Assembly: GCA_902761225.1 (NCBI GenBank)
Contig: CACWJQ010000013.1
Span: 1 to 53,667 of the forward strand
Reading direction: 5' to 3'
Source of the DNA: an uncultured Lachnospiraceae bacterium
Lineage (GTDB): Bacteria; Bacillota; Clostridia; Lachnospirales; Lachnospiraceae
DNA length: 53,667 nucleotides
Shown here: piece by piece, positions 1-53,667 of the stretch
How positions within the stretch are numbered: the stretch's first letter is position 1
Layout: the number at the start of each line of letters is the position of its first letter
Made by a program: the position numbers and the translations under genes
The notes under the pieces: generated by a model
Seen by the model: only the letters and a program-made list of their open reading frames with translations
The model's database searches: none
Told to the model about the DNA's origin: nothing

Positions 1-47
1 ATTGTGTCCCAACTAGAATTACGTCAGGCCGCTATCCCCTTAATTAT

Positions 48-87
48 AAAAAATAAGTGCAGATGTATCACTTACATCTACACTTAT
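48..87 (-). terminator. Rho-independent terminator of the split-barrel gene
   Basis: Inverted repeat with arms at 53-66 and 74-87 (14 bp, one mismatch or wobble, 7-nt loop). Read on the minus strand it is followed by a T-rich run (complement of about 48-53). It lies just past the stop codon at 106 and ends the minus-strand cluster 106-1749. Bases 1-47 show nothing recognisable. Confidence 0.7.
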
Positions 88-105
88 ATAGTACGAAACT
101 TGAAT

Positions 106-591
106 TCAGTGCTTATCATTTCTTTTTAATCTAATTTTTCCTGTCATGCGTTCCACAATCAACTTGAAAACTGTCGTGCGAGGCATAACTCCCTTATTGA
201 ACGGGAAAGTCTCCATATGATAGTGTTTCATCAATATACAAAGGGCATCATATTTTTCATCCTCAGATAAAATCTCAATATGTCCTCTACCTATAACACT
301 TTGATATTCCATAGTGCAACTCCCATGTTCAATATCTGAAACCAGATTGTGCTCACAATCCATTTCAAAACTTGCTCGGTTATCTTTTGCAATCAAATCC
401 AACTTAGTACCTTCTGTCGCTCCGTGGAAATACAGTTCCAGCACATTTTCTTCCGTGATATTCATACCAAAGTTAAGAGGTAATATATACGGATAATTTT
501 CATCATTTAAAGCAATCCTGCAAACATCGCATTTTTCAATAATTGAAACTATATCTGTAAATTCTGTTACCTCTCGATCACTACGTCTCAA
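106..591 (-). CDS. Pyridoxamine 5'-phosphate oxidase-like FMN-binding split-barrel protein (NimA type)
   Basis: The 161-residue product starts MRRSDREVTEF and has the pattern of the small NimA-like split-barrel flavoproteins. These include an early I-EKCDVCRIA segment, then YPYILPLNFG, a central LYFHGATEG-KLDLI, a VIGRGHIEIL strand and a C-terminal MTGKIR. Family members bind FMN and are often annotated as nitroimidazole resistance or pyridoxamine oxidase-like proteins; the substrate cannot be told from sequence. The start codon appears to be TTG, supported by AGGAGG seven bases upstream. It is the last gene of an AT-rich minus-strand run of small genes and is followed by a terminator. The family assignment is fairly secure and the enzymatic role is open. 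Confidence 0.8.
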   Translation of the reverse strand: MRRSDREVTEFTDIVSIIEKCDVCRIALNDENYPYILPLNFGMNITEENVLELYFHGATEGTKLDLIAKDNRASFEMDCEHNLVSDIEHGSCTMEYQSVIGRGHIEILSEDEKYDALCILMKHYHMETFPFNKGVMPRTTVFKLIVERMTGKIRLKRNDKH

Positions 592-635
592 TTGAATTCC
601 TCCTACAAATTTACCATCGTCTATAAAACTGGAAG

Positions 636-1055
636 TTATATTCCGTTGAAATGTGCAACTAACATTTCCTCAATTGTATCGAACTCGTATTTTTCACCGT
701 ATGAAACATCACCTGCACTGCCGATAGTATACTTTCCCAAATCCGAGCTATATCTGAAAACATCCATATCAACACATCCCAACCATAGTTCTTTATAATC
801 GTTCCACCATTCGAAAATTCCTATGTCATCACATGAATAATAATTAAAAAAGTTATTATTCTGTAAAAAATATGCAGACAAATCCTCTTTTATCTCTCTA
901 GGTACATTGTTACTTTCACAATTCGATTTAAAGGTGTCTAATTCCGTTTCCTTTGCCGGGACTATATCGTATGTGTGACCGTCTTTTTCGCAATAGTATT
1001 TTCCATCAGATTCCCGCACACAATACTTTTCATACAAGGATTTTACATCTATCAT
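636..1055 (-). CDS. SUKH (SMI1/KNR4)-like putative immunity protein
   Basis: The 139-residue acidic, aromatic-rich protein has no signal peptide or membrane segment. The C-terminal part (LWLGCVDMDVFRYSSDLGKY, then a G-rich strand and FDTIEEMLVAHF) fits the SUKH/SMI1-KNR4 pattern, in which a late strand is followed by a helix with F-EEML. SUKH proteins commonly neutralise polymorphic nuclease or deaminase toxins. The start at 1055 is preferred because GGTGGGGG sits six bases upstream. An in-frame ATG at 1100 would add 15 residues but overlaps the upstream gene and lacks a spaced ribosome site. Neighbours are another small unknown and a barstar-like gene. The assignment is by eye and moderate. 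Confidence 0.55.
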   Translation of the reverse strand: MIDVKSLYEKYCVRESDGKYYCEKDGHTYDIVPAKETELDTFKSNCESNNVPREIKEDLSAYFLQNNNFFNYYSCDDIGIFEWWNDYKELWLGCVDMDVFRYSSDLGKYTIGSAGDVSYGEKYEFDTIEEMLVAHFNGI

Positions 1056-1087
1056 TTTCATCCCCCACCAGAACTTTATCCTGTTGA

Positions 1088-1411
1088 TTATTCGCTCCAT
1101 CCTTTTGTGCTTACCGGGTCACCTTCCGTTTCCCACTGTTCAAAAGGAGGTTCCACCGCATACGAGGGATCATAATAGTTCCTGATGTATTGTGCCGCTC
1201 TGTATTCAGCCTGCTTATAATTTGTTACACCGGCTTCGTCATATTCAAGATTGTTCATGAAAACAACGAAGGCCTGTTCTGCAAAAGAGCTTTCTTCTTG
1301 TAGATCGCCTACATAGTCAATACCATTCAACAATCCCGCTCCGATCGTTCCATGGGCAAACCAATATGCGAATTGTCTTACAGCGCCTCTAACGTATTTA
1401 TCAACCCTCAT
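1088..1411 (-). CDS. Small unknown protein, immunity-like context
   Basis: The product is a 107-residue soluble protein starting MRVDKYVRGAVRQFAYWFAH and rich in aromatic residues and Glu. It carries a FAYWFAHGTIGAG block near the N-terminus and a central AEQAFVVFMNNLEYDE helix. It resembles small uncharacterised proteins seen in toxin-immunity neighbourhoods (possibly the DUF7677 group, from memory), but I do not recognise a function. The start at 1411 is chosen because AAGGAG lies about eight bases upstream. An ATG six bases earlier is too close, and the in-frame ATG at 1474 overlaps the barstar gene. It is encoded between a barstar-like and a SUKH-like gene, in the same direction and with short gaps. 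Confidence 0.6.
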   Translation of the reverse strand: MRVDKYVRGAVRQFAYWFAHGTIGAGLLNGIDYVGDLQEESSFAEQAFVVFMNNLEYDEAGVTNYKQAEYRAAQYIRNYYDPSYAVEPPFEQWETEGDPVSTKGWSE

Positions 1412-1449
1412 GATCATTTCTCCTTTTGTTATATACTGAAAAATACGTA

Positions 1450-1749
1450 TCAGTTCTCGATCTTCAGTTTGCATTCATGTCCTGAATTATCGCTGTCCAG
1501 AATTATGTCCGTAATCATATTAAACAATTCTTCACCCAACTCTTTCCGGCTTTTTTCCGCGTTGACCCAAGTTATCATCAACTCTTCACCGGGAGCATGA
1601 AAACCAAATCCGCCGCGCAGCAAATCATTGAAAGCATTAAGATTATGACCTGTCTTCCAGCCTAGAGCCTTCGTCAGCAATTTATCTATTTCGGTATAAA
1701 ACTCTTCTTCGTTCGAAAAGTTATTTCCATCTATAGTAATCTGTTTCAT
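1450..1749 (-). CDS. Barstar-family ribonuclease inhibitor-like protein
   Basis: The 99-residue acidic protein starts MKQITIDGNNF. It has the barstar layout: a first strand ending IDG, a helix NEEEFYTEIDKLLTKALGW, then G-NLNAFNDLLRGGFG (matching the conserved GxNLDALxDxL helix), a hydrophobic strand (ELMITWVNAEKS), a second helix and a final strand ECKLKIEN. Barstar proteins inhibit barnase-type RNases by plugging the active site with the acidic helix. No cognate RNase is visible nearby. The start is placed at 1749 because GAGGAAG lies just upstream; an in-frame start at 1761 would add four residues. It is the first gene of the 106-1749 minus-strand run. Confidence 0.75.
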   Translation of the reverse strand: MKQITIDGNNFSNEEEFYTEIDKLLTKALGWKTGHNLNAFNDLLRGGFGFHAPGEELMITWVNAEKSRKELGEELFNMITDIILDSDNSGHECKLKIEN

Positions 1750-1761
1750 ATTCTTCCTCAT

Positions 1762-2079
1762 AACCCGCTCAGTCTGGTTTCCTGATGGTTTTCTATACTA
1801 AGAAAATCAAACCCACTGTTGCATTATCCTGATATATATTCCAAGATAATACTTTAATGTCAATTATATCAGAGATCCTACAAAAAGCAGACTTCCAAGC
1901 CACCATCAAGGCTTTTATTGCATTATTTATGGATTTTAATCGTCCTTGGCAAGCAGGGCATCCCAAGCTTATAAACGAGGCATTTGGCTTTGAGATCAGG
2001 CCATTGCCCACCCACTGCCCGGTAAAACTTGCACGAAAAAAAATACCTCTTAACCTGATTGATTACGAGGTATTGTGAA
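1762..2079. other. Unassigned AT-rich spacer with a weak 73-codon reading frame
   Basis: This stretch between the barstar-like gene and the tRNA region has overlapping frames on both strands. The plus-strand frame 1857-2078 encodes a 73-residue protein but lacks a convincing ribosome site and matches nothing I recognise. The minus-strand frame 1793-2011 contains one CPAC motif, which might be a remnant of a transposase or zinc-binding protein, but this is speculation. The promoter for the minus-strand immunity-like cluster should lie at the left end of this stretch. Confidence 0.3.
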
Positions 2080-2092
2080 AGCAGGTGATGGG
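2080..2092. repeat. Direct repeat of the tRNA-Gly 3' end (possible attachment-site remnant)
   Basis: The 13-base string AGCAGGTGATGGG is identical to 2224-2236, the 3' end of the tRNA-Gly gene, and in the same orientation. The copies are 144 bp apart. Copies of a tRNA 3' end are the usual scar of site-specific integration. The AT-rich cluster lies on the side expected for an element inserted at the 3' end of this minus-strand tRNA. Confidence 0.5.
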
Positions 2093-2178
2093 GTGAGCGC
2101 GCTCCAGTGGAGCGCAAGCTGCGAACCGACCGAGCCGGCAGGCGAGACCCGGACCCTTGGGGCCGAGGTCTCGCCTGT
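2091..2178. repeat. GC-rich double-hairpin element
   Basis: About 88 bases are strikingly GC-rich against AT-rich surroundings. They hold two inverted repeats: GCGCTCC/GGAGCGC at 2099-2105 and 2109-2115 with a 3-nt loop, and CAGGCGAGACC/GGTCTCGCCTG at 2139-2149 and 2167-2177 with a 17-nt loop. It contains no credible gene. It may be a dispersed palindromic repeat or a structured RNA; there is only one copy in this window. Confidence 0.5.
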
Positions 2179-2185
2179 TCAATGA

Positions 2186-2216
2186 AAAAGCCCTCAGGTT
2201 TATCCTGAGGGCTTTT
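2186..2216. terminator. Bidirectional terminator downstream of tRNA-Gly
   Basis: A perfect 13-bp stem (AAAAGCCCTCAGG at 2186-2198, its complement at 2204-2216) has a 5-nt loop and flanking A and T runs. It lies 8 bases past the tRNA 3' end and would stop transcription of the minus-strand tRNA. It can work in either direction. Confidence 0.85.
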
Positions 2217-2223
2217 CGTTGAG

Positions 2224-2294
2224 AGCAGGTGATGGGAATCGGACCCACATATCCAGCTTGGAAGGCTGGTGTTCTACCACTGAACTACACCTGC
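2224..2294 (-). tRNA. tRNA-Gly(TCC)
   Basis: On the minus strand the 71-base sequence folds into a full cloverleaf. The acceptor stem is GCAGGTG/CACCTGC with discriminator T, and the D-arm is GTTCAGTGGTAGAAC. The anticodon stem is CCAGC/GCTGG around loop CTTCCAA (anticodon TCC, complement of 2260-2262). The T-arm is GTGGG with TCCGATT and CCCAT. The 3' CCA is not encoded. It is followed by the terminator at 2186-2216. Its 3' end is duplicated at 2080-2092. Confidence 0.95.
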
Positions 2295-2452
2295 ATTGCT
2301 ATGAAATTTTTCAACAGCAAAAATGATATTACACAAAAGTTTTGCTCTTGTCAAGAAAAAATCTTACCTTTTTTCCAAGAATTTCAAAAAGGTTTTTAGT
2401 ATACTTATGATGACACCTGATATATGCACTTCCCGGTCATGGAGATCAGCCT

Positions 2453-3307
2453 ATGCATTCCCGAAAAACAATATCATTACTGCCATATATACTGCTCCTG
2501 CCCATCCTTGTGACACTCCTTCTGGTCATATCACCGACAAGGGTATATGCATCCGGGATCACAGTTTATAACGGTGTAGATTATTCCTCTGTATATGATT
2601 TTGATTACTATACAAGCCGTTATCCGGACATTGCCTATTATTTCGGCGATGATCCCGCAGGTGCTCTGGCTCATTATGTGAACTTCGGTATTGCCGAGGG
2701 ACGTCAGGGTCGGGATCCGGAATCCGAAGTTCCTGCCGCTCTGCCAAATCCCTTATCCGGATTTACCGTGATACTTGATGCAGGTCACGGCGGAAGAGAT
2801 CCCGGTGCAGTCAGGAACGGGATATACGAGAAAAACCTTAATCTGATGATCGCTATGCGTATAAAGCTTCTGCTTGAATCTTACGGAGTCCGTGTGCTTA
2901 TGACAAGGTATGACGACTCATTTGTGAGCCTTGAAGAACGTTATGGATTCGAGAACATGCACCCGGAAGCGGTATTCGTCAGCATTCATTGCAACACACT
3001 GCCAGGGACATCATCCGTACGTGGCATGAGCGCATACTGCTATGCTCCCGGAAATGAAAACAACTCTCTTCTTGCCTCATGCGTATATTCCTGTGCATTA
3101 TTTTCCACAGGTGCGGAGGGCAGAGGCATTAAGACTGGTTCAGATCTTAAGGTAGTGCTCTACAGCACTATACCATCGACACTCGTGGAAGTCGGTTATA
3201 TGTCGACACCATACGAGATGTCACTTCTTACATCACCTGAATACCAGGAATCCATCGCTGAGGGGATCACAGCAGGGCTGTTCACCTATTATTTCATGAA
3301 TATCTGA
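2453..3307 (+). CDS. N-acetylmuramoyl-L-alanine amidase (Amidase_3), secreted
   Basis: The 284-residue protein has a signal peptide (hydrophobic residues about 8-27, likely cleavage near A33). Residues 40-88 form a small module with a DYY---YPDIAYYFGDD-AGALAHYVNFG-EGR pattern that recurs in clostridial wall-associated proteins. The amidase_3 catalytic domain follows from residue 103. The zinc-site residues are visible as H112 in DAGHGG, E126 in EKN and H179 in SIHCN, with the catalytic Glu E246 in LVEVGY. It hydrolyses the bond between MurNAc and L-Ala of peptidoglycan outside the cell. GGAG lies eight bases before the ATG. It is transcribed alone, convergent with murG. Confidence 0.92.
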   Translation: MHSRKTISLLPYILLLPILVTLLLVISPTRVYASGITVYNGVDYSSVYDFDYYTSRYPDIAYYFGDDPAGALAHYVNFGIAEGRQGRDPESEVPAALPNPLSGFTVILDAGHGGRDPGAVRNGIYEKNLNLMIAMRIKLLLESYGVRVLMTRYDDSFVSLEERYGFENMHPEAVFVSIHCNTLPGTSSVRGMSAYCYAPGNENNSLLASCVYSCALFSTGAEGRGIKTGSDLKVVLYSTIPSTLVEVGYMSTPYEMSLLTSPEYQESIAEGITAGLFTYYFMNI

Positions 3308-3365
3308 ACTTCTGACCGGCATTTACAGATATATATAAAGGCCGGTATTACTCCCCCACAAGATC

Positions 3366-4433
3366 TCATTCCTCACCGGATGCGGTCTTAACAAGCAGAT
3401 CCGTGATCATGCCGATGGCGTCATTCTGCTCACTGGCAGACATTGTTTTGATATATTCAGCACGGTTTGCGTAGAGATCGTTTATCTTATTGAACAGATA
3501 TGACGTGGACAGATCATCCTGATCTATCATCACGGAAAATCCCTGTTGCTGAAATGATTCGGCATTGAGTATCTGATCCCCTCTGCCTCCGGGAAGAGGA
3601 ATGAGGATATTGGGCTTTCTGAGTGTGAGCAGCTCAAATATGGCATTTGCTCCTGCCCTTGACACAACAACATCCGCCATGGCAAAAATATCAGCAAGTC
3701 CGTCTGTCACATATTCGAACTGTTTGTATCCCTCTTTTGTCAGGAGCAGATTATCCATCTTATCCTTACCGCACAGATGGACCACATAGAATTGCTGGAG
3801 CAGCTTGGGAAGCGCATCCCTTATTGACTGATTGACAGCAGATGCTCCCTGGCTTCCACCTATCACCATGAGAACAGGCTTATCATCAGGGAATCCACAC
3901 ATCTCCCTGCCCTTTGCAGGGTCGCCGTCAAGAAGCTCCTTTCTGACAGGTGATCCCGTGAGAACTCCCTTTCCTTCCGGCAGCATATCCATGGTCTCGG
4001 GAAAATCGCAGCACACCTTCCTTGCAGAAGGAAAACAGAGTTTATTGGCAAGTCCCGGAGTGTAATCAGATTCATGCACGATAACAGGAATCTTCAGGGA
4101 TGCAGCCGCCTTAACAACCGGCACAGACACGAAACCGCCCTTGGAAAATACTACATCCGGTCCGATCTCCTTGAGTATCTTCTTGGCTTCCCCTATTCCC
4201 TTCATCACCCTGAAAGGATCCGTGAGATTCCTGACATCCATATATCTGCGGAGCTTTCCGGTGGAGACACCATAGTAAGGAACTCCGAGTTTTTCGATAA
4301 GTCCCTTCTCCATTCCTTCATAGGATCCGATGTAATAGATCTCAAATCCCGCTTCCCTTAAGGTGGGCATAAGTGCAATATTGGGTGTTACATGTCCGGC
4401 GGTTCCTCCGCCTGTCATTACGATCTTCTTCAT
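3366..4433 (-). CDS. murG: UDP-GlcNAc:undecaprenyl-PP-MurNAc-pentapeptide GlcNAc transferase MurG
   Basis: The start MKKIVMTGGGTAGHVTPN is the classical MurG N-terminal glycine loop. The lipid I and UDP-GlcNAc signatures follow: KGGFVSVPVV, HESDYTPGLANK, a central VIGGSQGASAVN loop, then SRAGANAIFELL and a PLPGGRGDQ-LNAE segment. It converts lipid I to lipid II at the inner face of the membrane. The length of about 355 residues is normal. ATG at 4433 is preferred by homology; a GTG at 4442 overlapping the upstream stop would add three residues. It lies directly after the GtrA gene. It sits away from a dcw cluster, so it may be a second, stand-alone murG. Confidence 0.93.
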   Translation of the reverse strand: MKKIVMTGGGTAGHVTPNIALMPTLREAGFEIYYIGSYEGMEKGLIEKLGVPYYGVSTGKLRRYMDVRNLTDPFRVMKGIGEAKKILKEIGPDVVFSKGGFVSVPVVKAAASLKIPVIVHESDYTPGLANKLCFPSARKVCCDFPETMDMLPEGKGVLTGSPVRKELLDGDPAKGREMCGFPDDKPVLMVIGGSQGASAVNQSIRDALPKLLQQFYVVHLCGKDKMDNLLLTKEGYKQFEYVTDGLADIFAMADVVVSRAGANAIFELLTLRKPNILIPLPGGRGDQILNAESFQQQGFSVMIDQDDLSTSYLFNKINDLYANRAEYIKTMSASEQNDAIGMITDLLVKTASGEE

Positions 4434-4438
4434 ACCGA

Positions 4439-4996
4439 TCACTTCTTTTTCTTAAAGATTAAAAGTTTGCTGAAAATATAATTGGCAATAGTGACTATCA
4501 CTGCCGAGATGAAGATCTTGGCGATCCACTTATCCATTCCGAATATGTTGACAGTGACGTACATTATGGCAAGATCCATGAACCAGGTAGATAGTCTCGA
4601 CGCCGCAAATCCAAGGAATTCCTTTAATATCTTAGGATTTGTGCTTCTGAATACCCAGCTTCTGTTAAGAGGATAGGCAAAGCAGACACCGGCGATCCAT
4701 GAGATGGTATTGGCTATGGCATTGTTGACTGCATATTCGGAACCTTCCACCTCCATAAACAGTGTACAGACTCCGTAAGCCACCCAGGATACAATAGTGG
4801 TCAGCACACCGACAACCAGGTACACCAGTATCTCCTCGTGTTTACAGAATATCTTATGGGCCCATGGCCAGAACTGAAGGAAATCCCTGAACTTATCTTC
4901 AAGGTTCCTCTTTCTGGCAGGCTCTGCCGTATTTAAATCTTTTTCTTCTGCCATATCATTCATCCTGTGATCCGTTTCTTCAATAATATCATACAC
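4439..4996 (-). CDS. GtrA-family membrane protein
   Basis: This small integral membrane protein has about four helices (roughly residues 57-80, 88-112, 126-150 and 155-178) after a charged cytoplasmic N-terminus. GtrA hallmarks are present: YLVVGVLTTIVSW in helix 1, a NAIANTISWI--V-FAYPLNRSWVF block and KEFLGFAASRLSTWFMDLAIM. Members help flip polyprenyl-linked sugars for glycosylation of wall polymers. The 185-codon frame from 4996 has no good ribosome site. Starts at 4963 or 4954, behind AGGA, are more likely. It overlaps the possible GTG start of murG and probably shares its transcript, consistent with an envelope role. Confidence 0.85.
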   Translation of the reverse strand: MYDIIEETDHRMNDMAEEKDLNTAEPARKRNLEDKFRDFLQFWPWAHKIFCKHEEILVYLVVGVLTTIVSWVAYGVCTLFMEVEGSEYAVNNAIANTISWIAGVCFAYPLNRSWVFRSTNPKILKEFLGFAASRLSTWFMDLAIMYVTVNIFGMDKWIAKIFISAVIVTIANYIFSKLLIFKKKK

Positions 4997-5039
4997 ATGT
5001 AATTACTGTTACTGTATGCAGGCGTCAGTGCTCAGGCTT

Positions 5040-5999
5040 CTAATTCACTACATGGATGGGGTTTCCGTCAAGGAATGCTTTTATATTGTCATACACTCCC
5101 TGTACGCATCTGTATCTTGCTTCAACCGAACCCCAGGCAAGATGAGGGGTAATGATAAGCTTGCCTGAATCCTTGATCCTGCTAAGGGGATTGGTAAGCC
5201 TGAGGGGCTCATCCTCGAGAACATCAAGACCTGCTCCCGCTATCTCACCGTTTTCAAGAGCTTCATACAGATCGGTATTGTTAACCACTCTTCCTCTTGC
5301 CACATTGATAAGGTACGCGGTGGGCTTCATCATCTTAAGAGCATCCCTGTCGATGTAATTTCTCGTTATGTCGCTGAGAGGACAGTGCAGTGAAAGAAAG
5401 TCGCTCTGCTTAAGGAGTTCTTCCTTACTTACCATTTCATATTCAGTTACCGTACTTTTTCCGGTAACGGATGTGAATATCACTCTGCATCCGAAAGCGG
5501 TTGCTATCTGTGCAACCTTTCTTCCGATATTTCCCATTCCGACGATGCCCCAGGTCTTACCCGAAAGCTCGCAAAAAGGAATATCAAAATTCGAAAACCT
5601 GTCCTGTGCACTGTATCTTCCGGATTTTACATAATCATCATACCATGAAAGATGCTGCGACACGGCAAGTGCCAGAGTGAAGGTATGCTGTGCCACCATG
5701 TCGGTTGAGTAACCGACAACATTACAAACAGGAATCCCTCTGCTCTTAAGGTACCCAAGATCACAATTGTCATATCCTGTGGCAAATTCACACACAAGCT
5801 TCACATTTTTCGAACCGCCCAGTGACTCTTCGTTAATAGGACTTTTATTTGCGACCACTATCTCTGCATCCGCAGTCCTCTCACGGACCTCCTGTACACT
5901 GACGGTATTGGGATATGCAGTCACCTCACCGAGTTCATTAAGGATATCGACACTGATGTCAGGTCCCACACTGTTTCTTTCAAGTATAACAATCTTCAT
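5040..5999 (-). CDS. D-2-hydroxyacid dehydrogenase (glycerate/hydroxypyruvate reductase type)
   Basis: The 319-residue protein starts MKIVILERNSVGPDIS, preceded by AGGAAG with five-base spacing. The NAD-binding domain is marked by GIVGMGNIGRKVA. Catalytic residues of the D-isomer family appear in order: Arg in NVARGRVVN, Glu in LEDEPL, and His in ITPHLAWGS. The family reduces 2-keto acids such as hydroxypyruvate or glyoxylate with NAD(P)H. The A-W-G-S after the catalytic His is common in the glycerate dehydrogenase branch, but the substrate is not certain. A 40-base gap separates it from the GtrA gene, so it may lead a D-HADH-gtrA-murG transcript. Confidence 0.88.
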   Translation of the reverse strand: MKIVILERNSVGPDISVDILNELGEVTAYPNTVSVQEVRERTADAEIVVANKSPINEESLGGSKNVKLVCEFATGYDNCDLGYLKSRGIPVCNVVGYSTDMVAQHTFTLALAVSQHLSWYDDYVKSGRYSAQDRFSNFDIPFCELSGKTWGIVGMGNIGRKVAQIATAFGCRVIFTSVTGKSTVTEYEMVSKEELLKQSDFLSLHCPLSDITRNYIDRDALKMMKPTAYLINVARGRVVNNTDLYEALENGEIAGAGLDVLEDEPLRLTNPLSRIKDSGKLIITPHLAWGSVEARYRCVQGVYDNIKAFLDGNPIHVVN

Positions 6000-6015
6000 A
6001 AAGTCTTCCTGTTGT

Positions 6016-6044
6016 AAAAAAGGCCGGCACACCCTGCGCCGGCC
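6016..6044 (-). terminator. Rho-independent terminator of the lipoprotein gene
   Basis: GC stem GGCCGGC/GCCGGCC (6022-6028 and 6038-6044) has a 9-nt loop. On the minus strand it is followed by six T residues (complement of 6016-6021). It falls between the lipoprotein stop and the ribosome site of the dehydrogenase at 5999, so that gene needs read-through or a promoter of its own within the hairpin region. Confidence 0.8.
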
Positions 6045-6062
6045 CTTATAAAATGTATCTTA

Positions 6063-6923
6063 TTACTTTACGGTTGCGATGGTAACATGAACCTGAGGTC
6101 CCTCATACCAGTACATGAAACCTGTAACGTCAACGGTATCTCCTACATTGAATGCCTCAACAGCCTTGTAGGTATCGGTATCAGCGCCTCTGAGATAAGA
6201 CTCTACTACGAAGGTGTAAACATTGCCTTCAGCATCAGCGAGATTGAAGTAGATATCATCGCCCTGGCTCTTGGATCCGTCCCATCCGTAAGTGAATGCT
6301 GCGCCTTCTCTCTCAGCAACGGTAAGACCGGTAAATGTTACATACTGGTTCATGTATGCTGCAAGAGCATCATTATCGGAAATCTTGTCGGTAACATCAG
6401 CTGCTGTTGCAACATAGGTATCTCCGCCAAGGATCTCATAGGTAGCATCAACGATCTCTACCTCACCTGACCACTCAGACTTGAAGCCGGTTACCTTGAT
6501 CTTGGTTCCGGGAACCATTGCATCATAGTCTTCCTGAGAACAGGGCATGTTGTAAAGGAAGTATGCTCCGTCCTTATCCTGGGTATAGAAGGTAGCATTT
6601 CCTACTCCTTCGTTCTCCCACCAGCCCTGCTTGTCCTGGACATAGGTGATAACGGTAACTTCGGTGTCAACATCAGCTGCTGCATATTCAGCGTAAGTCA
6701 TAACGCCTTCCATGTCAGCATCTGCGTCAACGTTCTGTGCTCCATCATCAGTGGTGTCAGTGTTAACGGTTGCGTCTCCGGCATCTGCGGTATTGTCTGC
6801 AGCTGCATCGACTCCGGTGTTTGATGCATCAGTTGCGGGTGTGCCTGCATCCGATGCGCCGCCGCATGCAGTCAGTGAAAGCACAAGAGCTGCAGTGGCA
6901 ACAATTGCTGAAAATTTTTTCAT
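6063..6923 (-). CDS. Secreted lipoprotein of unknown function, OB-fold-like
   Basis: The 286-residue protein has a lipoprotein signal ending LTAC (Cys20), then an Ala/Asp/Thr-rich linker to about residue 70. The globular part is rich in beta strands. It contains two segments with an OB-fold feel: residues near 80-165 (TEVTVITYV, GTKIKVTGFKSEWSGEVEIVDATYEI) and 190-285 (QYVTFTGLTV, VGDTVDVTGFMYWYEGPQVHVT). Similar modules occur as nucleic-acid or ligand-binding domains, but no activity can be assigned. It is presumably anchored on the outer face of the membrane. It is transcribed alone, with its own terminator. Confidence 0.75.
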   Translation of the reverse strand: MKKFSAIVATAALVLSLTACGGASDAGTPATDASNTGVDAAADNTADAGDATVNTDTTDDGAQNVDADADMEGVMTYAEYAAADVDTEVTVITYVQDKQGWWENEGVGNATFYTQDKDGAYFLYNMPCSQEDYDAMVPGTKIKVTGFKSEWSGEVEIVDATYEILGGDTYVATAADVTDKISDNDALAAYMNQYVTFTGLTVAEREGAAFTYGWDGSKSQGDDIYFNLADAEGNVYTFVVESYLRGADTDTYKAVEAFNVGDTVDVTGFMYWYEGPQVHVTIATVK

Positions 6924-7013
6924 AATATCCTCCTAAAACGCCCTCTTCTCCTCATTTACTTCCTCCGGTCCCGAGGGCATTGAACCGTTATGGCCAATTT
7001 GACCGAACACATT

Positions 7014-8591
7014 TTACCTCATTTGGTAATTTTTGACAACATAAATCCCCATTCCCAGCCACGCAAGACCTATGCATGTAAGAAGAATGATGGCTGTTGG
7101 AGGCAGAGGTCCCAGATCCTTGCTTCCCGTGCTGACCTTCTGCTCACCCAGTCTGTACATCTGGGACACGTCACTGTACATCCCTTCCAGAAATGCATCA
7201 TCAACCGTCCCACCGCGCCTTACTGTCTTAACGCAGTTCTCGACCATCTGTCCCGCGGCATTTCTGAGGGATGCGGATCCGTTGAACACCGGTGTGATAA
7301 ACGTATTGTCGGTATTTTCAATGATCATATTGACGCAGTCGATCTTAACCTGATAATGCAGGCTGTTATCGCTGCCTCCGAGTGCGAGATATTCCTGATA
7401 GGCAGGGTCATTCAGAGCCTTGAGGGTCACAGGAACGTATCCCTCCGTCTCCGAGTAGCTTTCCTGCACATCATTGGTAAGAAGGAACTGGGCAAAAAGC
7501 CAGCTGGCAAGAACCTCCTGGGGGTCATCCTTATTGAATATGCAGACGGAAGGTCCCTGAGAGATCATCTGTATGTTGCCGGTATCGTACTGCGGCACAG
7601 GACGCACCACTGTTTCAAAATCCACCACTTTGCTCTCATGAATATCGGAAAGAGGTGCATTTGAGCCCATCCACGTGGCACCTGCAGTAGAATCGACTGC
7701 CAGTATACACTGTCCCGCATTCATGAAGTTGCCGGGATAACTGGATATCTTGAAGGTAGAAAACGCTCTGCTCTGTCCATGGCGGGAGATCTCTTTAAGA
7801 ATACTCCCCGTCTCCTCATTGAAGATCAGTATATTGCCGTTATCATCGGAATATCCGGCATTCATCTGACGGAGCATTGTGATGAGCATGTTATCGGTGG
7901 ATTTATAGATGAAAGGGATCATCACATCCTGCCCGTTCACCGCGAACGTCCCGTCATCATTTTTGGCAAGAGCCGCTTCTGACACCTCCCAGACCCAGTC
8001 CCAGGTGGGAACATCCGGAATCTCGTAGCCCATGGCCTCCACATATGTCTTATTGATATAAAGAGCTTCGGAAGATCTCATGAAAGGCAGCCCCATCAGA
8101 TGGCCTTTGAGCCTGAGTTCATCCAGATACTTGGGTATGATCTCATCAGTCCCGGGACCGTCGAATCTGAGCTCACTTCCCCCGAGTCCGTATCTTGGAT
8201 CGTTTATCACATCATCCAGAAATACTATCTCTCCCGCTCCTGTCATATATGTCGCGATATGATCGGGGTATGTGATACATACATTGGGAGTGGTATCCGT
8301 TGATACATTGGTGATGACATCGTTATAGATCGTAGAATAATCGGTGTACAACTTGAGATTGATATGTATATTGGGATAAAGAGATTCGAATTCATCCACG
8401 CATCTCTGATATATCTCCGTCTGGGTCTTATTGGTATCGTTCTTGGCCCAGAACACCACCTCATAATCACGTGATTCATCGAAGCTTTCTGGCATCTCAA
8501 AATCCCTGCGGGCATCCCCTCCGTGGCAGCCGGTAAGGGATACCATGGCCAAAAGCATACAGACCGTACATATGATAAATCTTAGTCTCAT
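7014..8591 (-). CDS. Carbohydrate ABC transporter substrate-binding lipoprotein with C-terminal membrane anchor
   Basis: The 525-residue family 1 extracellular solute-binding protein has a lipoprotein signal MRLRFIICTVC---SLTGC (Cys22). The body has the usual sugar-receptor pattern: EVVFWAKND near the start, PNVCITYPDHIATYM, LMGLPFMRSSEALYINK and ASWLFAQFLLT. Unusually, the C-terminus carries a Pro-rich linker and a hydrophobic helix (PTAIILLTCIGLAWLGMGIY) before a short basic tail, so it may be anchored at both ends. The start at 8591 follows GAGGAATATT; an in-frame ATG at 8603 overlaps the permease stop by four bases but has the ribosome site too close. It is the last gene of the operon. 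The sugar is unknown. Confidence 0.9.
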   Translation of the reverse strand: MRLRFIICTVCMLLAMVSLTGCHGGDARRDFEMPESFDESRDYEVVFWAKNDTNKTQTEIYQRCVDEFESLYPNIHINLKLYTDYSTIYNDVITNVSTDTTPNVCITYPDHIATYMTGAGEIVFLDDVINDPRYGLGGSELRFDGPGTDEIIPKYLDELRLKGHLMGLPFMRSSEALYINKTYVEAMGYEIPDVPTWDWVWEVSEAALAKNDDGTFAVNGQDVMIPFIYKSTDNMLITMLRQMNAGYSDDNGNILIFNEETGSILKEISRHGQSRAFSTFKISSYPGNFMNAGQCILAVDSTAGATWMGSNAPLSDIHESKVVDFETVVRPVPQYDTGNIQMISQGPSVCIFNKDDPQEVLASWLFAQFLLTNDVQESYSETEGYVPVTLKALNDPAYQEYLALGGSDNSLHYQVKIDCVNMIIENTDNTFITPVFNGSASLRNAAGQMVENCVKTVRRGGTVDDAFLEGMYSDVSQMYRLGEQKVSTGSKDLGPLPPTAIILLTCIGLAWLGMGIYVVKNYQMR

Positions 8592-8599
8592 AATATTCC

Positions 8600-9478
8600 T
8601 CATCCCTTCGTACCGCCTCTCGATACCCCGGCCATGATCTGGCGCCTGAATATCAGGAACAGGATTATAAGCGGAAGTGATATAACCACAACAGCAGCCA
8701 TCATTGCAGGGATATTCTCTCTTCCGAATCCGTTCTGTCTGATCTCCTGGATACCGTTGGATACCAGGAAATAATTCTTGTCATCCGTGATCAGTCTCGG
8801 CCATACATAGGAGTTCCAGCACTCTATCACCTTGAGTATGGTTATGGTCACGACTGTAGGCCTGCAGATAGGAAGCATTACCCTGAACAGATACTTCAGA
8901 TCGCTTGTTCCGTCCACCTTGGCAGCATAATACAGCTGATCCGGTACCTGTGAGAAATTCTCCCTTAACAGATACACGTAAAACACACTCATTACCGAAG
9001 GGAGGATAAGTCCTGAGAAGGTGTTTCTCATATCAGCATTGGTGATGGTGACGAAGTTGGTTATAACTATCAGTTCACTCGGGATCATCATCATGGAAAG
9101 AAAAACCGTGAAGAGCAGATTCTTTCCCTTGAATTCAAGTCTCGAAAAGGCAAATGCAGCAAGAGTTACAACAATGACCATCACTGCGGTTGTAACTACG
9201 GTAAAGATCAGTGTATTGAGAAGATATCTTCCCAGGGGAACCTGTGAGAATGCGTTGGTAAAATTGGAGAAGGTAGGATCGGTGACATAGAACTTCGGGA
9301 TCTTTTCTCCGTTATATGATGCATAGCTTTTAAATGAAGTCAGCACCATCCAGTAGAAGGGGAACAGTACCATCAACCCCCACACACCCAGGAATCCATA
9401 CACAATGATATTCCTGACCATCTTTTTTCTTTTATCAGCTTTTTCAGCCTGTAGAATTGTTTCTCTGTTATCCATCAT
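8600..9478 (-). CDS. Carbohydrate ABC transporter permease, UgpE/MalG type
   Basis: This 292-residue membrane protein has six predicted helices and an N-terminal cytoplasmic tail. The binding-protein-dependent transport signature (EAA loop) reads YYAAKVDGTSDLKYLFRVMLP, with the usual CRPTVVT after it. The W-MV-TSFKSYASY start matches the MalG/UgpE half of carbohydrate importers. It pairs with the UgpA-type permease 64 bases upstream and runs into the receptor gene. The tight order permease-permease-receptor supports a single importer. Confidence 0.92.
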   Translation of the reverse strand: MMDNRETILQAEKADKRKKMVRNIIVYGFLGVWGLMVLFPFYWMVLTSFKSYASYNGEKIPKFYVTDPTFSNFTNAFSQVPLGRYLLNTLIFTVVTTAVMVIVVTLAAFAFSRLEFKGKNLLFTVFLSMMMIPSELIVITNFVTITNADMRNTFSGLILPSVMSVFYVYLLRENFSQVPDQLYYAAKVDGTSDLKYLFRVMLPICRPTVVTITILKVIECWNSYVWPRLITDDKNYFLVSNGIQEIRQNGFGRENIPAMMAAVVVISLPLIILFLIFRRQIMAGVSRGGTKG

Positions 9479-9542
9479 TATCCCCGATCATCAGACCGAT
9501 CTGTTTTTGATCTGTCAGTATATGATTCAAGACCGCATAGCA

Positions 9543-10439
9543 TTAAGTGTAATAGACGTGCTTTTTACTCACCAGCAGATTGATGCAGGTTATCGTAAGA
9601 ACTATGGTGAACAGTATTATCGCGGCAGCTGAAGCAAATGAAGGATATCCGCCGCTGTCTCCGTACAACATGTCATATACATATCCAACGATCGTGTTCA
9701 TCCCCGCTGCATTAAGGTCTGTTCCGAATAGCGCCACCGCATCGGAATATTCCTTGAACGCTCCGATGAATCCCGTGATCACAAGATAAAAGATCGTAGG
9801 TGAGATCATGGGAAGCGTGATCCTTGTAAACACTCTGAATGCACCGGTTCCGTCAACCTTTGCGGCGTTGTAATATGTCTTGTTCACGGATGCCAGCGCA
9901 CTTGTAAGGAGAAGCACCTTAAATGGGAGCACTATCCATATGATATAGAAGCACATGACGAACATCTTCGCCCAGTAAGGACCGTCTATAAAGTCAACAC
10001 TCTCACCGCCGAACAGATTGATAAGCAGGTTCACCAGTCCGTCGGAATATGCAGTCTTTTTGAAGAGGACCATGAATACCAGACCGACTGCAAGAGTATT
10101 GGTCACATAGGGAAGAAAATATATGGTCTGAAAAAGCTCACGAAGCTTTTTTATCGAATTGAGCGCCAGTGCGATGAGAAGCGCAAATCCGGTGGATATC
10201 GGCACTGTTATGATGACCATGATGAATGTGTTCTTTACAGCCTGGAGAAAATACGTATCGTGAAGCACGTATGAAAAATTATAAAATCCAATACCTGAAG
10301 ATCTCTGGGATACAAAATTATACCCTTCCTCAAATGAATAGACGAACACATCCACCAGAGGATAGACCATGAATATTATCATGAATGCCAGTGCCGGCAG
10401 CAGATACAGCCAGGCTTTCAGATTGTTCTTTTCTATCAT
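9543..10439 (-). CDS. Carbohydrate ABC transporter permease, UgpA/MalF type
   Basis: The 298-residue protein starts MIEKNNLKAWLYLLPAL and has six predicted helices. Its EAA loop is YYNAAKVDGTGAFRVFTRIT. The LPALAFMIIFMVYPL--VF-YSF start is typical of UgpA-like permeases. It should form the heterodimeric channel with the permease encoded at 8600-9478 and be energised by the ATPase at 11215-12327. It starts 11 bases after the FRG gene ends, so all five genes appear translationally close-coupled. Confidence 0.92.
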   Translation of the reverse strand: MIEKNNLKAWLYLLPALAFMIIFMVYPLVDVFVYSFEEGYNFVSQRSSGIGFYNFSYVLHDTYFLQAVKNTFIMVIITVPISTGFALLIALALNSIKKLRELFQTIYFLPYVTNTLAVGLVFMVLFKKTAYSDGLVNLLINLFGGESVDFIDGPYWAKMFVMCFYIIWIVLPFKVLLLTSALASVNKTYYNAAKVDGTGAFRVFTRITLPMISPTIFYLVITGFIGAFKEYSDAVALFGTDLNAAGMNTIVGYVYDMLYGDSGGYPSFASAAAIILFTIVLTITCINLLVSKKHVYYT

Positions 10440-10450
10440 CTTTATTATCC

Positions 10451-11215
10451 TTACACTACGGGATTACCGTATTTAATATTGCTGACAAGATCCTTTATCC
10501 TTCCGACATTCATAAAAAGGGAGTCTTCCGAGATATGCTTTCTTGCAAGATCTTTCAGGATCTTCTGTTTATGCTCTGCAGAAATGACAATGGTGTCAAA
10601 AACATCCTTCTCATCTATGCCTTCATTTTTCAGTATCTTCTCCAGGCACATCTCATCCCTGCCCCAGAGCAGGAACAGACCTCTTTGTGAATAGATCCTG
10701 TCGAACTGTCTGGTTGCCTCCACGAATATGGGCATATCGAGTCCGTCATCGCCCATTCTCGTATCACTCTTGTCCACATAGTGCTGGAGCCATTTATACA
10801 GATACTCATTACTCTTCACAACATTTGCACTGTTCTTGCCGTGATTCCTCAGTATCCATTCGTAGCGGCTCTTGTTGAAGACATATACCTTACCGTCCTT
10901 ATCACCGTATCTTCCCTTTTCATCGAAGCATGCGAAGAAAAGTCCCACGGTATATGAATATGAGAAATCGAGCATCCTTGTGGGCAGTGAAAAATGCTGT
11001 GCGATCTCTATGCACGTCAGTTCGTCGTATCCGAAGATCTTCTTCATCTCATCAACAAATCTGAACATCTGCATATCCGCAGTTTTGATATGATTCTCCC
11101 TGAGCCCGGAGGGTATGAGAACGAAGTCGCTTACAGGCTGTCCCCTGAACAGTATCACATCACCGCGCCCGCCGAGAGCTTCGCAGAATTCATCATATGA
11201 TGTAACCTTATCCAT
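10451..11215 (-). CDS. FRG-domain protein embedded in a sugar ABC operon
   Basis: This 254-residue soluble protein shows the FRG-domain pattern. The name-giving motif is ILFRGQ at residues 21-26. It is followed by an AQHFSLPTRMLDFSYSYTVG core (the conserved AQH-GLPTRLLD block), a strand before VYVFNK, and a late SQRGLFLLWG segment. The FRG domain is found in many bacterial proteins of unknown function, some in defence-type loci. No nuclease, membrane or second domain is visible. Its ATG overlaps the stop of the ABC ATPase gene by one base (TAATG), and the permease gene starts 11 bases after it, so it is certainly in the transporter operon. Its role there is unknown; a substrate-modifying or regulatory part is a guess. 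Confidence 0.85.
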   Translation of the reverse strand: MDKVTSYDEFCEALGGRGDVILFRGQPVSDFVLIPSGLRENHIKTADMQMFRFVDEMKKIFGYDELTCIEIAQHFSLPTRMLDFSYSYTVGLFFACFDEKGRYGDKDGKVYVFNKSRYEWILRNHGKNSANVVKSNEYLYKWLQHYVDKSDTRMGDDGLDMPIFVEATRQFDRIYSQRGLFLLWGRDEMCLEKILKNEGIDEKDVFDTIVISAEHKQKILKDLARKHISEDSLFMNVGRIKDLVSNIKYGNPVV

Positions 11216-12327
11216 TACTGTACCGGCCTTACCTTTCCGAATCGTATCCGTTCACCGGTTTCCGGTTCAAAGAGATGTACCTTGTTAGGCTTTAATCTGA
11301 ATCTTACCTCATCATCGCCAAATCCCGGCCTGTCTCCGGATTCCACTATGGATCTTACCACAGGCGCTTCACATGCCTTATTCTTGGAAACAATGCTGAT
11401 GTCCCTTCCCATGACCTCTATGCGGTCAAGGGCACAATGAAGCTCGCCTTCCTTGTCGAAAATGAATCCTTCGGGTCTGATGCCCACCGTAACTGCTCCG
11501 TCCCTTACTCCGGGAACACTTAAGACCTTATCATCGCCTATGGAAAGCATCTCATTATCAACTCTTCCCTCGAACACGTTGATGGCAGGGGTTCCGAGGA
11601 ATTTGGCAACAAAGAGATTTCTGGGATCATCATATACTTCCTGAGGTTTTCCGCTCTGATGAAGTTCTCCGTCCTTCATAACGACAATGCTGTCGGAAAT
11701 ACTCATGGCTTCTTCCTGATCGTGTGTTACGAATACAGTGGTAACACCGGTCTCCCTCTGGATACGCCTGATCTCCTCCCTTGTCTGAAGTCTCAGTCTT
11801 GCATCAAGGTTGGAAAGCGGCTCATCCATAAGGAGCAGTCTGGGGGTCTTGACCAGCGCTCTCGCAATGGCTACTCTCTGCTGCTGCCCTCCGGAAAGCT
11901 CACCGGGTTTTCTGGACATAAGCTGATCGATCTGGACAAGAGCAGCCACCTTATCTGCTCTTTCCTTCATCTGTTCCTTGGTAAGCTTTTCCTCTCCCTT
12001 AAGATTTCCAAGAGGAAAGATTATATTGTTATATACCGTCATATGCGGATAGAGGGCGTAATTCTGGAATACCATTCCCACACCTCTGCGTTCCGATGGT
12101 ATCTCGGTAACATCATCATTACCGAAAAATATCTTACCCTCGGTCGGTTTCTCAAGTCCGCATATCATATTGAGCATTGTACTTTTTCCGCATCCGGAAG
12201 GTCCGAGAAGTGCCACAAGCGTTCCGTCAGGGATCACAAAAGTGAAGTTCTTAACAGCGGTAACACCTTCTCCCTTCCCGCTCCTGGGCGGAAAGATCTT
12301 GGTAAGTCCGTCTAATACAACTTTCAT
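11215..12327 (-). CDS. Carbohydrate ABC transporter ATPase (MsmX/UgpC type)
   Basis: The 370-residue ATPase has Walker A GPSGCGKST, signature LSGGQQQRVAIARAL, Walker B LLMDEPLSNLDA and the H-loop TVFVTHDQEEAM. It ends with the C-terminal TOBE-like regulatory region (about 240-370) typical of MalK/UgpC/MsmX proteins. It drives the two sugar permeases downstream. Such ATPases may serve several importers in Bacillota. It follows the TldE-like gene by 34 bases and overlaps the FRG start by one base. Confidence 0.93.
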   Translation of the reverse strand: MKVVLDGLTKIFPPRSGKGEGVTAVKNFTFVIPDGTLVALLGPSGCGKSTMLNMICGLEKPTEGKIFFGNDDVTEIPSERRGVGMVFQNYALYPHMTVYNNIIFPLGNLKGEEKLTKEQMKERADKVAALVQIDQLMSRKPGELSGGQQQRVAIARALVKTPRLLLMDEPLSNLDARLRLQTREEIRRIQRETGVTTVFVTHDQEEAMSISDSIVVMKDGELHQSGKPQEVYDDPRNLFVAKFLGTPAINVFEGRVDNEMLSIGDDKVLSVPGVRDGAVTVGIRPEGFIFDKEGELHCALDRIEVMGRDISIVSKNKACEAPVVRSIVESGDRPGFGDDEVRFRLKPNKVHLFEPETGERIRFGKVRPVQ

Positions 12328-12361
12328 TATCTGTCTCCAAATTCCATGGTTACAATGTTCG

Positions 12362-13648
12362 TTACTCCGCTCCGGTCACCGTCACACCGGCAAGCCTTGT
12401 AAGCGAAGGAATAAGTGCATTGTCATATCTGGTCCTGTCAGCACTCATCTTCATATCCTTCAGAAGATCCCTTATGTTTCCCGATATCGAGCCACCGGTC
12501 ACAGGCTTTACCGAACCGTCTTCTCCGTGAAGATAAGCAAGCCTGATCTCTCCGAAAATATCTCCGGACATGGTGTCCACCTGGAAATCCGAGAAGAAGA
12601 TACATTCAAGCACTGTTCCCTTTAGGAGATCTTCTCTGGTATGCGTACCCCCGCTGACTTCATAGTTACCGGGAATGAATGTATCCTTTTCACCAAGGTA
12701 ATAAGAGAACTTGGTCCCACCATGAAACGCCACCGGAATATTATCATTCATCAGCAGCTCATCACGAATGGCACTCCCTTCATTATCCGTCATCCTGTTT
12801 TGTGACGAACCGGGAAGTTCCTTCAGAACCTTAAGTGTGATCTTATCTCCCTTTACATCCTCAGCGATCGGTTTGCCTTTTTCGAATGATGAATACTTCA
12901 TAAAGATGTATCCGACATCAAGACCGTCTTTGAAGAATTCATAAAGCCTGACTGCATCTTCACTGGAAAAGACCACATCGCACTTTCCAAGAGATGGTGT
13001 GCCTGTTGCGGTGAGTCTGTCACGTCCGTATGCACATGTCCTGCCAAGATCTGCGCTTATGTCTTCCCTGATGCAGGTTCCGGAATCATAAAGCTTGTAG
13101 AACTCGATCTCATGCTCCTGATCCTTTGCATTTACAACTGTTTCAAGAAGTGACACGGGATACTTTTCTGTAACATCAATGCCCGTGCTGGTCACTATCC
13201 TTCTTTTTACGGATGATACAAAAATCTCGTAACTGTTCATGAAAGTGACATCATCTTCATGAATATGCTTCATTGTATCTATAAAATCCGCTGAGATCTT
13301 ATTAATATCTATATCCGTATCTTCACAGGTAACATCCCCGGAAGGTGCCTTCAGTTCATAATATGCATCACTTACCAGCCCCGCCTGGAAGATGAGATCC
13401 TGAATGGTCAGTCTGACATACTCTTCTGTTTCATCAGGTCCCATTTCCGCAGTTGCACTTCCCACGGATTTTCCGTCTTCGGAAAGTACGAACACCGTGA
13501 TCTGGATATTCTCAATGTCCTTGGATCTGTTCTGATCAAGACTGTGACGGATAAAATAAAATTCCCATCCCTTTGTAACTGTATCGGTTATCCTCCACCC
13601 AAAAGCTCCGCTCTCTTTCAGAAGCTTTACTATTTCATCTGTTTTCAT
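12362..13648 (-). CDS. TldE/PmbA-like partner of the TldD metalloprotease
   Basis: The 428-residue protein belongs to the TldD/PmbA family in overall layout: N-terminal alpha/beta domain, a middle segment with ITSTGIDVTEKYP-like repeats, and a C-terminal beta-rich part ending SLTRLAGVTVTGAE. It lacks an HExxxH motif, as expected for the non-catalytic TldE half. TldD/TldE form a heterodimeric zinc protease that trims unfolded or modified peptides, for example leader removal from microcin B17. It overlaps the TldD stop by one base and precedes the ABC ATPase. The sequence is fairly diverged, so the call rests on pairing with tldD as well as pattern. Confidence 0.82.
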   Translation of the reverse strand: MKTDEIVKLLKESGAFGWRITDTVTKGWEFYFIRHSLDQNRSKDIENIQITVFVLSEDGKSVGSATAEMGPDETEEYVRLTIQDLIFQAGLVSDAYYELKAPSGDVTCEDTDIDINKISADFIDTMKHIHEDDVTFMNSYEIFVSSVKRRIVTSTGIDVTEKYPVSLLETVVNAKDQEHEIEFYKLYDSGTCIREDISADLGRTCAYGRDRLTATGTPSLGKCDVVFSSEDAVRLYEFFKDGLDVGYIFMKYSSFEKGKPIAEDVKGDKITLKVLKELPGSSQNRMTDNEGSAIRDELLMNDNIPVAFHGGTKFSYYLGEKDTFIPGNYEVSGGTHTREDLLKGTVLECIFFSDFQVDTMSGDIFGEIRLAYLHGEDGSVKPVTGGSISGNIRDLLKDMKMSADRTRYDNALIPSLTRLAGVTVTGAE

Positions 13649-15081
13649 TATCCGAGCCTCCCTCTGGTCTTAAGATAAGGGCCGCCGTCTGCCACCTTGA
13701 CCCACTCCTTATGTCCTTTGCCGCATCCGCCGCTTCCAAACACCTCTCTGTCATTCGAGCACATTGAGATATTTCCGAGAAGATCCGGAACATATCCCGT
13801 CATAATGACCGGAGCCACTATTCTTCCGGTCAGTTTACCGTCCCTGATCTCACGGCCCTTCTGTATGATGCACTGGATTCCCCAGTGCTTGGGATCTTCC
13901 ATTCCGCTCTGCATTCCTTCAAGGAGATAACCGTACTTTATCGATGCGATCATCTCTTCCCTGGTATAGGAACCTGAATCGAACATCGTATTGGTCATTC
14001 GGGTGTATACTTTGTGAGAGAAGTTCTCCCTCTTTCCATTGCCGGTAGGTCTGGTTCCAAGTCTCAGTGCAGCAAGGGCATCGCATATTCCTGACCTGAG
14101 TATACCTTTTTCTATCTCAGTAACATCACCTGCCATTACACCTTCATCATCGAAGAAATAGCTGGTGACATCCTCCGCACACAGTGCGCCTTCATGCATC
14201 GTTACATTATCGGAAGCAACTCTCTTTCCGATGTATTCTGCGCCAAGTGCTCTGCCCTTTACGAACATATCCATCTCAACACCATGTCCAAAAGCTTCAT
14301 GAGCAATAAGTCCGGTCACTTCGGGAGAGGTGATTATGTCATACTCTCCGGGCTCAATGGACTCTGCACCGAGGAGTTCTTCTGCCCCGTTTATAACATC
14401 CGGGAGCACCTCCTCCAGTTCATCAAACAGCTCGGGTCCCTTTATTCCTGATACAGACTTATAATCCTCCCTCACCTTGCAATCCTTGCTTACCACCGCA
14501 GCAACAATAGCCTCACTGTATACATAGGACTGTCTCAGGTCTCTGTTTGGTGTAAGGAACATCTTGCTTATGTGAGTGGACTGCGCTCTTGCGATACACT
14601 CGATAACATCATCTCCCATCTCCATTCCCTTGTCGGATATGGAGATAAGCTTTGCAGCCAGCTCCTCAAGCTTTGCTTCTTCCGGAAGACATTCCGCTTC
14701 CTTCTGTCCGAAGAATTCAAGAGGTTCATCGTCAAGTACACCTGTCTCATATACCTCGACGCCATGCTCTGAAAGCATCTTATCCTGAGCCTCAAGTTCA
14801 TCGCGTATGTATCTTATAATGACATCCGTGTCATTCCAATCCGCAGTATTAAGTGCAACCTCAGCATACTTTTTATTGCGGCATACTCTGAAGACCACTC
14901 CTCTTTCGGTTGTCATGGTCTGATTCGAGATGGTTCTGGATCTGTGTCCGATCCTGATCATCAGTCCCTTTGAATCTGTACATAATGCGCTCACATAATC
15001 ATGATCTTTCTGCAGATCATCGATCACTTTCTTTACAGACGGCGCTATCTTAGTCAGATAATCTGAAAATGGTACCTTCAC
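13648..15081 (-). CDS. tldD: TldD-type zinc metalloprotease
   Basis: The 477-residue protein carries the TldD zinc site HEAFGHGVE, with H261, E262 and H266. It also has downstream family blocks: GRALGAEYIGKRVASDNV, YFFDDEGV, G-LRSGICD, NFSHKVYTRMTNT, and a C-terminal CGKGHKEWVKVADGGPYL. It is the catalytic subunit of TldD/TldE, a cytosolic protease that admits unstructured peptides to a closed cavity. It follows licD by 37 bases and is directly coupled to its TldE-like partner. In this operon its substrate could be a modified peptide, but no RiPP precursor was found nearby. Confidence 0.92.
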   Translation of the reverse strand: MKVPFSDYLTKIAPSVKKVIDDLQKDHDYVSALCTDSKGLMIRIGHRSRTISNQTMTTERGVVFRVCRNKKYAEVALNTADWNDTDVIIRYIRDELEAQDKMLSEHGVEVYETGVLDDEPLEFFGQKEAECLPEEAKLEELAAKLISISDKGMEMGDDVIECIARAQSTHISKMFLTPNRDLRQSYVYSEAIVAAVVSKDCKVREDYKSVSGIKGPELFDELEEVLPDVINGAEELLGAESIEPGEYDIITSPEVTGLIAHEAFGHGVEMDMFVKGRALGAEYIGKRVASDNVTMHEGALCAEDVTSYFFDDEGVMAGDVTEIEKGILRSGICDALAALRLGTRPTGNGKRENFSHKVYTRMTNTMFDSGSYTREEMIASIKYGYLLEGMQSGMEDPKHWGIQCIIQKGREIRDGKLTGRIVAPVIMTGYVPDLLGNISMCSNDREVFGSGGCGKGHKEWVKVADGGPYLKTRGRLG

Positions 15082-15118
15082 TCTTTTCCTTCCTTTCAGT
15101 AAATCTTATTCAGGCGGT

Positions 15119-16111
15119 TTATAAGTACTCCTCCGCCCATTTATCCGGAACAGCTCCCGGATTCTTTTTCATATACTCCCTCACAACCTTCTGGTGCTTA
15201 GCATAGTATGGATAATCATGGGGAGACGCGGTCACAGGGATCATATAGTTAGAACCGTAGTTCCTGCTGAGTATCTCTTCATATCCGCAGGGTATGTATA
15301 TTCTCCCGGACTCAAAGGGCACCTCATATGCGTGATTGAAGCATTCTTTGGGAAACATCATGTGTTCTCCTTCGAATGTCAGATGCCCTATATTGGCAAT
15401 GAATTCGGACTCATCCGCAGTATTTATGGAATCCGTAAGATCGATCAGCACGTTCAGCTGTCTTATGATATCCTTGTTCAGGTCGAACTCATAACCGGTT
15501 ATCATTGAGATCTCAGCGATCATTTCCGACGGATCAAGCCGCTTTCCGTCTTTATCCACAAGCGGCCCCGCTCCCCCAAGAAGCTTTCTGCACAGTTCTG
15601 TTGTCTGATAGATCTTGTAGTGAAGATCTCTGTGCTCTTTTCTCTCAGCCGGATCACCCACAACATAGTCAAGCGGATATATGTCCAGGCCGGCAGGAAA
15701 TGGAAAACCGCAGAACTGTGAAGCTCTTTCTTCGTTAAAGATAACGGTCCGGGAATTATTGACTCTTGTAATACAGTCATATTCATGATCATCTTCATCA
15801 TAGTTGATGACCAGATATCCTTCGGGAAGTTCCAGGGGCGCCACGCCAAGAAAATTCTCATAATCTTCCCGGAGCATTGCTATATCAACATCATCATCCC
15901 ACGGAACAAATCCCTTATGTCTTACTGCTCCGAGCAGGGTTCCGCAAAATGCAAACCATCTTATCCCATGTTTTTCGCATATCCTGTCAAATTCTTCAAG
16001 GACCCTGAGCTGTGCTCCCCAGCACCTCTTCATAAGCCCGGGGACGGCAAACCCGTCTCTGGTCTCATCCCTGAAGAAGCTATCCTCCAATTCAAATCGA
16101 ACCGACATCAT
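15119..16111 (-). CDS. LicD-family nucleotidyl/phosphocholine transferase-like protein
   Basis: The 330-residue protein has the LicD signature of the nucleotidyltransferase fold: CEKHGIRWFAFCGTLLGAVR followed by HKGFVPWDDDVDIAM, which supplies the metal-binding Asp residues. LicD enzymes attach phosphocholine or related groups to wall teichoic acids and glycans. The protein is cytoplasmic with no membrane segment. Its start overlaps the stop of the radical SAM gene (TAATG). A GH25 enzyme with choline-binding-type repeats is encoded about 6 kb away, but functional linkage is only a suggestion. Confidence 0.88.
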   Translation of the reverse strand: MMSVRFELEDSFFRDETRDGFAVPGLMKRCWGAQLRVLEEFDRICEKHGIRWFAFCGTLLGAVRHKGFVPWDDDVDIAMLREDYENFLGVAPLELPEGYLVINYDEDDHEYDCITRVNNSRTVIFNEERASQFCGFPFPAGLDIYPLDYVVGDPAERKEHRDLHYKIYQTTELCRKLLGGAGPLVDKDGKRLDPSEMIAEISMITGYEFDLNKDIIRQLNVLIDLTDSINTADESEFIANIGHLTFEGEHMMFPKECFNHAYEVPFESGRIYIPCGYEEILSRNYGSNYMIPVTASPHDYPYYAKHQKVVREYMKKNPGAVPDKWAEEYL

Positions 16112-17097
16112 TACCTCCAGTTAAAAACACGGGCTTCGGAACAGACATTCAGTATCTCATCCCTGATATGATCTTCCATTGCAGTCCTTACAACCCCGGG
16201 ATACTGATAATACCCGGCCTCGCTGATATATGGGTATTGTGCTATCTCCGAATCGGGCATCTTCTTTCTCATATTCTTAAGATACTGTTCGGATATCCTG
16301 AATGTTCCGATACTGATATCCTTAACGAGTGACAGATCTATACTGCATACAGCCTTTGCGATCATACTACTGTACAGTTCTCTCCAGTTCCGTACATATA
16401 TCATTGGATCGAAGCATATCCGCACCGGAAAACCGGCCTCCATCGCAGCAGTTACCGCCCTGAGTCTTCCTTCAAGCCTCGGTGCTCCCTTTTCAAATCT
16501 CCCGATTATCTCATCAGGTGACAGCGTAAAGGCAAATATGGCTCTGTCGCTTACCGGAAGCTTTGCATAGATATCCGTTCTGCTGCACTTACTCCTTATC
16601 TCCACGCTGAAGTTTTCATGCTCATATGCTCTCCGGCACCATTTATCAACATATCCGGTAAGATCCTCCAGAGCGGTAAGATCGGTATTATAGGATGCGC
16701 ACACATACACAGGAAAGCTTTTTTCAAGCTCATCCAGCTCGGAAAAAGTCTCCTCAATATCCGTGAATATACATATATCCTTACCGGGATACATTCCCTT
16801 CAGGAAACAGTATTCGCAGTCATATATGCAGTTCATCACTCCCGGGGAATAGTAAAAATGCTCATTTCCAAAGCTTTGACATACCGGCGCTCCCTCATAC
16901 AGGTGCCTGCCGGGATTTCTCGCCAGGATAAGGGACCTTCCGGACGCACTCACTTCCTGTTTTTTGTCGAACACATCCTTATAATGTGAGATCACCTCAG
17001 GCTTTATACAGCCTGCCCTGTTAAGGATCCTCTGTGTCTCCGGATCCTCCAGCGTTCTTTCCTCTACATATATTTTTTCAAAAAGAGCATGCAGCAT
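16111..17097 (-). CDS. Radical SAM protein of the spore photoproduct lyase (SPL) family
   Basis: Starting at 17097 the product has 328 residues. It carries the [4Fe-4S] triad as C90-IYD-C94-EY-C97, with the spacing used by spore photoproduct lyases, and the SPL-like blocks ASYNTDLTALEDL and ASCFPV-type strands around it. At the position of the H-atom-donating Cys141 of B. subtilis SplB (context ASCTSD, from memory) this protein has Tyr136 (ASYNTD), so it may not repair spore photoproduct. A longer frame from 17214 exists, but its first 39 residues overlap the neighbouring gene and look unlike protein. It probably begins the 17.3-7.0 kb operon together with the small gene upstream. Confidence 0.82.
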   Translation of the reverse strand: MLHALFEKIYVEERTLEDPETQRILNRAGCIKPEVISHYKDVFDKKQEVSASGRSLILARNPGRHLYEGAPVCQSFGNEHFYYSPGVMNCIYDCEYCFLKGMYPGKDICIFTDIEETFSELDELEKSFPVYVCASYNTDLTALEDLTGYVDKWCRRAYEHENFSVEIRSKCSRTDIYAKLPVSDRAIFAFTLSPDEIIGRFEKGAPRLEGRLRAVTAAMEAGFPVRICFDPMIYVRNWRELYSSMIAKAVCSIDLSLVKDISIGTFRISEQYLKNMRKKMPDSEIAQYPYISEAGYYQYPGVVRTAMEDHIRDEILNVCSEARVFNWR

Positions 17098-17311
17098 AGG
17101 AATACACTTTCGCCAGGGCCTTCTTGGATCCATTCTTATCGGCACATGGCAGCAGGCCCTCCTTGTGCAGGCGGTCCCTGATATCCTCCATATCCACACC
17201 CGCGATCCGGGCATAGGTACATATCTGGCGGAGCTGACCCTTCATGGTCTCGCTGAGCACCATTTCCGATGCAAAAATATCCAGAATTTCCGATTCTTTC
17301 ACTGTTTCCAT
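17078..17311 (-). CDS. Small unknown protein preceding the SPL-type gene
   Basis: The 77-residue acidic helical protein starts METVKESEILDIFASEM and ends VYSYAACSF. It has no signal peptide, membrane helix or known motif. The reading frame overlaps the start of the radical SAM gene by 20 bases, in a different frame, as in translational coupling. No strong ribosome site is visible; an in-frame ATG at 17344 would add 11 residues. It is possibly a partner or regulator of the radical SAM protein; I do not recognise the family. Confidence 0.55.
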   Translation of the reverse strand: METVKESEILDIFASEMVLSETMKGQLRQICTYARIAGVDMEDIRDRLHKEGLLPCADKNGSKKALAKVYSYAACSF

Positions 17312-17379
17312 AATCCATTCAATTATACATTTTTTAAAAATCACCTACAACACATACCGGATAACATTTTATACCGGCC

Positions 17380-17424
17380 GCAGCAGGCAGTGCTCGATCA
17401 GACCACAGGTCTAAACGCTGCTGC
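17380..17424. promoter_or_regulatory. Nested inverted repeat in the divergent intergenic region
   Basis: Between the minus-strand operon starting near 17311 and the plus-strand gene at 17531 lies GCAGCAG (17380-17386) matched by CTGCTGC (17418-17424). Inside it is AGACC-ACA-GGTCT (17400-17412). Such a symmetrical pair between divergent genes could be a regulator site; this is an inference from symmetry and position only. Confidence 0.35.
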
Positions 17425-17453
17425 AGGATATTTTGTCCCCGCAGAATTAAATA

Positions 17454-17482
17454 CGGTCAACAGAGGAAAAATACTGTATAAT
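17454..17482 (+). promoter_or_regulatory. Probable promoter of the 17531 gene
   Basis: A perfect -10 TATAAT at 17477-17482 is preceded 17 bases upstream by a weak -35 CGGTCA at 17454-17459. It lies about 50 bases before the ATG at 17531, which has GAGGT upstream. Confidence 0.5.
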
Positions 17483-17530
17483 AGCCTGGTAATTGCCGAT
17501 TTTTCCATATTTTACAGTCGTGAGGTACAC

Positions 17531-19171
17531 ATGAGATTCGACATCCTGAAAAACAGATATTACCTGTATATAACCGAATTCTTCGCAGGAATGGCCGTTA
17601 TGGCCGTAGAGCTTGGGGCATCAAGACTTCTTGCTCCCTATTTTTCTTCTTCCCAGATAGTCTGGACCATAATAATAGGGACGATAATGATCGCCATGGC
17701 GCTGGGTAATGTGGCTGGTGGAAAGTGGGCTGACAAAGACGCCGATCCATCCAGACTTTTCAGACGGATACTCATTGCCGCTGTTTGGATCGCGTTCATT
17801 CCTGTCCTTGGAAAATACATCATACTTGCCATCACCGGACTTATGATAGTTACAGTCTCCACCGGACTGCTTATATGGTCCTCCTTCGTGGCGTGCATGG
17901 TGATATTCGTATTTCCTCTTTTCCTTCTCGGCACCGTCACCCCATCCCTGATAAAGTACACCATCTCGGATACAAGTGAGAGCGGTTCCGTAGCAGGAAG
18001 ACTCGGTGCATGCAACACTATAGGTTCGATCATAGGAACATTTCTCCCCACTTTCGTTACCATCCCTTCTGTGGGAACCAGTATTACATTTCTTATTTTC
18101 TCCGGAATACTGATGGTAATAGGACTTCTGTACTTCATCTCCAAAAAGGCAAAGCCCGTTCTCTCACTGATCTGTACAGTTCTCTATATTATGGCCTGCA
18201 TCTTCGGTAATTCATCCCATTTCGCATTCTGGGTATCCGATCTTACCTATGAGGGCGAGTCCATATACAATTATCTTCAGGTCAGAGACACATCGCGTGC
18301 TACCTATCTGTCAACCAATGTGATCTTCGGTGTTCAGTCCATCAGGATGAAATCTGACTCTCTGACGGGGATGTATTATGACTATGCTCTTGCAGCTCCC
18401 GTCATGACACTTTCATCCGAAGACAGCAATACTCCCATTACCGATTACAGCGATATGGATATACTCATTCTCGGAATGGGCACCGGAACATTTGCAACCC
18501 AGTGTGCCAGGTACTTTCCCGGATGCAATATCACAGGAGTGGAGATAGATGAAGCCATAACCGATCTCGCCCATGAATACTTCGCACTTCCGCAGGATAT
18601 TCCTGTCATCACATACGACGGCAGGGCATATCTTGAAGCGGATGAGAGAAAATATGATGTGATCATGGTGGATGCATATCAGGATATAACCATACCCTTC
18701 CAGATGAGCTCCATTGAATTCTTTTCCCTTGTAAGATCACATCTCAAGGAAAACGGCGTGATGGTCATGAACATGAACATGCACGGAAACGGTGAGACCG
18801 ATATTACGACATATCTGTCACATACCGTTGCATCAGTTTTTCCAAATGTTGCCACCGTAAATGTATATGGTTCTACCAACAGGGAGCTCTTTGCTTCCGT
18901 CAATCAGGATCCTCTCTTTTCCCTCACAGACAACATGGTTCTTACCTCCGATGCCACTCTCCATACCCAGATGAGCACCGTTGCAGATCACCTTTCATAT
19001 TTTCAGCCTGTCAGGGCAGCAGGATCGTCTCCTTTTATCCTCACAGACGACAAGGCACCCGTGGAGCTTCTTGGAATGGAGGTCATAGATATCCTGATAG
19101 ATGAAGAGATCGGCTATTACAAGGATATTTTCCGCGAGGAAGGGCTGAGCGGTCTTATCGAAGCACTGTGA
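17531..19171 (+). CDS. Membrane-fused spermidine synthase-like protein
   Basis: The 546-residue protein has about seven to eight hydrophobic helices in the first 230 residues, starting MRFDILKNRYYLYITEFFAG. A soluble SAM-dependent domain follows. The SAM-binding loop is ILILGMGTGTFATQCARYFPG with GVEIDEAI, and the acidic segment VIMVDAYQDITIPF aligns with the spermidine synthase catalytic region. Fused transporter/spermidine-synthase-like proteins of this kind are widespread, but their product is not settled. ATG at 17531 with GAGGT is chosen; an open frame from 17165 overlaps the opposite-strand small gene. The downstream acyltransferase gene is 57 bases away, so they may be co-transcribed. 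Confidence 0.85.
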   Translation: MRFDILKNRYYLYITEFFAGMAVMAVELGASRLLAPYFSSSQIVWTIIIGTIMIAMALGNVAGGKWADKDADPSRLFRRILIAAVWIAFIPVLGKYIILAITGLMIVTVSTGLLIWSSFVACMVIFVFPLFLLGTVTPSLIKYTISDTSESGSVAGRLGACNTIGSIIGTFLPTFVTIPSVGTSITFLIFSGILMVIGLLYFISKKAKPVLSLICTVLYIMACIFGNSSHFAFWVSDLTYEGESIYNYLQVRDTSRATYLSTNVIFGVQSIRMKSDSLTGMYYDYALAAPVMTLSSEDSNTPITDYSDMDILILGMGTGTFATQCARYFPGCNITGVEIDEAITDLAHEYFALPQDIPVITYDGRAYLEADERKYDVIMVDAYQDITIPFQMSSIEFFSLVRSHLKENGVMVMNMNMHGNGETDITTYLSHTVASVFPNVATVNVYGSTNRELFASVNQDPLFSLTDNMVLTSDATLHTQMSTVADHLSYFQPVRAAGSSPFILTDDKAPVELLGMEVIDILIDEEIGYYKDIFREEGLSGLIEAL

Positions 19172-19228
19172 TTTTATCTGTCATAACATACATTGTCATG
19201 TTATAATCCGCTTTGAGGATAGTATCAG

Positions 19229-20518
19229 ATGAAGATAAAGATCAGAAAAATGCCATATGAGAAAGTCATGGAGATAACTCCTGCCGGGATAAAGGATCCG
19301 GTCAGGCCTTCACCCTTTTTGAGGAAGGTCATGAACTTTGTATCCTCTTCCGAGCTGAAGAAAACCGACTTTAAATGCATTGTTGGCGATATGAAGGATG
19401 TTGTAAAGGGTGAGCCGGTTCTCTACCTGATGAACCACTCAAGCTTCACGGATCTTAAGATCGCGACCAGCATCATAGAAGAGCCTTACAACATCATCTG
19501 TACCACCGATGCACTTGTGGGAAAAGAAAAACTCATGCGTTCCATAGGATGTATCCCCACACAGAAATTCACAGCGGACATAAGACTTGTAAATGATATC
19601 TCCTATGCGCTGAATACACTAAAGACATCCGTGCTCATGTATCCGGAGGCAGGATATACCTTTGACGGAACGACAACCACACTGCCCGAATCCATCGGAA
19701 AGCTCGTTAAGGTGCTGGGATTCCCTGTGGTGATGATCTGTTCTCACGGAGCATTCCTAAGAGACCCTCTTTATAACGGACTCAGACTCAGAAACTGCAA
19801 AGTGACAGCGGATAAATACACGCTCTTTACAAGAAATGAGATAAAGGAACTGTCCATAGACCAGATCAATTCCGGAATTGCTGAAGCTTTTTCGTTCGAC
19901 AACCTGAAGGAACAGTTTGAAAAGGGAATACATATAAACGAAAGCTTCAGGGCAGAAGGGCTTTCAAGAGTTCTCTACAAATGTCCGGTATGCGGAAGCG
20001 AAGGTCACATGCATGCATCGGGGATAACTCTTGAGTGCAGGGACTGCGGCTCCGTATGGGAACTTTCAGAGCTTGGTAAAATGGAATATAAAAATTCCTC
20101 CCTTCCGGAAAAAATGTGCGCTCCGGTTCTCTTCGATCATATCCCGGACTGGTACAGATGGGAGAGAGAATGTGTAAGGCAGGAACTTATAGACGGAAAA
20201 TATCATCTTGAGATCCCGGTCAGGATCATGATGATCGTAGACTATAAAGCCATGTACGAGGTGGGCGAAGGAGTTCTTACCCATTCTGACAAGGGATTCC
20301 ATCTGACCGGCTGTGGCGGAAAGCTGGATTATTACCGCAAGCCTCTTGCTTCCTACACAGTAAATGCCGATTACTTCTTCTACGAGATAGGAGACATGAT
20401 ATCCTTCGGTGACAAGAACAAGCTGTTCTACTGCTTCCCTCAGAAGGATATAGATGTCGTCGCCAAGACAAGGCTTGCTGCAGAAGAGCTCTACAAGATA
20501 TCCAAGAACCACTCGTAG
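19229..20518 (+). CDS. Acyltransferase (PlsC/LPLAT-like) with C-terminal zinc ribbon
   Basis: The 429-residue protein has an acyltransferase core marked by NHSSFTD (H70 and D75, the H(X)4D motif) and YPEAGYTFDG, which stands where EGTR usually occurs. After residue 250 it has a zinc ribbon, CPVCGSEG (C252, C255) and CRDCGS (C270, C273), then about 150 residues of unknown fold. No transmembrane helix is evident. The core suggests transfer of an acyl group to a glycerophosphate-like acceptor, while the zinc ribbon extension is unusual for PlsC. It is followed by the terminator at 20550-20589. The activity is inferred and the acceptor unknown. Confidence 0.8.
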   Translation: MKIKIRKMPYEKVMEITPAGIKDPVRPSPFLRKVMNFVSSSELKKTDFKCIVGDMKDVVKGEPVLYLMNHSSFTDLKIATSIIEEPYNIICTTDALVGKEKLMRSIGCIPTQKFTADIRLVNDISYALNTLKTSVLMYPEAGYTFDGTTTTLPESIGKLVKVLGFPVVMICSHGAFLRDPLYNGLRLRNCKVTADKYTLFTRNEIKELSIDQINSGIAEAFSFDNLKEQFEKGIHINESFRAEGLSRVLYKCPVCGSEGHMHASGITLECRDCGSVWELSELGKMEYKNSSLPEKMCAPVLFDHIPDWYRWERECVRQELIDGKYHLEIPVRIMMIVDYKAMYEVGEGVLTHSDKGFHLTGCGGKLDYYRKPLASYTVNADYFFYEIGDMISFGDKNKLFYCFPQKDIDVVAKTRLAAEELYKISKNHS

Positions 20519-20549
20519 ATACCGTTTCAGGGTATTGATCATATCAATA

Positions 20550-20589
20550 AAAAATGGTGATCACTCCATGGGAGCCGATCACCATTTTT
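20550..20589. terminator. Bidirectional terminator between convergent genes
   Basis: A 13-bp perfect stem, AAAAATGGTGATC (20550-20562) and GATCACCATTTTT (20577-20589), has a 14-nt loop. It ends the plus-strand acyltransferase gene and probably also the minus-strand diguanylate cyclase gene that stops at 20602. Confidence 0.85.
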
Positions 20590-20601
20590 GTTATCCTGAC
20601 T

Positions 20602-22344
20602 TTATCTGCCTGCCTTCATTAATTTCTTCATCTCATACATCTTCGCATCAGCCTGTCGCAATCCGTCACGGATATCCCCTGCATCACCTACAGCAGAATC
20701 ATATGAGCCAAATGCAGTACTCATCCTCAGTCCGGAATGTCCGGTATCCTTATTGGCCAATATGGCATTCAAATTCTTAAGCTTTCCTTCCAGCCACTCC
20801 CTGTCGCTTTCAAGCTTTGGGATCATAACATATACGAACTCATCTCCACCCGTCCTTGCAATATATCCTTTCCCTTCAAAAACATGCTTGAGTGTCTCGG
20901 AAAAAAGCGTGATGTACCGGTCACCTTCCTCATGACCGTATGTATCGTTGGCCTGTTTCAGATTGTTGAGATCAAATTCCACAACAATATACTCTTCACC
21001 GCTGCCGTCTATATCATCAAAGTATTTTTCAGTAGACTGTCTGTTGTTGAGTCCGGTCAGAGCATCGGTATATGCAAGCTTCGAGATTATGCCTATCCTC
21101 TCCTCTTCGCGCGCATCCCTGACGGTGATGCTCATGTAATCAAAGAACAGCGACAGCACAAAGAATACCATTACTATATAAAGCGTACTCATGGTAAATC
21201 CTGCGCTTCCTCGTGGCGAGAATTTTGAATAGATATTATATCTGACAAGATCCACCAAAGCCGCGATACCTGTCATCAGTGTCACATATGATGAGACCAG
21301 ATGCCTGTTGACACCCTTGACAAGATCGTACACTTTCACCGAAATAAGCATGATAACTACCAGCGAATCGTAGATATGAGCGATGGTAAGATATGTACGA
21401 AGACTTTCCCCACAGACTTTATATCTGTATATGATAAACAGCATGAATAACAGTCCTGCGATCCAGGTCATACCGTATACGATGTTCCTGCTTCGGGCCT
21501 GCTTTACTCCTGCCTCATCCTTAAACCTCCCGGTTTCAAAGTGAAATCCTATAAAGCAAAGGGGGATAAAGTAGAATGCATAATAGTTCAGCTCAACCTT
21601 GGTCACGATATCATTCGTGAAGAGCTCAGTAAGATGCATACCTGTGAATATCCAGATTCCGAATGTCATCGCAAGAAGCGCAAGGCTTCCGAATCTCGAT
21701 GTGTCGGCAAATGAAAAAGTACCTCTTATTTCCTGGGTAAAAGCCATTATCAGCATGGCTATGCCGACTATGATAAAGAAAAACGAGATAGCAAGATTAG
21801 AGAGATTGTCCGATGCAAAATCCTGCCAGAATGTAGACGCATCCCAGATCTCCGGACTCCTGAGTGATGAAAAGGCATTATCCTCTCCCGCTCTTATGAT
21901 GATCTCAAGATTTCTGCCGGAACAGTCACTTCCAAGATTCACTGTATAGAAGCCACTCCCGACTCTTCTACCGCTGTCAACACTTTCCGTATCAGCTTCA
22001 AAGACCTCTTCGCCGTCAAGCAGTACCCTGACATCGTAGTAATGAATGTACACAAGGAGCATGCTCTCTTCAGGAAGTCCTTCGGGAAGTACGCAGCCAA
22101 GGCGGACCTCATCCTTCCACCCGGTATCCCCGAAAGAGAAGGATCTCAGATCGATCCCCTGATAAACCCTGCCCCTGTACTTCAGCTCCCAGCCGTAATT
22201 GAGCGGATGTACATTTCTCCTGCCGCTGCTCATTCCGGCGAACATGTTGAACACATAATACAGTGTAATACCACAGATCAGGGCCATGACAATGACCCTG
22301 ATCACTTTGCAGATTATCTGTTTTTTAGTCATTCTGATCTTCAC
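20602..22344 (-). CDS. Membrane diguanylate cyclase with extracytoplasmic sensor domain
   Basis: The 580-residue protein has one helix (about 13-35), a beta-rich extracytoplasmic domain (about 45-185, jelly-roll-like, similar to 7TMR-DISM sensors), seven helices (about 190-410), and a GGDEF domain. The active site is intact, RTGGDEF at 497-503, and no RxxD inhibitory site precedes it. It should make c-di-GMP in response to an external ligand. The start is GTG at 22344, although ATG at 22332 is possible. It begins 4 bases after the stop of the GH25 lysozyme gene, so the two share a transcript. Confidence 0.9.
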   Translation of the reverse strand: MKIRMTKKQIICKVIRVIVMALICGITLYYVFNMFAGMSSGRRNVHPLNYGWELKYRGRVYQGIDLRSFSFGDTGWKDEVRLGCVLPEGLPEESMLLVYIHYYDVRVLLDGEEVFEADTESVDSGRRVGSGFYTVNLGSDCSGRNLEIIIRAGEDNAFSSLRSPEIWDASTFWQDFASDNLSNLAISFFFIIVGIAMLIMAFTQEIRGTFSFADTSRFGSLALLAMTFGIWIFTGMHLTELFTNDIVTKVELNYYAFYFIPLCFIGFHFETGRFKDEAGVKQARSRNIVYGMTWIAGLLFMLFIIYRYKVCGESLRTYLTIAHIYDSLVVIMLISVKVYDLVKGVNRHLVSSYVTLMTGIAALVDLVRYNIYSKFSPRGSAGFTMSTLYIVMVFFVLSLFFDYMSITVRDAREEERIGIISKLAYTDALTGLNNRQSTEKYFDDIDGSGEEYIVVEFDLNNLKQANDTYGHEEGDRYITLFSETLKHVFEGKGYIARTGGDEFVYVMIPKLESDREWLEGKLKNLNAILANKDTGHSGLRMSTAFGSYDSAVGDAGDIRDGLRQADAKMYEMKKLMKAGR

Positions 22345-22348
22345 GGTA

Positions 22349-23617
22349 TTACCTGATCATTACAGCCAGTCCGTTAGCATCTGCCACATATACATGTCCG
22401 AATGCGTCAGTCGCTGTTCCGTTAACAAGAAGCGCTCCTCCCTTAGCGGGATCGAAATAGAACGACAGGCCGCTCATGGTTACAAGTCCCGTCTGAAGTC
22501 TTCCGTTCGCATCCGCAAAATACAGGGAATTGCCGATACCAAACAATCCCTTCTGAAGACTTCCGTCCGATCCGAAGTAATAAGTATATACTCCGTCAGA
22601 GAGGAATCCGGTAACTGCAAGTCCTCCTGTAGCAGGATCGAAGAAGTAAGTATTTCCGAGAACATTGGTCCATCCTATGGCCATATGCCCGTTCTCATCA
22701 AAGTATCTGAGGCCGTCTCCAAGATTTATAAGTCCTGTCTGCATCAGACCGGTTGCATCAAAGTAGTATATGTATTCACCGACAGGATAAAGAGCACCGG
22801 CAATAAGATGTCCGTATGCATCCACAAAATATGTTCCGCCATTTACATTTATAAACCTGTTGGACTGCCTTCTGTAATTCTCGTAGAAATACACGTATCC
22901 GTCCCTTGCTGCGAAGCCATAGGGAATGATATACGCCGACAGATCCTTGAACTGATAATCTATATCCACATTTCCCCTGATCCCGGGAATGACACCACTG
23001 TCAGTTGCCTGCCAGAATGCGGCACTTTCGTCATAGCAATAGTCAGTCCACTGAGCCACCCACTTATCATATCCGAAAGGTCCGATCTTATCCCTGAGCA
23101 TGCTTCTGTTTGAATAGACCATGGGATAATAGCCTGCCGCCTCCACTATCTGACAGAAGGTCTGGCATATCATTGCATTGGTGAGAGGATCGAGCTTCTG
23201 CTGTCTGTAATTCTCAAGATCGAGAACAACAGGCATATTTACGATGAAGGGAGCACATGCATTGATGATCCACTGTGCCTCCACGGCAGCATCTGCCACA
23301 CTTGATGCATAAGAATAGATGTAGACACCCGTCTTGATGCCGGCTGCCTGGGCTGCAAGCATGTTCTGGGCGAATTTATCGTCGAATCCGTAGATAGTGC
23401 CGCCGCACTTTATAAAGGCGAACTGTACTCCGCTGGCTTTGACTGCATTCCAGTCTATATCACCCTGCCATGCAGATACATCAATGCCCCAGCTTATGGC
23501 ACTGTCCATGCCCTTTGCTTCCGCCTTGTCAGAGCCGGGTGCAGGTATCAGATTCATTGCAAGCATCATCGCAAGAACCGTACATACAAGAGTTTTTAAT
23601 TTATTACAGATCTTCAT
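22349..23617 (-). CDS. Secreted GH25 lysozyme with C-terminal choline/glucan-binding-type repeats
   Basis: The 422-residue protein has a signal peptide (hydrophobic 8-26). A GH25 muramidase domain spans about residues 42-245, with SWGIDVSAWQGDIDW and the catalytic pair D133 and E135 in VVLDLE. The C-terminal part (about 246-422) consists of about eight short repeats of the YYFD--G-L--G type that bind choline or glucan. It should cleave MurNAc-GlcNAc bonds in cell wall and hold on through the repeats. It is the first gene of an operon with the diguanylate cyclase. Confidence 0.92.
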   Translation of the reverse strand: MKICNKLKTLVCTVLAMMLAMNLIPAPGSDKAEAKGMDSAISWGIDVSAWQGDIDWNAVKASGVQFAFIKCGGTIYGFDDKFAQNMLAAQAAGIKTGVYIYSYASSVADAAVEAQWIINACAPFIVNMPVVLDLENYRQQKLDPLTNAMICQTFCQIVEAAGYYPMVYSNRSMLRDKIGPFGYDKWVAQWTDYCYDESAAFWQATDSGVIPGIRGNVDIDYQFKDLSAYIIPYGFAARDGYVYFYENYRRQSNRFINVNGGTYFVDAYGHLIAGALYPVGEYIYYFDATGLMQTGLINLGDGLRYFDENGHMAIGWTNVLGNTYFFDPATGGLAVTGFLSDGVYTYYFGSDGSLQKGLFGIGNSLYFADANGRLQTGLVTMSGLSFYFDPAKGGALLVNGTATDAFGHVYVADANGLAVMIR

Positions 23618-23744
23618 TTATTCTCCCTCATGATCATGTGCTTATAATATCGGTCTGCCACTGTAGCATGACCGCATACAAAGTGTATTATACTATATTT
23701 GCAAATTAAACAGCAAATAGGGCCGCCGTCCCACGTTCATCCAT

Positions 23745-23770
23745 AAAAAAAGAGCGGTGAAAGCCACCGC
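23745..23770 (-). terminator. Rho-independent terminator of the liv operon
   Basis: Stem GCGGTG/CACCGC (23754-23759 and 23765-23770) has a 5-nt loop. On the minus strand it is followed by seven T residues (complement of 23745-23751). It lies just past the livF stop at 23788. Confidence 0.85.
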
Positions 23771-23787
23771 CCCTTTGTCAGTATTCA

Positions 23788-24498
23788 TCACCCTCCCAGG
23801 TAAGCCTTCTTTACAGAATCATCATTGAGAAGGTCCTTGCCTGTTCCGGTATTTACTATTCTTCCGGTCTCAAGGACATAGGCTCTGTGGGCTATGGAAA
23901 GTGCCATCTGTGCATTCTGCTCTACCAGAAGAATGGTTGTTCCGGCCTTGTTCAGTGTCTCGATTATCTCAAATATCTGATCGACCAGTATGGGGGCAAG
24001 ACCCATGGAAGGCTCGTCCAGCATCAGAAGTCTGGGCTTGCTCATAAGAGCTCTTCCCATTGCGAGCATCTGCTGCTCACCTCCCGAAAGTGTTCCTGCC
24101 ATCTGGGTTTCTCTTTCCTTAAGTCTGGGGAACTGTTCGTATACCTTTTCAAGTGTTTCGGGAATCTCGGAAGCAGGCCGTGTATATGCACCCATCTCAA
24201 GATTCTCTTTTACGGAGAGCTGTGCAAAAACTCTTCTTCCTTCGGGACAGAGAGCCATTCCCTCACTGACGACCTTGTGTGGCGCAACTCCGAGGATGCT
24301 CTTTCCTTCGAATTCGATGGTTCCTTCCCTGGGCTTGAGCAGGCCTCCGACGGTATTGAGGGTGGTAGATTTTCCTGCACCGTTTGCGCCGATGAGAGTA
24401 ACTATCTCGCCCTCACCTACCTCAAAGGAAACTCCCTTTATCGCATGTATGCTCCCATAGTAAACGTGCAGATTTTCAACTTTCAGAACAGTATTCAT
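23788..24498 (-). CDS. livF: Branched-chain amino acid ABC transporter ATPase LivF
   Basis: The 236-residue ATPase starts MNTVLKVENLHVYYGSIHA. It has Walker A GANGAGKST, LSGGEQQMLAMGRAL, Walker B MLDEPSMGLAP and a VEQNAQMAL H-loop equivalent, all typical of LivF. It begins 4 bases after livG, which favours this ATG; an open frame extends upstream to 24603 but overlaps livG. It is the second ATPase of the importer. Confidence 0.95.
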   Translation of the reverse strand: MNTVLKVENLHVYYGSIHAIKGVSFEVGEGEIVTLIGANGAGKSTTLNTVGGLLKPREGTIEFEGKSILGVAPHKVVSEGMALCPEGRRVFAQLSVKENLEMGAYTRPASEIPETLEKVYEQFPRLKERETQMAGTLSGGEQQMLAMGRALMSKPRLLMLDEPSMGLAPILVDQIFEIIETLNKAGTTILLVEQNAQMALSIAHRAYVLETGRIVNTGTGKDLLNDDSVKKAYLGG

Positions 24499-24502
24499 AT
24501 TA

Positions 24503-25345
24503 TCAACCTCTGTGAGTTCCGAGATATGCTTCAATAACCTGGGGATTTCCCTGTATCTGTGAAGGCGTTCCCTTTGCGATGATCCTGCCGAAGTTAAGAA
24601 CAACTATACTCTCGCATATTCCCATGACAAGGTTCATGTCATGCTCGATAAGAAGAACGGCGATCTGGAATTCATCCCTTATCTTGCGGATATTGTTCAT
24701 GAGTTCTTCTGTCTCTGAAGGATTCATTCCGGCTGCAGGCTCATCGAGAAGAAGGAGCTTCGGACCGGTTGCAAGTGCTCTTACGATTTCAAGTCTTCTC
24801 TGTGCTCCGTAAGGAAGAGAATCCGCCGTGACATTTGCCAGATCTGCCATTCCGAAGATATCAAGAAGCTCAAGAGCTCTCTCATGGGACTTCTTTTCCT
24901 CCTTCCAATACGAAGGAAGTCTGAACACACCCGACAGAGTATGATATCCGATATGATTATGAAGGCCTATCTTAACATTTTCCTCTACGGAAAGCTTATC
25001 GAAAAGCCTGATGTTCTGGAAGGTTCTGGCTATTCCCATCTGATTGACCTGGACGGGAGTCATGTTGTGAGTGTCCTTGCCACCCAGCATTATCGTTCCT
25101 CTGGTAGGCTCATAAACCTTGGTGAGAAGATTGAATATGGTGGTCTTACCGGCTCCGTTAGGTCCGATAAGTCCGCATATCTCCGTAGCACCGATACCGA
25201 TATTGAATTCATCAACCGCAACCAGTCCGCCAAAGTCTATTCCGAGATGGGCTGCCTCAAGTACAAGGGGCTTATCGGCATCCTTCTCAGGAACAAAATT
25301 GGGGCTGGGCACATTGACAAGCTTTACTTCAGGAGACTTGCTCAT
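24503..25345 (-). CDS. livG: Branched-chain amino acid ABC transporter ATPase LivG
   Basis: The 280-residue protein has a 25-residue N-terminal extension, then the LivG core: GLIGPNGAGKTTIFNLLTK, QMGIARTFQNIRLF, PYGAQRRLEIVRAL, LLLDEPAAGMNPSE and VLLIEHDMNLVM. The ARTFQN-RLF block distinguishes LivG from LivF. It overlaps livM by four bases (ATGA). Confidence 0.95.
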   Translation of the reverse strand: MSKSPEVKLVNVPSPNFVPEKDADKPLVLEAAHLGIDFGGLVAVDEFNIGIGATEICGLIGPNGAGKTTIFNLLTKVYEPTRGTIMLGGKDTHNMTPVQVNQMGIARTFQNIRLFDKLSVEENVKIGLHNHIGYHTLSGVFRLPSYWKEEKKSHERALELLDIFGMADLANVTADSLPYGAQRRLEIVRALATGPKLLLLDEPAAGMNPSETEELMNNIRKIRDEFQIAVLLIEHDMNLVMGICESIVVLNFGRIIAKGTPSQIQGNPQVIEAYLGTHRG

Positions 25346-26406
25346 TTCTTCCTGCCTCCTTTCGCAATGTTCATTCTGAATTTCTTGAAGAAGGTATCGA
25401 TCCTTCCCTTGAGCTTTTCATTGTTGGTGACAAGCATTACCAGGATAAGGACGATCGCATACACCAGCATACGGTAATCGCTGAACTTTCTGAGAAGTTC
25501 GGGAAGCACAACGAGAACGCCTGCTGCTATCAGAGAACCTGTCATATTACCGATACCGCCGAGTACCACGAATACCAGGACAAGTATCGAAGTGTTGAAA
25601 TCGAATTTCTTGGGAACAAGTGTTGAATAGTTAAGTGCATATACAGCACCTGCAGCACCTGCCATGGATGCGGACACCGTGAATGCCAGCATCTTATACT
25701 TCATGGGAGACAGGCCCATGCTCTCGGCAGCGATCCTGTTATCCCTTATAGCCATGATGGCGCGTCCTGTTCTTGAATTGACCAGATTCTGAATGACTAT
25801 CAGGATTATCATCAGAAGGATCACCGCAGCAGGGAATGTTGCGATCTTGCTGATGCCGACTGCTCCCATGGGGCCGTTGATCACTACTTTTCCCAGAGGG
25901 TTCATGCCGAGTGCGTCCGGATTGTTGAATGCAAAGTGAACTCCCTTTTCATCGATACCAACATAGAGGCAGTTGAGGATATTCTTGATTATCTCTCCAA
26001 AGGCAAGTGTCACAATGGCAAGATAGTCACCGTTAAGTCTGAGAACGGGGATGCCTATGAGAAAGCCTGCGATGGCTGCTACACCTGCTCCGACGATCAT
26101 GCTTACCACAAGCTTTGCGGGATTAGCCGCATCACCCATCGCCGAACTGACTATAACCGCGGTAAACGCACCGACTGACATAAAGCCCGCATGACCAAGG
26201 GAAAGCTCACCGGATATTCCTACCACAAGGTTAAGCGAAACAGCCATTATCATATAGCAGACAATGGGGATCAGCTGTCCCTTAAGTGCGCTGGTGATAT
26301 TTCCGGTGGATACAAGAGTCTGGAATACGATGAAAAATACTATCACGATCCCATAATTTAAAAATGCTTTTTTGGATGCCGAAGAGGCGTTTTTGATCAT
26401 GTTCAT
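25342..26406 (-). CDS. livM: Branched-chain amino acid ABC transporter permease LivM
   Basis: The 354-residue polytopic protein has at least eight helices. It shows the LivM signatures GISGELSLGHAGFMSVGA and LNGDYLAIVTLAFGEIIKN, with RAIMAIRDNRIAAESMGLSPMKYKM as the coupling loop. It forms the channel with LivH, encoded 11 bases upstream. Confidence 0.95.
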   Translation of the reverse strand: MNMIKNASSASKKAFLNYGIVIVFFIVFQTLVSTGNITSALKGQLIPIVCYMIMAVSLNLVVGISGELSLGHAGFMSVGAFTAVIVSSAMGDAANPAKLVVSMIVGAGVAAIAGFLIGIPVLRLNGDYLAIVTLAFGEIIKNILNCLYVGIDEKGVHFAFNNPDALGMNPLGKVVINGPMGAVGISKIATFPAAVILLMIILIVIQNLVNSRTGRAIMAIRDNRIAAESMGLSPMKYKMLAFTVSASMAGAAGAVYALNYSTLVPKKFDFNTSILVLVFVVLGGIGNMTGSLIAAGVLVVLPELLRKFSDYRMLVYAIVLILVMLVTNNEKLKGRIDTFFKKFRMNIAKGGRKK

Positions 26407-26417
26407 ATTCTGCCTCC

Positions 26418-27290
26418 TTATACTTTCTCGTGGATCTGCTTACCGAGAAGTCCGGTAGGTCTGAAGATCAGGACTACTATGAGCACGCCGAACACTATAG
26501 CATCCGCAAGCTCGGACGATATATACGCTCTTGCAAGTATCTCGATTATACCGAGAAGTATTCCTCCGATCATTGCACCGGGTATGGAACCGATACCTCC
26601 GAATACGGCTGCGGTAAAGGCCTTGATACCGGGCATTGAACCGGTTGTGGGCATAAGCGTGGGATACGCTGTGCACAGGAGAACTCCGGCGATTGCTGCA
26701 AGTCCGGAACCTATGGCAAATGTAAGAGATATGGTGAAGTTGACATTGATACCCATAAGCGTTGCAGCGCCCTTATCCTCGGAGACTGCCCTCATGGCCT
26801 TTCCAACCTTGGTCCTTGTGGTGAAAAGCGTCAATGCAACCATGATTATCAGATTGGCTACAATGGCAACTATTGCAACAGGTGAAACTCTTGCACCTGC
26901 GATCTCGATCGCTTCAATATTTTTGAACATATTGGGGAATGCCTTGGGATTTGCTCCCCAGATAAGAAGTGCCGCATTCTGGAGAAAATACGACATGCCG
27001 ATGGCGGTAATGAGTACTGCGAGAGATGTTGCTGCACGCAAAGGCTTATATGCCAGCCTCTCGACCACTATGCCAAGCACCGTACACACGAACACTGCTA
27101 CAAGTACAGCCACCGGGGCAGGAAGATTCAGATACATCATTGAACAGAAGGAAATATATCCTCCCACCATTATGACATCACCGTGTGCGAAGTTCAGCAT
27201 CTTGGCGATACCGTATACCATGGTATAACCCAGCGCTATTATCGCATATATACTTCCCAGACTTATTCCGTTGATAAGATGTGCAAGCAT
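26418..27290 (-). CDS. livH: Branched-chain amino acid ABC transporter permease LivH
   Basis: The 290-residue membrane protein starts MLAHLINGISLGSIYAII. It carries the LivH blocks ALGYTMVYGIAKMLNFAHGD, KAMRAVSEDKGAATLMGIN, and GSMPGIKAFTAAVFGGIGSI. It is separated from the receptor gene by a 117-base gap that holds a hairpin. Confidence 0.95.
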   Translation of the reverse strand: MLAHLINGISLGSIYAIIALGYTMVYGIAKMLNFAHGDVIMVGGYISFCSMMYLNLPAPVAVLVAVFVCTVLGIVVERLAYKPLRAATSLAVLITAIGMSYFLQNAALLIWGANPKAFPNMFKNIEAIEIAGARVSPVAIVAIVANLIIMVALTLFTTRTKVGKAMRAVSEDKGAATLMGINVNFTISLTFAIGSGLAAIAGVLLCTAYPTLMPTTGSMPGIKAFTAAVFGGIGSIPGAMIGGILLGIIEILARAYISSELADAIVFGVLIVVLIFRPTGLLGKQIHEKV

Positions 27291-27324
27291 TTCTGTGCTC
27301 CTTAATGCGTTCCCTATAATAATA

Positions 27325-27352
27325 CACTGAGCACTTTTGAGGGTGCCCAGTG
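27325..27352 (-). terminator. Intercistronic hairpin between the receptor gene and livH
   Basis: Arms CACTGAGCAC (27325-27334) and GTGCCCAGTG (27343-27352) form a 10-bp stem with one G-U pair and an 8-nt loop. There is no T tract on the minus strand, so it is more likely a partial terminator or 3' stabilising stem that lets the receptor outnumber the permease. Confidence 0.5.
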
Positions 27353-27407
27353 CTGAATCTCAGATATCATTACATCAAAGCGTCCGGATAGAAGGACGTT
27401 CATGCAA

Positions 27408-28616
27408 TTACATTCCTACATATACTCCGTTCTTGATGACAACGGCCTTGGGATCCTTGTTAACCTCTCCGTTAGCAGTCCATCTCATTCCGAGACCGGT
27501 AACACCGTCAACAGAGAAATCGGGATCTGTGAACACCTTGATCAGTATATCACAAAGCTGCTCAGCGGTCATTCCTGTTACATCAAGTCCGCCGTTCTTA
27601 GCTGCATAGAACTCAAGAGCTGCGGTGATGGCATAAGCACAATCATATCCGTCTGCAGCAAACTGTGAAGGAACCTCACCGTACTTATCGTTATAAGACT
27701 TTACGAAGTTAGCGGTAAGATCATCGGTAGCATCAGCTGAGAAGGGAGTAAGAAGCATTACGCCCTCTGCAAGGGAAGTATCGAATCCCTCGATGGTAAG
27801 GATTCCGTCCATACCGTCAACACCGAAGAACTTGGGGCTGTATCCTGCAGATGCAGCCTGCTGAAGGATGAGTGAAGCAGGTGTGTAGTAAATGGGAAGG
27901 AATACAAGCTCTGCACCGTTTGACTGAGCATCTCCTACCTGAACCGAGAAATCGGTAGTGTCATCGGTGAAGGTTGTCTCGGATACGATCTCAAGTCCGA
28001 GATCAGCTGCCTTTGCCTTGAATGTCTGATAGATTCCGGTTGAGTAAGCATCTGCGTTGTTGTAGATAACTGCAACCTTGGTAGCAAGATTGTTGTCAGC
28101 GATGTACTGAGCAGAAGCTGAACCCTGGTTGGGATCTGCGAAGCAAAGCTGGAATACATTGTCCTTGCCCTCTGTTACGGAAGTAGCAGATGCTGAAGGA
28201 GTAAGCATGAATACTCTGTCTGAATTAGCTTCTGCAGAAACTGCGATACAGGGAGTAGTGGTAACGGTACCTGCTATAGCCTGTACACCCCAGTCCTGAA
28301 GCTGGTGATAAGCATTTACAGACTTCTCTGCATCATGCTCGTCATCCTGAGGATTAAGCTCGATGGTGAATCCTGTTCCTCTTGCATTGATCTCATCAAC
28401 TGCGATCTGGGTTCCGTTAGCAACTGCATTACCATAAATAGCAGCGCCGCCGGTAAGAGGTCCGATAACGCCGAGCTTGAGAGTTCCGGTAAGCTCACCG
28501 TTCCCGGTAGAACCTGATCCGCCGTTACCGCCTGCAGCATTTCCGTTTCCGCCGCAAGCAGTCATTGCCATGACAAGTGCGCCTGTCATGATGAGTGAAA
28601 GCAACTTCTTTTTCAT
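27408..28616 (-). CDS. livK: Branched-chain amino acid ABC transporter substrate-binding lipoprotein
   Basis: The 402-residue protein has a lipoprotein signal MKKKLLSLIM---AMTAC (Cys21), a Gly/Asn linker, then a type I periplasmic-binding fold. It starts LKLGVIGPLTGGAAIYGNAV and includes NPQDDEHDAEKSVNAYHQL, ILQQAASAGYSPKFFG and FAADGYDCAYAI. It delivers Leu, Ile, Val or related ligands to LivHM. The start at 28616 is backed by AGGAGG seven bases upstream. The open frame continues to 28802, but that part is leader. It is the first gene of the liv operon. Confidence 0.93.
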   Translation of the reverse strand: MKKKLLSLIMTGALVMAMTACGGNGNAAGGNGGSGSTGNGELTGTLKLGVIGPLTGGAAIYGNAVANGTQIAVDEINARGTGFTIELNPQDDEHDAEKSVNAYHQLQDWGVQAIAGTVTTTPCIAVSAEANSDRVFMLTPSASATSVTEGKDNVFQLCFADPNQGSASAQYIADNNLATKVAVIYNNADAYSTGIYQTFKAKAADLGLEIVSETTFTDDTTDFSVQVGDAQSNGAELVFLPIYYTPASLILQQAASAGYSPKFFGVDGMDGILTIEGFDTSLAEGVMLLTPFSADATDDLTANFVKSYNDKYGEVPSQFAADGYDCAYAITAALEFYAAKNGGLDVTGMTAEQLCDILIKVFTDPDFSVDGVTGLGMRWTANGEVNKDPKAVVIKNGVYVGM

Positions 28617-28724
28617 AATTTTTCCTCCTGTTCCGTTCTGACAACTGTCATAATAATTTATCAGCAACGGTAATCCTGCACCTGTTATATCGCCACATGC
28701 CCGGTGCACTGCATATGACAAACA

Positions 28725-28749
28725 GCTGAAGAAAGTCTTTCCCTTCAGC
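28725..28749 (-). promoter_or_regulatory. Leader hairpin of the liv operon
   Basis: Arms GCTGAAG (28725-28731) and CTTCAGC (28743-28749) form a 7-bp stem with an 11-nt loop in the roughly 175-base leader before the receptor gene. Its function is unknown. Confidence 0.35.
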
Positions 28750-28793
28750 CTTGAAAGCATTTTATTTGAAAGAATCCCTTTCGTCAATGTTAA

Positions 28794-28799
28794 ATTATA
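28794..28799 (-). promoter_or_regulatory. Probable -10 element of the liv operon
   Basis: TATAAT on the minus strand, about 180 bases before the receptor start. The sequence 17-18 bases upstream (CAGAAT) is a poor -35. The position after the upstream gene stop suits an operon promoter. Confidence 0.4.
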
Positions 28800-28864
28800 C
28801 AAATATTCCTGTATACAATTCTGTATTTGTGGAGAAAATTAGCAAAAAAGCCCGAAAAACCTGA

Positions 28865-30784
28865 TTATTTATCTTTTTCTTCCTTTTTATTCTCAGAATC
28901 TCCACTTTTTTCGAATCCATTTTTCTCAGAATCCGCACTGTCCGCAGAATTATTATCCTTCTTTTCAGCAGCCTTTTCAGAGTCTTTATCCTCTGGCTCC
29001 TTCTTTTCTATCTCTTCCTTATCCTCTGTTTTCTTATTGATATCTTTGTCTTTTTCATCAGTCTCTTTCTGCTCTGACTCTTTCTTTCCGTCTGCTGCCT
29101 TATCTTCTGCTTTCTTATTTTCTTTGTCTTTTTTATCAGCGTCCTTCTGCTCGGACTCTTTCTTTCCGTCTGCTGCCTTATCTTCTGTTTTCTTATTTTC
29201 TTTGTCTTTTTTATCAGTGCCTTTCTGTTCAGAGTCTTTCTTCTTATCTGACTTCCCAGCCTCGGATTTCTTATCTTCGCTCTCCAGCTTCTCTATCTCT
29301 TTCATAAGCTCATCATCATCAAGAATACCTTCATCGGCATCCTCCTGAACTTCTTCGGATACGGTCTTTCTGGAAAAAACCGGGAGAAGGATCACCGGGA
29401 TAAGCATACTGAACGGATACATATGGTACATATTTGTTGTCACTCCGAATAAATATGTCATCCACAGTATAAAAACAGCTGTTATTCCTGCAGAATACCC
29501 CGGTCTTCGGGATTTAATAGCTATATATAACCCCAGCAATATCATAAAAAGAGGTATTCCGAATTCTCCTGGTTGCCAGATTCCTACATTTTGGAACAGG
29601 AATGCATCGACAAAATCATACGGATATTTATTGAAGAGATGCAAATACAGATCCCAGAAAGCCGAGCGGTCGGACAGGTAAAGACCCTCATTAAATGCAT
29701 TCAATCCCCATCCGGCATTCACGGAATTGAAATTGTACATACTCATGTAATTATCGATTATGAACCGCTCAGCCACCGTAAGATCAGGTTCGTGGTTTGC
29801 GTAAACAGCCACTACCTGGTTCACGGGGACTCCCATCATATCCTTCTCACGTATCCCGGCAACACCAAAATGGGGATAAATTGCAAGAACTATTGCAATA
29901 ACAATTGTTATTGTGGCAAAAGAAGCGATTATGAATTTTTTTATTCCTGATTTCTTAATATTACAAAGCAGTGAAAAGCACAGGATCACCGCAGCAGGAA
30001 TGAAATTATATCTGAGGAGACATGCCAGTGCAAAGAGCAGGGCAAAGAAGAATACTCCATTCTTTTCCCCTTTATCCGTCCTTGTAAGGAACATCACCAT
30101 CATCATGACCGCACAGAAAAACAGTGTTTCACAGAAGAAATGCATTTCCCCGGAATTCATTCCTACCAATGCATAAAACCCGGAGACCAATGCAAAGAAC
30201 AGGATCGACAGCGCAAGCGGAACGGGCCTGAATCCTTCAGCCATTTCCCTTCTTACGACGTAGCCGCATGCGGAGCACATGATCAGCACATTAAGTGAAA
30301 GAAATATGATCGTTCCGGATTTGGACACTCCTGACTGATCAAGGTGAATAAACGGCTGTCGTAAAAGAGAATGAATAACCGGATAATCATCCTGAACCAG
30401 TCCGGCCTGTGACCAGAGATATGATTGTCCCTGAGGAACAGAATCCGGTCTCAGAAAACTGATGAAGAAGAAACAGACTGTCATGATAAGGAGCGCCGAC
30501 ACCACGGGAAGCATCCACATCATCTTCTGTGAATAGACCATGCCTTCCTTTGACGAAGCCCTTACTCCCTTACCGGCAAGTGCAAATATGAATAAAAAGG
30601 GAATGAACATTCCCACGAAAAGCAGTGCGTATTCACCCAGAACCGTCGGAAGTACGAATACCGAATGTGAAGTGTAAACACACCTTCCGACAGTAAAGAC
30701 CGCCGCTGCGATTGCAGCAAAAAAAATCTCGGCTAAACCGATAAAATGAATTTTTTTCTCTGAATCCAAGTAAATCTCCCCCAC
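28865..30784 (-). CDS. Polytopic membrane protein with charged repeat tail
   Basis: The 639-residue protein has about eleven predicted helices in residues 15-450, with long loops, such as LLRQPFIHLDQSGVSKSGT, that recall GT-C-type glycosyltransferases or O-antigen-type membrane proteins. Residues about 460-639 form a Lys/Glu/Asp-rich cytoplasmic or external tail. This tail includes a 26-residue unit, TDKKDKENKK-EDKAADGKK-ESEQK, repeated nearly perfectly (DNA period 78 bp, 29091 and 29169), then decaying copies. No enzyme motif is certain. It starts 6 bases after the Nudix stop and probably shares its transcript. Confidence 0.65.
   Translation of the reverse strand: MGEIYLDSEKKIHFIGLAEIFFAAIAAAVFTVGRCVYTSHSVFVLPTVLGEYALLFVGMFIPFLFIFALAGKGVRASSKEGMVYSQKMMWMLPVVSALLIMTVCFFFISFLRPDSVPQGQSYLWSQAGLVQDDYPVIHSLLRQPFIHLDQSGVSKSGTIIFLSLNVLIMCSACGYVVRREMAEGFRPVPLALSILFFALVSGFYALVGMNSGEMHFFCETLFFCAVMMMVMFLTRTDKGEKNGVFFFALLFALACLLRYNFIPAAVILCFSLLCNIKKSGIKKFIIASFATITIVIAIVLAIYPHFGVAGIREKDMMGVPVNQVVAVYANHEPDLTVAERFIIDNYMSMYNFNSVNAGWGLNAFNEGLYLSDRSAFWDLYLHLFNKYPYDFVDAFLFQNVGIWQPGEFGIPLFMILLGLYIAIKSRRPGYSAGITAVFILWMTYLFGVTTNMYHMYPFSMLIPVILLPVFSRKTVSEEVQEDADEGILDDDELMKEIEKLESEDKKSEAGKSDKKKDSEQKGTDKKDKENKKTEDKAADGKKESEQKDADKKDKENKKAEDKAADGKKESEQKETDEKDKDINKKTEDKEEIEKKEPEDKDSEKAAEKKDNNSADSADSEKNGFEKSGDSENKKEEKDK
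29091..29246. repeat. Tandem 78-bp repeat in the charged tail
   Basis: The string TCTGCTGCCTTATCTTCTG begins at 29091 and again at 29169, followed by matching sequence with a few substitutions. It encodes the 26-residue Lys/Glu-rich unit of the membrane protein tail. Decayed copies flank it on both sides. Confidence 0.75.
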
Positions 30785-30789
30785 CTTAT

Positions 30790-31257
30790 TTAATTATTTA
30801 TTACTTCATGAAGATGCTCATCATCGCCCTGGCCTTTATAGATGAGCGTCATATCTATATCATCGTCACTGCTGAGCATCTCTTTCAGAAAATATCTGTC
30901 GCCTTCCCACATAGGAAGATCGAATACTTTCTCTTTTTCAACCCAGCAGAGATCTCCCTCATCACAGTTACGGATGATCTCACCTTCGAAACCGGTTGCG
31001 GAATACAGATACATTTCCTCGTCATCCCAGGCTTCGGATATAAAGTATACTTTTCCGCGAAGGCGGTATTCCGTCAGCCTTAGTCCGGTTTCTTCCATCA
31101 CTTCGCGAAGTACACACTCATCAGGAGTTTCACCTTCTTCTATCTTACCGCCTACGCCTATCCATTTGCCCTCGTTGGGATCGTTCTCTTTTTTGTTCCT
31201 GTACAGAAGAAGGAGCTTACCCTCCCTCTCAATGTAGCATAATGTTGATATTCTCAT
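30790..31257 (-). CDS. Nudix hydrolase (MutT-like, 8-oxo-dGTP diphosphatase type)
   Basis: The 155-residue protein has a full Nudix box: G37, E43, R51-E52, E55-E56 and G58 in GKIEEGETPDECVL-REVMEETGL. The N-terminal TLCYIEREGKLLLLYRNKK and the WIGVGGKIE lead match the 8-oxo-dGTP diphosphatase branch. It should hydrolyse a nucleoside diphosphate linked to another moiety. It overlaps the diguanylate cyclase gene by four bases (ATGA) and is followed by the membrane-protein gene. Confidence 0.9.
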   Translation of the reverse strand: MRISTLCYIEREGKLLLLYRNKKENDPNEGKWIGVGGKIEEGETPDECVLREVMEETGLRLTEYRLRGKVYFISEAWDDEEMYLYSATGFEGEIIRNCDEGDLCWVEKEKVFDLPMWEGDRYFLKEMLSSDDDIDMTLIYKGQGDDEHLHEVINN

Positions 31258-32771
31258 TTTCTCCTATCGATCCCATTCTCAACGTAGTATCTCCTCTTTT
31301 CCGAATACATATCGGCGTCAGCCCTGTGCTCCAGTTCATCAATCTTCACATCGGGATGCTCCTTATGGGAAGCATACCCCACGGCCAGAGTGAGTTTATC
31401 AACAAGCGTTCCATGCCATTCACTGACCGTCTTATATAACTTCTCCCTTAGTTCTCCGGGATCGGACACATTCAGAATAGCCATGAATTCATCGCCGCCT
31501 GTTCTGTATACCTTTCCATGATCCATCATGCACATGGCAAGACATTCCGCCGCACCCTTTATCAGTTCATCGCCTGCTGCATGACCCTTGGTGTCATTGA
31601 CCTTCTTGAGTCCGTTAACATCGATGGAAAACAGCACAAGTTCATCATCCATTCCGTTTTTGGATATGTCTGCAAGATCCTCATCGTAGGATCTTCTGTT
31701 GTATAGTCTTGTCATCTCATCAGTCATTGAAAGTCTGATAAGATGTTCCTCTCTTCTCTTGTCCTCATCCACGTTACGGGTGGTGTAGATTATCCTGTCG
31801 GGAATTCCGTCCTCACCCGATGCAACCGTTATGAACTGGGCTCTGAACCAGCCGTTTACTGCATCTATAAATTCGGCACTTATTGCCTTTCTGTGTGACA
31901 GTCTCTCCCGTACGGTTTTGATATCAGTAAATGAAGCATAGCTTTCCGCCTGATCCGGCATAATGTGATTATCCCGCTTAAGTTTCATGACGGGGCGAAC
32001 TTTGGCGGTGGTATCCGTTCCGTTATCACCCTGTTCCACATCTCTTAAGGAAATCTCAGTGTTATCATTAAAATCAATAAGGTCAACCGTATCATAGATC
32101 TCAGCCATTGAAGAGAGAATATCCATCTTCTCCTTCATCTCCTTCTCCTGCCCTTTGATCACTTCATACTGGGTAAAGAGCCCGCCGAAATATTCGCTTA
32201 TAAGCTTATAGATGATCAGTCCCGCAGCAACCATTACAAGGGTTTCAATGGTATACGCACCCATCGCATCCGCAAAGTATGCATTTGGTGAATCAAAGTC
32301 CGATCTCAGAAGCTCATAATGTTCGCTGACCGCATGAACAGCAAGGAGCATGGTCAGGTAATTCAGGCCTACGGCATAGAAAAAGATATACAGATTGCAG
32401 AACAGCAGAGAAAGAAGCGGAACAAGGAACCAGGTCATCTGTATGTTCATCTTAACATATGTGATATAGAATATGAGGATATCAAGAGCGGTAAGTGAAA
32501 AAAGACATGTCGTCACCGACCTTGGATAGAGCCTGAACAGGATAAGATGTCCCACAGCCATGATAAATACAACCGCAGAAATACTGATGCAGGTCATATA
32601 ATCTATGTCAAAGAAGATCCCTGTCTTAAGACCGATCGCGATGGCAGGTCCGGTCAGGATAAAAAACCACAGGGCAACATTAAGGTATCTGTTGACCCTT
32701 ATACGGTTCTTTTCAAAAAACTCTTCATATTCTTTTGAGTGAACTCTGTCTTTTGACTTCAATCCATTCAT
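31254..32771 (-). CDS. Membrane diguanylate cyclase (second GGDEF protein)
   Basis: The 505-residue protein has six helices in residues 30-215, a linker predicted as coiled coil (VIKGQEKEMKEKMDILSSMA), a middle region with a PAS-like look (QFITVASGEDGIPDRIIYT), and a GGDEF domain with intact RTGGDEF at 423-429. No RxxD site precedes it. It is the first gene of a transcript that continues into the Nudix gene. It has no sequence similarity beyond GGDEF to the cyclase at 20602. Confidence 0.9.
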   Translation of the reverse strand: MNGLKSKDRVHSKEYEEFFEKNRIRVNRYLNVALWFFILTGPAIAIGLKTGIFFDIDYMTCISISAVVFIMAVGHLILFRLYPRSVTTCLFSLTALDILIFYITYVKMNIQMTWFLVPLLSLLFCNLYIFFYAVGLNYLTMLLAVHAVSEHYELLRSDFDSPNAYFADAMGAYTIETLVMVAAGLIIYKLISEYFGGLFTQYEVIKGQEKEMKEKMDILSSMAEIYDTVDLIDFNDNTEISLRDVEQGDNGTDTTAKVRPVMKLKRDNHIMPDQAESYASFTDIKTVRERLSHRKAISAEFIDAVNGWFRAQFITVASGEDGIPDRIIYTTRNVDEDKRREEHLIRLSMTDEMTRLYNRRSYDEDLADISKNGMDDELVLFSIDVNGLKKVNDTKGHAAGDELIKGAAECLAMCMMDHGKVYRTGGDEFMAILNVSDPGELREKLYKTVSEWHGTLVDKLTLAVGYASHKEHPDVKIDELEHRADADMYSEKRRYYVENGIDRRK

Positions 32772-32876
32772 GATATTTTCCTACCCCCATGCATGGAAAA
32801 ACCACATTGATCCTTAGATATATACTATATCATATCCTGATAAAGGCTGCAGAAACTCTTAGGATGAACAGTTATG

Positions 32877-32911
32877 AAAAATTATACGGCAGCCATGCAA
32901 GGCTGCCGTAT
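32877..32911 (-). terminator. Rho-independent terminator of the mccB-cmd operon
   Basis: An 11-bp perfect stem, ATACGGCAGCC (32884-32894) and GGCTGCCGTAT (32901-32911), has a 6-nt loop. On the minus strand it is followed by AATTTTT. It lies 30 bases past the stop at 32940. Confidence 0.88.
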
Positions 32912-32939
32912 TGAGGAAATTATGATAAAGGAACTTTAA

Positions 32940-33494
32940 TTATTTGATAACGTCTCTCCAGGTTGCGGGCTTGAACTCATCCTTAAGAGGAAGAAGGCGC
33001 TTGTCAACATCTACTCTGAGAACGGAGTTGAAGTTGTTGGTAGCCTGCATCTGAGCTCCAAAGCCTACGATAACGATAAGCTCGGTATCGGTGAAATACT
33101 TTCTGAGTCCGTCGAAAAGCTCGTCGGAAACCTTGGTGGGATCCTTTACGATCTGCTGTCCGAGCTGCTGAAGAAGCTGTTCCTTCTCATCAAGTACAAG
33201 ATTGTTGGGATCAAGTCCGAGCTCCTTAAGATCGCTTATGAAGAAAAGTGAGCACAGAAGGCATCCGTTGGTGGTTGATACGGAGTGAGCGTAGATGGTA
33301 GCTGCTCTCTGGCCTACTACATTAACAAGGCTTCCCCATGAATCATACCATCCCATAAATGCGAGATAGGTTCCGTAATCCTGAAGCATTACAAGCTTCA
33401 TGTTGGTGATCTTTCCCTTGGAATTCAGTTCATCATACGCCTTCTTGGACTCTGCCGAAAGCTCCTCCGGCTGCTTTAATTCTACTCTTGCCAT
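32940..33494 (-). CDS. Carboxymuconolactone decarboxylase / AhpD-like protein
   Basis: The 184-residue all-helical protein starts MARVELKQPEELSAESKKAY. A CLLC pair (TTNGCLLCSLFF) sits where AhpD-like proteins have CxxC, next to a conserved His earlier in the helix (IYAHSVS). AhpD proteins are peroxidase-like thiol enzymes. It is the last gene of the sulfur operon, 43 bases after the alcohol dehydrogenase. Confidence 0.85.
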   Translation of the reverse strand: MARVELKQPEELSAESKKAYDELNSKGKITNMKLVMLQDYGTYLAFMGWYDSWGSLVNVVGQRAATIYAHSVSTTNGCLLCSLFFISDLKELGLDPNNLVLDEKEQLLQQLGQQIVKDPTKVSDELFDGLRKYFTDTELIVIVGFGAQMQATNNFNSVLRVDVDKRLLPLKDEFKPATWRDVIK

Positions 33495-33537
33495 TTTAAA
33501 AATCTCCTTTCATCTTTTGAATCGGTTATTAAATTGC

Positions 33538-34698
33538 TTATATAGCAAGTTTTAATATCTTAACGATGCTGTCTGCATCAAGGGGCTCATAATGTCCCAC
33601 TTTACCGTTCCTTGTGGCACGCTTTGCCATGGTCTCAAAATCCCTGTCATCAATGCCAAGCTCGGTAAGAGTTGTCTTAAGTCCCAGCTTCTTGAAGAAC
33701 TGCTCAAGCTTCTCTGCAAGGATCCGAGCTCTTTCCTCTTCGGAATAGTTATAGGGATCTGCTCCGAATACCCTGCTTGCAAGAAGTGCCAGTCTCCAGG
33801 GCTTTACCTTTGCCATGTACTTGGTCCATGCGGTGAATACCACTGCCATTCCTTCACCGTGAACGATGTTGTACTGTGCTGACAGTTCATGCTCTATCCT
33901 GTGTGATCCCCAGTCTGCTCTTCTTCCTGCATCAAGTGATCCGCCGTGGGATACGCTTGCAAGCCACTGTATCTCTGCTCTTGCATTGATATCCTTAAGA
34001 TCTGCAAGAAGCTTATCGGCTGTAACAAGAAGTGCTCTTATGGCACCTTCGATCAGATAATCCGTGGTGTCGGAATTCTTTTCATCCGAAAAATATCTCT
34101 CAAGAAGGTGAGCCAGGACATCTGCAACACCTACGAATGTGGGATATGCGGGAAGTCCTGCGGTGAACCTGGGATTCATAATGGCGAACTTGGGGATTAT
34201 ACGGTCGTCCTCGAAGCCCAGCTTCCACTCTCCGCTTGAAAGGATTGCTGCATTGGAGGTTTCGGATCCGCTTGATGCTGTGGTTGCGATAACTCCGATG
34301 GGAAGTACTTCATCCGGAACGATTCCCTTCTCGAAGAAATCCCATACATCTCCTTCATAGGGGATTCCGATGGCAACAGCCTTTGCGGTATCAATGGAGC
34401 TTCCTCCGCCTACTGCCAGGACAAAGTCAACATCATCCTTCTTGCCCTGTGCGACCAGCTCTCTTACAAGCTCTATGGTCGGATTCGGTACTACATTTCC
34501 GTTTTCGCTGAACTTTATCCCAAGTTCCTTAACAGCCTCTTCGATCACTGAATAGATACCGAGTGTCTTTATGAAATCACCGCTGTATACGAGGAGGAGC
34601 GACTTTACATTATGCTTTTCAAGAAGTCCCTTAAGACTCTTCTCGCTCTCTTCGCCGAATACTATCTTCGCGGGGTTGTAATACTCAAATCCGATCAT
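33538..34698 (-). CDS. Iron-containing alcohol dehydrogenase (butanol dehydrogenase type)
   Basis: The 386-residue protein starts MIGFEYYNPAKIVFGE, the usual start of NADH/NADPH-dependent butanol dehydrogenases. The coenzyme loop is AVGGGSSIDTAKA. Metal ligands are visible as GVADVLAHLLERYF and HRIEHELSAQYNIVHGEGMA. It reduces aldehydes to alcohols. It starts 13 bases after metQ, so it is co-transcribed with methionine uptake genes. Its substrate there is unknown. Confidence 0.92.
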   Translation of the reverse strand: MIGFEYYNPAKIVFGEESEKSLKGLLEKHNVKSLLLVYSGDFIKTLGIYSVIEEAVKELGIKFSENGNVVPNPTIELVRELVAQGKKDDVDFVLAVGGGSSIDTAKAVAIGIPYEGDVWDFFEKGIVPDEVLPIGVIATTASSGSETSNAAILSSGEWKLGFEDDRIIPKFAIMNPRFTAGLPAYPTFVGVADVLAHLLERYFSDEKNSDTTDYLIEGAIRALLVTADKLLADLKDINARAEIQWLASVSHGGSLDAGRRADWGSHRIEHELSAQYNIVHGEGMAVVFTAWTKYMAKVKPWRLALLASRVFGADPYNYSEEERARILAEKLEQFFKKLGLKTTLTELGIDDRDFETMAKRATRNGKVGHYEPLDADSIVKILKLAI

Positions 34699-34711
34699 GT
34701 TATGCCTCCTT

Positions 34712-35560
34712 TTAGTTGAGCGGAACTACTGCTCCGTCATATGTATCGTTAATGAACTTTTTGATCTCTTCACCCTGAAGAACCTCTACAAGTGCAAGAA
34801 GTGCTTCGTTCTGTGCCTTGTCAGGTGATGTTGCGATGATGTTGCCATAGGTTACTGCTGCAAGTCCGTCGTTAGCTTCTACTGCAAGAGCCTGGCTTAC
34901 GTGAAGTCCGCCCTCGATAGCATAGTTTCCGTTTATGACAGCAACGTCAACATCGGGAAGTGCTGCTACAAGCTGCTCGGGAGCAAGCTCCTTAAATACG
35001 ATGTTCTTGGGATTCTCAACGATATCACCGATGGTTGCTGTGATGCCTGCATCCTCTTTAAGAGTAAGAAGTCCTTCCTGTGCAAGGAGGAGAAGTGCTC
35101 TTGCCTCGTTGGTAACATTGTTGGGAACAGCTACGGTTGCTCCGTCGGGAAGTGCAGCAAGATCTGTGGTCTTTCCTGCATAGATCCCGAAGGGCTCATA
35201 ATGGATAGCGCCAATTGATACGAGGTCTGAACCGTTCTCTGCGTTGAACTGATCAAGATAAGGAACATGCTGGAAATAGTTGGCATCAAGGCTTCCCTCG
35301 ATAACACCGGTGTTGGGAGTGACTGAATCCTCGATCTTAACGATCTCAAGAGTTATTCCTTTTTCTGCAAGAATGGGAGCTGCCTGCTCAAGGATCTCCG
35401 CATGAGGGGTGATGTTGGCACCAACCTTGATAACGGTATTTCCTGAAGCGGAAACAGTGCTTCCCGGTGTCTGTGAGGATGATCCGCATCCTGCAAGTGA
35501 AAGTGTGAGGCCCAGTGTTGCAGCGACTGCAACAAACTTTGTAACGATTGATCTTTTCAT
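34712..35560 (-). CDS. metQ: Methionine ABC transporter substrate-binding lipoprotein MetQ
   Basis: The 282-residue NlpA/MetQ-family lipoprotein has signal MKRSIVTKFV---SLAGC (Cys25). Family blocks are VKIEDSVTPNTGVIEGSLDANYFQHVPYLDQFN and a SIGAIHYEPFGIYAGKT core, then GATVAVPNNVTNEARALLLL. It binds D- or L-methionine for MetNI. There are 113 bases between metI and metQ, more than elsewhere in the operon. Confidence 0.95.
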   Translation of the reverse strand: MKRSIVTKFVAVAATLGLTLSLAGCGSSSQTPGSTVSASGNTVIKVGANITPHAEILEQAAPILAEKGITLEIVKIEDSVTPNTGVIEGSLDANYFQHVPYLDQFNAENGSDLVSIGAIHYEPFGIYAGKTTDLAALPDGATVAVPNNVTNEARALLLLAQEGLLTLKEDAGITATIGDIVENPKNIVFKELAPEQLVAALPDVDVAVINGNYAIEGGLHVSQALAVEANDGLAAVTYGNIIATSPDKAQNEALLALVEVLQGEEIKKFINDTYDGAVVPLN

Positions 35561-35673
35561 AATATTCTCCTTTTATACTGTAATATCGATTATTTTTTCA
35601 TATAGATAAATCCCATTCTCATTCCGGATATGTGTCAGGGATCTGATCTCAAAAACTTAACTGAAAATGTATA

Positions 35674-36324
35674 TCATTTCCTTACTTTTACGGCTATCCT
35701 GTTTCCTGCGCTCTGTATCAGCATGACCATGATCACCAGGATAGTTACTGTGGTCCACAGTACATCCTTCTGATATCTGTAGTAACCGTACTGGAGTGCT
35801 ATCGCTCCGAGTCCTCCTCCGCCTATGACACCTGCCATTGCAGAGTATCCAAGGATGGTCGCTATATTGATCGCTGCTCCGAGAAGGAGTGAAGGTGTCG
35901 CCTCGGGTAGAACAAAGCGAAGTATCACATATATCGGGGAAGCTCCCATGGAAACCGCAGCTTCTATTATCCCCGGCTGCACTTCACTGAGTGAGGATTC
36001 CACCATTCTGGCCACTATGGGTATCGCTCCGATGGTAAGAGGTACTATCGAGGCGGTGGTTCCTATGGAGGAACCTGTAACAAATCTCGTAAACGGTATA
36101 AGGAGCACCAGCAGAATGAGAAACGGAAGCGATCTGCCTATGTTGACGATAAGTCCGAGTACGAAGTTGACCGGCTTGTTCTCCATTATCCTTCCCTTTG
36201 ATGTTGCGTAGAGAAGTATTCCCAGCGGAAGACCGAAGAGATATGAGAAGACTGACGAGAAGAATGTCATTGCCAGGGTCTCAAGTATACCCGCCTTTAT
36301 GGTTTCAACAATATAATCCGTCAT
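35674..36324 (-). CDS. metI: Methionine ABC transporter permease MetI
   Basis: The 216-residue protein has five helices and the MetI blocks GILETLAMTFFSSVFSYLFG, NIGRSLPFLILLVLLIPFTR and MVESSLSEVQPGIIEAAVSMG. It overlaps the metN stop by four bases. Confidence 0.95.
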   Translation of the reverse strand: MTDYIVETIKAGILETLAMTFFSSVFSYLFGLPLGILLYATSKGRIMENKPVNFVLGLIVNIGRSLPFLILLVLLIPFTRFVTGSSIGTTASIVPLTIGAIPIVARMVESSLSEVQPGIIEAAVSMGASPIYVILRFVLPEATPSLLLGAAINIATILGYSAMAGVIGGGGLGAIALQYGYYRYQKDVLWTTVTILVIMVMLIQSAGNRIAVKVRK

Positions 36325-37322
36325 CTCTCTACCTCCGAAATACTGAGTCCGTTACCGGTAAAGAAATCTATGATCACACCCTGATCATCTGCAGATCCCG
36401 GAAGTTCCAATACCATCTGTCCGTATCCTATTCCTCCGACGCTCTTTGTGTTGGCGCTGAGGATATTAACTTTCCTTCCGGTCTTCTCCACAAGCTCTGC
36501 TATGAAGGGTCTGCTAGCGGCAAGTCCGTCAAATGCAACTCTTATCAGTCTGCTGTCAGGCTGGGAAGGATCGTACGGATTACTGGGAAATACCAGTTTC
36601 TTCGCCGCCTGTGACTTGGGTGACCTGAAGATTTCCTTCACATCTCCCGTCTCAGCCAGGTTACCGTCATCAATGATCGCAACCTTGTCACATATCTTCT
36701 CGATGACTGACATCTCGTGAGTTATGATCACTATGGTAAGCTTTCTTGTTCTGTTGATCTCCTTGAGAAGATCGAGAATCTCTCCGGTCATCCTTGGATC
36801 AAGTGCCGATGTTGCTTCGTCGCACAGAAGAACCTTAGGATCCGATGCAAGCGCTCTCGCTATGGCAACTCTCTGCCTCTGTCCGCCGGAAAGCCTTGAA
36901 GGAAACTGATTCTTCTTATCGGCAAGTCCTACAATCTCCAGCATCTCCAGCGCTTTTTCCTTCGCTTCCTTTCCCTTGATGCCTGCGATCTTCAGCGGCT
37001 GCATCACATTACTGAGAACTGTTCTCTGACCCAGCAGGTTGAAGCTCTGGAAGATCATCGCTATCTGTCTTCTTATCTTCCTGAGCTGTGAAGGTGACAG
37101 CTCTGCCAGATCCTGATCGTAGAACTTAACGCTTCCGGATGTTACATCCTCCAGACGGTTGAGGGTTCGTACAAGTGTCGACTTTCCCGCACCGCTCATT
37201 CCGATGATCCCGAATACGGAGCCCTCTTCTATATCAAGGTCTATTCCCTTGAGAGCGCTGAACTCTTTTCCGTCGTTCTTATATACTTTTGTCACATTCT
37301 CCAAACGGAAAACAGTTGCCAT
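36321..37322 (-). CDS. metN: Methionine ABC transporter ATPase MetN
   Basis: The 333-residue ATPase has Walker A GMSGAGKST, LSGGQRQRVAIARAL, Walker B LLCDEATSALDP and H-loop IVIITHEMSV. From about residue 250 the C-terminal NIL domain is present (SRLIRVAFDGLAASRPFI), which binds methionine and inhibits the transporter. It follows mccA by 12 bases. Confidence 0.95.
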   Translation of the reverse strand: MATVFRLENVTKVYKNDGKEFSALKGIDLDIEEGSVFGIIGMSGAGKSTLVRTLNRLEDVTSGSVKFYDQDLAELSPSQLRKIRRQIAMIFQSFNLLGQRTVLSNVMQPLKIAGIKGKEAKEKALEMLEIVGLADKKNQFPSRLSGGQRQRVAIARALASDPKVLLCDEATSALDPRMTGEILDLLKEINRTRKLTIVIITHEMSVIEKICDKVAIIDDGNLAETGDVKEIFRSPKSQAAKKLVFPSNPYDPSQPDSRLIRVAFDGLAASRPFIAELVEKTGRKVNILSANTKSVGGIGYGQMVLELPGSADDQGVIIDFFTGNGLSISEVER

Positions 37323-37334
37323 ATCAGTACCTTC

Positions 37335-38246
37335 TTATACGAACAGATCCTTGCTCAGGTATCTGTCCCCTCTGTCAGGGAAAATAACTACTATATTGCC
37401 GTGATCTGTCTCTTCGGCAAGTTTGAGTGCTGCCGCAAGAGCTGCTCCGGACGACGATCCTGCGAGTATTCCTTCCTTTGCAGCCAGAGTTCTGCACGCT
37501 GTGAATGCCTCATCATCAGTTACTTTGAATACTTTGTCTACCAGTGATACATCCATGGTGTCTGCGATGAAGTCATTGCCGATACCTTCGATGTTGTAGC
37601 TTCCGTGTTCTCCTCCGCCTATGATGGATCCATAGGGATCAGCGAGAACTCCCTGAAGGTTCTCATTCCTCTCTTTGAGGAACTTGACTACTCCGCTGAA
37701 GGTTCCGCCGCTTCCGGCGCCGGCTACCAGGTAATCTACCTGTCCGTCCAGCTGCTTATAGATCTCAGGGCCTGTTGTCTGGTAATGTGAGAGCGGGTTC
37801 ATCGGATTGTGGAACTGCCCCAGTGATATCGAATCAGGTATTTCCTTCAGCAGTTCACCTGCCTTTTCTTCAGCTCCCTTCATACCGCCTTCTCTGCTCG
37901 TATGAACTATTTCAGCTCCGAGAGCCTTCATGACCTTCTGCTTTTCTATGGAGAATTTTTCAGGAACTGCGAAGATAACTCTGTAGCCTCTGTTGAGTGC
38001 TGCGATTGCTATTCCTATTCCGGTATTTCCGGCAGTTGCCTCCACTATGGTAGATCCGGGCTTGAGAAGACCACGGTCCTCTGCGTCCTTTACCATATAC
38101 ATTCCCACACGGTCCTTGACGCTGCCTGCGGGATTCATAAGCTCAAGCTTTGCGTATAAGTTAACGCCCTCCTTCACTCCCAGGTGATTAAGCTTAAGCA
38201 TTGGGGTGGAACCTATCATCTCCTGGACACTCATGTATACGTCCAT
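37335..38246 (-). CDS. mccA: Cysteine synthase/cystathionine beta-synthase family enzyme (MccA-like)
   Basis: The 303-residue fold type II PLP enzyme has Lys44 in NPAGSVKDR as the PLP lysine, a TAGNTGIGIA loop, VAGAGSGGTFSG and GSSSGAALAA. Standing directly after a cystathionine gamma-lyase and before metNIQ, it matches B. subtilis MccA (from memory), which joins O-acetylserine and homocysteine to form cystathionine. The alternative is ordinary cysteine synthase CysK; the genomic pair mccB-mccA favours MccA. A G-rich ribosome site precedes the ATG. Confidence 0.85.
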   Translation of the reverse strand: MDVYMSVQEMIGSTPMLKLNHLGVKEGVNLYAKLELMNPAGSVKDRVGMYMVKDAEDRGLLKPGSTIVEATAGNTGIGIAIAALNRGYRVIFAVPEKFSIEKQKVMKALGAEIVHTSREGGMKGAEEKAGELLKEIPDSISLGQFHNPMNPLSHYQTTGPEIYKQLDGQVDYLVAGAGSGGTFSGVVKFLKERNENLQGVLADPYGSIIGGGEHGSYNIEGIGNDFIADTMDVSLVDKVFKVTDDEAFTACRTLAAKEGILAGSSSGAALAAALKLAEETDHGNIVVIFPDRGDRYLSKDLFV

Positions 38247-38247
38247 A

Positions 38248-39408
38248 TCAGTTTGCCCCCTTCCCCGAAGCTTCGATGGCCTGCTTCAGATCTGCGATAA
38301 GATCATCGGCATCCTCTATTCCGACTGAAAGTCTTATGAGCTCATCCACTATTCCGACCTGCTTTCTTATATCTGCAGGTATTGCCGCATGTGTCATTGA
38401 AGCGGGATGGCATACCAGGGATTCGACTCCTCCGAGGCTTTCTGCAAGTGTTATCAGCTTAAGGGATTTGAAGAATTTCTTATAATCATATTTTTCATCC
38501 AGCACGAAGGAGATCATTGCTCCCGCACCGTCTGCCTGCTTCTGCTGGATCTCGTATCCGGGATCGGATTTGAGTCCGGGATAGTAAACCTTGCTTACAT
38601 ATCCGCTGTTTTCGAGCCATTCTGCGATCTTGCCTGCATTGGCTACATGTCTGTCCATTCTGACTCCGAGAGTCTTGATACCTCTTATTACGAGGAAGCT
38701 GTCCCAGGGAGCGAGCACACCGCCTATGGCGTTCTGGAGATAATAGAGTCTGTCTGCCAGCGCCTTGTCCTTGACAACCGCAAGTCCTGAAACGGTATCG
38801 CTGTGTCCTCCGAGATATTTGGTGCCGCTGTGTACAACGATATCAGCCCCGAGTGCAAGAGGTCTCTGGAGGTATGGTGTAAGGAAGGTGTTGTCTACGA
38901 TCAAAAGCTTGCCGTATTTATGTGAGACCTCTGCTACCTTTGCAATATCCGTTATGGTAAGAAGCGGATTTGCGGGGCTTTCAACATAGACTGCCTTAAC
39001 GGTATCGTCTATTGCTGCCTCGATCTGTGATACATCGGATGTATCGACTATCTGATAGGTGATCCCGAAATGCTTGAATACATTGTCCAGGATCCTGAAG
39101 GTTCCTCCGTAGATATTGTCAGAGACGATGAGCTTGTCTCCCGACTTAAAAAGTGAAAGAACTGTATTTATTGCTGCAAGTCCTGAGGCAAAAGCAAATC
39201 CGTAATTGCCCTGCTCAAGATCTGCGATCAGCTTCTCCAGCGCATCTCTTGTGGGATTGCCGGTTCTGGAATACTCCCAGCCTCTGTTCTCTCCAAGGCC
39301 GTCCTGCTTGTAAGTGGAAGTCTGATATACAGGAACCGCTACAGCACCTGTTGTCTCGTCTCCGTCAACTCCGCCATGTATCAGTAATGAATTAATATTT
39401 AAGCTCAT
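38248..39408 (-). CDS. mccB: Cystathionine gamma-lyase/homocysteine gamma-lyase (MccB-like)
   Basis: The 386-residue Cys/Met-metabolism PLP enzyme has the PLP lysine in DIVVHSGTKYLGGHSD. Other blocks are TSTYKQDGLG--RGWEYSRTGNPTR, FASGLAAI and YYPGL. With MccA it forms the reverse transsulfuration route that turns homocysteine into cysteine. The start at 39408 has GAGGTG six bases upstream; the frame upstream of it belongs to the leader. It is the first structural gene of a seven-gene sulfur operon, behind a 330-base leader with a Cys-codon attenuator. Confidence 0.92.
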   Translation of the reverse strand: MSLNINSLLIHGGVDGDETTGAVAVPVYQTSTYKQDGLGENRGWEYSRTGNPTRDALEKLIADLEQGNYGFAFASGLAAINTVLSLFKSGDKLIVSDNIYGGTFRILDNVFKHFGITYQIVDTSDVSQIEAAIDDTVKAVYVESPANPLLTITDIAKVAEVSHKYGKLLIVDNTFLTPYLQRPLALGADIVVHSGTKYLGGHSDTVSGLAVVKDKALADRLYYLQNAIGGVLAPWDSFLVIRGIKTLGVRMDRHVANAGKIAEWLENSGYVSKVYYPGLKSDPGYEIQQKQADGAGAMISFVLDEKYDYKKFFKSLKLITLAESLGGVESLVCHPASMTHAAIPADIRKQVGIVDELIRLSVGIEDADDLIADLKQAIEASGKGAN

Positions 39409-39514
39409 TTTGTTCACCTCATATCGATAAATTTTTTTGTCCGGATCTGTCCAGGTCCCTGAATCGGGACAGCTTATTTGTGAACACGGACCTAAGTTTT
39501 TCCCTGTTTTGGCT

Positions 39515-39545
39515 AAAAAAATACGGGGCTTACTTCTAAGCACCC
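39515..39545 (-). terminator. Attenuator terminator in the mccB leader
   Basis: On the minus strand GGGTGCTTA-GAAG-TAAGCCCC (bulged T) forms a stem of 5 plus 3 bp with a GAAG loop. It is followed by GTA and seven T residues ending at 39515. It lies 107 bases before the mccB start and 26 bases after the leader stop codon. Its first G residues (39544-39545) are shared with the 3' arm of the antiterminator at 39544-39554. Confidence 0.8.
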
Positions 39546-39637
39546 GGACTGAAAGCTTTCTGATACGAGGTCAACATCGTATAAGATCAGGACGCGCGAC
39601 GCCAAAGTCAGACGCCTGTGCTTTATTTTCAGTCCGG
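39544..39637 (-). promoter_or_regulatory. Antiterminator stem of the mccB leader
   Basis: CCGGACTGAAA at 39627-39637 is perfectly complementary to TTTCAGTCCGG at 39544-39554. The 5' arm lies inside the leader coding sequence (codons 23-27), nine bases past the two adjacent Cys codons. The 3' arm overlaps the base of the terminator. A smaller hairpin (ATACGA/TCGTAT) lies between the arms. Confidence 0.75.
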
Positions 39638-39705
39638 CTGATCAAAGTTCGACAACATCTGTATGTACACATGTATCCATGCCTTTTTATCTTTGCAGTT
39701 CTCAT
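39571..39705 (-). CDS. Cysteine-codon leader peptide of the mccB operon
   Basis: The 44-codon frame begins MRTAKIKRHGYMCTYRCCR and ends DLIRC. Its ATG has an optimal AAGGAGGTG eight bases upstream, stronger than most genes in the window. Cys codons are 13, 17, 18 and 44 (all TGT), four in 44, a strong excess for a cytosolic peptide. It begins about 30 bases after the mapped promoter and overlaps the antiterminator arm. It is almost certainly a sensor of charged tRNA-Cys rather than a functional protein, but no translation evidence is available. Confidence 0.75.
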   Translation of the reverse strand: MRTAKIKRHGYMCTYRCCRTLISRTENKAQASDFGVARPDLIRC

Positions 39706-39736
39706 TGTTCGCACCTCCTTTTCTTAAGATGTCTTT

Positions 39737-39765
39737 ATACTATCACCGGTTCCCGGTGTTGAAAA
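39737..39765 (-). promoter_or_regulatory. Promoter of the mccB operon
   Basis: Minus-strand -35 TTTTCA (39760-39765) and -10 TAGTAT (39737-39742) have a 17-base spacer. The same two hexamers with the same spacer stand before metY. The spacer here also holds a palindrome CACCGG-N3-CCGGTG (39744-39758) that the metY promoter lacks. Confidence 0.75.
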
Positions 39766-39775
39766 TTACACGGTG

Positions 39776-39807
39776 TTTATCGCCCGCGATAAAGAAAATT
39801 TATCACG
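39776..39807 (-). promoter_or_regulatory. Upstream operator of the mccB promoter
   Basis: An 18-bp perfect palindrome TTTATCGCCCGCGATAAA (39776-39793) is followed after 6 bases by TTATCACG (39800-39807). It lies 10 bases upstream of the -35 and reaches just under the GDSL gene end (39810). The metY promoter has the same layout. The position and dyad suit a LysR-type activator, but no regulator gene is in the window. Confidence 0.7.
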
Positions 39808-39809
39808 GC

Positions 39810-40439
39810 TTATGCCACATTTATTTCGGTCAATTTACTGTATATTGCTTCTGACAATGCTTTGTGACCTTCCTCATTGAGATGCTCATCATCCTTTTTA
39901 TCAGGTGAAGCAATATCAGATGCTGCAAGGAATCTCACGCCTCTTTTTTCAGCGATCCTGGAATATACTTCCCTGAGTTCGTGGCTTACTTCTATTGAGT
40001 CCTTATCAAACTCCGGATCCTTGTCCGGTCTCCACACCTCATCTCCGAGATGTATGGGGGATACCAGGATGATCTTCTCTGCAGGAACGGTCTTTTCGAT
40101 CTCATCGAGGCAGAGCTCAATGCCCTTTCCTATTGTATGTGCGGATGCTCCGTATACGCTCTTACAATCGTTGGTTCCCAGCATGATGATCACTGCATCA
40201 AGCGGAGCATGACTTTCCAGGATCACCGGAAGAAGAGATAATCCTTTTCTTCCAACCCTCAGCTCATCTTCGAAAACCGTTGTTCTTCCGCACAAGCCTT
40301 CCTCTATGACGCGCGTGTCATTTAATCTGCTCTGAAGCAGTCCGGTCCATCTGACATTTTCCGGATATCTGACACGGGAGCCGGTTCCCGGAACCAGCCC
40401 CCACGTATTTGAATCACCAAAAGCAAGTACAGACTTCAT
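39810..40439 (-). CDS. SGNH/GDSL hydrolase
   Basis: The 209-residue protein starts MKSVLAFGDSNTWGLVPG with the block I Ser nucleophile in FGDSN. Block III is IIMLGTNDCKS and block V is the DDEHLNEEGH segment with Asp/His. No signal peptide is present, so it is cytoplasmic. The family hydrolyses esters, including acyl and acetyl groups. It starts 14 bases after metY and is probably in the same transcript; removing acetyl from O-acetyl compounds would be one fit, but this is inference. Confidence 0.9.
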   Translation of the reverse strand: MKSVLAFGDSNTWGLVPGTGSRVRYPENVRWTGLLQSRLNDTRVIEEGLCGRTTVFEDELRVGRKGLSLLPVILESHAPLDAVIIMLGTNDCKSVYGASAHTIGKGIELCLDEIEKTVPAEKIILVSPIHLGDEVWRPDKDPEFDKDSIEVSHELREVYSRIAEKRGVRFLAASDIASPDKKDDEHLNEEGHKALSEAIYSKLTEINVA

Positions 40440-40453
40440 TACAAAACCTCTTA

Positions 40454-41737
40454 TTACTTAGCTGCTGCAAATCCGTTCTCGAGGTCCTCAATAATGTCAT
40501 CGATGTGCTCGGTACCGATGGAAAGACGAATGGTGTTCTTCTTGATACCTGTTGCAAGAAGGTCTTCCTCGGAAAGCTGTGAGTGAGTGGTTGATGCAGG
40601 ATGGATAACAAGGCTCTTAACATCCGCAACATTTGCAAGGAGTGAGAAGATCTTGAGATTATCAATGAACTTCCATGCTTCTTCCTCACCGCCCTTGATG
40701 TCGAAGGTGAAGATGGAGCCGCCTCCGTTGGGGAAGTATCTCTTGTAGAGCTCGTGATCAGGATGCTCGGGGAGTGAAGGGTGATGAACCTTCTCAACCT
40801 GAGGATGATTTACAAGGAACTCGATAACCTTTTTGGTATTCTCAACATGTCTGTCCAGTCTGAGAGAAAGAGTCTCAACACCCTGGAGAAGAAGGAATGC
40901 GTTGAAGGGTGAGATTGCAGCACCGGTATCTCTGAGAAGAATGGTTCTGATGTAGGTTACAAATGCTGCAGGTCCGAGTGCGTCATAGAATGAAAGTCCA
41001 TGGTAGCTGGGATTGGGCTCGGTGATCTGAGGATAGAATCCCTTTGCCTGCCAATCGAACTTGCCGGACTCAACGATGATACCGCCGAGGGTTGTTCCAT
41101 GTCCGCCGATGAACTTGGTAGCGGAATGAACAACGATGTCTGCTCCGTGCTCGATCGGTCTGATGAGATAAGGAGTTCCGAAGGTGTTATCTACAACAAC
41201 AGGAAGTCCGTGCTTATGTGCTATCTCTGAAATTGCATCGATATCGGGAATATCACTTCCGGGATTTCCGAGAGTCTCAAGATATACTGCCTTGGTATTA
41301 GGCTTGATGGCTGCTTCAACTTCCTCAAGATTGTGTGCATCAACGAAGGTAGTATCGATTCCGTAAAGAGGAAGAGTGTTGTTGAGAAGATTGAAGCTTC
41401 CGCCGTAGATGGTCTTCTGTGCTACGATGTGATCTCCCTTGGTAGCAAGTGCCTGAATGGTGTAATCGATAGCTGCTGCTCCGGATGCTACTGCAAGTGC
41501 TGCGCTTCCTCCTTCAAGAGCTGCAAGTCTCTGCTCGAGAACGCCCTGGGTTGTATTGGTTATTCTTCCGTATACATTGCCGCCTGCTCTGAGTGCGAAT
41601 CTGTCAGCAGCGTCCTTGCTGTCATGGAATACATATGAAGTGGTCTGATAAATGGGAACCGCTCTTGAATCTGTAGCGGGATCTGCCTGTTCCTGTCCAA
41701 CGTGAAGCTGTAATGTTTCGAATCTGTAGTTGCTCAT
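40454..41737 (-). CDS. metY: O-acetylhomoserine sulfhydrylase/aminocarboxypropyltransferase MetY
   Basis: The 427-residue PLP enzyme has the PLP lysine in DIVVHSATKFIGGHGTTLGG. Family signs are MSNYRFETLQLHVGQEQADPATDSR, RITNTTQGVLEQRLAALEGG, and a C-terminal SLVIHPASTTHSQLS. It uses O-acetylhomoserine and sulfide to give homocysteine, so it feeds the opposite direction to mccA/mccB. The start is preceded by AAAAGGAG. A leader frame rich in Met and Cys lies upstream. Confidence 0.94.
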   Translation of the reverse strand: MSNYRFETLQLHVGQEQADPATDSRAVPIYQTTSYVFHDSKDAADRFALRAGGNVYGRITNTTQGVLEQRLAALEGGSAALAVASGAAAIDYTIQALATKGDHIVAQKTIYGGSFNLLNNTLPLYGIDTTFVDAHNLEEVEAAIKPNTKAVYLETLGNPGSDIPDIDAISEIAHKHGLPVVVDNTFGTPYLIRPIEHGADIVVHSATKFIGGHGTTLGGIIVESGKFDWQAKGFYPQITEPNPSYHGLSFYDALGPAAFVTYIRTILLRDTGAAISPFNAFLLLQGVETLSLRLDRHVENTKKVIEFLVNHPQVEKVHHPSLPEHPDHELYKRYFPNGGGSIFTFDIKGGEEEAWKFIDNLKIFSLLANVADVKSLVIHPASTTHSQLSEEDLLATGIKKNTIRLSIGTEHIDDIIEDLENGFAAAK

Positions 41738-41828
41738 AATATTTATCTCCTTTTAGGTTAAGTTAATTGTTAGTGGTTTATTTGTTATCTGTTATCATCT
41801 GTTGTTATTGTTTCTGTAACCGGTCTGT

Positions 41829-41912
41829 TTATCTTTCGTCCTCGGAGGGATACATCTGACTACACATTCGATGGCACATCTCTCTGTTCTGAACCGTTAT
41901 TCTTTTTATCAT
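41829..41912 (-). CDS. Met/Cys leader peptide before metY
   Basis: The 27-codon frame starts MIKRITVQN and contains EMCHRMCSQM (residues 11-20), then ends PSEDER. Its ribosome site AAGGAGGTG lies nine bases upstream of the ATG. Four Met (including the start) and two Cys in 27 residues is a strong excess. The stop is 91 bases before metY. No terminator was found between them; that stretch is A-rich and unstructured. Its role is inferred from analogy with the mccB leader. Confidence 0.65.
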   Translation of the reverse strand: MIKRITVQNREMCHRMCSQMYPSEDER

Positions 41913-41972
41913 CTGTATGCACCTCCTTGCTTTCTTTTGTTTGATCATCTGTGTGATCTCTTTGATGGGTTC

Positions 41973-42001
41973 ATACTATCATCGTAAACTGGTATTGAAA
42001 A
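41973..42001 (-). promoter_or_regulatory. Promoter of metY
   Basis: Minus-strand -35 TTTTCA (41996-42001) and -10 TAGTAT (41973-41978), spacer 17 bases. The hexamers and spacer length are identical to the mccB promoter. The sequence TGTAATTTTCAA around the -35 is also shared. Confidence 0.75.
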
Positions 42002-42011
42002 TTACAAGGAA

Positions 42012-42043
42012 TTTATCGTGTGTGATAAACGTTGCTTATCACG
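42012..42043 (-). promoter_or_regulatory. Upstream operator of the metY promoter
   Basis: TTTATCGTGTGTGATAAA (42012-42029, dyad TTTATC-N6-GATAAA) is followed after 6 bases by TTATCACG (42036-42043). It lies 10 bases upstream of the -35, as at mccB. Confidence 0.7.
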
Positions 42044-42052
42044 ACATGAATA

Positions 42053-42091
42053 TAAAAAAAGTGCTCCTGCGTCACGCGGCAAGGAGCACTT
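42053..42091 (-). terminator. Rho-independent terminator downstream of the GH43 gene
   Basis: Ten-bp stem AAGTGCTCCT (42059-42068) and AGGAGCACTT (42082-42091) has a 13-nt loop. On the minus strand it is followed by seven T residues (complement of about 42054-42060). It is 130 bases past the GH43 stop and just upstream of the metY operator. The 42092-42222 spacer holds nothing recognisable. Confidence 0.85.
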
Positions 42092-42222
42092 CTGTACTAC
42101 AAACTCTATATAATATTATTCATTCAATGTGAGCATACTGTTATCCGAAATATTCTGCCGGCCTCATCATCTTCGGTATCAATCAGACAATACACATGAT
42201 GAATGCTGCGTTTTTCCCGGCA

Positions 42223-43644
42223 TCACTTTAGGAATACGAACTCTTCAAACTCGCAGATCACTCTGTCCTTGAAGAAGCTTCCGGTCCAGGTATTGGTATC
42301 CGAATTTCCTTCCGCTACAAAGTAGACTGCGTGTCTTCCGGTTACATTTCTTACTCGTCCTCTGTATATGCCATCACCGAGGCCTATCTCTATAACACCG
42401 ATCTCCGTACCCTTAACAGGCTTGCTCAGGGATGAATATCCTATATTGTCTCCCTTTTCGATCCACTCAGATCTGACACTGTTGTCATTTTCTTCCGAGA
42501 GATCGGTTCCGTCTATCAGCACATGGAATCTTCCCCTGAAGCCTCTTCCCACGGTCTTTATGGCAAGCTCCATGGTCTTGGATGAATCATCATCGCCGAA
42601 GTCAAAATACTTATATCCGATAACGCATCCGTCCTTAACCTCAGTGACAACACGTCTGAAGACATCCTTCTCCGTAACAAAGCATCCACCCATAAGCACG
42701 CAGGCAATCTCAGCCTTGACAGGTTCATAGGGATCGAGAGCATCTTCGAAACCAAGGGATGTCATCTCAACGGGAGGAATGGTGCCATCGGGAAGAATGG
42801 TTACCTTCTCGACACAGGCTCTTCTCGAGAAAACCGACGCGTTTGTCATTCTGTGATAGAAGACATACCACTGATCTCCTATCTTACATAATGAACCGTG
42901 ATTGTTTCCACCCGGGAAATCAACGCCGTTATCAATGATATATCCTCTGTACACAAAGGGACCTGTGGGTGAATTCGAGGTTGCGTATGCAAGTCTTGAA
43001 CCCTTTCTCGGAGAATAGATCAGATAATATGTATCCCCGATCTTTCTGGGAGAGCTTGCCTCATAGAATCTCTGTGGCTCAGGTATCTCCTCACGGTCAT
43101 CCATTATCCTTCTGATAAGGCTTCCGGGTTTGACCTTGTACATGGATCCACCGTCAAGCTCGTTCATATTGGAATGTTCGAAGCCGTAATAGATATATAC
43201 TCTTCCGTCATCATCAACCAGCACTCCGGGATCGTTATAGATTCCTTCATCTCCGGCATCCTCGGGTGCATACTCATATGTTGAGAGGAATGTGAAGGGG
43301 CCCTCGGGCTTATCGCTCACACTTACGCAGCCCTTTGCTCCCACTATATATGTATAGAGATAATACTTACCGTCCTTCTCCACAACATCGGGAGCATACA
43401 GCTCATGATCCGTATGAGTAACGCTGGATTCGTGATCGGTATCCGGTCTTGTCTGGAATATATGTCCGTGACAGGTCCAGTGATCCAGATCGTCTATCGG
43501 AGCGCTCCACGCCTTCAATTTGTAATCGCAGAATTTGTCGCATCCGAATCTGTCATGTGAACCGTAAAGATAAACTCTGTCCCCGAACTGTCTCGGTTCT
43601 CCGTCCGGAATGCATTCCCATAATGGAAGAATAGGATTTGCCAT
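42223..43644 (-). CDS. GH43-family glycoside hydrolase with CBM6-like tail
   Basis: The 473-residue cytoplasmic protein (no signal) has GH43 five-blade propeller signs: an early YLYGSHDRFG, LYAPDVVEKDGKYYLY with the catalytic-type Asp context, GIYNDPGVLVDDDGRVYIYYG and FYEASSPRKIGDTYYLIYS. About residues 325-473 form a beta-rich domain like CBM6. The family cleaves xylo- or arabino-oligosaccharides; the exact substrate is not known. GGGGG lies six bases before the start. It is a single gene between terminators. Confidence 0.85.
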   Translation of the reverse strand: MANPILPLWECIPDGEPRQFGDRVYLYGSHDRFGCDKFCDYKLKAWSAPIDDLDHWTCHGHIFQTRPDTDHESSVTHTDHELYAPDVVEKDGKYYLYTYIVGAKGCVSVSDKPEGPFTFLSTYEYAPEDAGDEGIYNDPGVLVDDDGRVYIYYGFEHSNMNELDGGSMYKVKPGSLIRRIMDDREEIPEPQRFYEASSPRKIGDTYYLIYSPRKGSRLAYATSNSPTGPFVYRGYIIDNGVDFPGGNNHGSLCKIGDQWYVFYHRMTNASVFSRRACVEKVTILPDGTIPPVEMTSLGFEDALDPYEPVKAEIACVLMGGCFVTEKDVFRRVVTEVKDGCVIGYKYFDFGDDDSSKTMELAIKTVGRGFRGRFHVLIDGTDLSEENDNSVRSEWIEKGDNIGYSSLSKPVKGTEIGVIEIGLGDGIYRGRVRNVTGRHAVYFVAEGNSDTNTWTGSFFKDRVICEFEEFVFLK

Positions 43645-43723
43645 TTTGTACCCCCTGGTAATTTACATTGTATTATATGTTCCGCATGCAAGGACAAACG
43701 CTTTTACACATCCTGAACCGGGA

Positions 43724-44815
43724 TCACGCTCCCAGCTTCATGTCTCCGTCCTTAACCCATCCCAGCTTCTTAAGTCCGGCATTGAACAGAAGAGACAGGA
43801 AGGCAGGAAGGATAAAGGAGATCATGATAAGTCCGATCCAGTCAAAAGCAGTTATGGCAGCTTTGCTGCCGTTTGCCACATCTTTAACCCATCCGCTATA
43901 TACACCGATCTGTCCCACCAGTCCGCAGGTCCCCATTCCGGATGAGATGGGAGCGCCGTCCATTCTGAGTTTAAAAAGACATGTTGCAATGGGACCGGTG
44001 ACCGCAGAGGCAAGAATAGGTGCAATCCATATCCTGGGATTCTTTACGATATTCCCCATCTGAAGCATGGAGGTTCCTATTCCCTGGGACACAAGTCCTC
44101 CCCACTTATTTTCTTTAAAGGAGATGACTGCAAATCCGATCATCTGTGCACAGCATCCTGCTACCGCTGCACCGCCTGCAAGTCCGGTAAGCTGCAGCGC
44201 CGCACATATCGCCGCTGAGGAAATGGGAAGCGTAAGCGCGATTCCAACTATGACTGATACAAGTATTCCCATAAGGAAAGGCTGAAGATCCGTTGCCCAC
44301 ATTATCAGATTGCCTACCCAGGATGCAGCATCGCCGATGGGCTTTGCGATAAGCGCGGAAAGCAGGATTCCTACTCCTATGGTAACAAGGGGAGTTACAA
44401 GGATATCAACCTTGGTCTCCTTGGAGATGGCCTTTCCGAATTCCGAAGCGATGATAGCTATTATCAGAACGGCGAGAGGACCTCCCGCACCGCCAAGTGC
44501 ATTGGATGCGAATCCCACGGTTATCATTGAGAAAAGAACAAGAGGGGGACACTTGAGAGCGGATGCTATGGCAACAGCCATGGCAGGACCGCTCATGGCC
44601 TTTGCAAGTCCTCCAACCGTATAATCTGCCCCTGCTACAGTAGCAACAGTATCCGTCAGAAAGGGTACATGAAATGACGTTCCTATGGTATCGATTATCG
44701 TGCCTATAAGAAGTGAACAGAACAGACCCTGTGCCATTGCACCGAGTGCATCTATGCCGTATCTCTTTAATGAGATCTCAATATCCTTTTTCTTCAAAAA
44801 TTCCTTAAACTTCAT
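43724..44815 (-). CDS. PTS EIIC-like membrane protein (PTS_EIIC_2 family)
   Basis: The 363-residue polytopic protein starts MKFKEFLKKKDIEISLKRYG. It carries the blocks DALGAMAQGLFCSLLIGTII, LPISSAAICAALQLTGLAGG, GFAVISFKENKWGGLVSQG and GMGTCGLVGQIGVYSG. These match the PTS_EIIC_2 membrane family. No EIIA or EIIB is near, so transport activity and substrate are uncertain. Confidence 0.8.
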   Translation of the reverse strand: MKFKEFLKKKDIEISLKRYGIDALGAMAQGLFCSLLIGTIIDTIGTSFHVPFLTDTVATVAGADYTVGGLAKAMSGPAMAVAIASALKCPPLVLFSMITVGFASNALGGAGGPLAVLIIAIIASEFGKAISKETKVDILVTPLVTIGVGILLSALIAKPIGDAASWVGNLIMWATDLQPFLMGILVSVIVGIALTLPISSAAICAALQLTGLAGGAAVAGCCAQMIGFAVISFKENKWGGLVSQGIGTSMLQMGNIVKNPRIWIAPILASAVTGPIATCLFKLRMDGAPISSGMGTCGLVGQIGVYSGWVKDVANGSKAAITAFDWIGLIMISFILPAFLSLLFNAGLKKLGWVKDGDMKLGA

Positions 44816-44977
44816 TTACTTCCCTCTTTTCATATGTTCCGGATCTTAATCCTCCGGAGACCGGTCATCCTGAACTGCGTTTTTTTTCCCGGATCCTGCA
44901 ATATCTGAATTTTACAGATCATCTCTCAGCAGGTCATCGGACAGTTGTCAGCAGATTATAGCGCGGTCATTTTGTAC

Positions 44978-45006
44978 ATTATACCCGTTAAGTGCCTGCA
45001 GTAAAA
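44978..45006 (-). promoter_or_regulatory. Probable promoter of the PTS IIC-like gene
   Basis: Minus-strand -10 TATAAT (complement of 44978-44983) is preceded 17 bases upstream by TTTTAC (45001-45006). It lies about 160 bases before the ATG at 44815. Bases 44816-44977 hold no gene. Confidence 0.55.
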
Positions 45007-45035
45007 CATATTTTCTAAAACCGCGGGGTTTTTCA

Positions 45036-46532
45036 TCAGTTTTCAGGCCATACATACCCCTTTTTGGCATTTAATATACGTCTCACGGATTCATCGATCC
45101 TGTCCTCCGATATGGTTCCGTCATTTACAGCCTGCAACACCCCGCTGTATGCCGCCTCAAAATCCACAGGCATCAGTATGATATCCGCTCCCGCATTTAT
45201 TGAAAGCACTGCTGCCGTGGCAGAGTCATACTGATCCGTGATGGCACCCATGTTCATGGCATCTGTAATGATCAATCCCTTAAAGCCCATCCTGTTTCTT
45301 AAGACAGTGGTCATCATATATGGAGACAGGGTTGCGGGAACTTCATTTCCGGTTACACCCGGAACAGAAATATGTCCCACCATTATGCACTGACAGCCTG
45401 CCCCTATGGCCGATGCAAAGGGAATAAGTTCACAGCTCATAAGTTCATCAAGAGTGGATGATACCGAGGCATATCCGTAATGGGAATCCGCTTCGGTTGC
45501 ACCGTGTCCGGGGAAGTGCTTCACAACAGGCATCACCCCGCCCGCACTCATTGACGTCATCTCGGAGACCACCATCTCAGCAACCAGATACGGATCACTT
45601 CCGAAAGCTCTGTTTCCTATGACAGTGTTGGAAGGATTTGTGAAAACATCCGCAACAGGGGCCATGTCCATATTAAAGCCAAGCCCCTTCAGATATGAAG
45701 CGATATAAGTTCCCGCATATGCGGCAACGCTTACATCTCCGGTATTTCCCACATTTATCATGGGCCCCACATTGGCTATCCCAAATGCAGGGTTACCGGA
45801 AATCCTTGCAACCGTTCCGCCTTCTTCATCAACGGACAGAAAAGGCGGGACAAGTCCCTGTGCAGAATAATATTCTTTTGTCATATTCAGCATCCCTGCT
45901 GTCTGAACCTGTGATTGCAGATTATGGGCAAAATAAATAAATCCGCCCACAGGATATTTTGCTATCCCCTGCTCCAGCTCCGGACCTGCAGTTACAGATG
46001 AGTTGCCCCCTCCGATGGATTCGGGAGTCACGATAAACATTTGTGCAACCTTCTCTTCAATGGAATGTGTCATAATCCATCCCTCCACGTCCATGTATCT
46101 GTCTGTGGCAACAGGTTCGTCCGAAGCTCTTCCTGTACCGTCATTCAAACCCGTATTTTCAACGCCTGCTGCATCATGGTCTCCGGATGCAGCACCGTCC
46201 CCTGTTTCCGAAGTATCACCATTACCTGAAGTTCCGTCCACAGAGCCGGCATCGCCCTGGTTTTGACCGGTTTCGTCTCCGGATCCCGCATTGCCCGAAT
46301 CCGGAACATCCTCATCTCCCGAACCATCTGTATTCTGAGCCGTTACATCACCCGTAACCGCGCCCTGATCAGTGACCTCTGCATTATCTGAACCCTGCAC
46401 TGCTTCGCCTTCCTGTGAAATACCGGCACCGCTGCACCCTGCCATATTCAGCACCAGCATCATAACGAAAACGGCGATCATCCATGGCTTCATCAATATT
46501 AATATTTTCTTTTTTAAGGAATCTTTTCTCAA
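45036..46532 (-). CDS. nagZ: GH3 beta-N-acetylhexosaminidase lipoprotein (NagZ type)
   Basis: The 498-residue protein has a lipoprotein signal ending NMAGC (Cys33), then a 110-residue Gly/Asp/Thr/Asn-rich linker. The GH3 domain starts near residue 150 (MDVEGWIMTHSIEEKVAQM). NagZ-type motifs are KHFPGHGATEADSHYG, with the His/Asp acid-base dyad, and TDAMNMGAI, with the nucleophilic Asp. It removes GlcNAc from wall muropeptides on the outer face. Downstream is an AT-rich dyad AAAACC-CCGC-GGTTTT near 45013-45032 that could end transcription. Confidence 0.92.
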   Translation of the reverse strand: MRKDSLKKKILILMKPWMIAVFVMMLVLNMAGCSGAGISQEGEAVQGSDNAEVTDQGAVTGDVTAQNTDGSGDEDVPDSGNAGSGDETGQNQGDAGSVDGTSGNGDTSETGDGAASGDHDAAGVENTGLNDGTGRASDEPVATDRYMDVEGWIMTHSIEEKVAQMFIVTPESIGGGNSSVTAGPELEQGIAKYPVGGFIYFAHNLQSQVQTAGMLNMTKEYYSAQGLVPPFLSVDEEGGTVARISGNPAFGIANVGPMINVGNTGDVSVAAYAGTYIASYLKGLGFNMDMAPVADVFTNPSNTVIGNRAFGSDPYLVAEMVVSEMTSMSAGGVMPVVKHFPGHGATEADSHYGYASVSSTLDELMSCELIPFASAIGAGCQCIMVGHISVPGVTGNEVPATLSPYMMTTVLRNRMGFKGLIITDAMNMGAITDQYDSATAAVLSINAGADIILMPVDFEAAYSGVLQAVNDGTISEDRIDESVRRILNAKKGYVWPEN

Positions 46533-46587
46533 GCTTTCTACCCGGATCTGTTTTTATCTAAGCTGACTTTTATGATTATAACATTAA

Positions 46588-46618
46588 ATGAGCCGGAGGA
46601 ACCCTTCCTCCGACTCAT
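46588..46618 (-). terminator. Terminator after the ABC-2 exporter operon
   Basis: A 14-bp stem with one G-U pair, ATGAGCCGGAGGAA (46588-46601) and TTCCTCCGACTCAT (46605-46618), has a 3-nt loop. The T tract on the minus strand is short (TTT). It lies 106 bases past the stop at 46724. The spacer 46533-46723 holds no gene. Confidence 0.6.
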
Positions 46619-46723
46619 CTTATCCGTACCTTATATTATTTCCCACATCAACCTTACTTCGGTACCGTGTACATCCCGCGTTATGCCTGTACACCTGAGC
46701 AGAGCCGATGTGACTTTGTTATA

Positions 46724-47872
46724 TCAGTTACTCTTTATCTCGTATCTTTTATAAAAGACATACCCGATAACTATGAGCACCGCTGATATCAGCGCATATG
46801 TCACCGCCGCCACCTGATAGGATCTGAAATAATGTCCCGCCAGCTTAAACAGTCTGAACTCATACACGATCCTGGGAGATATCTGCATCGCCGGGAAGAG
46901 GCACACCAGCTTGGATAATGTCTTCATCTTCAACGGTATCGTGGTTCCGAGAGCGAAGAGCGCGAAATATCCTGCCATTATGATCGCCATGGTTCCCATT
47001 CCGTTCCTGAGTACGCAGGATACGAACATCGTGACGGATGAGAGAAGAAGGGATGCCAGGATCGTAAGGACTACCAGGATGACCGTGGTCTGTCCCGCTG
47101 TAAGATCCATCTGGGTAAAGGGATAGATAACCTGCTCCACCATACCCATACCGTCAAGTCCCCACCTGATGGCGACATAGCCTATGAATATTCCCAGATA
47201 GATAAATACCGTCGCAAGACAAAATACCGTTCCCGCCAGGATCTTGGCAAAGTACAGTTCCTTTATACCATTGATGCTCGCCCTGATCATGGGATCTGTT
47301 TTTCTCTGTGTCTCCATGGAAAATATCGCGGCCAGAGAAACAGTAAGCACCAGGAGCATTATTATGATGGTATTAGAGATCCCGTTCTGCACACCAAACT
47401 CAATATATGCATCTCTCCAGACAAAGGGCTTATCGATTTTCTCTTCCTGGGCTCTCCAGTATTCGATCTCCCCTTCATCAAGATAGGAATCCGCATAACA
47501 TTCCTCTATACCATCAAGCCTCCCCGCATACAGGGTTTCTTCACTCACATCTCCGAGAACTATGTTATATCCGGCGATCTCCCTGACCCATTCCGTCATG
47601 GTATCGTAGGCTATATCCTCGTCTTTTATCACTTTGCCGTATTCATCGGTAACTGCATCCCATTCCGAAATAAACTCTTCATCAAGCAGCCTGCCGTTAA
47701 ATTTGGAATACTCTGCAAGGGTATCAGTGTCTATATTTCCGGTCACTTCAAGCTCACCCTGCATGAATCCGAATACAAAAAATATCAGAAATGCAACGAT
47801 CGCTATCTTGTTTTTTAATATCTTACGCAGTTCGAAACCGAAAAGAGTTCCGAAACATTTATTCTTTTTCAT
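46724..47872 (-). CDS. ABC-2 type transporter permease
   Basis: The 382-residue membrane protein starts MKKNKCFGTLFGFELRKILKNKIAIVAFLIFF. It has one N-terminal helix, an extracytoplasmic loop of about 150 residues, then five helices, the layout of ABC-2 permeases. It starts 50 bases after the ATPase gene and should form the exporter with it and with the membrane protein at 48609. The substrate is unknown; antimicrobial or lipid export is common for this type. Confidence 0.85.
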   Translation of the reverse strand: MKKNKCFGTLFGFELRKILKNKIAIVAFLIFFVFGFMQGELEVTGNIDTDTLAEYSKFNGRLLDEEFISEWDAVTDEYGKVIKDEDIAYDTMTEWVREIAGYNIVLGDVSEETLYAGRLDGIEECYADSYLDEGEIEYWRAQEEKIDKPFVWRDAYIEFGVQNGISNTIIIMLLVLTVSLAAIFSMETQRKTDPMIRASINGIKELYFAKILAGTVFCLATVFIYLGIFIGYVAIRWGLDGMGMVEQVIYPFTQMDLTAGQTTVILVVLTILASLLLSSVTMFVSCVLRNGMGTMAIIMAGYFALFALGTTIPLKMKTLSKLVCLFPAMQISPRIVYEFRLFKLAGHYFRSYQVAAVTYALISAVLIVIGYVFYKRYEIKSN

Positions 47873-47922
47873 TTGATCGTTCCCACCTTTGTAAAAGTCA
47901 GAGCATTTTTGCGTTTACTGTT

Positions 47923-48612
47923 TCATTCATATTTTTTCAGATAAAACTCTTCAAGATCTCCGCTCACATCACCGCGGTTTCCCTGCCAGATAAGGTTTCC
48001 GTCCTTCATCATGATGATCCTGTCGGCGATGTGCTCTATATCCGAAACTATGTGCGTAGAGAGAAGAACTATGGACTTTTTGCCAAGTTCCTCGATAAGC
48101 GTCCTGAACCTGACTCTTTCCTTGGGATCCAGTCCCGCTGTGGGCTCGTCAAGGATAAGGATCGCAGGATCGTTCAAAAGAGCCTGAGCTATGCCTACTC
48201 TCTGCTTCATTCCGCCCGAGTAAGTTTTGATCTTCTTACGTGCGACATCGGATAATCCTACGAGTTCCAGAAGTTCCGAAGACTTCTCCCTGGCCTTCTT
48301 TTTTTCGATACCCTTTAATGCTCCCATATACTCAAGGAATTCCCTGGCGGAAAATTCCGGATAATACCCGAAATCCTGGGGAAGGTATCCGAGAAGTGCG
48401 CGATAGTTCTCGGTATTTACCGGGATACCGTCTGCGGTGATCTCGCCTCCCGTGGGCGTAAGTATTCCCGACATCATGCGCATAAGGGTAGTCTTTCCTG
48501 CCCCGTTTGCTCCAAGCAATCCCGTCACGCCTTCGGTAAGTTCGAAGGAGATCCGGTCTACGGCTATCTTGTTCTTATATTGTTTTGTAATCCTGTCTAC
48601 GGATAATTTCAT
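47923..48612 (-). CDS. ABC-2 exporter ATPase
   Basis: The 229-residue ATPase has Walker A GANGAGKTT, signature YSGGMKQRVGIAQAL, Walker B LILDEPTAGLDP and H-loop VLLSTHIVSDI, typical of BcrA/CcmA-like exporters. It overlaps the membrane protein stop by four bases (ATGA). Confidence 0.93.
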   Translation of the reverse strand: MKLSVDRITKQYKNKIAVDRISFELTEGVTGLLGANGAGKTTLMRMMSGILTPTGGEITADGIPVNTENYRALLGYLPQDFGYYPEFSAREFLEYMGALKGIEKKKAREKSSELLELVGLSDVARKKIKTYSGGMKQRVGIAQALLNDPAILILDEPTAGLDPKERVRFRTLIEELGKKSIVLLSTHIVSDIEHIADRIIMMKDGNLIWQGNRGDVSGDLEEFYLKKYE

Positions 48613-49325
48613 GCAAAAGCCTCCACATTTCTAACTGTCAGCCACTGCTCAGTAAGAGTCAGCGCGCCTAATATGATCACTGCAGCCACGCCGCAGCCTC
48701 CGGAAATAAATGATGAATACAGTACATTGCCGCTTTCAGATTCCCAGATAAGTAAAAACAGCAACATCACCGCACCTGCCGCCACTATAGAAGATGCTCC
48801 GTTCTCCCTTCCAAGGGGACTCCTTTCGATATGAAGACTTATTATCATGGTCATCAGATACGGCATCAGGACGGTCTCCGCAGTGATAACAGCCTGCATC
48901 CCAAAAGATTCTGCGATCACCGGAGATACGATTGCGGTTAAGATAACCGACAGAAAACCCATAATTGTCATCCTGGCAATAACAACACTTCTCAGTGAAA
49001 ACCTTGTGGCCATCTCTAGTTCGGACATATTGTATCTCCTGGATCTTCCGTTCTCGAGTATCCCCACAGCCGCTGTAAAGGGCATTATCAGAGCGACCAG
49101 CTTATCGGTTCCTTCACCTCCGGTCACGGAGCCCGCGATCGCAATGCCTACTATTGCTGCGGCAAGGATCCACACATATGGTCTGATATACGGAATCTGC
49201 TGAAGCAGCATCCTGAAGGTACTGACCTTCCTCGGGCGAAACCGGCTTATGAATTCCTTCTTTTTCTCCGGCTCAGGAGCGTAGTATGCGTCTTTTATGA
49301 GATTTTTGAATTCGTTCTTATCCAT
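48609..49325 (-). CDS. ABC-2 related membrane protein
   Basis: The 238-residue protein has a basic cytoplasmic N-terminus (KKEFISRFRPRKV) and six predicted helices. No signature motif is visible, but its place between the sigma factor and the ATPase indicates the second membrane part of the exporter. Alternatively it could act on the sigma factor, since no separate anti-sigma factor gene is present. It overlaps the ATPase gene and starts 2 bases after the sigma gene stop. Confidence 0.65.
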   Translation of the reverse strand: MDKNEFKNLIKDAYYAPEPEKKKEFISRFRPRKVSTFRMLLQQIPYIRPYVWILAAAIVGIAIAGSVTGGEGTDKLVALIMPFTAAVGILENGRSRRYNMSELEMATRFSLRSVVIARMTIMGFLSVILTAIVSPVIAESFGMQAVITAETVLMPYLMTMIISLHIERSPLGRENGASSIVAAGAVMLLFLLIWESESGNVLYSSFISGGCGVAAVIILGALTLTEQWLTVRNVEAFA

Positions 49326-49327
49326 CC

Positions 49328-49768
49328 CTACGCCTCCAATTCTGCACGGAGTCTTTCCTCCGCGGCTTTAAGTCTTCTGTACAGGGCAAATCTTGAGATT
49401 CCCAGTGCTTTACATATGGTACCTGCAGGTTCTTCGTTCACGTACCTGAGAAGCAGTAACTCCCGGTCTTCATAGGGAAGCTTTTCAAGCGCCTCCCGGA
49501 CCGCCATCTTCTCCTCGGATATCCCGCTGTCTCCCGGGATTTCTTCCATCTCTTCGGACAGTGATTCCGGCTTGATCCTTCTGTATTCATCAATACACAG
49601 ATTCCTTGCTATGGCGTACATATATCTGATATCCATACTGCCTGAGTCACCGTACTTGCCCAGATACCTGAAAAAAGCCTCCTGGGTGATATCCTCCGCC
49701 ATCATCCGATCATTTACTCTGAAGTACACGTACCGGTAAATTTTGTCATATATTGTTTCTAAATCCAT
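49328..49768 (-). CDS. ECF-type RNA polymerase sigma factor
   Basis: The 146-residue protein has sigma region 2 (YRYVYFRVNDRMMAEDITQEAFFR and MYAIARNLCIDEYRR) and region 4 (EKLPYEDRELLLLRYVNEEPAGTICKALGISRFALYRRLKAAEE), separated by an acidic linker. No anti-sigma gene follows. It leads an operon with an ABC-2 exporter, which it probably switches on in response to envelope stress. GGAGG is 14 bases before the ATG, an unusually long spacing. Confidence 0.9.
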   Translation of the reverse strand: MDLETIYDKIYRYVYFRVNDRMMAEDITQEAFFRYLGKYGDSGSMDIRYMYAIARNLCIDEYRRIKPESLSEEMEEIPGDSGISEEKMAVREALEKLPYEDRELLLLRYVNEEPAGTICKALGISRFALYRRLKAAEERLRAELEA

Positions 49769-49835
49769 GGATCCGGTTCGTACCTCCCTTCATATTGATT
49801 AACGGATGTGCTTTATAAAATGTGCGCTTATCTGC

Positions 49836-49880
49836 AAAAAAAATCGGGCAGGCCGGCAGGAACCCCGCTCCGGCTTGCCC
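49836..49880 (-). terminator. Rho-independent terminator of the histidine kinase operon
   Basis: Arms GGGCAGGCCGG (49846-49856) and CCGGCTTGCCC (49870-49880) form a GC stem with one mismatch and a 13-nt loop. On the minus strand it is followed by a T-rich tract (complement of 49836-49844). It lies 20 bases past the stop at 49901. Confidence 0.85.
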
Positions 49881-49900
49881 CGTTGTGGTTTTCGATCGTT

Positions 49901-50362
49901 TTATTCTTCCTCAAAGCTTATGGTCAGAGATGTCAGATGATCTGTCACCTTAAGATTAATAACAGGACCGTCCTCCGCACCCTCTTCCGAGTAATTCAGG
50001 TGATTGGAACCCTCGCAGTTTACCCTGACGCCGACAGGAAGATCTATATTGACCCTTCCGATGACTGATGTGATCTCTATGTTCATGACATCTGCCTCCG
50101 GTCTTGGAACAACGATATCAAGAGATCCGCTCAGGTTAGTGATAAATACATTCTGCGCATCCGGCTTGATGCAGTGCTCTGTCTTCTGGAACAGATAGGC
50201 GTAATTCGAGTTGTTCTCATCTCCATGCTCTTCCAGCTTCCTGGCATTTCTGGCACCAAGTGCTGCCGCAAGTCCTACATTTGTCAGGAAAAAACCTCCT
50301 CCAAGTGCAAGAACCACTAATGCAGCTGTCTTTATCGGACTTTTTCTTTTTAAATCAGCCAT
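49901..50362 (-). CDS. Small membrane-anchored protein with adhesin-like beta domain
   Basis: The 153-residue protein has a basic tail, one helix (about 12-35), then a beta-rich domain (NVFITNLSGSLDIVVPRPEAD, INIDLPVGVRV), which recalls DUF4097/LiaF-type domains of envelope stress proteins. Its start overlaps the 3' end of the kinase gene by 8 bases, so the two are translationally coupled. The family call is tentative. Confidence 0.6.
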   Translation of the reverse strand: MADLKRKSPIKTAALVVLALGGGFFLTNVGLAAALGARNARKLEEHGDENNSNYAYLFQKTEHCIKPDAQNVFITNLSGSLDIVVPRPEADVMNIEITSVIGRVNIDLPVGVRVNCEGSNHLNYSEEGAEDGPVINLKVTDHLTSLTISFEEE

Positions 50363-52592
50363 TATCTTTCTCCTGTTCTTTTATCTTATTCTGTGGAAGT
50401 ATGTTCATAAGCAGCATCTCCAGCTTCTCGCTATCGACCGGCTTGGACAGATAACCGTCAAACCCTGCTTCAATATACATTTCCCTTGCTCCCGATATTG
50501 CATTTGCCGTGAGCGCTATGGCGGGTGCATTAAGATTGTGACCCGATCCTCTTAATTTCTTAAGAGTCTCCAGTCCGTCCATATCCGGCATCATATGGTC
50601 TATGAAAAGTGCATCATAGGTATTGGACGAATTAAGTGTCAGCGCTTCACTGCCGGAGCTTGCCGTATCTATCTGTATCTGAGTCTTCTTGAGAAGATTC
50701 CTCATCACCAGCAGATTGATATCGGTATCATCCACCACCAGTATCCTGGCATCGGGTGCATGGAACATCTCACTGTATTCAGGTATGCCCTTTCCCGAGT
50801 GTCTGTATTTCAGGTCATATTTTCCTATTTCTTCTGAAGATACAGCCTGCTGAACTATGGTAAAGGACATGCAGGTTCCCCTGCCATATTCACTCTCAAC
50901 CTCAAGTCTGCTTCCCATAAGATGAAGAAGCTGGCTTGTGATACTCATTCCCAGACCGGTACCCTCTATCTGCCTGTTTCTCTTTTCATCTATACGCTGG
51001 TAGGGCTTGAGCAGCTTCTCCAGGTCTTCGGGCTTCATACCGATACCTGTATCCGTAACGGAAAGTGTCAGTGCGATATTGCGGCCGTCACTGCCTGCTC
51101 CTTCTTCCATATCCTTATAGGAGAACTTAAGTGTCACAGATCCCTTTTCGGTGTACTTGACGGCATTGGTCAGAATATTCAGGGCACACTGTCTGATCCT
51201 GATCTCATCACCCACCAGATCCTTCGGAATATGGGGATCCACCTCCACGCAGAACTTAAGTCCCTTTTTCTCAGCTCTGCCGGATATGATATTGACAAGG
51301 TTGTTCACCATCGAGAAAAGTTCATACCGGACAGGGATGATCTCCATCTTGCCTTCCTCAACCTTGGACAGATCCAGGATATCATTGATCAGCGCAAGGA
51401 GAGTCTTTCCGGCGGACATGATCCCCGAAGCATATCCCCGTATCTCTTCCTCACTGCTTTCACGGAGGATCATCTCATCCATTCCGATAACCGCATTGAT
51501 CGGGGTACGGATCTCGTGTGACATATTGGCAAGAAATCTGCTCTTTGCCGCATTCGCATCATCCGCGATCTTCTTCTGTCTTTCGAGTTCCTCGGTATAA
51601 TGTATATGATCCGTCTCATCAGAAAGTGCGTACAGCTTTCCGTAATCCTGTCCGTTACGTATCAGACTGTTTTCCTCCACGGAATAGAAATGATCCTTTA
51701 TCTTCAGATATTCCTTTTTGGCAACAGCATCGGTAAGAAGGGGGAGGATCCGGTCGGCTCCGCGGTCTTTGCCTGCAGCAAGCTCAGGATATAATTCTTC
51801 AGCCGGCTCGTTAAAATACTTTATCGCACCTTCATTATCAACTGCTATTATCCCTTCGGATATCCTGTCTATAATGAATTCCTTTGCAATCTCCCTTGTG
51901 CCAAGCAGATCGAAGGATATTATTGCAATGAGCATCATTATGGTACCGATAAAGTAACCGATCATTGATACATCATAGAAATCAGACAGGCTGAACATAT
52001 GTGTCAGCTGGGCAACCAGGAAAAATGCCTGCACAAATGTCGCCATCATGACTGTGATCAGACTGTTTCTGGTAACTTTCTTTTTTTCCTTCCTGAGAGC
52101 CCTGAACAGGCACACAAGGGCACAGCCAGCCAGCATGAACTGGAATGCCATGTTAAAGTGATGCATTATTCCGTTGCCGTGCTGAAGCCTGGGGAATATA
52201 CCGCTTGTATCGTAATAAATATCGGTATAGTAAAGGGTGTGATTCTGAAGATTGAATATTGTTATATAGATCACCGCATCGATGATCATCATCACATTCT
52301 TGATCTTTGACGGGATCCTGACTCCGACAAGTTCCATTATGAACAGGAAGACAAAATACGGATACCACGTCCTGCCAAGATACGAGAACTGGAGAGCGGA
52401 GATATATGCACTCTCATTTTCTGCCTTCAGTTCCAGAACATAGCCCATATTGTTGACCAGTGCCGCTATGCTTCCTATGAGCAGATATGAATGCAGCCTT
52501 CCCTTAATGTTCCTGAACACTATCCATGCTTCAAGGAACAATCCGATAATGGACGCATATTGAAGTGTAAGAAGTACATCTCTCAGATCCAT
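50355..52592 (-). CDS. Hybrid sensor histidine kinase with receiver domain
   Basis: The 745-residue protein has seven helices in the first 235 residues (7TM histidine kinase sensor type), a PAS-like segment (about 240-300), HisKA with MSHEIRTPINAVIG (the phospho-His), HATPase with NILTNAVKYTEKG, DTGIGM and GTGLGMS, then a receiver domain with the DDTD pocket and FIDHMMPDMDG phospho-Asp. No DNA-binding output is present, so it passes phosphate to an unknown partner. The start at 52592 has GGAG about ten bases upstream; an open frame to 52670 would add 26 residues. Confidence 0.92.
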   Translation of the reverse strand: MDLRDVLLTLQYASIIGLFLEAWIVFRNIKGRLHSYLLIGSIAALVNNMGYVLELKAENESAYISALQFSYLGRTWYPYFVFLFIMELVGVRIPSKIKNVMMIIDAVIYITIFNLQNHTLYYTDIYYDTSGIFPRLQHGNGIMHHFNMAFQFMLAGCALVCLFRALRKEKKKVTRNSLITVMMATFVQAFFLVAQLTHMFSLSDFYDVSMIGYFIGTIMMLIAIISFDLLGTREIAKEFIIDRISEGIIAVDNEGAIKYFNEPAEELYPELAAGKDRGADRILPLLTDAVAKKEYLKIKDHFYSVEENSLIRNGQDYGKLYALSDETDHIHYTEELERQKKIADDANAAKSRFLANMSHEIRTPINAVIGMDEMILRESSEEEIRGYASGIMSAGKTLLALINDILDLSKVEEGKMEIIPVRYELFSMVNNLVNIISGRAEKKGLKFCVEVDPHIPKDLVGDEIRIRQCALNILTNAVKYTEKGSVTLKFSYKDMEEGAGSDGRNIALTLSVTDTGIGMKPEDLEKLLKPYQRIDEKRNRQIEGTGLGMSITSQLLHLMGSRLEVESEYGRGTCMSFTIVQQAVSSEEIGKYDLKYRHSGKGIPEYSEMFHAPDARILVVDDTDINLLVMRNLLKKTQIQIDTASSGSEALTLNSSNTYDALFIDHMMPDMDGLETLKKLRGSGHNLNAPAIALTANAISGAREMYIEAGFDGYLSKPVDSEKLEMLLMNILPQNKIKEQEKDNG

Positions 52593-52748
52593 ATCATGGT
52601 TTCTCCGGATTCGGGCCGTCTTATGCAGCAGATCGTAATCTATATTAAAAAATATAATACTTATGGGCATTCAAGTCAAAAATGACTGAATTTATGAAGC
52701 CCTTAATACCGTACAGTGATCGTTATATCCTGGCCACCGGTCAGGGCA

Positions 52749-53667
52749 TTATTTCAGCAGCCTCGTACTGCTGTAGATATTATACTGCTGTATCCTTTCA
52801 TATCTCGATATGTTACTGTTAAGATCATCCACAAGCCTGTCCCATTCGCCCGGATCTGAAGGAGCCTCACTGTCCTTAACATATATATCCGCACACAGCT
52901 GACCATCTCTCATGTAGGGCTTTACCGAGACAATGCAGGGATGTATCTCCTTCACTCTTTCTTCGATCCTTTTTACGGATATATTCTCTCCGTTTAGGAG
53001 AGTGATCTGCGAATCCTTCCTCCCCCTGAGATATACCTTGTTGTTCCGTACAGTTCCGATATCACCGGTGAGGAAATAACCGTCCTCATTAAAAGCGGCC
53101 TTTGTTGCCTCTTCATCATTAAAGTATCCGATGAAGATATTATCTCCCTTTACCGCAAGCTCGCCGTACCCATCCTCATCCGGGTCAAGGACCACCACAT
53201 CTATATCCTCGAATACCGTACCCACACTCTCCATATCCTCTTCACCGGGATAATCTATGGAAAATCCGGAGGACGTCTCGGAAAGAGCATAGGCATTCAT
53301 CATATACATTCCCGCTTCCTTATAAGCATTTCTGACCTCGGGATACAGCTTTGCCCCACCGCAGAAAAGGTACTTCATCCTTCCTCCGAAGAGTGTCGCA
53401 AGGCTTATGCCCCCTGATACGGACGCATCATAGAATCTCATATAGATAATGGGAACCGCAGAGAAGATGGTAGGATGGATCTGCATCATCTCCTGAGCCA
53501 TTTCAGATATTGAACCCGCGAGATATATCTCAAATCCGAAGACCAGTGAGTATATGAAGTTATATATCGAACCATATGTATGATTGAGGGGAAGGAACAG
53601 ATAACATATATCATCCACCCCTACAGGCACTCTTCTTCCGAGAGATCTCCATCCGGAAAAAACATTT
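52749..53667 (-). CDS. AMP-binding enzyme (acyl-CoA synthetase-like), N-terminus outside window
   Basis: The frame is open across the window edge, so the protein is partial at its N-terminus. The visible part has YLFLPLNHTYGSIYNF, the central NAYALSETSSGFSIDYPG, GELAVKGDNIFIGYFND, YFLTGDIG and the hinge GRKDSQITLLNGENISVKRIEE, as in long-chain acyl-CoA synthetases. The C-terminal Lys expected in the family lies near the end (YNIYSSTRLLK). The substrate is not known. Confidence 0.88.
   Translation of the reverse strand, partial: NVFSGWRSLGRRVPVGVDDICYLFLPLNHTYGSIYNFIYSLVFGFEIYLAGSISEMAQEMMQIHPTIFSAVPIIYMRFYDASVSGGISLATLFGGRMKYLFCGGAKLYPEVRNAYKEAGMYMMNAYALSETSSGFSIDYPGEEDMESVGTVFEDIDVVVLDPDEDGYGELAVKGDNIFIGYFNDEEATKAAFNEDGYFLTGDIGTVRNNKVYLRGRKDSQITLLNGENISVKRIEERVKEIHPCIVSVKPYMRDGQLCADIYVKDSEAPSDPGEWDRLVDDLNSNISRYERIQQYNIYSSTRLLK

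Follow-up and report, generated by a model that had tools for sequence, protein, structure and literature searches.

A probable cysteine-sensing transcription attenuator before mccB in an uncultured Lachnospiraceae bacterium, with relatives before other sulfur genes

What governs transcription into the cysteine genes of an uncultured Lachnospiraceae bacterium is the question raised by a short frame with several cysteine codons, located 297 nt upstream of an mccB-type gene on the minus strand of contig CACWJQ010000013.1 (assembly GCA_902761225.1). The window analysed here is the whole stretch of 53,667 nucleotides, and all features described in it lie on the minus strand. The gene directly behind the frame (38248..39408) encodes an mccB-type cystathionine gamma-lyase / homocysteine desulfhydrase, which scores 550.5 bits with NF005810 (cut-off 594) and ties at 550.6 bits with the cystathionine gamma-synthase model NF004821 (cut-off 642); since both scores are under their cut-offs, the name rests also on the operon. 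It is followed by an mccA-type cysteine synthase / cystathionine beta-synthase gene (37335..38246; TIGR01136, 349.3 bits, cut-off 344.15) and by metN, metI and metQ-type methionine ABC transporter genes (34712..37322), of which MetI scores above its cut-off and MetN and MetQ below theirs. We take the mccB- and mccA-type genes to convert homocysteine to cysteine and the metNIQ-type genes to import methionine. An iron-containing alcohol dehydrogenase gene (33538-34698) lies closely behind metQ on the same strand, and the region upstream of the leader contains metY and an SGNH hydrolase gene, likewise on the same strand.

The leader frame (39571..39705; ATG 39705-39703, stop TGA 39573-39571) has 44 codons, encodes the peptide MRTAKIKRHGYMCTYRCCRTLISRTENKAQASDFGVARPDLIRC and is preceded by the Shine-Dalgarno (SD) sequence AAGGAGGTG (39712..39720), identical in the two related genomes G027 and G029. 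Its Cys codons, all four TGT, are codon 13 (39669-39667), the adjacent pair 17 and 18 (39657-39652) and codon 44 (39576-39574). The first three (39652..39669) are the candidate control codons, and relatives carry Cys runs at the equivalent place; immediately 3' of the pair stands the Arg19 codon CGA (39649..39651). As looked for in an attenuator, a short SD-led frame with Cys codons is thus found upstream of mccB, and the control codons specify the presumed end product of the pathway, standing before what we take to be homocysteine-to-cysteine genes. The frame itself closes with CGA TGT just before the stop (39574-39579), and an Arg-Cys pair occurs near the end in several relatives.

Upstream of the frame, a promoter-like block (39737..39793) combines the palindrome TTTATCGCGGGCGATAAA (39793-39776), a -35-like TTTTCA (39765-39760) and, at a spacing of 17 nt, a -10-like TAGTAT (39742-39737). 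Such a promoter/operator-like block (TTTATC-N6-GATAAA, TTTTCA-17-TAGTAT) occurs before both leaders of the window, at 39728-39810 for mccB and at 41940-42045 for metY. In G029 it is largely present as well; G027 lacks it ahead of the mccB leader, up to which the SGNH gene extends there. A simple consensus scan of the window found no sigma-70 consensus promoter before the leader. Two related loci, L089 and L091, have genes close to the operon that, judged by reading, resemble LysR regulators. The second leader frame of the window (41829-41912), before metY, reads MIKRITVQNREMCHRMCSQMYPSEDER, has a strong SD, is kept with changes in G027 and G029 and resembles a decayed relative (MCHRM). At this locus no hairpin with a T-run was seen before metY; the stretch there is C-rich and G-poor. 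Rho sites are C-rich and G-poor.

Two helices that share bases follow the control codons of the mccB leader. The 5' arm of the antiterminator (39620..39637) consists of CCGGACTG (39637-39630), a bulge AAAAT and AAAGC (39624-39620), and the 3' arm (39544..39556) of GCTTT (39556-39552) and CAGTCCGG (39551-39544). The intrinsic terminator (39515..39546) is the hairpin CGGG-T-GCTTA-GAAG-TAAGC-CCCG (39546-39524), followed by TA and seven T (39521-39515), and lies between leader and gene (39546-39515). The antiterminator 3' arm and the terminator base have CGG in common, and the order along the transcript is Cys pair, CGA, 5' arm, a loop with folding potential, 3' arm and terminator. A conserved antiterminator therefore overlaps the terminator, with its 5' arm just past the control codons, as an attenuator would be built. 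The fold of 39508-39640 has a z of -2.9; the terminator hairpin was missing from a simple terminator scan of the window, perhaps owing to its bulge.

The same arrangement is kept in the closest relatives. The exact motif of the window occurs in 3 of 31 genomes of the genus, always before mccB, and the MccB proteins of the other two (G027 and G029) are 97-98% identical to the window protein. In an alignment of the three species, the SD, the stretch ATGTGTACATACAGATGTTGTCGA and the terminator are retained, the last with a G-U change in G029; the peptide core KRHGYMCTYRCCRT is identical, all changes within it being synonymous. The inner helix is AAAGC/GCTTT in the window and ATGGC/GCCAT in G029, a double compensatory change, while two outer-helix pairs are broken in G027. 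In G029 there is no stop after codon 44, and the frame continues through the terminator. A further genome, G011 (MccB 85% identical), has no such leader upstream and gives a weak covariance-model match at E 0.32.

These comparisons bear on the preliminary description of the locus, which had reported the 44-codon frame with its strong SD and four TGT codons (17 and 18 adjacent), an 11-bp stem CCGGACTGAAA (39637-39627) / TTTCAGTCCGG (39554-39544), a terminator with seven T, and downstream genes making cysteine from homocysteine. Frame, ribosome site and codons are present as described, and the coordinates of stem and terminator hold in the window. The gene reading fits the mccB and mccA types, whose pathways we assume; among the five genes from mccB to metQ, several score under curated cut-offs. 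The complementarity of the 11-bp stem is exact in the window, but its continuous register is lost in G029 through the inner-helix change; the conserved antiterminator helix instead comprises segments of 8-9 bp and 5 bp, set apart by a bulge of 5 nt in the 5' arm.

In a collection of species, the exact peptide motif gave 27 stretches, 25 of them chance by reading and the remaining two from the same two relatives. Since the exact motif is thus confined to one genus, the wider family was approached through mccB. Orthologs of MccB (E up to 1e-130), found by protein homology alone, are present in 25 of 397 family genomes at 26 loci. Upstream regions read by eye contain a short Cys-rich frame at 19 of these 26: directly before mccB at 14, before a metY-mccB-mccA operon at one (L089), and 1.1-2.5 kb upstream at four (L075, L076, L077 and a locus read as L097). 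No such frame was seen by eye at the other seven (L063, L065, L073, L078, L080, L081 and L082).

A formal scan searched the 450 nt before mccB for short SD-led frames containing neighbouring Cys codons; it took in all 49 distinct loci, with one duplicate left out, and was positive at 26, one of which (L137) appears spurious. The same scan gave 0/49 on the opposite strand, a mean of 0.5 and a maximum of 2 in 200 dinucleotide shuffles, and at most seven loci for any other doubled residue; nine of the 49 loci come from one genus, so that the loci are not independent. In a narrower version, without the duplicate and eight loci whose candidates lie more than 450 nt away or are doubtful, the count is 26/41. 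Together with the covariation described below, this constitutes the check on Cys-codon conservation and stem covariation in leaders of mccB orthologs that had been proposed in the preliminary description, and its outcome is positive. A second, simpler architecture was observed by eye at L097 (3935-4140) and L101, with longer Cys runs (CCCCLCCC, CCCNCC) and short arms such as CAGGTGG / CCACCTG / CAGGTGGGGTC; the logic may have arisen independently in this case. Frames with CCCACCCK or CCCKQE stand about 1.7 kb before mccB in another family of the order (L133, L134 and L139), where a terminator scan gave no hit.

The conservation of the antiterminator as a helix was assessed in 20 loci that had been judged by eye to share one architecture, six of them with the outer helix only; loci of other architecture, such as L067, L068, L071, L079, L083 and L084, were left out. 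Standard pairs occupy 230 of 250 antiterminator positions, compared with a mean of 210 and a maximum of 224 in 2000 arm swaps. In all 20 loci, the 5' arm begins 10, 13 or 16 nt past the last Cys codon, a spacing that would presumably put the arm at or just beyond the leading edge of a ribosome whose A site holds this codon. For covariation, the intact sequences of 15 of the 20 loci were aligned without structural help, leaving out L062, L064, L069, L072 and L131, which are more divergent or contain insertions. In this alignment, 93.3% of helix positions are paired and six pairs are changed on both sides. The covariation score of 0.350 compares with 0.181 in shuffles and is attained by none of the 500; the observed number of doubly changed pairs is reached in 29/500 and that of pair types in 70/500. 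Shifting the partner by one base lowers pairing to 41%, and RNAalifold recovers the same antiterminator helix unaided.

A covariance model was built from the 15 aligned sequences with the Cys-codon columns included, so that its recovery of Cys leaders is partly circular, which the mccB codon scan is not. The model recovers the non-training loci L062, L131, L064/L098 and L069 at E <0.01 and L072 at E 0.012, and does not match loci of other architecture. Across the 397 family genomes, it finds at least 42 matches in 34 genomes, a lower bound because of stricter filters, five being training members. All 37 non-training matches have an open frame with Cys at the expected site (36 by script, L185 by eye), and 34 have an SD-led start, the other three being without a clear start. 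Double changes occur at 11 of 14 helix pairs against 4.7 expected (0/500 shuffles), in an alignment that is fitted to the model. At the level of the order, 21 matches were obtained in 16 of 295 genomes, including two further families. Of these matches 17 are new, and ten of the 17 were read (L190-L199), and each carries a Cys-CGA-ATG leader; in five of the ten, all from one further family, the core has a single Cys codon (MWCRM or MYCRM).

The genes behind these leaders widen the sulfur context beyond mccB, a sulfur-type gene lying downstream in 33 of the 37 non-training matches. They comprise metY orthologs (17), a distant metY-like gene (1), mccB (1, by position), cysK (1), binding proteins like that of L163 (9), another cystine-type binding protein (1), MetQ-like proteins (2, one a fragment, by eye), a LysR-type regulator (1), a putative cyclase (1), and a (2S)-3-sulfopropanediol dehydratase-like glycyl radical enzyme (1, partial and under its cut-off), with two loci lacking a gene type. 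At L155, a Cys leader precedes the gene of this last enzyme (1501-3146), which suggests, by gene order, that a sulfonate could serve as sulfur source under cysteine control. The L163 protein (1734-3140), also behind a leader, fuses a family-3 solute-binding domain to an NlpA/MetQ domain and is possibly a joint receptor for cystine and methionine. Eight further leaders stand before L163-like proteins, the domain composition given here being that of L163 itself.

Given this recurrence, it is highly likely that the leader is a ribosome-mediated transcription attenuator that senses cysteine as charged Cys-tRNA and controls mccB-mccA-metNIQ, the genes behind it presumably being co-transcribed. RNA polymerase would transcribe the leader with a ribosome trailing. 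When Cys-tRNA is scarce, the ribosome would stop at Cys17-Cys18, perhaps aided by the rare CGA that comes next, and its front edge would halt just short of the 5' arm; once the 3' arm is made, the two-part antiterminator could form, sequester CGG at the terminator base and let transcription proceed into mccB. When cysteine is ample, the ribosome would be over the 5' arm and the loop during synthesis of the 3' arm, the terminator would win and the transcript would end near 39515. A Cys-rich decoy frame and two competing hairpins would thus probably switch the cysteine genes on when cysteine is depleted.

One step of the mechanism had been placed differently before. The preliminary description had a ribosome at codon 44 masking the 5' arm, but the stop (39573-39571) falls between the arms (39637-39620 and 39556-39544), so a ribosome on it covers neither. 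By the footprint size that we assume, the 5' arm can be masked solely by ribosomes on roughly codons 20-33, and a ribosome that reaches the stop would act through having occupied the 5' arm and the loop earlier, during synthesis of the 3' arm. With three such details corrected, the cysteine-attenuator interpretation is supported by the comparative evidence.

Folding calculations delimit what kind of switch this could be. In a truncated transcript ending in the terminator loop, with a stalled ribosome, the antiterminator has a probability of 0.66-1.00 in 20/20 loci; it is likewise 0.66-1.00 without any ribosome, so that termination of a leader that is not translated does not follow from the model. 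With the full terminator and a stalled ribosome at equilibrium, the antiterminator is ahead of the terminator in only 3 of 23 loci, and in the window it reaches 0.25 against 0.61 for the terminator. At equilibrium the two helices are near balance and no clean switch results, as their overlap amounts to only 3-4 bp, located at the terminator foot; the terminator state obtained in 23/23 loci follows from the masking of everything upstream of the stop. Since the antiterminator forms first and the terminator is favoured at equilibrium in most loci, the switch would have to be kinetic: in this model, the terminator would have to displace the antiterminator during the pause at the T-run.

Codon choice in the leaders differs from that in the genes behind them. 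In 36 leaders, TGT occurs 129 times and TGC 33 times, compared with 2 and 22 in their downstream genes (Fisher p about 1e-11); in the window alone the TGT bias is not clear (4/4 in the leader vs 10/26 in 10 genes). Of 62 leaders, 56 have CGA directly behind the last Cys codon and three more have it one codon later, even though CGA makes up only 7 of 376 Arg codons in downstream genes and 2 of 122 in 10 genes of the window. The triplet Cys-CGA-ATG is found in 53/62 leaders, the window differing with CGA ACT, and the Cys-CGA site lies outside both antiterminator arms. This constancy may reflect slow decoding that lengthens the pause, or a role of the nascent peptide. A tentative and somewhat improbable extension is that one RNA family runs the cysteine regulon of the order via a fixed rare-codon pause site, UGU-CGA-AUG. 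There, the ribosome would be positioned before the antiterminator by the supply of Cys-tRNA together with slow CGA decoding and, possibly, the nascent peptide; the number of Cys codons alone would then not define the sensor. A helix of the Cys/CGAATG stretch with GCGTTCG, seen by eye in one genus, was dropped, as it offers no covariation to test and is absent in the window.

The same core could instead be read as an arrest site, where the nascent peptide or codon pair at Met-x-Cys-Arg(CGA)-Met halts the ribosome, perhaps in response to a small molecule, and how many Cys codons there are would be of little importance. The frequency of Cys-CGA-ATG despite the rarity of CGA, the single-Cys leaders (MWCRM, MYCRM) of a second family of the order and the position of the conserved core outside either arm speak for such an arrest. 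However, loci of other architecture (L097, L099, L100 and L101) have up to six Cys codons without constant neighbours, the Arg codon is conserved as nucleotides, unlike a purely peptide signal, and the window lacks the Met. We therefore regard arrest of this kind as unlikely and favour sensing of Cys-tRNA at the Cys codons.

The remaining alternatives treat the frame as incidental or give it another purpose. That a metabolite riboswitch, a T-box or another structured RNA acts here is very improbable: a two-part helix with a bulge is indeed conserved, and Cys T-boxes govern the same operon in Clostridium perfringens (PMC2940859), but the SD, start and Cys codons are conserved as well, and the structure keeps a near-fixed distance 3' of the Cys codons. 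Rfam at gathering score matches only a tRNA in the window and nothing in 20 related loci, and the T-box model RF00230 has no match at the leader site, although the same genome has T-box matches elsewhere; T-box or S-box identity was accordingly dropped. Those matches in the window genome (G000; L200-L205) number six, two above gathering score, and precede genes that by reading resemble trp and tRNA synthetase genes. Equally, the hairpin might be the ordinary terminator of the upstream metY and SGNH genes, which lie on the same strand and in G027 have no promoter-like block between SGNH and leader, with a frame arising by chance. This is extremely improbable, as the pairing test, the covariation and the adjacent-Cys scan argue against it, many genera have the combination of frame, antiterminator and terminator ahead of mccB, metY and transporter genes, and a promoter-like block stands between SGNH and the leader of the window. 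Hardly more credible is a working small protein encoded by the frame: its core is conserved in three species, but neither Pfam nor NCBIfam matches the window leader, four relatives have no match in Pfam, eight peptides gave only two insignificant NCBIfam matches, and between genera the peptides have in common only the Cys core and the RNA-pairing part, with length and stop varying.

Altogether, translated leaders appear to control part of the cysteine supply in Lachnospiraceae and sister families, where a single conserved RNA architecture is reused before metY, mccB, cysK, cystine/methionine-type binding proteins and a sulfopropanediol dehydratase-like gene. In genomes of uncultured organisms, the leader family can serve to mark sulfur genes, and it raises the testable question of why a rare Arg codon is fixed directly behind the sensing codon. 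Within the open-licence PubMed Central literature (subscription papers and preprints being outside its scope), no report of a Cys leader family in Clostridia was found.

In trp/his-type attenuators of E. coli, control codons and the position of the ribosome set the choice between antiterminator and terminator, as proposed here. The present leader differs in having its stop between the arms rather than ahead of or within the 5' arm, and in an overlap of only 3-4 bp. Within the Firmicutes, classical leader-peptide attenuation resembling that proposed here has been described for His leaders before hisS*/hisZ in Bacilli, which a 2010 survey presented as new for the phylum; they differ in amino acid (histidine), class (Bacilli) and genes (PMC2965389). 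The Clostridium Cys T-box before ubiG-mccB-mccA has in common with the present leader its target genes, a Cys-tRNA signal and premature termination; it is active in C. perfringens and reported as not fully functional in C. acetobutylicum (PMC2940859). Cysteine genes including mccBA are described there under T-boxes that read the tRNA directly without translation, unlike the translated leaders found here, which have no T-box match. Furthermore, runs of Cys codons before cysteine genes have been described in leaders of Mycobacterium/Propionibacterium cys and Bifidobacterium cbs; for these Actinobacteria, the source reports Cys codons near the stop and no conserved terminator hairpins, and Rho was suggested (PMC1262725). 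The uORFC-8-2 element before cysS in Rhodobacterales likewise has a short frame with tandem Cys codons followed by an intrinsic terminator, and ribosome-mediated attenuation by Cys-tRNA has been proposed for it; it is described from alpha-proteobacteria and before cysS only, is dominated by UGC and has its Cys codons within the first stem (PMC8632094). Compared with that description, the present family belongs to Lachnospiraceae and sister families, precedes mccB and several other sulfur genes, is dominated by UGU and carries its Cys codons upstream of the antiterminator, 10-16 nt 5' of the helix.
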